From: an uncultured Porphyromonadaceae bacterium | Lineage (GTDB): Bacteria; Bacteroidota; Bacteroidia; Bacteroidales; Muribaculaceae | Reading direction: 5' to 3' | DNA length: 38,963 bases | Assembly: GCA_947176915.1 (NCBI GenBank) | Contig: CAMWSM010000019.1 | Location: 1-38,963 of the forward strand | In this document: positions 1 through 38,963 of the stretch, in pieces | Position numbering within the stretch: position 1 is the first letter of the stretch | How the letters are laid out: the number at the start of each line of letters is the position of its first letter | Position numbers and translations under genes: made by a program | The notes under the pieces: generated by a model | Told to the model about the DNA's origin: nothing | Databases searched by the model: none | What the model saw: only the letters and a program-made list of their open reading frames with translations

Positions 1-16
1 AATAATTGATGTCGTG

Positions 17-99
17 TGGGCGAAGATGGATTCGAACCACCGAAGGCATAAGCCAGCAGATTTACAGTCTGCCCCATTTGGCCACTCTGGTATTCGCCC
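17..99 (-). tRNA. tRNA-Tyr (GTA)
   Basis: On the minus strand the 7-bp acceptor stem GGGCGAA/TTCGCCC closes an 83-nt cloverleaf with a long variable arm, as expected for a class II tRNA. The anticodon loop reads CTGTAAA between GCAGA and TCTGC, giving anticodon GTA. The T-arm carries GGTTCGAATCC. The 3' CCA is not encoded, so it must be added after transcription. It has its own promoter just upstream. Confidence 0.97.
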
Positions 100-135
100 A
101 AGCACTGAGAAATGATTATTCTCCCAAATGCGATG

Positions 136-167
136 CAAAGTTAATAAGAAAAAAATATAAATCCAAA
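136..167 (-). promoter_or_regulatory. Promoter of tRNA-Tyr
   Basis: On the minus strand TTTG (164-167) is followed after 20 nt by TAACTTTG (136-143), a full match to the Bacteroidetes housekeeping promoter TTTG-N19-21-TAnnTTTG. Transcription would start about 30 nt upstream of the mature tRNA. Confidence 0.8.
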
Positions 168-180
168 TTATTTAGTTAAA

Positions 181-222
181 TTTTTTGAAAAAATATCCGA
201 AGTTTTCCAAAACTTCGGATAT
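181..222 (-). terminator. Rho-independent terminator of the aminotransferase gene
   Basis: A perfect 14-bp stem with a 2-nt loop (193-222; core CCGAAGTTTT) is followed on the minus strand by a run of T (188-193). It lies about 70 nt after the aminotransferase stop codon and separates that gene from tRNA-Tyr. Confidence 0.85.
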
Positions 223-228
223 TGGTCA

Positions 229-273
229 GACCAGTCAGACCAGTCAGACTTGTCTGACAAGTCCGACTGGTCT
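229..273. repeat. Five tandem 9-nt units forming a near-palindrome
   Basis: Five consecutive 9-mers all begin with GAC: GACCAGTCA twice, then GACTTGTCT, GACAAGTCC and GACTGGTCT. Positions 238-272 are an imperfect palindrome, with arms GACCAGTC/GACTGGTC and GACTTGTC/GACAAGTC; only the bases between octamers break the symmetry. It sits between the aminotransferase stop codon and its terminator, so it would be transcribed into the 3' UTR as a long hairpin. Confidence 0.85.
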
Positions 274-292
274 GTTGGAGGAAATTTTCCAT

Positions 293-1486
293 TTAGATGA
301 GCTTGGCGCTTGCTTCCTTTATGCGGCGCATTGCTTCGCGGATATTATCGTCGCTTGTGGCATAGCTCAGGCGCATATAGCCGGGAGCGCAGAATGCCTC
401 GCCGTCGACACATGCCACGTGAGCCTCCTCAAGAAGATACATTACATAGTCGCCGCTGTTCTTTATTTCACGGTCGCCTGCTTTCTTGCCGATATATGAT
501 GAGACTTCCGGGAAAAGATAGAATGCCCCCTGAGGTTCGTTGGTTATCCATCCGGGCATCTCCTTTGCAAGACTTACGATGAGATCGCGACGGCGTTCGA
601 AAGCCTTTCTCATCTCCTCAACACAATCAAGCGAACCTTCGTAGGCAGCCTCGGCAGCTTTTTGGGCTATAGAAGAGGTGCCGGAAGTGTATTGTCCCTG
701 AAGTTTTGTTACGGCCTTGGCGATGGGAAGCGGACCGGCCATGAAACCTATACGCCATCCGGTCATTGCGTATGCTTTTGAGACACCATTTATTATTACA
801 ACGCGATCGCGGACATTCTCAAATTCAGAAATGCTGTGAACCTCGCCTACGAAATTGATATGTTCGTAGATTTCATCAGCGAGAATTATTATGTCGGGAT
901 ATTTCGCAAGCACATCTGCCAGTCCTTTCAGTTCTTCGTAGCTGTAGATGCTTCCGGTAGGATTGGAAGGGGAGTTGAGCATGATCATGCGGGTCTTCGG
1001 AGTGATCGCCTTTTCGAGCTGCTCCGGAGTGATTTTGAAATCCTGCTCCACGCCGGCATATACCTGCACGGTAACCCCTTCGGCAAGTTTCACCATTTCT
1101 ACATAGCTCACCCAAGCGGGTACAGGTATTATCACCTCATCCCCCGGATTGATACAGGCGAGAAGCACGTTGCAGAGTTCCTGCTTTGCGCCGGTGCCGA
1201 CCACAATCTGTTCGGGAGCAAATTCGATCTTGTTTTCGCGGAGCAATTTTCCGCAGATTGCTTTTCTGAGAGAGAGATAGCCCGGCACGGGAGTATAACG
1301 TGAATAATTCTCGTCGATTGCTTTTTTAGCAGCCTCCTTAATGAAATGAGGAGTGTCGAAGTCAGGCTCGCCTACCGACATATTGATGACATCTACGCCT
1401 GATGCCTTCAGTTCGGCACTCTTTTGAGACATAGCAAGAGTAGCGGAAGGGGAGAGAGCCTGGATACGTTGTGAAATCTGGTTCAT
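293..1486 (-). CDS. Class I/II PLP aminotransferase, aspartate aminotransferase type
   Basis: This 397-residue protein, the usual length for the family, is a cytosolic fold-type I aminotransferase. It should transfer the amino group of aspartate to 2-oxoglutarate and may also act on prephenate, as related enzymes do. Visible landmarks are the N-terminal SVGEPDFDTP segment, NSPSNPTG around residue 171, the cofactor aspartate in LADEIYEH (D204), the Schiff-base lysine in GVSKAYAMTGWR (K237), and the substrate arginine in GYMRLSYA near the C terminus. These fit the aspartate aminotransferase I-gamma branch. The gene stands alone, with its own promoter at 1573-1603 and a strong terminator after it. 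The exact substrate cannot be fixed by reading; another amino donor is possible. Confidence 0.93.
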   Translation of the reverse strand: MNQISQRIQALSPSATLAMSQKSAELKASGVDVINMSVGEPDFDTPHFIKEAAKKAIDENYSRYTPVPGYLSLRKAICGKLLRENKIEFAPEQIVVGTGAKQELCNVLLACINPGDEVIIPVPAWVSYVEMVKLAEGVTVQVYAGVEQDFKITPEQLEKAITPKTRMIMLNSPSNPTGSIYSYEELKGLADVLAKYPDIIILADEIYEHINFVGEVHSISEFENVRDRVVIINGVSKAYAMTGWRIGFMAGPLPIAKAVTKLQGQYTSGTSSIAQKAAEAAYEGSLDCVEEMRKAFERRRDLIVSLAKEMPGWITNEPQGAFYLFPEVSSYIGKKAGDREIKNSGDYVMYLLEEAHVACVDGEAFCAPGYMRLSYATSDDNIREAMRRIKEASAKLI

Positions 1487-1572
1487 TTCTGTTAAATTTA
1501 AGGTTTGTCAGGACTCCGAATGTTTCCTGGCAGAAACCACTCCGGAGCAAAAAAGAGCTAATTATTAGACTG

Positions 1573-1603
1573 CGAAGATAGTTAAATAATATGAGGAGAC
1601 AAA
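1573..1603 (-). promoter_or_regulatory. Promoter of the aminotransferase gene
   Basis: On the minus strand TTTG (1600-1603) and TATCTTCG (1573-1580, one mismatch to TAnnTTTG) are 19 nt apart. The predicted 5' UTR is about 80 nt. It lies back to back with the promoter of the next gene. Confidence 0.6.
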
Positions 1604-1607
1604 ATAT

Positions 1608-1640
1608 TTTGGGATAAGATAAAAAATTTAATTAACTTTG
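1608..1640 (+). promoter_or_regulatory. Promoter of the DUF4836-like gene
   Basis: TTTG (1608-1611) and TAACTTTG (1633-1640) are 21 nt apart, a full consensus match. Because transcription should start near 1647, the earlier in-frame TTG at 1638 cannot be the start of the downstream gene. Confidence 0.75.
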
Positions 1641-1736
1641 TGCGCTACACTCTTATGTGTGGCGTTATTTAATTGTTATTTAATTAAGGAGGAATATTCT
1701 CCAAGTGATGCCCGAAATAAAAAAGACAATAAATAT

Positions 1737-3092
1737 ATGACAAGTAAAAATTTATTCTTCAGGCATGGCATAAAGGCTATGTTATGTCTGATAGCAGTAG
1801 TGTTAACCACGTTGACATCTTGTAAGAAAGAATCATCCGACGTGTCGTCTCTTCTTGCCACAGTTCCATCTTCAGCCGGCGCGGTCGTCGGCGTAAATCT
1901 GAAGACCGTTCTTGAGAAAGCTGATTGTGAAGTCAACGGCTCCTCTATAAAGGCCGGAAAAGAGTTGGAGAACTGGCTTGCGAGCGTCAAGCAGCCGGGG
2001 TCAAAGGGTGAGATGCTCCGGGTGTTCCTGAACAGCGACAGCGGCGTTGATCCTCAAGGAATGGTTGCCTTTATTGATGCTTACAGCACTTACGCAACCG
2101 CTATGCTTGCCGATACTGACAAGTTCATCTCTTTTGTGGAGGAACAGACCGGAGGAAAATTTTCTGAAGCTGAAGGGGGGGTGAAAGTATGCGGTAATAT
2201 TGCCATATATGGAGCCCAGATGTGGATTTCCTCCAATTCTACGACCATAGATGCAAAGGCTATAAAAAACTATGCCACTCTCAGCGAGAATCAGAATTTC
2301 CTTACAAAAAATGTTTCCAATCCACTCGTGGAAATGGAGAGTGATGTCGTTACATGGGGCGACATAAGCACTCTGGCTAAGTCGTTTCTTTCTTTTGGAG
2401 AGATGGCTCAATATAATATGGTGGTAGGCGCTCTGTTCGATAATCCTGTCAGCATGGCGCTTTCCGTTGACTTCGAGAAAGGGAAGCTTAAGGCGAAGAT
2501 AAAGGTGCTCAACGACAAAGGGGAAACTGCCAAGTTCCTTCTGCCTACAAAGAAGATTGACGCCGACGTTGTGAAGGGTCTTGGCGGAACTGCCGATGTT
2601 GTAGTTGCCGCTAACATAAGCAAGGATTTTACAAAAAAAGTTGAGAAGATGGTGTCTTCATTCGGAGGAGGGATGTTCGACAGTTATCTGAAGCCCCTTG
2701 CATGCGTGGACGGCACAGTTGCAGTTGCGGCAGGAGTCAGGGAGAACGGTGAGACTCCGTTGAGCGGCATTGTTCAGACCGATGGCAATCCCACCCCTGA
2801 AGTGATGAATTTCCTTTCACAGTTCGGCTCCACCAAGAAGGAAGGAAATTCAGTTATGTTCAGCAAAGGGAAGGTGTCAGGAGATTTGAATGTGGAAGAG
2901 ATGGCATCTTCACTTAAAGGGGCATGGTTAGGAGGTCAATACTCGCTTTCCGCCAACAGTAAGAACTATAAGGCTGCGGCTATGCTTCTTATCCCTGACG
3001 GAGGGGGACTGCGTCTGGAAATTCAGGTTGATGGAAAAGACACTTCAAAGAATATCCTTCTTAACGTATTGAAGGATTTCTCTTCAAGATGA
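1737..3092 (+). CDS. DUF4836-like lipoprotein
   Basis: This is a 451-residue predicted lipoprotein, taking the ATG at 1737; the longer reading from 1638 overlaps the promoter. A charged N terminus and hydrophobic stretch lead to the lipobox TLTSC with KK after the cysteine. The mature protein opens with a segment like LLATVPSSAGAVVGVNLKTVLEK, which is why I place it in the Bacteroidetes DUF4836 family; I cite the residues only as two pieces, VPSSAGAVVGVN and LKTVLEK. The remainder is soluble, with repeated alternating beta-like and charged stretches. Its function is unknown. The ABC ATPase gene starts only 10 nt after its stop codon, so the two and the following permease may form one transcript. 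Confidence 0.75.
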   Translation: MTSKNLFFRHGIKAMLCLIAVVLTTLTSCKKESSDVSSLLATVPSSAGAVVGVNLKTVLEKADCEVNGSSIKAGKELENWLASVKQPGSKGEMLRVFLNSDSGVDPQGMVAFIDAYSTYATAMLADTDKFISFVEEQTGGKFSEAEGGVKVCGNIAIYGAQMWISSNSTTIDAKAIKNYATLSENQNFLTKNVSNPLVEMESDVVTWGDISTLAKSFLSFGEMAQYNMVVGALFDNPVSMALSVDFEKGKLKAKIKVLNDKGETAKFLLPTKKIDADVVKGLGGTADVVVAANISKDFTKKVEKMVSSFGGGMFDSYLKPLACVDGTVAVAAGVRENGETPLSGIVQTDGNPTPEVMNFLSQFGSTKKEGNSVMFSKGKVSGDLNVEEMASSLKGAWLGGQYSLSANSKNYKAAAMLLIPDGGGLRLEIQVDGKDTSKNILLNVLKDFSSR

Positions 3093-3102
3093 TTCCATAG
3101 AG

Positions 3103-3753
3103 ATGATGATAAAAGAAATAACTCTCGAGGGGATGCTTCCGCGTGTGTTTTCCGCGGAGAGCATCCCTTTTTCAGAGGTATGGAAAAGCACCCTGACCTT
3201 CCGGAGAGGATGCTTCTATCTTGTAGAGGCTGCAAGTGGGGGAGGGAAGTCGTCGATGTGCTCCTTTATATATGGGGCGCGCCGCGATTTCGAGGGAAGG
3301 CTTCTTTTTGACGGCAATGACACGGAGAGTCTAAAAATCGACCAATGGCAGAAATTGCGTCGTGAAAGCCTCGCCTATCTTCCGCAGGAACTCTCCCTAT
3401 TCCCCGAATTGACCGCTCTGCAGAACATAGAGTTGAAAAATTCACTTACGGGATATGTAGAGAAAGGGCGCATCGAGGAATGGCTTCATATATTGGGAAT
3501 AGATTCTCGTCGTGACTATCCTGTCGGGAGGATGTCGGTGGGCCAGCAGCAGAGAGTGGGGCTTATAAGAGCGATCTGCCAGCCTTTCGACTTTATTCTT
3601 CTCGATGAACCCGTTAGCCATCTCGATGAGGAGAACAACCGCATAGCCGCACGCATGATTATGGAGGAGGCGAGACGTCAGGGAGCCGGAGTTATCTCCA
3701 CTTCCGTAGGAAATCCGCTTCTTATGGAAGATGCCTTGTCGCTGAAGTTATAA
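3103..3753 (+). CDS. ABC transporter ATP-binding protein (LolD/MacB-like), degenerate H-loop
   Basis: This 216-residue ATPase should power the FtsX-like permease encoded 39 nt downstream. Motifs in order are a Walker A at 43-51 reading AASGGGKSS, with Ala in place of the usual first Gly; a Q-loop in YLPQELSLF (Q95); the signature MSVGQQQRV (144-152); Walker B FILLDEP (164-170); and a D-loop SHLD (172-175). At the H-loop, where relatives have THD, it reads TSV (200-202), so the switch histidine is absent. The order and length match the small LolD-type ATPases that drive envelope or peptide export. The start could be either of two adjacent ATG codons at 3103 or 3106. The missing histidine suggests slow or altered hydrolysis. 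Confidence 0.88.
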   Translation: MMIKEITLEGMLPRVFSAESIPFSEVWKSTLTFRRGCFYLVEAASGGGKSSMCSFIYGARRDFEGRLLFDGNDTESLKIDQWQKLRRESLAYLPQELSLFPELTALQNIELKNSLTGYVEKGRIEEWLHILGIDSRRDYPVGRMSVGQQQRVGLIRAICQPFDFILLDEPVSHLDEENNRIAARMIMEEARRQGAGVISTSVGNPLLMEDALSLKL

Positions 3754-3792
3754 TGCCAAAAGAGAATCTCCGGAATTAAAATATTAATATCC

Positions 3793-4974
3793 ATGATAGG
3801 GAAACTGTTACGTAAAAATACCTCACCGGCACGAATAGCCGGCTTCCTGCTTTCTAATTTCATCGGACTTGCGATAATTGTGGGAGGATTGCAGTTTTAC
3901 GAAGATGCCTCCTCTCTTTTCACAAGCGAGGACAGTTTTGTGAAAAGCGATTTCCTTGTGATCAATAAGAAGGTAACTTCTGCCAATACGTGGGACCGAG
4001 GGAGTTCAGACTTTTCGCGAGAAGAGATAGCCGACCTCAAGGGGCAGCCCTGGGTAAGAGATGTCGGTGAGTTTTCCTCAGCCGACTATCGAGTTATGGC
4101 TTCGGTCAATCAAGGGGGAAGAGGGATGTCGACGCTCCTGTTCTTTGAGTCCATACCTGATGGTTTTGTCGATGCCGGAGGAAGCGCGTGGAATTACCGC
4201 CCGGGGGAAGAGATTGTGCCGTTGATAATTTCCAAAGACTATCTCACTCTTTATAACTTCGGTTTTGCCAATTCAGCCGGATTGCCTCAGATGTCGGAGA
4301 GCATCATGAGCGGAATCCCTTTGCAGCTTACACTCACCTCGGAAGACGGTCTGCGCCGCAAGGTCATGCAAGGCAGAGTGGTAGGTTATTCAAACCGTCT
4401 TAACACCATCCTTGTCCCTGACTCCTTTATGGAATGGAGCCGCCGGGAATTAGGTTCGGGTAAGTCGGAGAGTCCTTCCCGCCTCATCGTAGATGTCAAC
4501 AGTCCCGGAGATGTGGCGATAAAGAAATATCTTGATGAACATTCCCTGGAGGTGGCGGGCGACAAGACAGGATCCTCCGCCTCCTATCTGCTGAAAGTTG
4601 TAGTTGGGATCGTTCTTGCCGTGGGCATTGTCATAACTCTCCTCTCGTTCTTTATCCTGCTTCTTTCTATGTCGCTTCTGATGGAGAAAAATCGTGACAA
4701 GCTTCATTCCCTCCTGATGTTAGGATGTCCTGTTAAAGATGTGGCTGCGCCATATATCCGGATAGTAGTCGGAGTGTCGGTTCTGGCGTATCTGCTTGCA
4801 GTCGGATGCAGCGAATGTCTGCGTCTCAGCTATACAGGAGCTCTTGAAGGACTTGGGGCAGAGAAAGGGGGATGGTGGTTTGCTCCTGCCGTCGGGCTGT
4901 TGCTGACCCTGATAATGATAATATTTAATGTCCGGTCAGTGAGAAGAAGGGTGATAAATTCCTTTCGTAATTAA
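3793..4974 (+). CDS. FtsX-like ABC transporter permease
   Basis: This 393-residue inner membrane protein is the likely partner of the upstream ATPase. One transmembrane helix lies near residues 17-35, followed by a periplasmic domain of about 220 residues, then three helices around 265-295, 318-345 and 360-382. This 1+3 layout is that of the FtsX/MacB/LolC permease fold. The stretch after the second helix, with charged EKNRDKLHSLLMLGCP, resembles the cytosolic coupling region of these proteins. The substrate is not evident; lipoprotein release, peptide export or signalling are all possible. No strong terminator follows. Confidence 0.85.
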   Translation: MIGKLLRKNTSPARIAGFLLSNFIGLAIIVGGLQFYEDASSLFTSEDSFVKSDFLVINKKVTSANTWDRGSSDFSREEIADLKGQPWVRDVGEFSSADYRVMASVNQGGRGMSTLLFFESIPDGFVDAGGSAWNYRPGEEIVPLIISKDYLTLYNFGFANSAGLPQMSESIMSGIPLQLTLTSEDGLRRKVMQGRVVGYSNRLNTILVPDSFMEWSRRELGSGKSESPSRLIVDVNSPGDVAIKKYLDEHSLEVAGDKTGSSASYLLKVVVGIVLAVGIVITLLSFFILLLSMSLLMEKNRDKLHSLLMLGCPVKDVAAPYIRIVVGVSVLAYLLAVGCSECLRLSYTGALEGLGAEKGGWWFAPAVGLLLTLIMIIFNVRSVRRRVINSFRN

Positions 4975-5161
4975 CATATTATAACTAAAATAATATAAAA
5001 TTTAAGTTTCTAAGCGCTCCTTCACTATAAAATTCGTTGCAAAAGATATAATAAAACCGGGATTTTGGGATAAGGCAATGGAATCAAAACAGACTAAAAA
5101 TTTGAGGTAAATAGAAAAAATGAGATATTTATTGTAAAATATGTTGCATAACATGTTTTGG

Positions 5162-5198
5162 TGTTAATATTGTTAATTAACATTGTTAACGGTGTTAA
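5162..5198 (+). promoter_or_regulatory. Four phased TGTTAA repeats, candidate activator site of the sus operon
   Basis: TGTTAA occurs at 5162, 5171, 5184 and 5193, that is, with spacings of 9, 13 and 9 nt, so two identical pairs lie 22 nt apart (two helical turns). The middle also contains the perfect palindrome TGTTAATTAACA (5171-5182). The array ends about 30 nt before the -7 element of the susC promoter, a normal place for an activator. The rest of 4975-5161 is AT-rich with no gene that I can see. Confidence 0.5.
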
Positions 5199-5226
5199 AA
5201 TGCCTTAACGAAAATAAATAAATTCT

Positions 5227-5234
5227 TACTTTTG
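5227..5234 (+). promoter_or_regulatory. Promoter -7 element of the sus operon
   Basis: TACTTTTG matches TAnnTTTG. No TTTG stands at the expected upstream distance, which fits a promoter that needs an activator. Transcription from about 5241 gives a leader of about 180 nt before susC, holding a short hairpin GTCTAAAGAC and a possible 49-codon reading frame (5257-5406) whose reality I cannot judge. Confidence 0.6.
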
Positions 5235-5423
5235 CGATGTGTTTGCCGACAAAGCCATGGAAAGCTCGAGAAGAAGTTTCCCCCTACATTGTCTAAAGAC
5301 GCGAAGCAGCAGATGGATGACGCTGATGAGCATTTCTAATCGTCTGATCCTCATTGGCAATCCGCCCACTATGAATAGAAAGAAGTTAAAACTCAATATC
5401 AACTAAATTTTTCCAATTCTTGC

Positions 5424-8400
5424 ATGAAGAACATCTGTTTTCATCTGAACAGGAAGTTATGGCTGACACTCGCGTTAGTGCTTAGCCTTGCGCTTCCCGG
5501 ATTCGCTCAGAAGATCACTGTTCACGGCTACGTGGATGATGAACTGGGTGATGCTCTGATTGGTGCCACCGTAATGGAAAAAGGCACATCGAATGGTACG
5601 TCGACAGACATTGATGGTAACTTCGTCCTTAATGTCGCTCCGAACGCGACTTTGGTGATAAGTTACATCGGCTATGATCCTATGGAGGTAGCAGTCAACG
5701 GCCAGACTAACATCAAGGTGACCATGAAAGAAAACGCCACCACCCTTGAGGCGGCTGTCGTAATCGGTTATGGTAGTGTAAAGAAATCTGATGCCACAGG
5801 TTCGGTGGCAGTCGTAACTCCGGATGACATCGACGCCGGTATCTCGACTTCAGCACAGGACCTTCTCGTAGGCGCCAGCCCGGGTGTGGTTGTAACAACC
5901 TCCGGTGGTGATCCTACCGGCAACGCAAACATCCGTATTCGTGGCGGTTCCTCACTGTCAGCGTCCAATGACCCTCTTATCGTCATTGACGGTGTGCCTC
6001 AGAGCAACCAGAGCAACGCAGGCGGCACAAACGCCCTGACCATGCTCAACCCCAACAACATCGAGAGCATGACCATCCTTAAGGATGCTTCCGCAACCGC
6101 TATTTACGGTTCGCGCGCATCTAACGGTGTCATCATCATCACAACCAAGAAAGGCAAGAGCGGACGTCCGCAGGTAAACTTTGCTGCCAACTTCCACGTG
6201 AACACTGCCCGCAAGACCCTCAAGATGATGAAGACAAGCGAATATGTAGGTCTCATCGAGCAGTATGGTAACGACCGTGCAAAGGAAATGCTTTATTCAA
6301 ATCCTATCAACCCCGAGCTCGGCACTCAGGCAGGTACAGCTTACAACCTTTATGACACTGACTGGCAGAAACAGGTGCTCCGCACTGCTTTCTCTCAGGA
6401 TTACTCACTCAGCGTTGGTGGTTCTGCAGGTTTCCTCCCCTATCGTGTGAATGCTTCTTACACCAACAACCAGGGTATCATCAAAACCTCTTCAATGGAA
6501 CGTACAACAGTAGGTTTCAACCTTACTCCGAAGTTCCTTGACGATCATCTCTCTGTTCAGCTTAACGCACAGGGTTCATACGTTAAGACAGGTAATGCTG
6601 CCGGTGTTGTAGGTGGTGCTGTAGGTATGGCTCCTGTTTATCCCGTATATACTAATTATGCGATGGCTTCTCCTGATATGCCGATGGCGTTCAACGGATA
6701 TTACAATATCCTTCAGACTACAGGTGCTCCTGAGGAGAATGCTTCCGAGAACCCCCTTCAGCTTCTCGAAAACCAGAAGAGCATAGGCAAGACCCTCAAC
6801 TCTACCGGTAACATCGCTATCGATTATTCTCTCCACTGGCTACCCGAACTCCACTTCAACCTCAACCTCGGTTATCAGGTTTCCAAGAATGATTCCCATA
6901 CTGACGTTGATCCCAACTCTATCATGGCGTGGAGAAGCAACTATAAGGATGGTGCCGGCACTCACTACACATGGTATGAACTCCAGCGCAACACCAACCT
7001 CTCATTCTTCATCAACTATAAGAAGGATTTTGAGGCAGCAAAATCTAACGTTGACGTAACTCTCGGTTACGACTGGCAGCGTTTTGACTATCATGGCCGC
7101 AGCCAGACTTTGATCAATACCCTTGGCTATAACCTCGGTTTCGCCGGCGGTATCTATTCAATCACTCCCAATCCTGCATCAGAGAGCCATATCGGTCACG
7201 CTTACGAGGATGCTCCTATGAGCCGTTGGGGTAACATTAACCAGCTCGTATCATTCTTCGGACGTATCAACTATATCTTCGACGACACTTACCTCCTTAC
7301 CTTCACTCTCCGTGATGACGGTTCTTCACGTTTCTCAAAAGACAACCGTTGGGGTCTCTTCCCCGCGCTTGCTCTTGGTTGGAAGATCAACAATATGTCA
7401 TTTATGGAGAACACCCGCGGCTGGCTCAACGACTTCAAGCTCCGTCTCGGCTGGGGTGAGACAGGTCAGCAGGATATAGGTCAGTATTTCGGTTATCTCC
7501 CGATCTATACAGACTCCTATCAGCTCGGCTTCTCTTATCTTAACCCGACTAACCCGATTAATCCTGATGGCAGCTACAACTGGATCAATCCTTACTATCC
7601 CCAGTCATACAACGCTGACCTCAAGTGGGAGACAACAACCACTTGGAACGTCGGCCTTGACATGGGCTTCATGAATAACCGCATCACTCTTGCAGCCGAC
7701 TGGTATCTCCGCAAGACCCGCGACCTTCTCTCATACGTTCCGACTGCCGCTACCAATACTTCAAACTATCAGTGGCGCAACATCGGTGATATGGAAAACC
7801 TCGGTGTCGAGGTTACTGTAGGTGCCAAGCCTGTCATGACAGACGACTTCACTTGGAACACCAGCGTGAATGTTGCTTGGAACAAGAACAAGATTACAAA
7901 ACTCCAGGGCTCAGGATCCGATTCTGCTATCTCAGCTATCGGTCTTCCTTCCGGTACAGGCGGTAATCTCGGATGGCATATCGTAGGTCAGCCTGCGTTT
8001 ACTTTCAAGGTTTACGAGCAGGTTTACGACCAGAACGGCAATCCTCTCGAAGGTCAATATGTTGACCAGAACCAGGATGGCCTTATCAATGATGACGACC
8101 TCATCATGTATCACAGCAAGGATCCCAAAGTGACTGCTACTTGGAACAACAATTTCTCTTGGAAGAACTGGGATCTCGGCATCTCACTCCGTGCTAACTT
8201 CGGCAACTACGTTTACAACAACCTGAAATATTCAAACAGCCGTATCTACAGCGTCTCTGCCGCACAGTATCAGCTTGGCAACCTCCTTGCTGACGGCTTC
8301 CTCTTCAAGGATGCTTCAAGCGCACAGCAGCTTCCTCTTTCAAGCTACTTCGTAGAGAACGCAAGCTTCGTACGTTGCGACAACATCACACTCGGATATA

Positions 8401-8573
8401 CATTCCACGATGTTTTCAAAGGCACAACAATGATTCGTCTGTTCGCAGCTGTTCAGAATCCTTTCGTAATAACCAAGTTCACAGGTATCGATCCTGAGGA
8501 GTTCGGTGGTGTTCAGAGCGATCCGTATCCCCGTCCAATCACAACATCACTCGGTCTTGTGGTAACATTCTAA
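5424..8573 (+). CDS. SusC/RagA-family TonB-dependent outer membrane transporter
   Basis: This 1049-residue protein is the outer membrane channel of a glycan utilisation locus; it would import oligosaccharides using TonB energy. It has a signal peptide ending near FAQ (residue 29), a carboxypeptidase-regulatory-like beta-sandwich (about 30-110), then a plug domain with the SusC hallmarks VIGYGSVKKSD, DPLIVIDGVP and LKDASATAIYGSRASNG. The rest is rich in alternating aromatic beta strands of a 22-strand barrel and ends in the aromatic-terminated strand LGLVVTF. Codons end mostly in C or T and the frame is intact, suggesting strong expression. susD follows 32 nt later. The neighbours point to starch or another alpha-glucan, but that is an inference. 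Confidence 0.96.
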   Translation: MKNICFHLNRKLWLTLALVLSLALPGFAQKITVHGYVDDELGDALIGATVMEKGTSNGTSTDIDGNFVLNVAPNATLVISYIGYDPMEVAVNGQTNIKVTMKENATTLEAAVVIGYGSVKKSDATGSVAVVTPDDIDAGISTSAQDLLVGASPGVVVTTSGGDPTGNANIRIRGGSSLSASNDPLIVIDGVPQSNQSNAGGTNALTMLNPNNIESMTILKDASATAIYGSRASNGVIIITTKKGKSGRPQVNFAANFHVNTARKTLKMMKTSEYVGLIEQYGNDRAKEMLYSNPINPELGTQAGTAYNLYDTDWQKQVLRTAFSQDYSLSVGGSAGFLPYRVNASYTNNQGIIKTSSMERTTVGFNLTPKFLDDHLSVQLNAQGSYVKTGNAAGVVGGAVGMAPVYPVYTNYAMASPDMPMAFNGYYNILQTTGAPEENASENPLQLLENQKSIGKTLNSTGNIAIDYSLHWLPELHFNLNLGYQVSKNDSHTDVDPNSIMAWRSNYKDGAGTHYTWYELQRNTNLSFFINYKKDFEAAKSNVDVTLGYDWQRFDYHGRSQTLINTLGYNLGFAGGIYSITPNPASESHIGHAYEDAPMSRWGNINQLVSFFGRINYIFDDTYLLTFTLRDDGSSRFSKDNRWGLFPALALGWKINNMSFMENTRGWLNDFKLRLGWGETGQQDIGQYFGYLPIYTDSYQLGFSYLNPTNPINPDGSYNWINPYYPQSYNADLKWETTTTWNVGLDMGFMNNRITLAADWYLRKTRDLLSYVPTAATNTSNYQWRNIGDMENLGVEVTVGAKPVMTDDFTWNTSVNVAWNKNKITKLQGSGSDSAISAIGLPSGTGGNLGWHIVGQPAFTFKVYEQVYDQNGNPLEGQYVDQNQDGLINDDDLIMYHSKDPKVTATWNNNFSWKNWDLGISLRANFGNYVYNNLKYSNSRIYSVSAAQYQLGNLLADGFLFKDASSAQQLPLSSYFVENASFVRCDNITLGYTFHDVFKGTTMIRLFAAVQNPFVITKFTGIDPEEFGGVQSDPYPRPITTSLGLVVTF

Positions 8574-8605
8574 TCTTTCCATAATCTGAAGAATAGAACA
8601 TTAAT

Positions 8606-10489
8606 ATGAAAAATTTAAAAAATATATTCCTTAGCTTGGGAGTTGCGGCAACTCTCTTCGGTACTACCGCTTGTACCGGCGACCTTGACCTTCAGCCCCG
8701 CGACCCGAGCGAAATCACCGATGCAAATGGCAAAATAGATAACGTCTTCGCCGACCTTTATCTCCAGTTCGCAACTTACGGTGCAAATGGCAACTCCCCC
8801 GTGAGCGGTTTCGATGGTGGTATGGCTGCTTTCCAGCGTGCTATGTTCATCGCTGAGGAGATTCCTACAGACGAGGCTTCCTGGATCTGGGACCCTGCTG
8901 ATTACGGCGTGTTCAACTATGGCACATTCAATGCAAACATCGGCTGTCTCTATGGTTTCTACTCTCGCCTTATCATCAACATCACCCTCAGCAACCAGTT
9001 TATCCAGGCTCTTGACAATGGTGAGTTCGGTGAAGTTGACGCTGCAAAGGCTGCCAACTATCGCCTTCAGGCAAAGACCCTCTGGGGAGCTTGCTACTAC
9101 TACATGCTCTCTTTCTATGACAATGTGCCTTATGCTGACGAGACAACTCCCGTCGGGGCCGAGCCTACACAGCGTCCCCGTGCGGAGGTTTACAATCTCG
9201 TGACTTCTCAGCTTGAGGATGTCGTGGCAGCTTACGGTGCTAATCAGACTCCTCTCTACGGTTTCGTTGGTCTTGATGCCGCTGAGTCTATCCTTGCCAA
9301 GATTTATCTGAATGGTGAAGTGTTCGCCGGTAAGGCTGACTATGCTAAATGCTATCAGCACTGTAAGAATGTCATCGACCGTCTCGGTAAAGGTGGCTAT
9401 TATGGAAACGGTCTAGCTCGCAGCTACAACGCTCTTTTCGGCGCTAACAACAAGAAGTATGTGATTGGTAACCCGGGCAGCGATGTGAACGAGATCATCT
9501 GGAGTATCGCTGGTGATAATATCAACCTTACCGGTTATTCAGGTGCTAACTTCCTTATCGCAGGTTGGATCGGTACAAATGCCGTGCAGGTTACTATGGG
9601 CAAACCGACTCAGAATCCTGCACTCAATGGCCAGTATGAAGATACTGAGGCTGGCAAGATTCTCTACACTTACGTGGCAGACCCCGAGCAGTATGAAAAA
9701 GATCTTAAGACTTATAACGAGGCAGCCGAGTCTAAAAAGGATGCTTGGCAGACTCTTGTCAACGAGATTGTAAATGGTGTTCCCTATTCTTTCAACCCAA
9801 CTCAGAATGGCTACGTAGCACAGGATTGGTATAACTATGGTAACGGTTGGAAGTGTATGGTTGCCCGTAAGTCTTTCGTTCGTAAGTTTGAATGGGAAGA
9901 CGTTGACATGTCAGTCAGCAACGACCGCCGTGTCAGCCTCTGGCAGACCTCCGCTCACGGTTTCACTGCCGACAATGTTTCTATCGTAGGTGACGACTGG
10001 GGTAAAAATGGTTACCTCTGTCCGAAATACTCTAACTGGGCATACAATGAAGATGGCACTATCGACGCAGCTGCTTCTCCTACAAACATCTCTATGGCAT
10101 CAGGCGACTATGCAGCTATCCGTCTTGCTGAAATCTATCTTACAGCAGCTGAGGCTATCCTTCAGGGTGGTGGCGGCTCTGAGGCTGAGGCTCTTCAATA
10201 TGTAAACTATATCCGTCAGCGTGCATATGGTGATCCGGCAGGTGATGAATCTCACTTCTGGGCTCGTCTCTCAATGCAGGATCTCCGCGACGAACGTTGC
10301 CGCGAGCTCTATCAGGAGAATGTACGTCGTACTGACCTTATCCGTTGGAATCAGTGGTGCACCGGTTACACTTGGGAATGGAAGGGTGGTATCCAGAATG
10401 GTACTAACCTTCCTGAATACACTAAACTCTATCCTATCCCGACTCGTACAATGGTTGCATCTTCATTCCAGCAGACCACCGGTTATTAA
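8606..10489 (+). CDS. SusD/RagB-family glycan-binding lipoprotein
   Basis: This 627-residue surface lipoprotein would form the lid of the SusC channel and bind the glycan. The signal peptide ends in the lipobox TTAC with C23, followed by acidic TGDLDLQPRD, the pattern typical of surface-exported lipoproteins. The N-terminal half is TPR-like and the C-terminal half contains the SusD segments YLTAAEAILQGG, ALQYVNYIRQRA and LRDERCRELYQE near residues 510-570. It is longer than most SusD proteins (about 500-580). It lies in a tight operon, with 32 nt before it and 28 nt after it. Confidence 0.95.
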   Translation: MKNLKNIFLSLGVAATLFGTTACTGDLDLQPRDPSEITDANGKIDNVFADLYLQFATYGANGNSPVSGFDGGMAAFQRAMFIAEEIPTDEASWIWDPADYGVFNYGTFNANIGCLYGFYSRLIINITLSNQFIQALDNGEFGEVDAAKAANYRLQAKTLWGACYYYMLSFYDNVPYADETTPVGAEPTQRPRAEVYNLVTSQLEDVVAAYGANQTPLYGFVGLDAAESILAKIYLNGEVFAGKADYAKCYQHCKNVIDRLGKGGYYGNGLARSYNALFGANNKKYVIGNPGSDVNEIIWSIAGDNINLTGYSGANFLIAGWIGTNAVQVTMGKPTQNPALNGQYEDTEAGKILYTYVADPEQYEKDLKTYNEAAESKKDAWQTLVNEIVNGVPYSFNPTQNGYVAQDWYNYGNGWKCMVARKSFVRKFEWEDVDMSVSNDRRVSLWQTSAHGFTADNVSIVGDDWGKNGYLCPKYSNWAYNEDGTIDAAASPTNISMASGDYAAIRLAEIYLTAAEAILQGGGGSEAEALQYVNYIRQRAYGDPAGDESHFWARLSMQDLRDERCRELYQENVRRTDLIRWNQWCTGYTWEWKGGIQNGTNLPEYTKLYPIPTRTMVASSFQQTTGY

Positions 10490-10517
10490 TCTAAATCAAA
10501 TTTTCTGAAAATCCAAT

Positions 10518-11564
10518 ATGAAAAAGATATCGATTATATTCGCAATGGTGGCATTGCTGCTCGGGGTTTCTTCCTGCAAGCAGGAGGACGAACCCAAATA
10601 CCATGCGCCGACAACCTTCACGGTTAATGAGCCGGCTCTTCAGAATCAGGCATTCCGCTGCGCTGCAGAGATGACTGATGCCGAGACATTCAACCTTTTC
10701 TGCTCACAGCCTGACTATGGCTATTCAGCAATCTGTGAGTATTCTGCTCTCGTTTCTCTCAATCCGGATGCTCCTATTGAGGATTGGATCTCACTTCCCA
10801 ACGAGAACAGCACATCCGCTTCTATGGCTATCAAGACCTACGAGCTTGGTGTGGCAGTCAATCAGCTCCTCAACGTAGAGGATTATGCAGATTTCGTTGA
10901 CCGTGGCATTTACAATAATGAGTATAAGGTTTATCTGAAAGCTGTATGCGAGATTCCTTCAATCGAAGGTTCACGCATTGTAAGCTCCAACACTGTAAGC
11001 TACAATAAAGTGATGATCAACTATGCAGAGAAGAAACCGGGCTGGATCTATATTTGCGGTGATATTGAAAATATCGACACAGGCAAGGCTAACGGCTTTA
11101 CAGCTCCGAGCTCAGCTAACCTTAATGACTATATGAATAACTGGTCGCTCTATGAGCCCGAGGATATGATCGGCGAAAAACTTTATGTCGGCACATTCAA
11201 CCTCGTTCCGAAGAATGCTGATGATGATAAATTTAAACCGACTGATGATAACCCTGAGGGTTCCTATAATGCCGGTAATCCTGATGCTTGTGCTCAGTTC
11301 CGCTTCTTCACTGAACTTGCTGGCTGGACCAATACTTACTCACTTGGTTCAAACGAGGCAGACTTCTACTGCTTGCCGACAACAGACAAGTGGGAAGTTG
11401 GTTACTCCGGTGAGATCGTTAATCAGGGTCTTGGCAACTGGGGTGTATTCGTGACTGAAAAGGCTCCGATTACTATCGTGGTTGACGTTCCGAACCTCAA
11501 GATATTCTACAAGGCCGGTGAGTACGATGTAACATTCGTAGGTCGCGATCCTGAATTCAATTAA
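10518..11564 (+). CDS. SusE-like outer membrane lipoprotein
   Basis: This 348-residue lipoprotein (lipobox GVSSC, C20, followed by KQEDEP) has an N-terminal domain like the SusE fold: FTVNEPALQNQAF and onward, built of beta strands. A C-terminal part has the look of starch-binding modules of SusE/SusF, with aromatic clusters such as WIYICGDIENI and WEVGYSGEIVNQGLGNWG. It probably binds glycan at the cell surface next to SusC/SusD. The position after susD and before a second, related lipoprotein gene matches the susDEF order. Sequence similarity within this family is low, so the assignment rests partly on context. Confidence 0.75.
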   Translation: MKKISIIFAMVALLLGVSSCKQEDEPKYHAPTTFTVNEPALQNQAFRCAAEMTDAETFNLFCSQPDYGYSAICEYSALVSLNPDAPIEDWISLPNENSTSASMAIKTYELGVAVNQLLNVEDYADFVDRGIYNNEYKVYLKAVCEIPSIEGSRIVSSNTVSYNKVMINYAEKKPGWIYICGDIENIDTGKANGFTAPSSANLNDYMNNWSLYEPEDMIGEKLYVGTFNLVPKNADDDKFKPTDDNPEGSYNAGNPDACAQFRFFTELAGWTNTYSLGSNEADFYCLPTTDKWEVGYSGEIVNQGLGNWGVFVTEKAPITIVVDVPNLKIFYKAGEYDVTFVGRDPEFN

Positions 11565-11574
11565 TGTCTTTTCG

Positions 11575-11617
11575 GAGACGGGGAAGCGCGGACTTCCCAC
11601 TTCCCCGCCTTCGTCTC
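11575..11617 (+). promoter_or_regulatory. Intercistronic hairpin between the SusE- and SusF-like genes
   Basis: GAGAC/GTCTC and GGGGAAG/CTTCCCC form a two-part stem just after the SusE-like stop codon. There is no T run after it, so it is more likely an mRNA-stability or processing element than a full terminator. Confidence 0.5.
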
Positions 11618-11642
11618 GTTAATTTAAACAGAAACAACAGCA

Positions 11643-13133
11643 ATGAAAAAGATAAAATTATTTTCAGCATTGGCTCTGACGCTGGCTTTGGCTGCTTGCG
11701 ATGACTTCGATCTGCCGAACCCTCCCGGTCAGACCAATACCGATCCGGAAGCTTATTTCGAGAATTCCAATCTCGTGATGGCTCCGAACAGCCAGGCTAT
11801 CAGCCTCACTGCGGCGAATGAAGCCAACCAGTATGTAACCGTTGCCAATATCACCACTTTTGAGAACTTCCCTGAAGGATATACTCTCGAAGTAGATATG
11901 GAGGTAGGCAATGACGGCACCTTCTCTAAGACAACTACTCTTTCCACAGTTATTGATGGTGATGCCGTTACCGTAAACCCTGACCTTCTCAACGGAGCTA
12001 TTCAGAGTGTAATCACCAAAAAGCCCGGTACTTACGACGTAAATTCACGTCTTGCCGCTTACGCTGTCAGAGGGAATACTCGTTTACGTCTCGGTGGCGT
12101 CAACAATTATTATCTTACAGAGGCACTCAATGTAACTACCTTTGACGCTACGAAGGTGATTGAAGACGCTTATTATCTCGTTCCGTGTGCATTGGATGGT
12201 ACACCTAACATGGGCGCTGCTATTCAGATGAATAATACAGCAGGTTCAGATGTATCAGCTTACGATAATCCTGAATTCGCGATCAAGATCGAGTCTCCGG
12301 CTCCTGACGGATATTTCTTCAAGATTGCTCCTCAGTCTGCTATATCAGCCGGTTCTGCAGCATCTCTTTATGGTGCAAATCCTGCTGCTGACGGCATGAG
12401 CGGAAAACTCAGCACTGATTACGGTGTAGGCCACATCTCTATAACAGGCGATGTCCTGATCACTGTCAATATGGAGGAGGATTCCTACAGTGTGAACTAT
12501 GCGTTTGAGGTGCTTTATCCCTTCTCCGGTTCAACAGCTGCTGATAAGTTGATGCTTCTTTACACTACAAACTACATCAACTATTCAGGCGTTGCCGCTA
12601 TCAACAACCAGTGGTTCCTCGGCGCTAAGCCGGATAAGAAGGCTGAGCCTCTCTTCCGTCAGAGCGAAGAGGAGGAGGCAGTTGTAAGTGAAGATGGTCT
12701 CGTGATGACCGGTCTTCTTACAAATGACCCGAGCGCTGCTCAGATCAAGACTCCTGTAAGAGGCAACCACCTCTACTGGGTAGACGTGAACCTCGTTCAG
12801 CTCACTTACTCACTCTCCGCAATCGAGACACTCTCTGTAATCGGCAGTGCAAACGGTTGGAGCAATGAGCCTGAGAATGTGGTAGACCTTACTCCTTCAA
12901 AGGATCTCAAGATCTGGACAGGCACTGACATTCATGTAGGTCCTGAATTCAAGCTCAATGCTAACCATGCATGGGAGATTGACTTCGGCGGCACTAAGGT
13001 GGCTGATACTGAAGGTGAGCATGTTTACAACATCACTATGAAGGGTGGCAACCTTGAGGTTGAAGAGGGTAACTATGACATTACCGTAGATTTCTCAGTT
13101 CAGCCTTACGTTCTTACTCTTAAGAAGAAGTAA
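11643..13133 (+). CDS. SusE/SusF-like starch-binding lipoprotein
   Basis: This 496-residue surface lipoprotein (lipobox LAAC, C19, then acidic DDFDLP) is the last gene of the sus-type operon. Its N-terminal part (about 40-135) has the SusE-type immunoglobulin-like pattern, with LRLGGVNNYYLTEALNVTTF at its end. The C-terminal part contains a module starting SVIGSANGWSNEPENVVDLT followed by DLKIWTGTDIHVGPEFKLNA and a final beta strand YVLTLKKK; the motif with a G-x-A-N-G-W core is typical of the carbohydrate-binding domains of SusE/SusF. I take this as good evidence for an alpha-glucan locus. A strong terminator follows. Confidence 0.82.
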   Translation: MKKIKLFSALALTLALAACDDFDLPNPPGQTNTDPEAYFENSNLVMAPNSQAISLTAANEANQYVTVANITTFENFPEGYTLEVDMEVGNDGTFSKTTTLSTVIDGDAVTVNPDLLNGAIQSVITKKPGTYDVNSRLAAYAVRGNTRLRLGGVNNYYLTEALNVTTFDATKVIEDAYYLVPCALDGTPNMGAAIQMNNTAGSDVSAYDNPEFAIKIESPAPDGYFFKIAPQSAISAGSAASLYGANPAADGMSGKLSTDYGVGHISITGDVLITVNMEEDSYSVNYAFEVLYPFSGSTAADKLMLLYTTNYINYSGVAAINNQWFLGAKPDKKAEPLFRQSEEEEAVVSEDGLVMTGLLTNDPSAAQIKTPVRGNHLYWVDVNLVQLTYSLSAIETLSVIGSANGWSNEPENVVDLTPSKDLKIWTGTDIHVGPEFKLNANHAWEIDFGGTKVADTEGEHVYNITMKGGNLEVEEGNYDITVDFSVQPYVLTLKKK

Positions 13134-13164
13134 ACTGATAAATTGGTTTTATATCAGATAAAGG

Positions 13165-13201
13165 ATTCCCGGCCGTTTAAATAACGGTCGGGAATTTTTT
13201 T
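13165..13201 (+). terminator. Terminator of the sus-type operon
   Basis: A stem of ATTCCCGGCCGTT with AACGGTCGGGAAT (one G-T pair) and a 5-nt loop is followed by seven T residues, 30 nt after the SusF-like stop codon. Confidence 0.92.
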
Positions 13202-13219
13202 GAAAAAAGTAATAAAAAT

Positions 13220-13250
13220 TTTGTAAAATTAAAATTACTTATTAACTTTG
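13220..13250 (+). promoter_or_regulatory. Promoter of the secreted-protein gene at 13394
   Basis: TTTG (13220-13223) and TAACTTTG (13243-13250) are 19 nt apart, a full consensus match. Transcription should begin near 13257, leaving a leader of about 135 nt. So this gene is transcribed separately from the sus-type operon. Confidence 0.85.
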
Positions 13251-13266
13251 CGGAGCATAAAAGGCA

Positions 13267-13347
13267 ATGGTGCATACCATTGGAATCTTGCATGAAAAGC
13301 CTTGGAGAATGCCCTTCGAAGTGATGAGAAGGAAAAGACTTAACTAA
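13267..13347 (+). CDS. Possible 26-residue leader peptide
   Basis: An ATG lies about 10 nt after the predicted transcription start and opens a 26-codon frame containing HEKPWRMPFEVMRRKR and ending LN. The start of the frame lies in the perfect hairpin CAATGGT-gcat-ACCATTG (13265-13282), so its initiation could be sensitive to structure. I see no family. The susC leader has a similar DNA stretch (AAAGCC-x-TGGA) encoding KPWK in a frame at 5237. It may be a regulatory leader peptide or just a chance frame. Confidence 0.35.
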   Translation: MVHTIGILHEKPWRMPFEVMRRKRLN

Positions 13348-13393
13348 GAGATAAATTAATTCAAATATTAACTAACTTAAAATCTACTTCAGA

Positions 13394-14290
13394 ATGAAGA
13401 AATTTTACGCTTTTGCAGCTGCAGCTTTCATGGCAGCTACAGCTTTCGCACAGAATGGTGCTCCCCTTTACGCAACAGGTGCAGGTCCGGCATTTGATCC
13501 GGCATGGGCTCCTGAAAGTGCTGTAGAGTTTGTATACGCTGACGGTGTATATACTCTCGAGCTTGAAGGTCTGACTCAGTTCAAGATTTCTACTGCAAAT
13601 GGTGATTGGGATGCATTCAATGCCGGTGCTTTGTGTGTTGAAGGCGGAGCTGCTCTTGAGGATGGTGTTGCTGCAACTCTCGTGGCAGGTGATGCAAATC
13701 TTGTAACAGCCGGTTCAGCTGACTATACCGTAACTGTAGCAGGTGATCTCTCTACAATCACTGTTAAGGCAAAGGGTGAGGTTGATACTTCTTTCCCCGC
13801 TGTATATGTTCGTGGTGATATGAATGGTTGGGGTGTTGATGAGGCATGGCAGATGACGGAAGTGGTTCCTGAGACTGTTTTCTCTCTGACTGTTCCTGCT
13901 CCTATCGCTGCAGGCGAGGCTTTCAAATTTGCTGACGATGCTTGGAATAAAGTAAACTGCGGCGGTGATGGTGAGGCTATTATGGCTGATACTGAGACTG
14001 AAGTATTCAACGGTGGTAATCCTGCTAACATCACTCTCGAAGAGGAATTTGACGGAACAATCTGGTTGAATCTTGATCTTGACGGTGTAGCTTACGTATA
14101 TTTCGATACTACTAATGGTGAGAATGTTCCTGAATGGGTAACTGCTGCTCTTACCGGCGTTAAGGGTGTAGAAGTTGAGGAGAATGCAGCTCCTGTTTAC
14201 TACAACCTCCAGGGCATCCGCGTTGCTAATCCTGAGAACGGTGTATTCATCGTAGTTAAGGGCAACAAAGTTTCTAAAGTGGTTCGTTAA
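13394..14290 (+). CDS. Secreted protein with a SusE/F-like module and a T9SS-like C-terminal tail
   Basis: This 298-residue exported protein has a signal peptide ending at ATAFAQ (about residue 20). The middle contains two beta-rich modules; the second begins AVYVRGDMNGWGVDEAWQMT (residues about 136-155), the D-M-N-G-W pattern seen in SusE/SusF and other starch-binding domains. The C-terminal 35 residues read like YYNLQGIRVANPENG followed by VFIVVKGNKVSKVVR, which is typical of the type IX secretion sorting tails found on many Bacteroidales proteins. The protein is strongly acidic. It probably binds glycan outside the cell or on its surface. It has its own promoter and terminator, and compact codon usage suggests high expression. 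Confidence 0.7.
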   Translation: MKKFYAFAAAAFMAATAFAQNGAPLYATGAGPAFDPAWAPESAVEFVYADGVYTLELEGLTQFKISTANGDWDAFNAGALCVEGGAALEDGVAATLVAGDANLVTAGSADYTVTVAGDLSTITVKAKGEVDTSFPAVYVRGDMNGWGVDEAWQMTEVVPETVFSLTVPAPIAAGEAFKFADDAWNKVNCGGDGEAIMADTETEVFNGGNPANITLEEEFDGTIWLNLDLDGVAYVYFDTTNGENVPEWVTAALTGVKGVEVEENAAPVYYNLQGIRVANPENGVFIVVKGNKVSKVVR

Positions 14291-14310
14291 TAATCAGAAT
14301 CTGAAATAAG

Positions 14311-14343
14311 AAAAGCCGCTTCCAAGCCGGAAGCGGCTTTTTT
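14311..14343 (+). terminator. Terminator after the secreted-protein gene
   Basis: A 10-13 bp stem AAAAGCCGCTTCC/GGAAGCGGCTTTTTT with loop AAGCC is followed by a T run, 20 nt after the stop codon. Confidence 0.93.
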
Positions 14344-14364
14344 GATAGATTCAAATATTGAGCC

Positions 14365-15369
14365 ATGACAATGATGGAGAAGTATAAATCGGATGCCTGG
14401 TATTGGAAATTGTCCAAGCATAGGAATAATAAACGAGCAAATTGGCATGATTATCATGCTCCTTGCTTCTATATGATCACTATCAATCGAAACGATTTAT
14501 TAAATCTTAAATTCTCATCATTGAAAAACATAGGTGCAGATAGAGTGATTATTCCCCAGGTTGAGTTGTCGGAATGTGGAAAAATTATACTAAAGGAATT
14601 GATGAACATTGAGCATCAGTATCCTTCTGTTGCAGTAAGAAGATGGGTGATCATGCCGGATCATATCCATATTGTTATTTGGATAAAACAATCCATTAAG
14701 ATAGGACTTGGAGGAATTATAGGTTTCTTTAAGGGAAACGTCACTAAAAGATTTTTTGAATCTTATCCGGATTATAAATATGATCGTATCTCAGTCTTTA
14801 ATCCCGGTTTCCACGACAGGATCCTTACCAGAAAAGGTATGTTGAATAATCTTTTCAAATATGTGGAAGATAATCCAAGAAGAGCATTAATCCGAAGGAG
14901 CCAGAAGGATTTCTTTAATAAATGTAAGGTAAGTATAGGGGGAATAATATTTTCTTGTTATGGCAATTTAGGTTTGATGAGTGATCCCTGGATAATGACT
15001 GTGAGATGGAGCAGCAAGTACGGGGATGGAGAATGGGATAAGATAGTTTATTCCGGACGTGAGATTGCAAGATGTGGCGGTGTTATCATTTCTCCATTCA
15101 TTCATCCGTTAGAAAAGGATTTGATGAAGGAGCTTTTAGTTGAGGGAGCGAATGTAATCAAATTGATAGAATATGGAATTGGAGAGAGATGGCATGCGAA
15201 AGGGGCAGATTTTGCCTTATGTTCCCAAGGAAAATTGTTGTTATTGGGGAAAGAGGATATAGGGATTGGTCCGCATCTCGTCAGTAGAAGTGAATCATTG
15301 CAATTGAATGCTGAAGCAAGATGGATTGCAGATTCTTTGAAAAGAGGAAGATTTCAAATTATTGATTAA
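14365..15369 (+). CDS. REP-associated tyrosine transposase (RAYT), long form with extra C-terminal domain
   Basis: This 334-residue protein belongs to the Y1/HUH single-strand transposase superfamily. It shows YMITINR at the first strand, the metal-binding pair H100-I-H102 in MPDHIHIVIW, the downstream FNPGFHDRIL, and the catalytic tyrosine Y166 in LFKYVEDNPRRAL. Typical RAYTs end near here. This one continues for about 150 residues with a Rossmann-like pattern, GGVIISPFIHPLEKDLMKEL, then VIKLIEYG and the end of a strand GKLLLLG; it looks like a SLOG/DprA-type nucleotide-binding fold, which is an inference. The gene is AT-rich against its neighbours, suggesting transfer. RAYTs act on REP hairpins, and two such hairpins lie just downstream (15387 and 15502). 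Confidence 0.88.
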   Translation: MTMMEKYKSDAWYWKLSKHRNNKRANWHDYHAPCFYMITINRNDLLNLKFSSLKNIGADRVIIPQVELSECGKIILKELMNIEHQYPSVAVRRWVIMPDHIHIVIWIKQSIKIGLGGIIGFFKGNVTKRFFESYPDYKYDRISVFNPGFHDRILTRKGMLNNLFKYVEDNPRRALIRRSQKDFFNKCKVSIGGIIFSCYGNLGLMSDPWIMTVRWSSKYGDGEWDKIVYSGREIARCGGVIISPFIHPLEKDLMKELLVEGANVIKLIEYGIGERWHAKGADFALCSQGKLLLLGKEDIGIGPHLVSRSESLQLNAEARWIADSLKRGRFQIID

Positions 15370-15386
15370 GGGTAAATTCTTATTAA

Positions 15387-15407
15387 ACCTAAGCCAAAGG
15401 CTTAGGT
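15387..15407 (+). repeat. REP-like hairpin 1, downstream of the RAYT gene
   Basis: ACCTAAGCC and GGCTTAGGT form a 9-bp stem with loop AAA. The core followed by flank reads GCCAAAGGCnnnnGTAAC, identical in pattern to hairpin 2 on the opposite strand. It starts 17 nt after the RAYT stop codon. Confidence 0.75.
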
Positions 15408-15501
15408 AACACAACCTTACTCATTATTTTTGTATTTCTATTAAAAATAGAAGAAAAAAACTAATCCGGGAAATTATATAAAAGGATTGGGTATAGTTAC
15501 A

Positions 15502-15516
15502 GATGCCTTTGGCATC
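15502..15516 (-). repeat. REP-like hairpin 2, inverted relative to hairpin 1
   Basis: On the minus strand GATGCC-AAA-GGCATC forms a 6-bp stem with loop AAA, and after 4 nt comes GTAAC (GGC-ATCT-GTAAC; hairpin 1 has GGC-TTAG-GTAAC). The outer stem base pairs differ from those of hairpin 1 but remain complementary. Together the two form an inverted REP pair about 95 nt apart. Confidence 0.7.
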
Positions 15517-15607
15517 CTGTTTGTGTCGTTGCTTGTGGCTGTTGGTATTGCAAGCAGATGCTATTCTCCGACCAAAAAGTGGTTACTATTTCTAAAAATC
15601 AATTATC

Positions 15608-16897
15608 ATGAAGAGAAATTTTGTTTTGGGGTTGATGCTGGCGGTGATGTCGGCTTTCAACGGAGTTGCCGAGGAGCGCAGCGCGTATCAGCTGTCGGGC
15701 AACCTGATGGCTTATCCATTTGTGGAAAATCAGCCTCCGGCTCAAACGCCGGCTCCGGAAGGCTACAAGCCTTTCCATCTTGAACATTACGGCAGACATG
15801 GAAGCCGGTGGCTTATCGGGGGGAATGATTATCTCACTCCGGTGTTGCGTCTTGAGAGCGCGGAAAGGAATGGCAAACTGACTCCGCTCGGGGAGAGAAC
15901 CCTTGCCGCGTTGCGTGAGATAGAGCAGGCATCCCATCAGAGGCTCGGTGAATTATCAGATAAAGGAGCCGTGCAGCATCAGGCCATAGGCAGACGTATG
16001 GCTGAGAATTATCCTGAAATCTTTAACGGAAATGCCGATATAGATGCAAAGGCTACGGTTGTGATCCGTTGCATTCTCTCCATGGCTAATGCCCTCGAGG
16101 GGATTAAATCGGTGGCTCCGGATGTGAAGCCGACTAAGGATGCAAGTTATGCCGATATGTGGTTTATGAATTATGATGACAAACCGGCGTGGCCTATTAA
16201 GGATAAGGCTGAGGAGACGGTGGTAAAGGATTTCAAGAAGAAGCATGACATAGGGAATGATTATCTCAACCGTCTCGTAACCGATCCTAAATTCGCAGCT
16301 GATAGCGTCGCTCCCGGAATTATGCCTTATCTCTATTGGGTGCTTGCCAATACTCAGAGCCATTCCGGCCAACCTTGGCTACTTGAGGAGGTATTCAGCA
16401 ACGAGGAATTGGAGGAGATTTGGAAGGGTGGCAACGCTTTCTGGTTTATACATGGTGGCGACACTGAACTGACAAAACATCGCCTTCCATACGTGCAACG
16501 CAATCTTCTGCGCCGTATTATTGACCGCACGGATTCAGCAGCAGTGTCTGAACGACCTTCAGCCAACCTACGTTACGGACATGACGGTATTCTTCTTAAT
16601 GCGATAGTGCTGATGGAGCTCGGCGATTATGGAAGGGAGATCAATGATCTGGAGCAGCTCGACAGCCTTGCGTGGAGAGATTATGACATTATTCCGATGG
16701 CGGGTAATTTCCAGCTGGTGTTTTATCGTGCTGAGAATGGGGATAAGAATGATATCCTCGTCAAGGCGATGATAAATGAAAGGGAAGTTTCCTTGCCCGG
16801 GGAGCCTGTGAGCGGACCTTATTATCGCTGGAGCGATGTCAGGAATTATTGGCTTGGCAAACTGGATTCATTCAAGGAGATTGCTCCCGGGATGTAA
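15608..16897 (+). CDS. Histidine-type phosphatase, MINPP/phytase-like
   Basis: This 429-residue exported enzyme has a signal peptide ending near residue 20 (NGVAEE). The histidine acid phosphatase motif RHGSR lies at 63-67 (catalytic H64) and the proton-donor pair H325-D326 sits in YGHDGILLNAIVLMELG. Bacteroidetes relatives are multiple inositol-polyphosphate phosphatases that release phosphate from phytate in the periplasm or in vesicles; this is the most likely role. The promoter is not clear: a TATTTTTG at 15425-15432, inside the REP pair, is a candidate and would give a leader of about 165 nt. Another phosphomonoester substrate is possible. Confidence 0.88.
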   Translation: MKRNFVLGLMLAVMSAFNGVAEERSAYQLSGNLMAYPFVENQPPAQTPAPEGYKPFHLEHYGRHGSRWLIGGNDYLTPVLRLESAERNGKLTPLGERTLAALREIEQASHQRLGELSDKGAVQHQAIGRRMAENYPEIFNGNADIDAKATVVIRCILSMANALEGIKSVAPDVKPTKDASYADMWFMNYDDKPAWPIKDKAEETVVKDFKKKHDIGNDYLNRLVTDPKFAADSVAPGIMPYLYWVLANTQSHSGQPWLLEEVFSNEELEEIWKGGNAFWFIHGGDTELTKHRLPYVQRNLLRRIIDRTDSAAVSERPSANLRYGHDGILLNAIVLMELGDYGREINDLEQLDSLAWRDYDIIPMAGNFQLVFYRAENGDKNDILVKAMINEREVSLPGEPVSGPYYRWSDVRNYWLGKLDSFKEIAPGM

Positions 16898-16910
16898 TGC
16901 CTGGGGTTAT

Positions 16911-17051
16911 TAATGCTTGGGAGGGGATTGCTCCGCAATCCCGCTGCGTCGGCAAATTTACTGAATAAAAAGGATTACCTTCTTATTACGTAGCGGGATT
17001 GCGGAGCAATCCCCTCCCAAGCATTATGGAGCAATCCCCTCCCAAGCATTA
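16911..17051. repeat. 35-bp perfect inverted repeat plus a third partial copy
   Basis: The left arm (16911-16945) and right arm (16992-17026) are exact reverse complements over 35 nt, 46 nt apart. A further 24-nt direct copy of the right arm follows at 17028-17051. Each arm holds its own small hairpin, GGGATTGC-gga-GCAATCCC, and the block TCCCAAGCATTA. It lies 13 nt after the phosphatase stop codon. It is likely a REP pair (BIME-like) that may also act as a terminator; the core differs from the two hairpins next to the RAYT gene. Confidence 0.88.
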
Positions 17052-17089
17052 CGAAAAAAGGAGGAACGGGTAGGGAAAGATAATTTCAA

Positions 17090-17125
17090 TTTGTTTTCTT
17101 ATCTCAATTTATTTAACTATTTTTG
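17090..17125 (+). promoter_or_regulatory. Promoter of sufB
   Basis: TATTTTTG (17118-17125) matches TAnnTTTG; a TTTG at 17090-17093 lies 24 nt upstream, slightly further than usual. The 5' UTR would be about 80 nt. Confidence 0.5.
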
Positions 17126-17210
17126 TAGGATAAAAGATGACGCGTCGTTAAGGGGAGCGTGAAATTCAATCCGTGGATAAACGCTTTGCCAACGTGTTTG
17201 TTTTAAGAGT

Positions 17211-18716
17211 ATGAAAAACGAAGAGAAGGAAGCCGTAAGGCAGGAAAAAATAGAGCAGCTTGCCGCTGCCAAGGCTGATAGCGACAAGGTGATAAATGAA
17301 GCCACAAATTCGGAATATAAGTATGGCTTCACGAGTGACATTGAGACAGAGATTGTGCCTCCCGGTCTTAATGAGGATGTGATACGTTTCATATCAAAGG
17401 TGAAGGATGAGCCTGCATGGTTGCTTGACTTCCGGTTGAAAGCCTTTCGCTACTGGCAGACACTGCCGATGCCTCATTGGGCGCATCTGAATATCCCGGA
17501 GATAGATTATCAGGCAATCTCTTATTATGCGGCTCCCAAGAAGAAGGAGCTTAAGAAGAGTCTTGACGAAGTTGACCCGGAACTAATAAAGACATTCAAT
17601 AAACTCGGCATATCCCTTGAGGAACAGAAGCAGCTTGCAGGAGTGGCGGTGGATGCCGTGATGGATTCTGTAAGCGTAAAGACCACTCACAGGGAGAAGC
17701 TTGCGGAGCTTGGTGTGATTTTCTGTTCATTCTCTGAGGCTGTAAAAGATTATCCGGATCTGGTCAAGAAATATTTAGGGAGTGTGGTTAGCTATAGGGA
17801 TAATTTCTTTGCGGCTCTTAATTCAGCAGTATTTTCCGACGGGTCTTTCGTCTATATTCCTAAGGGTGTCCGTTGCCCTATGGAGTTGAGCACCTATTTC
17901 CGTATCAATGCCTCCGGCACGGGACAGTTTGAACGCACGCTGATAGTGGCTGACGATGATGCCTACGTGAGCTATCTGGAAGGTTGCACCGCCCCTATGC
18001 GTGATGAAAATCAGCTCCATGCCGCCATAGTTGAGATTATCTGCGAGGAGAGGAGCGAAGTGAAATACAGTACGGTGCAAAACTGGTATGCCGGCGATAA
18101 GGAGGGGAAAGGGGGCATCTACAATTTCGTTACTAAACGAGGATTGTGCAGAGGCCATCGTTCAAAAATTTCCTGGACTCAGGTCGAGACTGGCTCTGCA
18201 ATTACGTGGAAGTATCCTTCCTGCATATTGAAGGGGGATGAAAGTGTGGGAGAGTTTTATTCAGTAGCTGTAACAAACAACTATCAGCAGGCTGACACCG
18301 GCACGAAGATGATTCATGTGGGACGCAATTCGCGAAGTACGATTGTCAGCAAGGGCATTTCTGCGGGGAAAAGCCAGAATTCCTACCGAGGACTCGTAAG
18401 GGTTGCGGAGAAAGCCACGGGATGCAGAAATTATACTCAATGTGATTCTCTCTTGATGGGTAATGAATGCGGGGCACATACCTTCCCTTATATTGACGTG
18501 AGAAATTCCTCTTCAACGGTGGAGCATGAGGCCACTACCTCCAAAATAAACGAGGAGCAACTTTTCTATTGCCGTCAGCGGGGTATTCCTACCGAAGAGG
18601 CTGTCGCATTGATTGTAAATGGATATGCCAAGGAGGTGATGAATAAGCTTCCGATGGAGTTTGCAGTTGAGGCTCAGAAACTTCTCCAGATAACTCTGGA
18701 GGGGAGTGTGGGGTAG
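17211..18716 (+). CDS. sufB: Fe-S cluster assembly scaffold SufB
   Basis: This 501-residue cytosolic protein is the scaffold on which SufBCD builds iron-sulfur clusters. The N-terminal 35 residues are an extra charged helix; then come [27 protein letters not shown] and [16 protein letters not shown], all close to SufB. The beta-helix core ends with [16 protein letters not shown], the scaffold cysteine in [21 protein letters not shown] with the conserved Glu-His region, and [10 protein letters not shown]. The frame is intact and has its own promoter. sufC and sufD do not follow it as they usually do in Bacteroidetes; the next gene is an IVP-like cassette and then phoH, so the partners must lie elsewhere. 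Confidence 0.96.
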
Positions 18717-18779
18717 AGGCTTTAGGCATTAGGCATTAGGCATTAGGCCGGAGGGGATAGGTGTTAGGGATTAGGGTAG
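18717..18779 (+). repeat. Left heptamer array of the first IVP cassette
   Basis: Directly after the sufB stop codon come TTTAGGC and three ATTAGGC units (18721-18748), then degenerate TTAGGG-like units to 18776. The array is the inverted counterpart of the one at 19169-19202. Confidence 0.9.
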
Positions 18780-18799
18780 ATGATAAATATTTACGTGAA

Positions 18800-19174
18800 A
18801 TGTCCAGTAGCAAATATAAAGATTTAAAGGTATGGGTGAAATCAATAGAATTAGTTGCTGAGGTCTATGATCTTGTAAAATTACTTCCAGGAGAAGAAAG
18901 ATATGGTTTATCAGATCAAATGAGACGGGCAGCTGTTTCTATACCTTCAAATATTGCGGAGGGACATGGAAGACATACTGATAAGGAATTTATCAAATTT
19001 CTTTCCATATCAAGAGGCTCGTTGTTTGAATTGGAAACCCAATTGGAGATATGCCGACGGTTAAACTATATGGATGCATCAACCTTATCCGGAGTTGGAG
19101 AGAAAATTACCGAAATCAGCAAAATGCTAAATAGCTTAATCAGGTATAGAATAAAAAATGAATTGAACACCTAA
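18800..19174 (+). CDS. Four-helix-bundle protein, 23S rRNA IVP-like
   Basis: This 124-residue protein belongs to the four-helix-bundle family known from intervening sequences in 23S rRNA genes (S23/IVP type) and related to the Avd proteins of diversity-generating retroelements. The family marks are KYKDLKVWVKSIELV at the start, SDQMRRAAVSIPSNIAEG in helix 2, and helix 3/4 with FIKFLSISRGSLFELETQLE. I start at the ATG at 18800, matching relatives; an upstream GTG at 18761 lies in the repeats. The stop codon TAA is itself part of the right repeat array. The gene is AT-rich. Its role is unknown; nucleic-acid binding is suggested by the family. No reverse transcriptase or rRNA gene is nearby. Confidence 0.88.
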   Translation: MSSSKYKDLKVWVKSIELVAEVYDLVKLLPGEERYGLSDQMRRAAVSIPSNIAEGHGRHTDKEFIKFLSISRGSLFELETQLEICRRLNYMDASTLSGVGEKITEISKMLNSLIRYRIKNELNT

Positions 19175-19202
19175 GGCCTAAGGCCTAAAGCCTAAAGCCT
19201 AC
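19169..19202 (+). repeat. Right heptamer array of the first IVP cassette
   Basis: CCTAAGG occurs twice and CCTAAAG twice in tandem, then CCTAC. The reverse complement CTTTAGG/CCTTAGG matches the units of the left array. It contains the stop codon of the IVP-like gene and ends 5 nt before phoH. Confidence 0.9.
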
Positions 19203-19207
19203 ATAAC

Positions 19208-20179
19208 ATGAACGAAAGAATAGTAATAATAGATAGAGTTGACCCACAGACTTTCTACGGAGTCAATAATAATAATATCAATCTTATTCGCAATCTCTTC
19301 CCGAAGTTGCGGATGGCTGCTCGCGGCAATGTCATCAAGGTGATAGGAGAGGAGGGAGAAACTGCTGAATTTGAGAGGAAGGTAAAGTTGATCGAGGATT
19401 ATGCTGCCAAGTATAACAAGCTTTCCGAGGATGTCATAATAGATATCGTGAAGGGGGAGCCCCCGAAAGCGGTAAATTCCGAAGGGGTGATAATTTTCGG
19501 ACAATCCGGCAGACCTATATCGCCTCGCAATGCAAATCAGGCGAAGATGGTGAAGAGTTTCTCGCATAATGATCTTACGTTTGCCCTTGGTCCGGCGGGA
19601 ACGGGAAAAACTTATATTGCCATAGCACTCGCTGTCGCAGCTTTGAAAAATAAGACCTGTAAAAGGATAATCCTATCCCGTCCAGCAGTAGAGGCAGGGG
19701 AGAAACTCGGATTTCTTCCGGGAGACATGAAGGATAAAATCGATCCTTATCTTCGTCCGCTCTATGATGCGCTTGAGGATATGATTCCCCAGCTTAAGCT
19801 GAAGGAATATATGGAGAATGACACGATTCAGATTGCTCCGCTGGCTTTTATGCGCGGAAGAACGTTGAATGATGCCGTGATAATCCTTGATGAGGCGCAA
19901 AACACAACCAAGCATCAGATGAAGATGTTCCTCACCCGTCTGGGTGTCAACAGCCGTATGATCATAACGGGAGATGCGACTCAGATTGACCTTCCCCGCA
20001 CGGTTCAGAGCGGTTTGCTTCAGTCGTTGAGAATACTTCGCGGTGTTGAAGGGATCGGAATTATAGAATACGGCAAGAAGGATATAGTTCGTCATCCGCT
20101 TGTGCAGCGTATCGTTGATGCGTACGAAGCACGCGAGAAGAAGGTGGATGAGGAATTCAATAAAGAAATCGAAAATTGA
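19208..20179 (+). CDS. PhoH-like ATPase
   Basis: This 323-residue cytosolic protein is a PhoH-type P-loop NTPase, a family linked to RNA metabolism. An N-terminal KH-like part (about 1-90) includes LFPKLRMAARGNVIKVIGEEG. The Walker A GPAGTGKT is at 128-135 and Walker B with DAVIILDEAQNTT near 220-230; ITGDATQIDLPR follows around 255-265, and the length is normal. The next gene begins one base after its stop codon, so the two are surely co-transcribed. In many bacteria phoH stands next to ybeY; here it does not. Confidence 0.92.
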   Translation: MNERIVIIDRVDPQTFYGVNNNNINLIRNLFPKLRMAARGNVIKVIGEEGETAEFERKVKLIEDYAAKYNKLSEDVIIDIVKGEPPKAVNSEGVIIFGQSGRPISPRNANQAKMVKSFSHNDLTFALGPAGTGKTYIAIALAVAALKNKTCKRIILSRPAVEAGEKLGFLPGDMKDKIDPYLRPLYDALEDMIPQLKLKEYMENDTIQIAPLAFMRGRTLNDAVIILDEAQNTTKHQMKMFLTRLGVNSRMIITGDATQIDLPRTVQSGLLQSLRILRGVEGIGIIEYGKKDIVRHPLVQRIVDAYEAREKKVDEEFNKEIEN

Positions 20180-20180
20180 T

Positions 20181-21326
20181 ATGGCGAAAGTTGGAGATAC
20201 AGTGCGCTTCCTGAGTAGTACAGGGGGCGGAAAGATAACAAGAATAGAGGGGAATATCGCATACGTTGATGAGGATGGCTTCGAGACACCGGTGCTGCTG
20301 AAGGAGGTTGTGGTGGTGCTGCCTGCGGGACATGAACCTAAGCAAAAGAATTCTCGGCTTATGTTCGATCAGTCGGCGTATGACGAGGGGAAGAAGCCTG
20401 CTCCGACACCGAAGCCAACGAAGAGGGAGACAGAGTTGCCTAAACCGCAGCCGGCTCTTCCGATAGAGGAGACTCCTCACGGGGAGCGTCTCAACATCAC
20501 TTTGGCTTTCGAGCCTTCGGATGTCAAGAATCTTGATAAGTCGCGATTCACGGCTGTGATTGTGAACGATTCAAACTATCAGCTTGAGTTTACTTTTCTG
20601 CGCCGTTCAAGCGAGGAGAGAGGCTGGACATTAGTGAATGGAGGAACCGTTCCCCCTAATGAATTGCTTGACCTTGCAGTGCTTACACAAGAGGAGATCT
20701 CGAAGTATGAGCGCATAGTGTTTCAGTGTATTGCTCTCAAGAAGGAGAAGTCCTTCACTTTGCAGGCTCCCGTCAGTGTGATGCGTAATCTGGATCTGAC
20801 AAAGTTTCATAAGTATCATTGTTTCCGTCCGGGATTATATTTCGAGACTCCGGTTATTGAGGTGCCGCTCGTCGTTGATGGTGTCGCAGTGAAGCCTTTG
20901 GAGGTTAATACAGTTGAATTACAGTCGGCTATGCAGGGAGGGAAACCTGATAAAGCCTCTTTGGATGAATTGTCTAACAAGTACAAGGTGGATAAGCGCG
21001 AGAAGAGGAAACAGAATCCGGCGGATAATCCTCATAAACTTTTGCCTCTCATCGAAGTGGATCTTCATATAGGGGAATTAATTGATTCAACGGTCGGAAT
21101 GGAGCCTAAGGATATGCTCGGACTTCAGCTTGACACGGTAAGGAAATATATGAAAGCTAATGCTCTGCGCAAGGGGCAGAAGATAGTTTTCATACATGGA
21201 AAAGGGGAGGGCGTATTGCGGAAGGCAGTGCTTGAACTTCTGAAGAAGGAGTATCCGAAGGCTGAGATTCAGGATGCCTCTTTCCGCGAATACGGATTTG
21301 GCGCAACTCTCGTAACGATAAATTGA
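20181..21326 (+). CDS. DUF2027 and Smr domain protein
   Basis: This is a 381-residue protein starting at the ATG at 20181, one base after the phoH stop; longer readings run back into phoH. The N-terminal part, KVGDTVRFLSSTGGGKITRI and the following VLLKEVVVV, is the DUF2027 type found only in Bacteroidetes. A proline-rich linker (about 65-95) and a beta-rich middle follow. The C-terminal 90 residues form an Smr domain with VDLHIGEL and the HGKGEGVLR loop, the nuclease-like domain of MutS2. Its function is unknown; nicking or RNA cleavage is possible. A short tandem repeat array begins in its stop codon. Confidence 0.9.
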   Translation: MAKVGDTVRFLSSTGGGKITRIEGNIAYVDEDGFETPVLLKEVVVVLPAGHEPKQKNSRLMFDQSAYDEGKKPAPTPKPTKRETELPKPQPALPIEETPHGERLNITLAFEPSDVKNLDKSRFTAVIVNDSNYQLEFTFLRRSSEERGWTLVNGGTVPPNELLDLAVLTQEEISKYERIVFQCIALKKEKSFTLQAPVSVMRNLDLTKFHKYHCFRPGLYFETPVIEVPLVVDGVAVKPLEVNTVELQSAMQGGKPDKASLDELSNKYKVDKREKRKQNPADNPHKLLPLIEVDLHIGELIDSTVGMEPKDMLGLQLDTVRKYMKANALRKGQKIVFIHGKGEGVLRKAVLELLKKEYPKAEIQDASFREYGFGATLVTIN

Positions 21327-21393
21327 AAATTGAAATTTGAAAATTGAAAATTGTGATAGTTGGTTGTGGATAAAGTTTATAAATTGAAAATTG
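21320..21393 (+). repeat. Left AAATTG-type array of the second IVP cassette
   Basis: Tandem units of AAATTGA/AAATTTG type run from 21320 to 21353, starting inside the last codons and the TGA of the DUF2027-Smr gene; another AAATTGAAAATTG lies at 21381-21393. The stretch is the reverse complement of the array at 21784-21815 over at least 20 nt (AAAATTGAAATTTGAAAATT). Confidence 0.88.
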
Positions 21394-21407
21394 TATTCTG
21401 ATTGTGG

Positions 21408-21773
21408 ATGAGAGATAATGTTTTGTATAATAAAAGTCTTAATTTTGCAATCAGAATTGTGAAGTTATATTCTTGTCTTAAAGATAGGGGTGAATATATC
21501 ATGTCTAAGCAAATAATGCGTAGTGGAACAAGTATTGGGGCGAATATTACCGAGGCGTTAGATGCTCAGAGTGGTATGGATTTCGTATCAAAACTATCGA
21601 TTGCTCTAAAAGAATGTAAGGAAACACGATATTGGCTTACATTACTTCATAGAGTAGGGATTCTTTATGGGAAAGAATATGATTCTTTAGATAAGGATGC
21701 GTCTGAATTAAATGCTCTTTTGGTTTCAATTATAAAAACCAAGAAGAGAAATTTGATGACTAAGGGGAAATAA
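21408..21773 (+). CDS. Four-helix-bundle protein, 23S rRNA IVP-like (second subtype)
   Basis: This 121-residue protein is a second member of the four-helix-bundle family, in a different branch from the one at 18800. Marks are MRDNVLYNKSLNFAIRIVKLY at the start, SKQIMRSGTSIGANI in helix 2 and DFVSKLSIALKECKETRYWL in helix 3. The ATG at 21408 matches relatives; a TTG at 21402 is the only earlier in-frame alternative. It sits between inverted arrays of AAATTG-type repeats, while the first member lies between TTAGGC-type arrays. AT-rich composition and lack of relation to its neighbours suggest acquisition. Function unknown. Confidence 0.88.
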   Translation: MRDNVLYNKSLNFAIRIVKLYSCLKDRGEYIMSKQIMRSGTSIGANITEALDAQSGMDFVSKLSIALKECKETRYWLTLLHRVGILYGKEYDSLDKDASELNALLVSIIKTKKRNLMTKGK

Positions 21774-21783
21774 TAAGTATTAT

Positions 21784-21815
21784 AATTTTCAAATTTCAAT
21801 TTTCAAAATTCAATT
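21784..21815 (+). repeat. Right AAATTG-type array (inverted) of the second IVP cassette
   Basis: AATTTTCAAATTTCAATTTT and the following CAAAATTCAATT are inverted relative to the left array. It ends 5 nt before the DUF695 gene. Confidence 0.88.
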
Positions 21816-21819
21816 AAAT

Positions 21820-22248
21820 ATGAAGTGGTGGTCTTATCCCGCGGAGGGTGAGAGTGGAAAGACGATAATAGTAACCGGTCATGACGGAATAGATAAATTC
21901 CGTGAGAGCGGGAAGTATATCTATCGTATAGACGTGAGCTGGAAATATAATGCTCTTGCTGACGGAATGCCGGAGGAGGAGGATGCAAGGCTGATGGAGG
22001 AGGTAACAGATGCCTTGACGGATGCCTTGAAAAAGGATAAGGTGGCTGTTATGACGGGAATTTATACGGGAGATGGAAGCCGGGACTGGGTCTTCTACAC
22101 AAAGAATCTCAAGATTTTCTCAATAGTCTTTAACAAGGCATTGGAGAATCTGCCGACTATTCCTTTTCTGATAGAGGCTGAGGAGGATGCCGGTTGGGAG
22201 GAATATTCTCACATGAGGGAGGAGACATACGTGCCTGACGAGGAATAA
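21820..22248 (+). CDS. DUF695 family protein
   Basis: This small soluble protein of 142 residues has no signal peptide or membrane segment. It resembles the DUF695 family: WWSYPAEGESGKTIIVTGHDG at the start (quoted only in part), YRIDVSWKY, DKVAVMTGIYTGDGSRDW in the middle and an acidic C terminus. The role of the family is unknown. It begins right after the second IVP cassette and ends 29 nt before the amylase gene, so it may be transcribed with it. Confidence 0.75.
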   Translation: MKWWSYPAEGESGKTIIVTGHDGIDKFRESGKYIYRIDVSWKYNALADGMPEEEDARLMEEVTDALTDALKKDKVAVMTGIYTGDGSRDWVFYTKNLKIFSIVFNKALENLPTIPFLIEAEEDAGWEEYSHMREETYVPDEE

Positions 22249-22277
22249 ATATTTTATTAACATATACTTTAAAATCT

Positions 22278-24716
22278 ATGGTAAAAAACTATCTTACGTT
22301 ATGGATGATGCTTTTGGCCGTCGTGCTCGGAATAGGCACAGCCAAAGCAGAGGGTCTGACTGTAGAACTATCTTCATCATGGGGCTCGAATATCGTGCGT
22401 CTTGATAAAGATGTGAAATTCAGGGCACAGGCCAATCAGGAAGCTGATCTTCGTATCACAGTGAATGACACTGAAATTGTGAATCAAAAGAATGTAGCAG
22501 CTAATACGAAAGTGGAGGGTGTTTTCACATTCTCAACAACGGGTGATTTCACCGTTACGGCTTATGCTACAGCTAATGGAGAAACAGTAAGCAGCACGGC
22601 ATTTTATTGTGTGCCTACCGTTTCTCAACCGGCATCTTCACAGACTGTTCCCCCGATGGGAGCATTCCGTAACGCAGACGGAACAGTAACATTCTGTTTC
22701 GCTGCTCCGGAGAAAGAGACAGTGATTCTCGTGGGTTCCTGGAATGATTATAAGGTTTCGCAGGCTGCCGTGATGGATTATGTTGACGGTCCGGCAGACG
22801 GAGAGGGTTCTTTCCGTTATTTCACCAAGACAGTGAGCGGTGTTCCGGTGAACGAACCGGTGCTTTACTATTATATGGTAAACAACGGCACAAGTTATAA
22901 GAACGTCGGTGATCCTTACGCACGTCTTGTCCTGGATCCAAATAATGACAAATGGATTTCTCCCGAAGTATATCCCGATATGCCTGCATATCCTGAGGAT
23001 AAGGTAAAGAATGTATGTCTTGCCGTGTTCCAGGATAACTTCGGTGAGTATGAATGGAAAGTAAAGGATTTCAAGGGTGCTCCTAAGGATGATCTCGTAA
23101 TCTATGAACTTCTTTTCCGCGATTTCACAGGAACTGAAGGGAAGGCACTCGGCGATGGCACCGTGCGCAAGGCAATAGGGAAAATACCTTATCTTAAATC
23201 CTTAGGCATCAACGCGGTGGAGCTTCTTCCTATCAATGAATTCGACGGTAACCTTTCATGGGGTTATAATCCTAACTTCTATTTCGCAATAGATAAGGCT
23301 TACGGTACAGCTCAGGATTATAAGGAATTTATCGACATCTGCCATGAAAACGGCATTGCAGTCATTCTTGACGTAGTATTCAATCAGAGCGCCGGACTGC
23401 ATCCGTGGTATCAGCTCTATGCAGTAGGCAGCAATCCTTTCTACAATAAGGAGGCCCCACATGCCTACAGTGTGTTGAACGACTGGAAGCAGGAATATCC
23501 TCTTGTGCAGCAGCAATGGCACGATATGCTCAAATATTGGCTGACGGAGTATAAGGTAGATGGTTTCCGTTTTGACCTCGTGAAAGGTCTTGGCGATAAC
23601 AGTTCATACGCCGGCTCAGGAAGTTTAGACAGCCGAACTAACAGGTTTAATCAAAGCCGTGTCAATCGTATGAAGCGTCTGCATGATGCTATGCGCGAGG
23701 TGAACCCTGATGCATATTTCATCAATGAGCTTCTCGGAGATGCCAAGGAGGAGAATGAGATGGCTACCGATGGTGAGCTCAACTGGTTTAACAACAATTA
23801 TAACGGTTGTGAGTTTGCTATGGGCTGGAAGAGCAACCTTAACACTATGTGGGCACCCAAAGCAAGTCGCAGTGTGGGCTCAACTGTTTCCTATCTTGAA
23901 AGTCATGATGAGGAGCGTCTTGCCTACAAACAGGACATGTATGGTGTAGAAGGTATTATCAAAGGTAATCGTGAGAATTCCTGTTTCCGTCTTGCCGGGG
24001 CTGCCGTACAGATGCTTATGGTGCCGGGCTCACACATGATCTGGCAGTTCTCCGAGATGGGTAACGCTCAGAGCACTAAAAAGGGTTCGGACAATGACAC
24101 AGGCAATAAGATTGTGAATTGGGCACTCATGGATAATCCTGCCAACGGTGGTTTGGTTGACCGTTATCGTGAATTGATCCATATCCGTCTTGCAAACCCC
24201 GAGTTATTCGGTCCGGATGCAGACTATAGCCTCAATTTCAATTCGCCTTATAATTATCCGTCGTCTACTCCAAAGAATCTGCTATATGCCACATCATTCT
24301 ATGGTAATAAGGAACTCTATGTGTTGATAAACTCAAGTGTAAACACTCAACTTACCTCTACAGTGGCTTTCCGCAGCGATAATGCTTCGGATTATCAGAT
24401 ACTGTCCAACTGGGGAGCTACTGATCCGGTGATCGACTATGCAAATAAGACAGTAACTCTTCCTGCTAACGGATATGTTGTTATTGCCAACAAGAGCGTT
24501 GAGTCAAGTGTTGGAAGTGTTGTTGGGGATTCTGCTGATTGGGGCGTATATTGCAATGGCGGCTCACTTTACGTGGTGAATGCCTCTTCTCCGGTTGATG
24601 TATGGAATGCAGCGGGAATGAAGGTCGCTCATGGTGAAGGTAATTTCAATGTTTCATTGCCTTCCGGTCTCTACATTGTAAATTGCGGAGGAAAGAGCGT
24701 TAAGGTGAGGCTGTAG
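22278..24716 (+). CDS. Secreted GH13 alpha-amylase
   Basis: This 812-residue extracellular enzyme hydrolyses alpha-1,4-glucans. A signal peptide (to about residue 24), a beta domain (25-110) and a CBM48-like module with VILVGSWNDYKVS (about 145-165) precede the TIM barrel. Barrel motifs are DVVFNQ (365-370), GFRFD with nucleophile D433, FINELLGD with acid/base E484, and ESHDEE with transition-state aspartate D544. Region I has Gln where most GH13 enzymes have His. The last 70 residues, with VDVWNAAGMKVAHGEG and LPSGLYIVNCGGKSVKVRL, look like a type IX secretion sorting tail. It probably makes maltooligosaccharides that the SusCD-like system at 5.4 kb imports. The stop codon TAG lies in a repeat array. 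Confidence 0.93.
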   Translation: MVKNYLTLWMMLLAVVLGIGTAKAEGLTVELSSSWGSNIVRLDKDVKFRAQANQEADLRITVNDTEIVNQKNVAANTKVEGVFTFSTTGDFTVTAYATANGETVSSTAFYCVPTVSQPASSQTVPPMGAFRNADGTVTFCFAAPEKETVILVGSWNDYKVSQAAVMDYVDGPADGEGSFRYFTKTVSGVPVNEPVLYYYMVNNGTSYKNVGDPYARLVLDPNNDKWISPEVYPDMPAYPEDKVKNVCLAVFQDNFGEYEWKVKDFKGAPKDDLVIYELLFRDFTGTEGKALGDGTVRKAIGKIPYLKSLGINAVELLPINEFDGNLSWGYNPNFYFAIDKAYGTAQDYKEFIDICHENGIAVILDVVFNQSAGLHPWYQLYAVGSNPFYNKEAPHAYSVLNDWKQEYPLVQQQWHDMLKYWLTEYKVDGFRFDLVKGLGDNSSYAGSGSLDSRTNRFNQSRVNRMKRLHDAMREVNPDAYFINELLGDAKEENEMATDGELNWFNNNYNGCEFAMGWKSNLNTMWAPKASRSVGSTVSYLESHDEERLAYKQDMYGVEGIIKGNRENSCFRLAGAAVQMLMVPGSHMIWQFSEMGNAQSTKKGSDNDTGNKIVNWALMDNPANGGLVDRYRELIHIRLANPELFGPDADYSLNFNSPYNYPSSTPKNLLYATSFYGNKELYVLINSSVNTQLTSTVAFRSDNASDYQILSNWGATDPVIDYANKTVTLPANGYVVIANKSVESSVGSVVGDSADWGVYCNGGSLYVVNASSPVDVWNAAGMKVAHGEGNFNVSLPSGLYIVNCGGKSVKVRL

Positions 24717-24762
24717 GCTTTAGGTATTAGGCATTAGGCTTAAGGCCCGAGGTATTAGGTAC
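24713..24762 (+). repeat. Left array of an empty inverted heptamer pair
   Basis: TTTAGGT, ATTAGGC and ATTAGGC-like units run from the amylase stop codon, which is part of the sequence GTAGGCTTTAGG, to 24762. They are of the same type as those at 18717. The right partner is at 24814-24920. Confidence 0.9.
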
Positions 24763-24770
24763 AAAATAAG

Positions 24771-24806
24771 AGAAGAGGGATTGCAAATTCTTGCAGTCCC
24801 TCTTCT
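24771..24806. terminator. Bidirectional terminator between convergent genes
   Basis: AGAAGAGGGA/TCCCTCTTCT forms a 10-bp stem, with an inner TGCAA/TTGCA stem. It lies between the amylase gene and the convergent minus-strand gene, in the exact middle of the inverted heptamer pair. The minus-strand side has the better T-rich tail. Confidence 0.7.
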
Positions 24807-24813
24807 AATTTAT

Positions 24814-24920
24814 ACCTCGAGCCTAACGCCTAACGCCGAACGCCTCGGGCCTAACGCCTAATACCTAATACCTAACACCTAACACCTAACACCTAATCAC
24901 CTAATCACCTAATACCTAAC
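24814..24920 (+). repeat. Right array of the empty inverted heptamer pair
   Basis: About fifteen units of the CCTAACG, CCTAATA and CCTAACA kind, some extended to CCTAATCA, run over 107 nt and end exactly at the stop codon of the next gene (TTA at 24921-24923). It is longer and more varied than the left array. Confidence 0.9.
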
Positions 24921-25838
24921 TTACTTCTTCATCGTGAAATGACGGGATGCGAGTCGGTAGCCGTCGGCAAATACTTCAACGAGATAGTCGCCGGGGGTGA
25001 GGGTTGTGTTGACATCCCAGTAGATGGTTACCCCCATCTCTTCATTGGCATACTCCACCTGACGGTGTGCCGTGGCAGCTACAGCCTGACCATCCATCTG
25101 GAAAGTGCCGCCACCTCCGAGAAGTGAGCCTTCGGGAGTAAGGATGCGCACGTAGAAATCCTTCATACCGGCAGATGCTGTATTGTTGGGACTGACGGTG
25201 AAGTGGATGGAAAGCTGACGAGCTTTGGTGATGTTTTTCTCAGATTTACCTTTTTTGTTAAGAGCCGTGAGAGAGAGGCCTGTTATATTTAGTTTTTTTG
25301 CAAGCTTAACCGTCTGGGTTAGCTCGGCATTCTGAGTTGTGGCTTGCGTAACCTGAGTTGAGAGCTGCTGGTTTTTCTCAGTAACAGCCTGAATCTCTTT
25401 CTTAAGCCCCTCATTTTCCTCACCGAGACGTTTTATCTCTTCGAGATAATGCTTCACTATATTTTTAAGAGTTGCAATTTCGCTTTCAAGCTGCTTGATT
25501 CGCTGGCGGTTGGCAGCATTGCTTTTCTTCTCCTGATTAAGTTCTGAAAGGAGCCCCTCCACCTTTAGTCTCGCCTCATTATATTTCTGGACGAGGGAGT
25601 CATTCTTGAGGTAGATCTGCTGGTCTTCATACTGGGAAAAGTCAGCGTTGAGCTGGTTGAATTCATTCTGGAGGATGAGACGATCGTTGGCGAGCCGAAG
25701 ATTCTCGGTCTCCTCCCTCGCCTGATTCACCTGCTCGGTTCTGTTGGCATTTATAACGATTAGCGCGACCACGAGGCCGACAAGACAAAGGACAGCAGCG
25801 ATGCCTCCGTAAAGGATAATCTTTTGGTTCTTATTCAT
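24921..25838 (-). CDS. Membrane-anchored coiled-coil protein of unknown function
   Basis: This is a 305-residue protein starting at the ATG at 25838, which fits the promoter only 33 nt upstream; an earlier in-frame start at 25925 would precede the promoter. After a basic MNKNQK, a single transmembrane helix lies at about 8-30. A long coiled coil follows (about 35-185; heptads rich in L, E, K, Q such as ENEGLKKEIQAVTEKNQQL), then a C-terminal beta-rich domain with FYVRILTPEGSLLGGGG and DYLVEVFADGYRLASRHF. This is an envelope protein in layout. The C-terminal domain resembles immunoglobulin-like folds; I know no family name. The repeat array ends at its stop codon. Confidence 0.75.
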   Translation of the reverse strand: MNKNQKIILYGGIAAVLCLVGLVVALIVINANRTEQVNQAREETENLRLANDRLILQNEFNQLNADFSQYEDQQIYLKNDSLVQKYNEARLKVEGLLSELNQEKKSNAANRQRIKQLESEIATLKNIVKHYLEEIKRLGEENEGLKKEIQAVTEKNQQLSTQVTQATTQNAELTQTVKLAKKLNITGLSLTALNKKGKSEKNITKARQLSIHFTVSPNNTASAGMKDFYVRILTPEGSLLGGGGTFQMDGQAVAATAHRQVEYANEEMGVTIYWDVNTTLTPGDYLVEVFADGYRLASRHFTMKK

Positions 25839-25870
25839 TGGATATAGAAGCCGATTATGGCTTTGAAGTG

Positions 25871-25901
25871 CAAAGTTACAATAAAAAGGGAAAAGGTCAA
25901 A
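25871..25901 (-). promoter_or_regulatory. Promoter of the coiled-coil protein gene
   Basis: TTTG (25898-25901) and TAACTTTG (25871-25878) are 19 nt apart on the minus strand. The -33 element lies in the T tail of the preceding terminator. Confidence 0.8.
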
Positions 25902-25936
25902 AAAAGAGAAAGACCGAAACTCCAAGAGTTCCGGTC
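25898..25936 (-). terminator. Terminator of the small lipoprotein gene
   Basis: GACCGGAACTC/GAGTTTCGGTC forms an 11-bp stem with one bulged or mismatched base, followed on the minus strand by TTTCTCTTTTTTT. It starts about 40 nt after the stop codon. Confidence 0.85.
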
Positions 25937-25973
25937 AATCATAAACTTTTTGTCTTATTGGCTATCTGAACTA

Positions 25974-26177
25974 TTAAGCTTTAACAGAGTCAGCAGCGGG
26001 AGCAGCAGCAGAGTCAGCAGCGGGAGCAGCAGCTGAATCAACAGCAACCTCCTCAACAACAGTCTCCTCAACAGCTACTACAGAATCAGAATCCTGAGCC
26101 TCAGCTGCTTTGTTGCCACCACAAGATACCATAGCCATGCTGAAAAGTACAGCAAGTGAAAGAACTACTTTTTTCAT
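25974..26177 (-). CDS. Small acidic Ala-rich lipoprotein
   Basis: This 67-residue lipoprotein has a basic start, a hydrophobic stretch and the lipobox AMVSC (C19) followed by GGNKAAEAQ. The mature part is mainly Ala, Asp, Glu, Val and Ser, with an exact eight-residue repeat, DSAAAPAA twice, from a 24-nt tandem duplication in the DNA. Such short lipoproteins are common in Bacteroidales but have no known role. It has its own promoter (26230-26260) and terminator. Confidence 0.85.
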   Translation of the reverse strand: MKKVVLSLAVLFSMAMVSCGGNKAAEAQDSDSVVAVEETVVEEVAVDSAAAPAADSAAAPAADSVKA

Positions 26178-26229
26178 TTCTCTTTAAATTTAAAATAATA
26201 AAACAATTTTTTTGCTATCAAAAACGGTG

Positions 26230-26260
26230 CAAAGTTAGCACTTTTTTCTCAATCCGCAAT
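26230..26260 (-). promoter_or_regulatory. Promoter of the small lipoprotein gene
   Basis: ATTG (26257-26260) and TAACTTTG (26230-26237) lie 19 nt apart on the minus strand. The 5' UTR is about 50 nt. Confidence 0.7.
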
Positions 26261-26352
26261 AGAAATCGGGAAATTTTTTCAAAAAAAGTGGAAAATTCTC
26301 ATAATTTAACAGATTTAAGTTAAAAAGAGAATTAACAGAGCACTATTATAAT

Positions 26353-26380
26353 AAAAAAGGGAGAAGATAATTCTTCTCCC
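26353..26380 (-). terminator. Terminator of tRNA-Leu
   Basis: GGGAGAAG/CTTCTCCC forms an 8-bp stem and is followed on the minus strand by six T residues. It lies immediately after the tRNA. Confidence 0.88.
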
Positions 26381-26383
26381 TCG

Positions 26384-26465
26384 TGCCCTGAGCCGGGCTC
26401 GAACCGGCACGGCTCGCACCATTGGTGTTTGAGACCAACGCGTCTACCAATTCCGCCATCAGGGC
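26384..26465 (-). tRNA. tRNA-Leu (CAA)
   Basis: On the minus strand the acceptor stem is GCCCTGA/TCAGGGC. The anticodon loop CTCAAAC between TTGGT and ACCAA gives anticodon CAA, and a long variable arm is present as in leucine tRNAs. The T-arm carries GGTTCGAGCCC. The length is 82 nt without an encoded CCA. Confidence 0.97.
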
Positions 26466-26507
26466 CTCAAAGAGGGGGAATGTTGGTCATTTTCCTCTTT
26501 TGCGCTG

Positions 26508-26539
26508 CAAAGGTAGTGCTATTTTTTTTAATGCGCAAT
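26508..26539 (-). promoter_or_regulatory. Promoter of tRNA-Leu
   Basis: ATTG (26536-26539) and TACCTTTG (26508-26515) are 20 nt apart on the minus strand, about 43 nt upstream of the tRNA. Confidence 0.7.
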
Positions 26540-26567
26540 TTTTTAAGCTCTTTTTATCAAAATTTAT

Positions 26568-27929
26568 TTATTCGTAGTGAATTTTTGCTTTCCGGCTAAC
26601 GCGCCAACATTTATTGTCGAGAATGGCAGTGCCGGCGGAGTCTGTAACGATCTTTGAGAATCCGGCTGTATTTTCAAGGTCTTCGCCGGTGCAACCTCCT
26701 GCAAGGCTCTCACGCGGGGTGAGGAGTGCCATTTCGCATACGGTAGGATCGCTGACCACACGGAATGTCCCTGAGAAGCCGTCGGTGGTGTCGAGACGAT
26801 AGATTGAATTTCCGACGCTAAGATTACGGTCGGCACGTATGAAAATCCCTTTTGCATTTACTTTCCCGAGGTAGATTGTGCGCAGGGGCTGCTGTGGGGG
26901 AGCAGGTTGAGCAGCCCCGGGCTGTGGAGCCGGCTGTGGAGCCGGGGCAACGGCAGCCTGACGCTGTTCCGGAGCAGGCTGGCGAGTGGCACTTGCGAGC
27001 CGACTGCGGAGTCCGAGAATTTCTGCCTTGAGGCTATCTATCTCTTTGCGCATGGTGCTGCTTTGTGCGAGCGCGGATTCCAGCTGGCGCCCCAGATTGG
27101 TAATCTCACGGTTTTTGGCAGCCAGGGCTTCGGAGTATTTCTCTTTCAGTTGCGCTTCGAGGAGTGTTGCATTGTCGGAGGCAGCTATCGCCGAGGAGTT
27201 GTTATCCTGTGGTTTTTTTCTTGCTGCAGCGGCATTACGCTTCATAACATTTGAGGCAAAGACCACCAATGCTATGACCGCAGCCACGAGAACTATGAGA
27301 ATAATGATGTAGACAGCGGAATGATCTTTCACTTTGCTAACCTGAGGATCCGGTTCTACCGCGCTTATTCCGGACTCTACAATAGCCTCCGCTTTGTCAA
27401 GAGTGGCTTGCATGCTGTCGACCTCCGCTATTGTTGGCGAGCCGCCGGGAGTCTCGGCTTTTGCGGGTGCGGGCTCCTCTTTAATCTCTTTTTGCGCGGG
27501 TGCAGGCTTTTCCTCCGGCTGCGGTTTTTCAGCAGGCTTCGCGGGAGCGGAGACGGTCATCTCTCCGATGTATTTCTTTGCTCTTGCCCGTCCGGCACGC
27601 CCTTTTTCCAAAAGCCCGCTTGTTGAGAAAGCCTTTCCCCAGTATTCCACTAATTGTTCCTTGGTCCAGGATTCATAGCCTGATGGAACGGGAATGCTTT
27701 TGAAGGCCTTGATGTTTTCCTTCTCTTTTGCCTTGAGTTGTTTTTCAAGGTCTGCCATTGATTGGGGAGAGATCTGATCGAGGTATCCCGACCCGTCGTT
27801 GGCGAAACGAAGATAGGCTTTTGTCGCAAGTGCTCTTGCCTGATCCATTTCCTTCTGAGTTACTGCATGCGAAGGGAAAAAGATGCCCAGCATTAATGCG
27901 AGGGGGATAATCTTTAGTAGTAGTTTCAT
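26568..27929 (-). CDS. Membrane-anchored coiled-coil protein with Pro/Ala-rich linkers
   Basis: This 453-residue protein has a signal peptide ending near SHA (residue 23) and an N-terminal helical domain (24-120) with ALATKAYLRFANDGSGYL. A linker of Pro/Ala/Lys/Glu (125-165) follows, then a transmembrane helix near 207-228 (VYIIILIVLVAAVIALVVF), a coiled coil (about 250-310) and a second Pro/Ala/Gln linker. A C-terminal beta-rich domain (about 345-453) has IYLGKVNAKGIFIRA and GTFRVVSDPTVCEM. The C-terminal domain should face the cytosol if the signal peptide is cleaved. I know no family name. The 5' UTR holds a double hairpin (27964-27997). Confidence 0.75.
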   Translation of the reverse strand: MKLLLKIIPLALMLGIFFPSHAVTQKEMDQARALATKAYLRFANDGSGYLDQISPQSMADLEKQLKAKEKENIKAFKSIPVPSGYESWTKEQLVEYWGKAFSTSGLLEKGRAGRARAKKYIGEMTVSAPAKPAEKPQPEEKPAPAQKEIKEEPAPAKAETPGGSPTIAEVDSMQATLDKAEAIVESGISAVEPDPQVSKVKDHSAVYIIILIVLVAAVIALVVFASNVMKRNAAAARKKPQDNNSSAIAASDNATLLEAQLKEKYSEALAAKNREITNLGRQLESALAQSSTMRKEIDSLKAEILGLRSRLASATRQPAPEQRQAAVAPAPQPAPQPGAAQPAPPQQPLRTIYLGKVNAKGIFIRADRNLSVGNSIYRLDTTDGFSGTFRVVSDPTVCEMALLTPRESLAGGCTGEDLENTAGFSKIVTDSAGTAILDNKCWRVSRKAKIHYE

Positions 27930-27963
27930 TCTTTAAAAAATAGACTTGGCTTGAATGTTTCGT

Positions 27964-27997
27964 CCCTGCGGGCATTTCCCTGAAGGGAAGGGCAGGG
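27964..27997 (-). promoter_or_regulatory. Two-part hairpin in the 5' leader of the coiled-coil gene
   Basis: CCCTGC/GCAGGG (outer) and TTCCCT-ga-AGGGAA (inner) form a compact hairpin in the GC-rich part of an otherwise AT-rich leader, between the promoter and the start codon. It could be a control element or a REP-like repeat. Confidence 0.5.
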
Positions 27998-28013
27998 GGT
28001 GGATTTGGAAGTG

Positions 28014-28045
28014 CAAAAGTAATAAAAATCTTATTGAAACACAAT
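28014..28045 (-). promoter_or_regulatory. Promoter of the 26568-27929 gene
   Basis: ATTG (28042-28045) and TACTTTTG (28014-28021) are 20 nt apart on the minus strand. Transcription should start near 28007. Confidence 0.65.
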
Positions 28046-28061
28046 TAAGGGATAAATTAAA

Positions 28062-29444
28062 TCACAGGTCTTTCCTCAATCGTGCTACGGGGATGCCGAT
28101 ACGGTCGCGATACTTAGCCACGGTTCTTCTGGATATGTCATAGCCACGCTTCAGCATTTCAGCCCGTATTTTTTCATCACTCAGGGGATGGCGCTTATCC
28201 TCTTTTTCAACAAGGGCCGTTATCTCCGCCTCCACTTTTCGATTGGTGAGGGTGGTGGCTCCATCTTCGCTCTCCTCGCCGATGGAATCGCTGAAGAAAA
28301 ATCGAAGAGGGAATATGCCCCATGGGGTGGAGAGGTATTTATTGGTCGTTGCACGAGATATAACGGAAAGGTCATATCCGGTGAGCGAAGCTATATCCTT
28401 TATCATCATAGGCTTGAGCCGATAGACATCCTGGGTGCGGAAATAGTCTTCCTGTATTTTAAGGATAGCCCCCATGACATTCAGAAGAGTGTCCTGACGC
28501 TGGCGTAGTATGCGAATGAAGTCTCTTGCGTCGTTATACCGGCTAGCGATAAACTCACCCTCTTTTTTCTCATCCTTTTTTTCTTTCCTTTCCAGCTCTT
28601 TCATAGCTTCGGAAAATGTGCGGGATATGACCAGGTCGGGTAGACGGTTGCCGGTTGACAGCGAAAACTCTCCATCCTCTTCGGAAAGCGTTATGTCGGG
28701 GATAATGACATTGTTAGAGAAAGTTTCGGAGGAGAGCGCGGCTCCCGGTTTGGGGTTGAGCGAGGATATGAGGTCGATTGCGTCATGCACTCTTGACTCG
28801 TTAAGCTTTAGGGCGGAGATGATGCGGTGGGTATGACGCATTGCGAGGGCATCAAACTGGTCTTCAATTATTGCGAGAGCGTCATTTCTGACTTCGCTTT
28901 CGGGAAGATGGCGGAGTTGAATGAGGAGGGTCTCGCGGAGATTGGCAGCTCCCATGCCGTAAGGCTCAAGATCCTTGACCACTTCGAGCGCTTTTTCCCC
29001 TTCTTGTGGTGATGGAGAGATTCCGGTGGAGACTTCCATATCCGTCAGGACGGCGGAGAGGGGACGGAGGAGGTAGCCGTTAGGGTCGAGGTTTCCTATA
29101 ATGTATTCCGCTGTCTGTTCCACCACGGGCGAGAGGTTGCGCTCACGCAACTGTGTGATCAGGGAGTCGTAGAGCGATTCTCCGGTGTCGGGAGGGGTGA
29201 AGTCATAATGGGAATAATCACCGGAAGAGTTTCCTGGCGGTATATAAGGGATGTTTGAGAAATCGTTGTGATTCGTCGCGGAATCCTCGCTGACCTGCAG
29301 GGCAGGATTATCATCGAGTTCCTTTTCCACAGCCTCCTCAATCTCGGGCTCGTTAAACTCCAGCAATTTCACAAAGCGAAGTTGCTGAGCTGAGAGACGC
29401 AGAGTCTGACGTTGGTCGAGGTTTAAGGATTGATTATTGGGCAT
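28062..29444 (-). CDS. rpoN: RNA polymerase sigma-54 factor RpoN
   Basis: This 460-residue alternative sigma factor directs RNA polymerase to -24/-12 promoters with help from an enhancer-binding ATPase. The N-terminal activator-interacting region reads RQTLRLSAQQLRFVKLLEF; the acidic linker is at about 50-95; the core-binding region contains DLEPYGMGAANLRETLLIQL, and the C-terminal part has IFPLRFFFSDSI. The diagnostic RpoN box, RRTVAKYRDR, lies near residues 439-448. Length is normal. The gene stands alone and is divergent from the TPR gene; a TAAATTCG at 29473-29480 may be its promoter. Confidence 0.96.
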   Translation of the reverse strand: MPNNQSLNLDQRQTLRLSAQQLRFVKLLEFNEPEIEEAVEKELDDNPALQVSEDSATNHNDFSNIPYIPPGNSSGDYSHYDFTPPDTGESLYDSLITQLRERNLSPVVEQTAEYIIGNLDPNGYLLRPLSAVLTDMEVSTGISPSPQEGEKALEVVKDLEPYGMGAANLRETLLIQLRHLPESEVRNDALAIIEDQFDALAMRHTHRIISALKLNESRVHDAIDLISSLNPKPGAALSSETFSNNVIIPDITLSEEDGEFSLSTGNRLPDLVISRTFSEAMKELERKEKKDEKKEGEFIASRYNDARDFIRILRQRQDTLLNVMGAILKIQEDYFRTQDVYRLKPMMIKDIASLTGYDLSVISRATTNKYLSTPWGIFPLRFFFSDSIGEESEDGATTLTNRKVEAEITALVEKEDKRHPLSDEKIRAEMLKRGYDISRRTVAKYRDRIGIPVARLRKDL

Positions 29445-29615
29445 GAAAGGATATATGAATGAAATAATGGTGCGAATTTAGCATAAATCGGGAGTATTTA
29501 GATAAAAAAACGGAAAAAAAATTGCGAGTGCAATATATTTTGCGTAATTTCGCGTCTTGAATTAACCAAGTAAACAGAAACGTTACCAAAACAAAGTAAC
29601 ATATAAAGAAAAGAG

Positions 29616-30299
29616 ATGGCATCCCAGAATCAGAATCCGCAGGATGAGAGCGCAATCGATAAAATGAACTCGCAGCTAACGGCAGCGGGCGACAAGATTG
29701 CAAATAACAAGAAATATATTTATTGGACACTCGGAGCGATTGTATTGGTCGGTGTCTTTGTGATGAGCTACTTCTTCATCTATCGCAACCCCCGTCTTAA
29801 TGATGCGTTTGAGGCTTATAGCAAGGTGGAGCTTTCCGCAATGGGCAATGATTCGGTAGCTGCCGCGCAATATAAGGCTGTAGCTGATAAATATAGTGGA
29901 AATCAGGCAGGCAAACTGGCAGCCCTCAGTGCAGGCGAGGCATTGTATAATGAGGGTAAATATGAGGAGGCTGTCAAATATCTGAAGCAGTTCTCATGTG
30001 CTGATCCGGTGCTTGAGGCTAATGCTTTGGCTCTCACGGGCGACTGCTATGTGAATATGAAAAAGTATGACGAGGCTCTTTCATATTACGGCAAGGCTGT
30101 TAAGAAAGCTGACCGTAATCCTCAGATCGTGCCGAGAGTGCTTCTTAAGGAGGCTAACGTTTATGACGAGCAGAAGAAGTATGAGAAGGCACTTGACTGC
30201 TATATGCAGATAAAGAATGAATATCAGGAATTCAGTTTTGGAAACGGTCTTGATATCGATGCCTATATCGCTCGTGAAAATGCACGTCTCGGCAAATAA
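29616..30299 (+). CDS. TPR membrane protein, YfgM-like
   Basis: This 227-residue protein has a hydrophilic N terminus of about 33 residues, one transmembrane helix (about 34-55, YWTLGAIVLVGVFVMSYFF) and a periplasmic part with tetratricopeptide repeats, seen in YNEGKYEEAVKYLKQF, CYVNMKKYDEALSYYGKA and YDEQKKYEKALDCYMQI. The layout matches YfgM-type proteins that associate with the Sec translocon and chaperones. Bacteroidetes homologues are mostly of unknown role. Possible promoter elements are ATTG at 29521 and TAATTTCG at 29546. A terminator shared with the convergent ClC gene follows. Confidence 0.82.
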   Translation: MASQNQNPQDESAIDKMNSQLTAAGDKIANNKKYIYWTLGAIVLVGVFVMSYFFIYRNPRLNDAFEAYSKVELSAMGNDSVAAAQYKAVADKYSGNQAGKLAALSAGEALYNEGKYEEAVKYLKQFSCADPVLEANALALTGDCYVNMKKYDEALSYYGKAVKKADRNPQIVPRVLLKEANVYDEQKKYEKALDCYMQIKNEYQEFSFGNGLDIDAYIARENARLGK

Positions 30300-30349
30300 T
30301 TCAGAAATATCTACTCCATAAAATAATAAAACACTTTGCTTATTTTATG

Positions 30350-30383
30350 AAAGGGCAGTGGCTTTCGAGCCGGCTGCCCTTTT
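30350..30383. terminator. Bidirectional terminator between the TPR and ClC genes
   Basis: AAAGGGCAG/CTGCCCTTT with the inner stem GGCT-ttcg-AGCC forms a strong hairpin; T runs follow on both strands. It lies 7 nt before the ClC stop codon on the opposite strand. Confidence 0.88.
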
Positions 30384-30389
30384 GCTTTG

Positions 30390-31814
30390 CTATTTGCTGC
30401 TGTTTACGGTGCGCTCGGGGTGTCCGTTGCGGAACCATAGATGATGGCGTATGAGGGGTACGTGCTCCTCGGATAGTAGGGCGACGCCTTTGACAACAAT
30501 ATAGGATATAAAGGTGCAGATGGTTACGGGGAGGGCGAACTCGTAGGTCTGGGTCATCTCCATTGTTATGAAGATTGTCATCAGCGGCGCTTCGATTATG
30601 CCTGACATGGCTCCTGCCATGCCCAGATAGGCAAACACTCCGACGGGAAGGTCGGTGGAGAAATATGTATTGCATATCGAGGCAAAGAGGAAGCCCGCCA
30701 TGCCTCCGGCATAAAGCGTTGGCGCAAAATCACCTCCTACGCCTCCGCTACTGTTTGTAGAGGCTACCGCCCAGCATTTGCACAACAGGATTGCGGCAGC
30801 CACGAGCATCAGCGTCTGCTGACCGCTCAGGACGTTTTCAAGTATGCTTCCTTTGGCAATAGCAATGCAATTGCCGTTTATCACATTGCCCAGGATAGGA
30901 TAGCCGACACCGTACATGGCAGGGAACATAAGGAGAATCACCCCTATTGCCATGCCTCCTATGAGGTTGCGAATCCAAGGATTTGATATTTTCTTATAAA
31001 AGGTGTCGAGACGTGCGGCAATATAGGAGTAGTAGACGGCATAAAGTCCGCAGAACACTCCCAGCAATGCTACGAGCGGGAGCATATCCATAGAATAGTT
31101 GTCGAGCGGGGTGAAGGTGAGATCGGAGTGTCCGCCGTGAAGAGTAAATATTGTGAGATAGGATGACAGGCATGAAACAGTGGCGGCAAGGACAGCGGGA
31201 ATGCTGAGCTCTATGCCTACAAGTTCGAGGGCAAACATCAGTCCGCCGATAGGAGCGGAGAATATTCCGGCAATACCGGCGCTTGTGCCGCATCCTATCA
31301 GTATCTTCAGGATGCGAGGAGAAAGCCCGAGAAGCTGCCCGATGTTGCTTCCTATAGCAGCTCCCGTATATGCGATTGGTCCTTCAGCACCGGCTGAACC
31401 ACCCATGCCGAGAGTGATGGAGCCTCCTATTATGGGTGAAAACGAGATGTTGTGGCGGAGGCGATATTGCTTGTGCTTGAGATCTTTGATTAGCTGGCCG
31501 ACACCGTGAGAGAGGTTGGTGCGCACTATGTAGCGGGTGAATATTCCGGCAAGGAGTATGCCTCCAATGGGAGGAAGGATAATCCACCAATTGATTGCAT
31601 GATCGGATATGTGGGGAAGAAACAAGGATGCCACCTTAGCAATGAGCCATTTGAAAGCAAAAGCGGCAAATCCGCATAGCACCCCAACCAAAATAGCAAG
31701 AAAGATCAGGAAAATATGATCGGGGACATGCGCCACTCTCCATTGATTGAATGGCTTTATCCATGATGCAAAGCGTGGAAACGCGGTGAAGCTGTTGTTT
31801 TCAGAAATTTCCAT
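30390..31814 (-). CDS. ClC-family chloride channel/transporter
   Basis: This 474-residue inner membrane protein starts at the ATG at 31814 (an in-frame ATG at 31859 is less likely). It has about ten hydrophobic segments. The selectivity region with GGSAGAEGPIAYTGAAIG carries the gating glutamate E144. Further conserved stretches are GTSAGIAGIFSAPIGGLMFALE and GGVGGDFAPTLYAGGMAG. The length fits a ClC protein without a cytosolic CBS domain. An H+/Cl- exchanger role is most likely. No clear promoter lies near; the nearest is at 32218-32249, behind a terminator, so attenuation is possible. Confidence 0.93.
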   Translation of the reverse strand: MEISENNSFTAFPRFASWIKPFNQWRVAHVPDHIFLIFLAILVGVLCGFAAFAFKWLIAKVASLFLPHISDHAINWWIILPPIGGILLAGIFTRYIVRTNLSHGVGQLIKDLKHKQYRLRHNISFSPIIGGSITLGMGGSAGAEGPIAYTGAAIGSNIGQLLGLSPRILKILIGCGTSAGIAGIFSAPIGGLMFALELVGIELSIPAVLAATVSCLSSYLTIFTLHGGHSDLTFTPLDNYSMDMLPLVALLGVFCGLYAVYYSYIAARLDTFYKKISNPWIRNLIGGMAIGVILLMFPAMYGVGYPILGNVINGNCIAIAKGSILENVLSGQQTLMLVAAAILLCKCWAVASTNSSGGVGGDFAPTLYAGGMAGFLFASICNTYFSTDLPVGVFAYLGMAGAMSGIIEAPLMTIFITMEMTQTYEFALPVTICTFISYIVVKGVALLSEEHVPLIRHHLWFRNGHPERTVNSSK

Positions 31815-31943
31815 AATATGTATTGTCTGACCTTGGGAGAATTTGAAATGGAATGACACCCGTGGAAAGAATGGGTATATGAACTATAACAAAGAAAGAG
31901 GGCGTTTGTGCGAAAACTTGTTAAAAATAATAAAAAAGGAGAT

Positions 31944-31976
31944 AAAAAAAGCAGAGCTCTTTCACAAGATCTCTGC
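31944..31976 (-). terminator. Terminator upstream of the ClC gene
   Basis: GCAGAG/CTCTGC, extended by three more pairs after a mismatch, is followed on the minus strand by seven T residues. It ends about 130 nt before the ClC start codon, so it would terminate a short RNA or attenuate ClC transcription. Confidence 0.85.
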
Positions 31977-32211
31977 CGCATTGCGAATCAAAATTATTTC
32001 TACAAACCTAACATAAACGATTTATTTAATCTATATCTTTTCAAGCAGGCTACCCTGCTTGGCTGCTCCATAAAATAACCTAAAAACCTTTTTCCTCAAG
32101 AATTTTAAACTTGCAGGATAATGAATTTACCTTATAAATATAACCTATGAGTCATGAAACTTTCTTGCCATATTTTGCCAGATCAGATTGAGAATCTCTT
32201 TCTTCTTTCTG
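31944..32211 (-). ncRNA. Candidate small RNA or attenuated leader of the ClC gene
   Basis: This region has a consensus promoter (32218-32249) and a strong terminator (31944-31976) but no open frame worth calling. The transcript would be about 265 nt and AT-rich; it contains a hairpin CAAGCAGG-gtag-CCTGCTTG (about 32042-32061) and other weaker stems. It could be 6S RNA, which is poorly conserved in Bacteroidetes, another regulatory RNA, or a riboswitch-like leader of the ClC gene. I could not match it to the RNase P, tmRNA, SRP or fluoride riboswitch cores. Confidence 0.55.
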
Positions 32212-32217
32212 ACGATG

Positions 32218-32249
32218 CAAAATTAGTAACAAAAAATACTCTTTCCAAA
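32218..32249 (-). promoter_or_regulatory. Promoter of the candidate small RNA
   Basis: TTTG (32246-32249) and TAATTTTG (32218-32225) are 20 nt apart on the minus strand, a full consensus match. The remaining 32250-32372 is AT-rich and I see nothing else in it. Confidence 0.8.
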
Positions 32250-32372
32250 CGATATAATGTGCAACTGAGTGTAAATATAAACTAATATAAAATTTTACAA
32301 TTGATAATCAAGAAATTAAAATTTTATAATATAGATAATATATAATGTGAAATATGGTAAATTAAGGTGGAA

Positions 32373-33986
32373 TCAATCAGGAAGATTATCAATCCAGGTT
32401 ACTCTTGTGCCAAGATTTGCCACTTGTTCTTCAAAATTATCACGATCTATGGCACGGTTGCGCATACGGTTGCGATAGGTGTAGACGGTGTTGACGGAGT
32501 ATTGGAGAATCTGAGCGATCTTAGTGCTCTGAGTAATTCCCAGACGAATGAACACATAAATTCGCAGTTCGGGATTAAGGAGCTCGCCCGGTTTGAGCTC
32601 AATCTTTTTGTCAGGTTCGAGGAGGGTGTTGATGCTTTCCACGAAGTCGGGATAGAGATCAAGAAGCGCCTTGTCGACGAGGGAATAGAAGGTGTCGGCA
32701 TCTTGATCATTGATTTTTCCGGAGTTGATCATCTTGAGTAGGTCGTCAGTCTGTCCGGCGGCAATTTTTCTTCCCACGAGTTTGGTCAGGCTTTCAAGGC
32801 GGCTGGAATAGTTGGAGCATAGGGCGATGAAGTTGCCGATATATGCTTCAAGTTTCTTGGTGGAAGAGGAGAGCTTTTTCTCGTTGGCGCGTATTCTGCG
32901 GGTAGAGCGCAGGAAGATGTAGGCGAGGAGGGCGGTGAGGATGAAAAGCACTGTTGAGGTGATGGCATAAATCGTCATTGACGTATGAGATTTTTTCAAC
33001 TCTTTCCGGTTGGTAGCTTCTATCAGGGATGCTATATTTGATATTGCCGCCGTGCGCATACGGACATTTCCGCTGATGGCGTCGTCCAAAGACTGGGAGA
33101 TATATCGGTTTGCGCGTTCGTGCTCGCCTTGCTGATACAGCCAGCGTGCGAGTTCCTGCAGGGCGAGTCCCTCTTTGACATTGGCCTGAATGTCACTTTG
33201 AGCAGCAATTGCGAGATAATTGACATACTCGTCGAAATTGCCCTGTTTTTTGTAAGCCTGCGCTAACTGATATGCCAGCATTCCATGGAAATTGTCAGAC
33301 ACCGGAACCTCTTTCAAGAAACGGGAGAGCATTATTTCGGCACGCTGCCAGTCGGAGGAATCGACAAGGTCGGAGCAATATAGGAATCGATACATGATGT
33401 CCGTGTCGGGGAGATGTTTAAGCAAACTGTCTTTAGCAGCATTCTGACGCAGCTGAAGTATATTTACATATTTATCCATTCCCTGGGCCTGTGAGGAGGC
33501 GTATGAATAAGCCATGCGGATAGTGTTCCAGTATTCATTTTTCATTTCCGGCGATACGTGTTCAGGGTGGATGGAATCCAGTGACGTGAGAGCTGCGTAG
33601 AAAAGTCCGCTGGTGCTCAACGCCTGAATGAAGGTTAGCTTTGTGTGCAGGCGCTCGTCGGCGGAAAGTGAGGAGGGTGAGAAAAATATGGCGTGCTGGG
33701 CTGCTATAACGGCGGAATCGGCATTAAGCAACCTATATTGGGAGGAGAGTTCAAGCAGAGTTTTCCAAATTTCAATAGAATCGGTCAGTGTGTGCGTTTG
33801 GGCTTGCAGAGAATCTATTATGAGACGTTTTTTATTCCTATATATATCTATGTTGTCCAAAGTGTGGTCAAGAGCTTTCAGCTGATCGCGTGGATTGCCC
33901 GGACGGAGGGAAGCAGATTCCTGACGGGAACAGGAAAAAATAGGAATGAAAGTCAGGAGTATAAAAATTGAAATGAGTTTTCGCAT
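32373..33986 (-). CDS. DUF6377-like membrane regulator with C-terminal HTH
   Basis: This 537-residue protein has an N-terminal signal or lipobox-like segment (FIPIFSC, C19), a periplasmic helical TPR-like domain (about 30-340) and one transmembrane helix near 348-368 (YAITSTVLFILTALLAYIF). A short coiled coil follows, then a cytosolic C-terminal domain ending in a LuxR-type helix-turn-helix with STKIAQILQYSVNTVYTYRNR (residues about 490-511). This layout is that of the Bacteroidetes DUF6377 family. It should sense something in the periplasm and act on transcription, like a one-component SusR-type regulator. Its target is unknown; the sus-type operon lies 27 kb away. Confidence 0.85.
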   Translation of the reverse strand: MRKLISIFILLTFIPIFSCSRQESASLRPGNPRDQLKALDHTLDNIDIYRNKKRLIIDSLQAQTHTLTDSIEIWKTLLELSSQYRLLNADSAVIAAQHAIFFSPSSLSADERLHTKLTFIQALSTSGLFYAALTSLDSIHPEHVSPEMKNEYWNTIRMAYSYASSQAQGMDKYVNILQLRQNAAKDSLLKHLPDTDIMYRFLYCSDLVDSSDWQRAEIMLSRFLKEVPVSDNFHGMLAYQLAQAYKKQGNFDEYVNYLAIAAQSDIQANVKEGLALQELARWLYQQGEHERANRYISQSLDDAISGNVRMRTAAISNIASLIEATNRKELKKSHTSMTIYAITSTVLFILTALLAYIFLRSTRRIRANEKKLSSSTKKLEAYIGNFIALCSNYSSRLESLTKLVGRKIAAGQTDDLLKMINSGKINDQDADTFYSLVDKALLDLYPDFVESINTLLEPDKKIELKPGELLNPELRIYVFIRLGITQSTKIAQILQYSVNTVYTYRNRMRNRAIDRDNFEEQVANLGTRVTWIDNLPD

Positions 33987-34025
33987 GAGATGAAGTTGAT
34001 TTTGAAAGTTGTGAAAGATTCACAG

Positions 34026-34058
34026 ATTGCAAATTTACGGAATTTTTTATTAATTTTG
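34026..34058 (+). promoter_or_regulatory. Promoter of the M16 peptidase operon
   Basis: ATTG (34026-34029) and TAATTTTG (34051-34058) are 21 nt apart. The 5' UTR carries an exact 15-nt direct repeat, TTCAACAGGTAGAAA, at 34063 and 34080. A TAAATTTG on the minus strand at 34030-34037 may serve the divergent DUF6377 gene. Confidence 0.7.
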
Positions 34059-34096
34059 CGCATTCAACAGGTAGAAACTTTCAACAGGTAGAAAAT

Positions 34097-35320
34097 ATGA
34101 CAAAACCCTATACGGTGTTCACTCTTGGAAACGGGATGAGAGTGTTATGCTGGCAGACGGATAGCCTTGTGAGTTACGTCGGTGTTGCCGTCAACGCCGG
34201 GAGCCGTGATGAGCGTAAGGATAAGGAGGGACTGGCTCATTTTGTGGAACATACGGTTTTTAAAGGAACCGAGCGCAGGAAAGGTTGGCAGATTTCGGAA
34301 AGGATGGAGTCGGTGGGGGGAGATCTTAATGCTTACACGTCGAAAGAGGAGACTATGATATATACAGGCGCACCGGCAGGCTATGAGGACCGGGCGGCTG
34401 AGTTGCTGGCTGACATTGTAAGGAACAGCCGTTTCCCTAAGGATGAGATAGAGATGGAGAAAGGAGTGGTGATCGAGGAGATAAACAGTTATCTTGATTC
34501 TCCCTCTGAGTCGGTGTTCGACAGGTTTGAGGATCTTGCCTATAAGGGGTCGGGTCTTGCCCATAATATATTGGGAACGCCTGAGAGCGTTAAGGGTCTG
34601 ACTCCGGAGGATTGTCGCGGTTTTCTCGATAGTTTCTATACGCCCTGCAATATGGTGCTTTATTGTTGCTCGCCTGTTGATCCGGATAAATTTTTGAAAA
34701 TTGCAGAGAGACATTTCGGAGGGTTGCATTTTCCCGTAGTGCCTCATGACAGGAATGTGCCGTCGGAAATGGAAAAATTCTCGCTGACGGAGGATTTCGG
34801 GACACATCAGGCGAATACGATTGTCGGGGCGCGAATCATAGGGAGAAATGATCCGAGGCGTTATGCTTTCTACCTGCTTAACAATTATCTCGGAGGACCC
34901 GGGATGAACACTCGCCTTAACAGGGAGCTTAGGGAAAAGAGGGGGCTGGTGTATGCCGTGGAGAGTAATCTCAGCCTAATGTCTAATGCCGGTCTTTTTA
35001 TGATATATTTCGGCACGGATCCCTCGAATGTGGATAAATGCCGGAAGATAATAGCCTCCGAACTTGAAAAGGCTGCCATGTCAAGGTTGTCTGACAGAAT
35101 GTTTGATAAGATCAAGAGGCAATATCGCGGACAGCTTGTTGTGTCGTCCGAACGCAAGGAGGGGAGAATAATGACAATGGCTCGTGGATTGCTTTTTACC
35201 GGCGAGCTTAGGGATGTGCGCACACAGATGGAGGGGATAATGGCTGTTACTTCGGAGGATATGAGAATGGCTGCGGAAATGATAGTGCCTGCGAAATGTT
35301 CCACTCTTACATTAATTTGA
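34097..35320 (+). CDS. M16 family zinc metallopeptidase
   Basis: This 407-residue protein has the inverted zinc-binding motif H48-FV-E51-H52 in GLAHFVEHTVFKG, followed about 75 residues later by the third ligand region MEKGVVIEEINSY. No signal peptide is visible, so it is probably cytosolic. Its length is that of a single-chain bacterial M16B peptidase (insulinase/processing-peptidase type). It likely degrades small peptides. It heads a four-gene run on the plus strand; dusB follows after 3 nt. Confidence 0.93.
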   Translation: MTKPYTVFTLGNGMRVLCWQTDSLVSYVGVAVNAGSRDERKDKEGLAHFVEHTVFKGTERRKGWQISERMESVGGDLNAYTSKEETMIYTGAPAGYEDRAAELLADIVRNSRFPKDEIEMEKGVVIEEINSYLDSPSESVFDRFEDLAYKGSGLAHNILGTPESVKGLTPEDCRGFLDSFYTPCNMVLYCCSPVDPDKFLKIAERHFGGLHFPVVPHDRNVPSEMEKFSLTEDFGTHQANTIVGARIIGRNDPRRYAFYLLNNYLGGPGMNTRLNRELREKRGLVYAVESNLSLMSNAGLFMIYFGTDPSNVDKCRKIIASELEKAAMSRLSDRMFDKIKRQYRGQLVVSSERKEGRIMTMARGLLFTGELRDVRTQMEGIMAVTSEDMRMAAEMIVPAKCSTLTLI

Positions 35321-35323
35321 TAT

Positions 35324-36301
35324 ATGAAGATAGGAAATATAGATCTTGGCGAGCGTCCGGTGATGCTTGCTCCGATGGAGGATGTAACGGATCCCTCCTT
35401 CCGGCTTATCTGTCGGGAGCAGGGTGCGCGAATGGTCTATACGGAATTTGTATCGGCGGAGGCTTTGGTAAGGAATATAGCCTCTACTGCGCGTAAGCTG
35501 CATATAGACGAGAGGGAGCGTCCGGTAGCGATACAGATCTACGGCAGGGATGTGGAGCCTATGGTGGAGGCTGCCAAGATGGTGGAGGCGGCTCAGCCGG
35601 ATCTTATTGATATAAATTTCGGATGCCCGGTGAAGAAAGTGGCAGGTAAGGGAGCGGGAGCGGGAATGCTGCGCGATATTCCCAAGATGCTTGCCATAAC
35701 CGAGGCAGTGGTTAAGAGCGTGTCGCTTCCCGTTACTGTCAAGACGCGTCTTGGCTGGGATTGCGAGAATAAGATAATCCGCGATTTAGGCCCGAGGCTT
35801 CAGGATTGCGGCATAAAGGCTCTGACAGTGCATGGTAGGACTCGCTCGCAGATGTACACCGGTCAGGCGGATTGGACTCTTATCGGAGAATTGAAGGGGG
35901 ATTCACGGATGGAGATTCCCGTAATAGGGAATGGCGACATAACCACTCCGGAGGGTTGCAGAAAAGCCTTTGAGGAGTATGGAGTGGATGGGGTGATGAT
36001 AGGAAGGGGCGCTATCGGCGCTCCATGGATTTTCAAGGAGGTGGATTCATTTATGAGAGGAGCTCCGGTAAAGGTGGAAGATGCCGAGAAATTCGCGCTT
36101 CTCCGGCGTCAGATTCGTGAGAGTATTGACAGAATCGATGAGTACAGGGGGATACTTCATATCCGGCGCCATCTGGCTGCCACCCCCTTGTTCAAGGGCT
36201 TGCCTGATTTCCGCCATATAAGGATAAGGATGCTGAGGGCAGAGACTGCCGATGAATTAGAACAGATTTTCCGTGAAATAGAGGATAAATATTTCGGATA
36301 A
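35324..36301 (+). CDS. dusB: tRNA-dihydrouridine synthase, DusB type
   Basis: This 325-residue flavoenzyme reduces uridine to dihydrouridine in the D-loop of tRNAs. Hallmarks are LAPMEDVTDPSFR at 15-27, the catalytic cysteine C101 in DINFGCPVKKVAGKGAG, VKTRLGW, the HGRTRSQMYTGQADW motif and GVMIGRGAIGAPW near the C-terminal end of the barrel, and the helical C-terminal domain. It is close to the DusB group. The start is 3 nt after the M16 stop codon, so the two are co-transcribed. Confidence 0.94.
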   Translation: MKIGNIDLGERPVMLAPMEDVTDPSFRLICREQGARMVYTEFVSAEALVRNIASTARKLHIDERERPVAIQIYGRDVEPMVEAAKMVEAAQPDLIDINFGCPVKKVAGKGAGAGMLRDIPKMLAITEAVVKSVSLPVTVKTRLGWDCENKIIRDLGPRLQDCGIKALTVHGRTRSQMYTGQADWTLIGELKGDSRMEIPVIGNGDITTPEGCRKAFEEYGVDGVMIGRGAIGAPWIFKEVDSFMRGAPVKVEDAEKFALLRRQIRESIDRIDEYRGILHIRRHLAATPLFKGLPDFRHIRIRMLRAETADELEQIFREIEDKYFG

Positions 36302-36337
36302 AATGAGGGTGGCCTTATAATAACTAAATTATTTTCG

Positions 36338-37102
36338 ATGAGAAAGATTGTCTTTATTGTTTTTGGAATATTGGCTGCGTTGGGAATGAGCGGCCAGGAG
36401 GTTCAGACATATAAGGTGGAGGTTGGGCAGTTTGACAAGCTGCGAGTCACGGATAATGTCAATGTCGTGTATCGCTGTCTGCCTGACTCAACAGGTTTCA
36501 TACAGTATCGTGGCAGGAAAGAGTTTGCAGATGCCTTCATAGTGACTCCCAAGGATGGGCAGCTGCGCATTCAGGTCTCAACGGAGGATGTGGGTAATCC
36601 TGATCTCCCGGTGCTGTATGTCTATTCCGATTTTCTGACACTTGCGGAAAATTCCTCCGACTTTACTCTCAGGATAGAGAATCCGGCTCCCTGTGCTGTC
36701 TTTAAGGCTACTCAGATCGGTAACGGGAAGCTGACTGTTGAGAATCTTAAAGCCAATAAGGTGGATGCGGCTCTTGCAACCGGAAACGGCACTGTCAGCC
36801 TTTCCGGGAGATGCAGGGAGGCGGTCTTCAAGATGGTCGGGACAGGCATGATAGCGGCAGACCGGCTGGAGGCGGAGAAGGTTCAGTGTAAGATATTGGG
36901 AAGCGGCTCTATAGGGTGTTGGCCGCGTGATTTGCTAAACATCAGGGGAATAGGTTCAACAAAGATTTATTATAAAGGGGAACCGGTCATTAAAAAGATA
37001 GGAGGGGGAAAGGTGTTCCGCCTGCCTGATGACGACGGGGGCAGAGGGGATATAAATGTTGAGGAGGATTATCAGGAAGAGAATGGTGTAGAGGATGAAT
37101 GA
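36338..37102 (+). CDS. GIN-domain (DUF2807-like) exported protein
   Basis: This 254-residue exported protein has a signal peptide ending near GMSGQ (residue 20). The body starts with VEVGQFDKLRVTDNVNVVY and continues in repeated strands with a turn every 20 residues, such as LENSSDFTLRIENPAP and LGSGSIGCW; this is the single-stranded beta-helix of head GIN/DUF2807 proteins. The tail is acidic (EEDYQEENGVEDE). Its role is unknown, likely at the cell envelope. Its stop codon overlaps the start of the flippase gene by 8 nt (ATGAATGA), so translation may be coupled. Confidence 0.85.
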   Translation: MRKIVFIVFGILAALGMSGQEVQTYKVEVGQFDKLRVTDNVNVVYRCLPDSTGFIQYRGRKEFADAFIVTPKDGQLRIQVSTEDVGNPDLPVLYVYSDFLTLAENSSDFTLRIENPAPCAVFKATQIGNGKLTVENLKANKVDAALATGNGTVSLSGRCREAVFKMVGTGMIAADRLEAEKVQCKILGSGSIGCWPRDLLNIRGIGSTKIYYKGEPVIKKIGGGKVFRLPDDDGGRGDINVEEDYQEENGVEDE

Positions 37103-38573
37103 AGAGGGGAAAACGTGTGAAGAGCCGTCGCTGAAATTGCGCACGGCACGCACGCTTAAATGGAACACTATCGATCGGCTTGCCTCGCAGGTGCTCTACG
37201 GAGTGGTGGGGGTCGTGCTTGCCAATGTAGTGTCGCAGGAGGATTTTGGTCTTGTGGGAGCGTTGCTTGTGTTTCAGTCGTTTGCCATAATTTTTGCCGA
37301 TAGCGGCTTTGGAGCGGCGTTATTGCAGAGGAAAGACCCGACGGAGGAGGATTATTCTACAGTGTTTTGGTTTAACTTTGTGGTAAGCGTGGGGATTTAT
37401 TGGATCTTATGGTTTGGAGCGCCCCTTATAGCCGATATATTTCAAGGCGACCGCAGGTTGATACCACTCTCAAAGGTGATGTTTCTTACGTTTGTCTTGA
37501 ACGCTCTTGCCATTGTGCAGACCAATCGCCTTATGAAACGTATGGATGTCAAGATGATTGCCGTGAGCAATGTCGTGGCGCAAATCACCGGAGGAGGGGT
37601 AGGAGTAGGACTTGCTTTAGGCGGATTTGGAGCCTGGGCATTGGTGTGGCAGTCGGTAACTCTTGCCGGGGTTAAGACCGGTATTCTTTGGGCTACCGGG
37701 AGATGGCATCCATGTTGTTTCATAAAGCGTGAATCTCTTCGCCGTGTGTGGAGAATAGGGTTGAGTGTGTTTTCGTCGTCAATGCTCAACACCCTCTTCC
37801 TCACTCTTTATTCATTCGTGATAGGAGCTTTTTATTCTCTCCGTTCGTTGGGCGTATACACCCAGGCGGATAAATGGAGCAAGATGGGCAGTGCATCACT
37901 TTCCCAAGTGTTGACCGCAAGTTTTGTGCCTTTGCTTTCAAGGGTTCAGGATGTGTCGGAAGATTTTCTCCGTTATGTGAGGAAGATTAACAGGTTTACG
38001 GGTTTTATCCTATTTCCGGCGTTGATAGGATTAGCGGCAGTTGGCGAACCCCTTTTCCATACCCTTTTCGGGCATAAATGGGATGCAGCCATACCTCTTT
38101 TCATGATATTGACTGTGAGAGGTATACCGGTGGTGCTTGTTTCTCTTTATGGCAATTATCTTTTATCGAAGGGTTATGGGAAGAAATTGTTTACTATCGA
38201 GGTTATAAAGGATGCGGCTATTTTGCTTGCCATCGTCATCACGATAGGGAGCCGGAGGGTGGAGACGCTGGTATGGGGCCAGTTGTGGGCGTCGTGTGCC
38301 ACTTATATTTTAGTGGTTGCCATGACCGCTAAGGCGATCGGTTATCCTCTGTGGAGAATGGTAGGGGATTTATTGCCTTTTATGATAGCATCGTTGTGTA
38401 TGGCAGTGGTATGCTATTTAGCGGGAGAGATGGTAGACACTCCTATACTGAGGCTTTGTGTTGAGGTTGTTTTAGGAGGAGGGTTTTATGTAGTTGTGAT
38501 ATGGATGTTTCGTTTTCCTGAACTTAATGATGCGTTGGGATATCTGCTGGGACGGTTCCGGCGCCGGAAATGA
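37095..38573 (+). CDS. Polysaccharide flippase, Wzx/WzxC-like
   Basis: This 492-residue inner membrane protein has about 14 hydrophobic segments in the layout of the MOP/MVF superfamily (oligosaccharide flippases). N-terminal marks are LKWNTIDRLASQVLYGVVGVVLANVVSQEDFGLVGALLVFQ (cited only as the pieces LKWNTIDRLASQ and SQEDFGLVG) and ALLQRKDPTEEDYSTVFWFN; these are typical of the lipopolysaccharide-type WzxC group. It should flip an undecaprenyl-linked sugar unit to the periplasm. No glycosyltransferase genes lie next to it in this window. It starts inside the preceding stop codon. Confidence 0.9.
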   Translation: MNEEGKTCEEPSLKLRTARTLKWNTIDRLASQVLYGVVGVVLANVVSQEDFGLVGALLVFQSFAIIFADSGFGAALLQRKDPTEEDYSTVFWFNFVVSVGIYWILWFGAPLIADIFQGDRRLIPLSKVMFLTFVLNALAIVQTNRLMKRMDVKMIAVSNVVAQITGGGVGVGLALGGFGAWALVWQSVTLAGVKTGILWATGRWHPCCFIKRESLRRVWRIGLSVFSSSMLNTLFLTLYSFVIGAFYSLRSLGVYTQADKWSKMGSASLSQVLTASFVPLLSRVQDVSEDFLRYVRKINRFTGFILFPALIGLAAVGEPLFHTLFGHKWDAAIPLFMILTVRGIPVVLVSLYGNYLLSKGYGKKLFTIEVIKDAAILLAIVITIGSRRVETLVWGQLWASCATYILVVAMTAKAIGYPLWRMVGDLLPFMIASLCMAVVCYLAGEMVDTPILRLCVEVVLGGGFYVVVIWMFRFPELNDALGYLLGRFRRRK

Positions 38574-38602
38574 TACAGGATAATCGTATATTGTAATTTT
38601 GT

Positions 38603-38674
38603 GGCTTTGCTGAGAATATCGAGAGGGCTATGGTAAGGATTGCTTGGGGCTTTGCTGAGAATATCTAGAGGGCT
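38603..38674 (+). repeat. 27-nt direct repeat downstream of the flippase gene
   Basis: GGCTTTGCTGAGAATATC plus GAGAGGGCT at 38603-38629 recurs at 38648-38674 with one change (G to T). The unit spacing is 45 nt. The rest of 38574-38889 is AT-rich with no other features that I see except the tRNA promoter and a short hairpin CGCTG/CAGCG before the tRNA. Confidence 0.8.
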
Positions 38675-38803
38675 TTGGGATAATCATAGTCTGTTTTATT
38701 TTGGCCTATTCAAAACTATGGAATAAAATGTGTTTTGTAAATTATTGATTAGTAGATATATAAAACAAAACAGGCTAAAACGATTAAAAAAAGTGAGAAA
38801 ATA

Positions 38804-38835
38804 TTTGGTAGAATAAGAAATAATGTCTAACTTTG
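38804..38835 (+). promoter_or_regulatory. Promoter of tRNA-Phe
   Basis: TTTG (38804-38807) and TAACTTTG (38828-38835) are 20 nt apart, a full consensus match. A hairpin CGCTG-aagaga-CAGCG lies in the transcript before the mature tRNA. Confidence 0.82.
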
Positions 38836-38889
38836 CACTCGCAAACGGGAAACAACAACGCTGAAGAGACAGCGAATCCCCAAGTAAAC

Positions 38890-38962
38890 GGTGCCATAGC
38901 TCAGTTGGTAGAGCAAAGGACTGAAAATCCTTGTGTCCCCGGTTCGATTCCTGGTGGCACCA
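38890..38962 (+). tRNA. tRNA-Phe (GAA)
   Basis: A 73-nt cloverleaf with acceptor stem GGTGCCA/TGGCACC. The anticodon loop CTGAAAA between AAGGA and TCCTT gives anticodon GAA. The T-arm carries GGTTCGATTCC. CCA is not encoded in the visible sequence, which ends one base after the tRNA. Confidence 0.95.
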
Positions 38963-38963
38963 C

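Follow-up and report, generated by a model that had tools for sequence, protein, structure and literature searches.

Inverted heptamer arrays enclose intergenic IVP genes and may mark a small mobile element of bacteria and archaea

The question raised by the locus described here is what a gene for a 23S rRNA-intervening sequence protein (S23p, or IVP) is doing between two protein-coding genes, and whether the short repeats on either side belong to it. S23p/IVP is known until now mainly from the intervening sequences (IVS) of 23S rRNA and has been crystallised as a pentamer. The locus lies in a stretch of 38,963 nt from an uncultured bacterium of the Muribaculaceae (hereafter the window, its genome being referred to as G000), where it fills the gap between sufB and phoH.

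The stop codon of sufB, a TAG, ends at 18716 and is followed directly by a left (5') array of ATTAGGC-type heptamers (18717 to 18779, forward strand), of which the part from 18717 to 18748 is scored by TRF as 4.6 copies with a 96% match and in which the dinucleotide AG recurs at an exact 7-nt spacing through nine units, from 18717 to 18774. The IVP gene on the same strand (18800 to 19174, 124 aa), recognised as a four-helix bundle from profile matches (PF05635, TIGR02436) and an AlphaFold model, begins with an ATG at 18800 and has its stop codon, a TAA at 19174, within the right (3') array. The latter consists of CCTAAGG/CCTAAAG units (19170 to 19201, forward strand), is the reverse complement of the left array, has five CT units and stops 6 nt short of the phoH start at 19208, such that array, gene and array together fill the space between sufB and phoH. 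The two arrays are complementary at 90% over 31 nt, and the unit, read as RNA, folds with its arrays paired; the computed RNA duplex of the arrays is -47.2 kcal/mol, that of a second unit in the window (see below) is -33.3 kcal/mol, and crossing the arrays of the first unit with those of the second yields only -5.7 and -8.3 kcal/mol. The preliminary description of this DNA had drawn a 124-residue four-helix-bundle gene between two mutually reverse-complementary arrays, the left one beginning right after the sufB stop and the right one holding the IVP stop and ending near phoH, and all of this stands. Its comparison of the ends to telomeres reflects a resemblance only, of one among many unit sequences, and the analogy was dropped because TTAGGC is just one of dozens of these.

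The protein matches PF05635 (23S rRNA-intervening sequence protein) over its full length with 141 bits against a cut-off of 33.8 (E=1.9e-41, the search having used the longer ORF, from 18761) and TIGR02436 with an E-value of 2.7e-40. Its AlphaFold model has a pLDDT of 95, and the closest structures are 2gsc (44% identity) and 2rld (about 30%), each of which contains five chains in the PDB; for the Xanthomonas protein, PMC4990558 describes a homopentamer of toroidal shape. Weaker structural matches are to Avd of the diversity-generating retroelements (DGRs; 4dwl, 8ube, 8ub7), which has the same fold at 11% identity, and a homology between Avd and PF05635 has been noted (PMC10053308). The link to Avd in sequence is weak, with 29.1 bits against a cut-off of 80 for the DGR Avd equivalog NF033474 and a match to PF22296 that also falls below its cut-off, and the window unit differs from the DGR setting in having one ORF. 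Searches of the IVPs of the window against Pfam and NCBIfam gave no transposase or recombinase, the matches being to IVP/Avd-type families plus one weak match to TLE_N.

The build of the sufB–phoH unit recurs within the window. A second unit (21320 to 21815), following a gene that we take to be MutS2/Smr-like, has the same layout with a different heptamer: a left array of AAATTGA units found by tandem-repeat search (21320 to 21353, forward strand), an IVP gene on the forward strand (21408 to 21773, from the ATG at 21408, the ORF being listed from a TTG at 21402; PF05635, 96.4 bits, E=1.4e-27) and a right array of TTTCAAA-type units (21784 to 21815, forward strand) that is the reverse complement of the left. 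Six PF05635 matches were found in G000, three of them above the family cut-off, namely the two of the window and one on another contig, C133. This third gene is flanked by a GAGAATA heptamer array and, opposite it, by a weak one, and presumably lies between ExbB/TolQ-like and ExbD-like genes. The window also holds a convergent array pair without a gene (TTAGGYA ... CCTAACA, 24708 to 24920, unstranded), which encloses a terminator-like hairpin and is an IVP-less relative of the unit ends. Other repeats of the window are an inverted 9-mer array at 225–274 (GTCAGACCA / TGGTCTGAC), resembling an array beside a weak IVP match on contig C18, an exact 25-nt tandem duplication at 17003–17051 and, at 38603–38677, a 23-nt unit tandemly repeated in 3.3 copies.

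Whether such ends are a general property of IVP genes was assessed by aligning the 150 nt 5' of each start codon to the reverse complement of the 3' flank. Within the genus of the window, 84 IVP genes (E<=1e-10) occur in 46 of 111 genomes, and 78 of the 84 loci were scored, six being left out owing to a missing stop codon or a flank that ran into a contig end or Ns. The median score of a locus's own pair of flanks is 41, as compared with 16 for pairs across loci (95% at 27, 99% at 40) and 19 for own pairs aligned directly rather than reverse-complemented. A score of at least 30 was reached by 59/78 IVP genes and by 2/299 control genes (Mann–Whitney U, p=2.6e-40), the controls, with a median of 16, being ORF-called genes from 382 kb of seven genomes of the genus, some stretches of which had been picked for holding arrays. 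One control, L184, which we take to be a DUF2461-like gene, likewise lies between inverted arrays. By eye, the letters of the units vary from locus to locus while both sides of one locus agree, and the own pair is the best of its row in 41/78 loci. The situation that the preliminary description named as speaking against a cassette, with most IVP-like genes devoid of inverted flanking arrays, does not hold in the genus.

Beyond the genus, PF05635 was found in 147 of the 198 genomes of a phylum sample, with up to 15 copies per genome. Named genomes were also scanned with the IVP of the window, and the best 80 of 519 confirmed stretches, to which the set was limited, come from Bacteroidota, Clostridia, Spirochaetota, Chloroflexi, Desulfobacterota, Pseudomonadota, Planctomycetota, Acidobacteria, Gracilibacteria, archaea and others (phyla assigned by us from record titles), a few of them being Muribaculaceae and perhaps near kin of the window. 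Two of the 80 were dropped for Ns or a contig end, and six of the 78 scorable loci duplicate loci of the genus; among the 72 further loci that remain from these best 80, the score is at least 30 in 45 and at least 25 in 52. The corresponding figures for the phylum sample, taken from its best-scoring matches only, are 11/29 and 17/29. Gene and arrays as one unit, as first proposed for the window, is well supported by the genus and by the further loci, though by a smaller share of the phylum sample. The genes on either side both run in the direction of the IVP gene in 46/74, 48/73 and 23/29 loci of three sets, and Rfam gave no matches in 20 IVP loci outside the window, none of which is in rRNA.

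The sufB–phoH junction itself was compared in a sample of 61 genomes, of which 51 have phoH; 50 loci were compared and the gap was placed in 49, that of L064 containing Ns. An IVP gene is present at this junction in 2/49, namely in G000 and G027, and two more carriers, G106 and G072, were picked out by eye from the genus survey. These four carriers have three types of unit (TTAGGCA; GGCTCAA, in two genomes; and one GATTGGG-like), and their arrays score 41–60 within a locus, 13–21 between types and 51–56 between the two genomes that share a unit. Between G000 and G027 the neighbouring genes are 93% alike but the IVPs only 58.5%, which indicates either a fast-evolving gene or a site that was filled more than once. 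The preliminary description had held that finding the gene at a shared site but with differing arrays would speak against a cassette, and this situation does occur in the four genomes; since the arrays match each other in each carrier, differing arrays are not taken to refute the unit. Relatives at the same locus mostly inherit their arrays, own pairs scoring above cross pairs in 20/41, and a general compensatory change at the same locus is accordingly not borne out. A determination of the unit letters by IVP clade was also considered and set aside, as the Mantel correlation (r=0.235, p=0.001) is carried by pairs of more than 60% identity. Several sufB–phoH sites without an IVP gene are occupied by other arrays, and in other species (L039, L043) longer, seemingly palindromic repeats of about 40 nt fill the junction.

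In another genus, 4/8 genomes carry an IVP unit behind phoH (the gene being named from sequence), and two of the genomes without the unit have flanks that are 90–94% identical and, in its place, 60 nt with a degenerate AG array. When one carrier, L204, is compared by eye with the empty sites L350 and L351, the gene that follows phoH seems to take its start codon and first codons from the right array; with the array supplying the start codon, the downstream protein would differ at its N-terminus from that of the empty relatives.

Similar units are also found in dissimilar surroundings. There are 71 pairs of IVP ORFs with at least 75% nucleotide identity, six of them the same locus twice, and in 21 pairs, including some from six ANME and methanogen loci, homology of the flanks in the same orientation is absent; this is an upper count, one of the 21 being a repeat via a duplicate locus, some flanks being cut, and the flanks of L233/L251 and L233/L263 being alike when inverted. 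In the archaeal pair L233/L251 the ORFs are 93% identical and the flanks, once reverse-complemented, match those of the opposite side at 87% and 90%, with switch points that by eye lie at the arrays, and L233/L263 is a second case of inversion in place. The archaeal loci L246, L262 and L233, on the other hand, have ORFs that are 91–92% alike, while their flanks share no homology whichever way they are read. Both the inversion and some of the spread could be accounted for by recombination between arrays. In the clostridial genome G308, inspection of five copies by eye showed no target-site duplication.

The arrays have a length rule of their own. Where a period could be called in the 5' flank it is 7 in 27/36 scan loci (42/78 uncalled) and 32/47 genus loci (31/78 uncalled); a period was called in 1/29 of the phylum-sample 5' flanks and in 3/160 random 150-mers. 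Pairs of AG at lag 7 in the 5' flanks stand at 353 against a median of 72 for other lags in the scan loci, 164 against 53 in the genus and 74 against 31 in the phylum sample, and pairs of CT in the 3' flanks at 298 against 56.5, 167 against 44 and 71 against 21.5, respectively. The opposite dinucleotides in the scan loci are rarer at this lag yet also raised (5' CT 67 against 15, 3' AG 69 against 31.5), CT in the 5' flanks being five times less frequent than AG. To count units, 101 non-duplicate loci of the scan and phylum sample were reduced to 76 clusters by ORF similarity, with one locus each. At exact 7-nt spacing, exactly five AG are present in 26/76 of the 5' arrays and exactly five CT in 26/76 of the 3' arrays, and among the 106 arrays that reach three units or more the length is five in 52, four in 17 and six in 11; with looser spacing (46/128) the excess of five units has a p of 2e-9 against a geometric law. 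The consensus of the unit is T-AG-K-D-D-T (66 arrays). A role of TAG as a stop cassette in all frames was rejected on the base before AG, which in these 66 arrays is T in 46%, G in 23%, C in 17% and A in 14%. The five-unit rule is blurred in the genus of the window, where AG chains of at least three units occur in 37/78 loci, some of them very long, and AG is present in just 22/41 heptamer units; nor are AG arrays more frequent at its high-scoring IVP genes (10/25 as against 23/53). With five AG units at each end and the gene of a five-fold ring beside them, each subunit may bind one unit, for which TRAP, an 11-fold ring that binds NAG triplets, is a precedent.

Ends of this kind also occur without a gene. 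Three successive TTAGGNN units have 120 matches in G000, as compared with none for the backward control, and many of these matches form convergent pairs about 70–145 nt apart. Several gene-less pairs of G000 enclose terminator-like hairpins and several begin at a stop codon, and their inner sequences differ, with no common core by eye; seven such pairs have 5 to 22 units. Within the genus, TTAGGNN arrays are present in 23/111 genomes, in a few no more often than the backward control, and 10 of these 23 have no IVP match (E<=1e-10). A requirement of IVP for these arrays is not borne out, IVP being found in 13/23 genomes with arrays and 33/88 of the others (Fisher, p=0.15, not significant). In 11 other genomes with 1–14 IVP genes each, three successive TTAGNNN units have 3 to 578 matches in nine and none in two, the backward control exceeding the count in G316. 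The 578 matches belong to a genome of 2.3 Mb (G309, the source of locus L220) with a single IVP gene. In most genomes of the comparison there are more array matches than IVP genes.

A gene-less family is seen in the clostridial genome G308. Its gene-less pairs are mutually homologous (for example 322 nt at 81% and about 150 nt at 74–86%) and also homologous to the ends of the IVP unit, a sub-terminal sequence being common to both. A 161-nt query has at least 79 matches on both strands, with 40 of 113 candidates scored; leaving out opposite-strand repeats and merging 49 intervals gave 39 sites, a number of which are short partial matches. Two of the 39 have an IVP gene, one of these being matched on one side only, and the ends of this family are absent from 4/6 of the G308 IVP genes. 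Among 12 gene-less pairs from the clostridial genomes G308 and G314, chosen for a pattern match in both arms, exactly five AG are found in 8/12 and exactly five CT in 11/12, and four IVP units of such genomes have AG/CT counts of 6/5, 5/5, 12/10 and 4/5.

Several known systems resemble these units in part. One is the 23S rRNA IVS, which shares the protein family, a size of about 430–490 nt and mutually complementary ends whose stem encloses the ORF; the Coxiella IVS is described as 428 nt long, with a terminal stem of 28 bp whose loop carries S23p and with excision by RNase III, and the same article cites the proposal of Ralph and McClelland that the ORF serves mobility (PMC4990558). In CPR bacteria, IVP ORFs are described as scattered across rRNA insertion sites (PMC11270868). 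The window unit differs in lying between protein genes rather than inside an rRNA gene, and the units here differ in their heptamer-array ends, the AG phase of most scan loci and gene-less relatives. REPIN/RAYT systems also combine a single small gene and short inverted repeats with dispersed gene-less doublets, which here are seen in G308, but as described in PMC3116915 their gene is a Y1 (HUH) tyrosine transposase in place of a four-helix-bundle IVP, and the ends here are heptamer arrays. Like transposons and their MITEs, the dispersed copies of G308 share terminal inverted repeats, whereas inner parts are not shared in G000. TAACTGA heptamers, described between genes of Beggiatoaceae, cyanobacteria and some Bacteroidetes, are likewise seven-base tandem units; unlike the present arrays they are direct, have one fixed unit and lie mostly before start codons, and the parts of that article drawn on here report neither a link to IVP nor inverted pairing (PMC4679880). 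The constant-size tandem repeats of Bacillus, at 20–21 or 52 nt according to PMC8161180, were set aside as a separate matter. No earlier report of IVP genes with repeat or inverted ends was found in the open-licence literature, in agreement with the preliminary description, and the repeat-ended IVP element is, as far as could be found, apparently undescribed so far.

Our preferred reading, to which we give a probability of about 0.6, is that a small selfish element, resident in intergenic gaps and often inside operons, carries the IVP genes of this family. The ends of the element would be the inverted arrays of short units, typically five NAGNNNN 5' and their reverse complement 3', and these would most likely be read by IVP, a homopentamer in a solved homologue, with each subunit taking one AG unit. 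MITE-like copies that share these ends but lack IVP would depend or have depended on IVP in trans. In RNA, the paired arrays would form a stem enclosing the IVP frame, as in the 23S rRNA IVS, which would let RNase III or a similar enzyme cut the unit from the transcript of the host operon. The minimal mobile cassette of the preliminary description holds in this sense as a good working model, for a larger family, given the presence and absence of units, their occurrence at unrelated loci and the flip; its mobility is read from distribution, with no target duplication seen and no known transposase in the unit. A wider version, which is tentative and in our opinion doubtful, is that IVP units are an unrecognised mobile DNA of both domains in which the pentamer reads exactly five NAG heptamers and drives its own spread and that of gene-less MITEs, the 23S IVS being a special case. 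That such a ring would do so without a known nuclease or recombinase motif is a part of this version that we hold with equal reserve.

The arrays might instead be general intergenic repeats, produced by slippage and hairpin template switching, with IVP genes as passengers that settle in array pairs or are swapped between them by recombination. The excess of arrays over IVP genes in most genomes and their presence in genomes without a detected IVP are in keeping with this, as are the terminator-like hairpins in several G000 pairs, the control gene between inverted arrays and the degenerate array retained at a related 'empty' site. Repeats of that kind would not single out IVP genes as is seen in the genus, and again in loci of many phyla, and neither the five-unit peak nor the shared sub-terminal sequence of G308 is expected from free slippage; we think this explanation rather unlikely. 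Alternatively, the arrays could be selected for an RNA stem only, the unit being an IVS at the transcript level from which RNase III frees the IVP message, with no movement by its own protein. The strong stems and weak crossed duplexes of the two window units, the Coxiella precedent and the co-directional neighbours all suit such a role, but a stem needs neither the 7-nt AG period nor five units, both of which the gene-less copies have, and the unit of archaeal L233/L251 persists in either orientation with respect to the adjacent genes, leaving this in our view improbable. Chance or an assembly artefact is barely credible: assembly of short arrays is difficult and these draft genomes contain many of them, but the comparisons with mismatched loci and control genes refute it, and the arrays recur in independently assembled genomes of other phyla, with the backward pattern at 0 against 120 in G000.

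If the selfish-element reading is true, it would explain why IVP genes are found in both rRNA loops and intergenic gaps, would indicate where some intergenic heptamer arrays of Bacteroidota and Clostridia come from, and would add a kind of mobile DNA.
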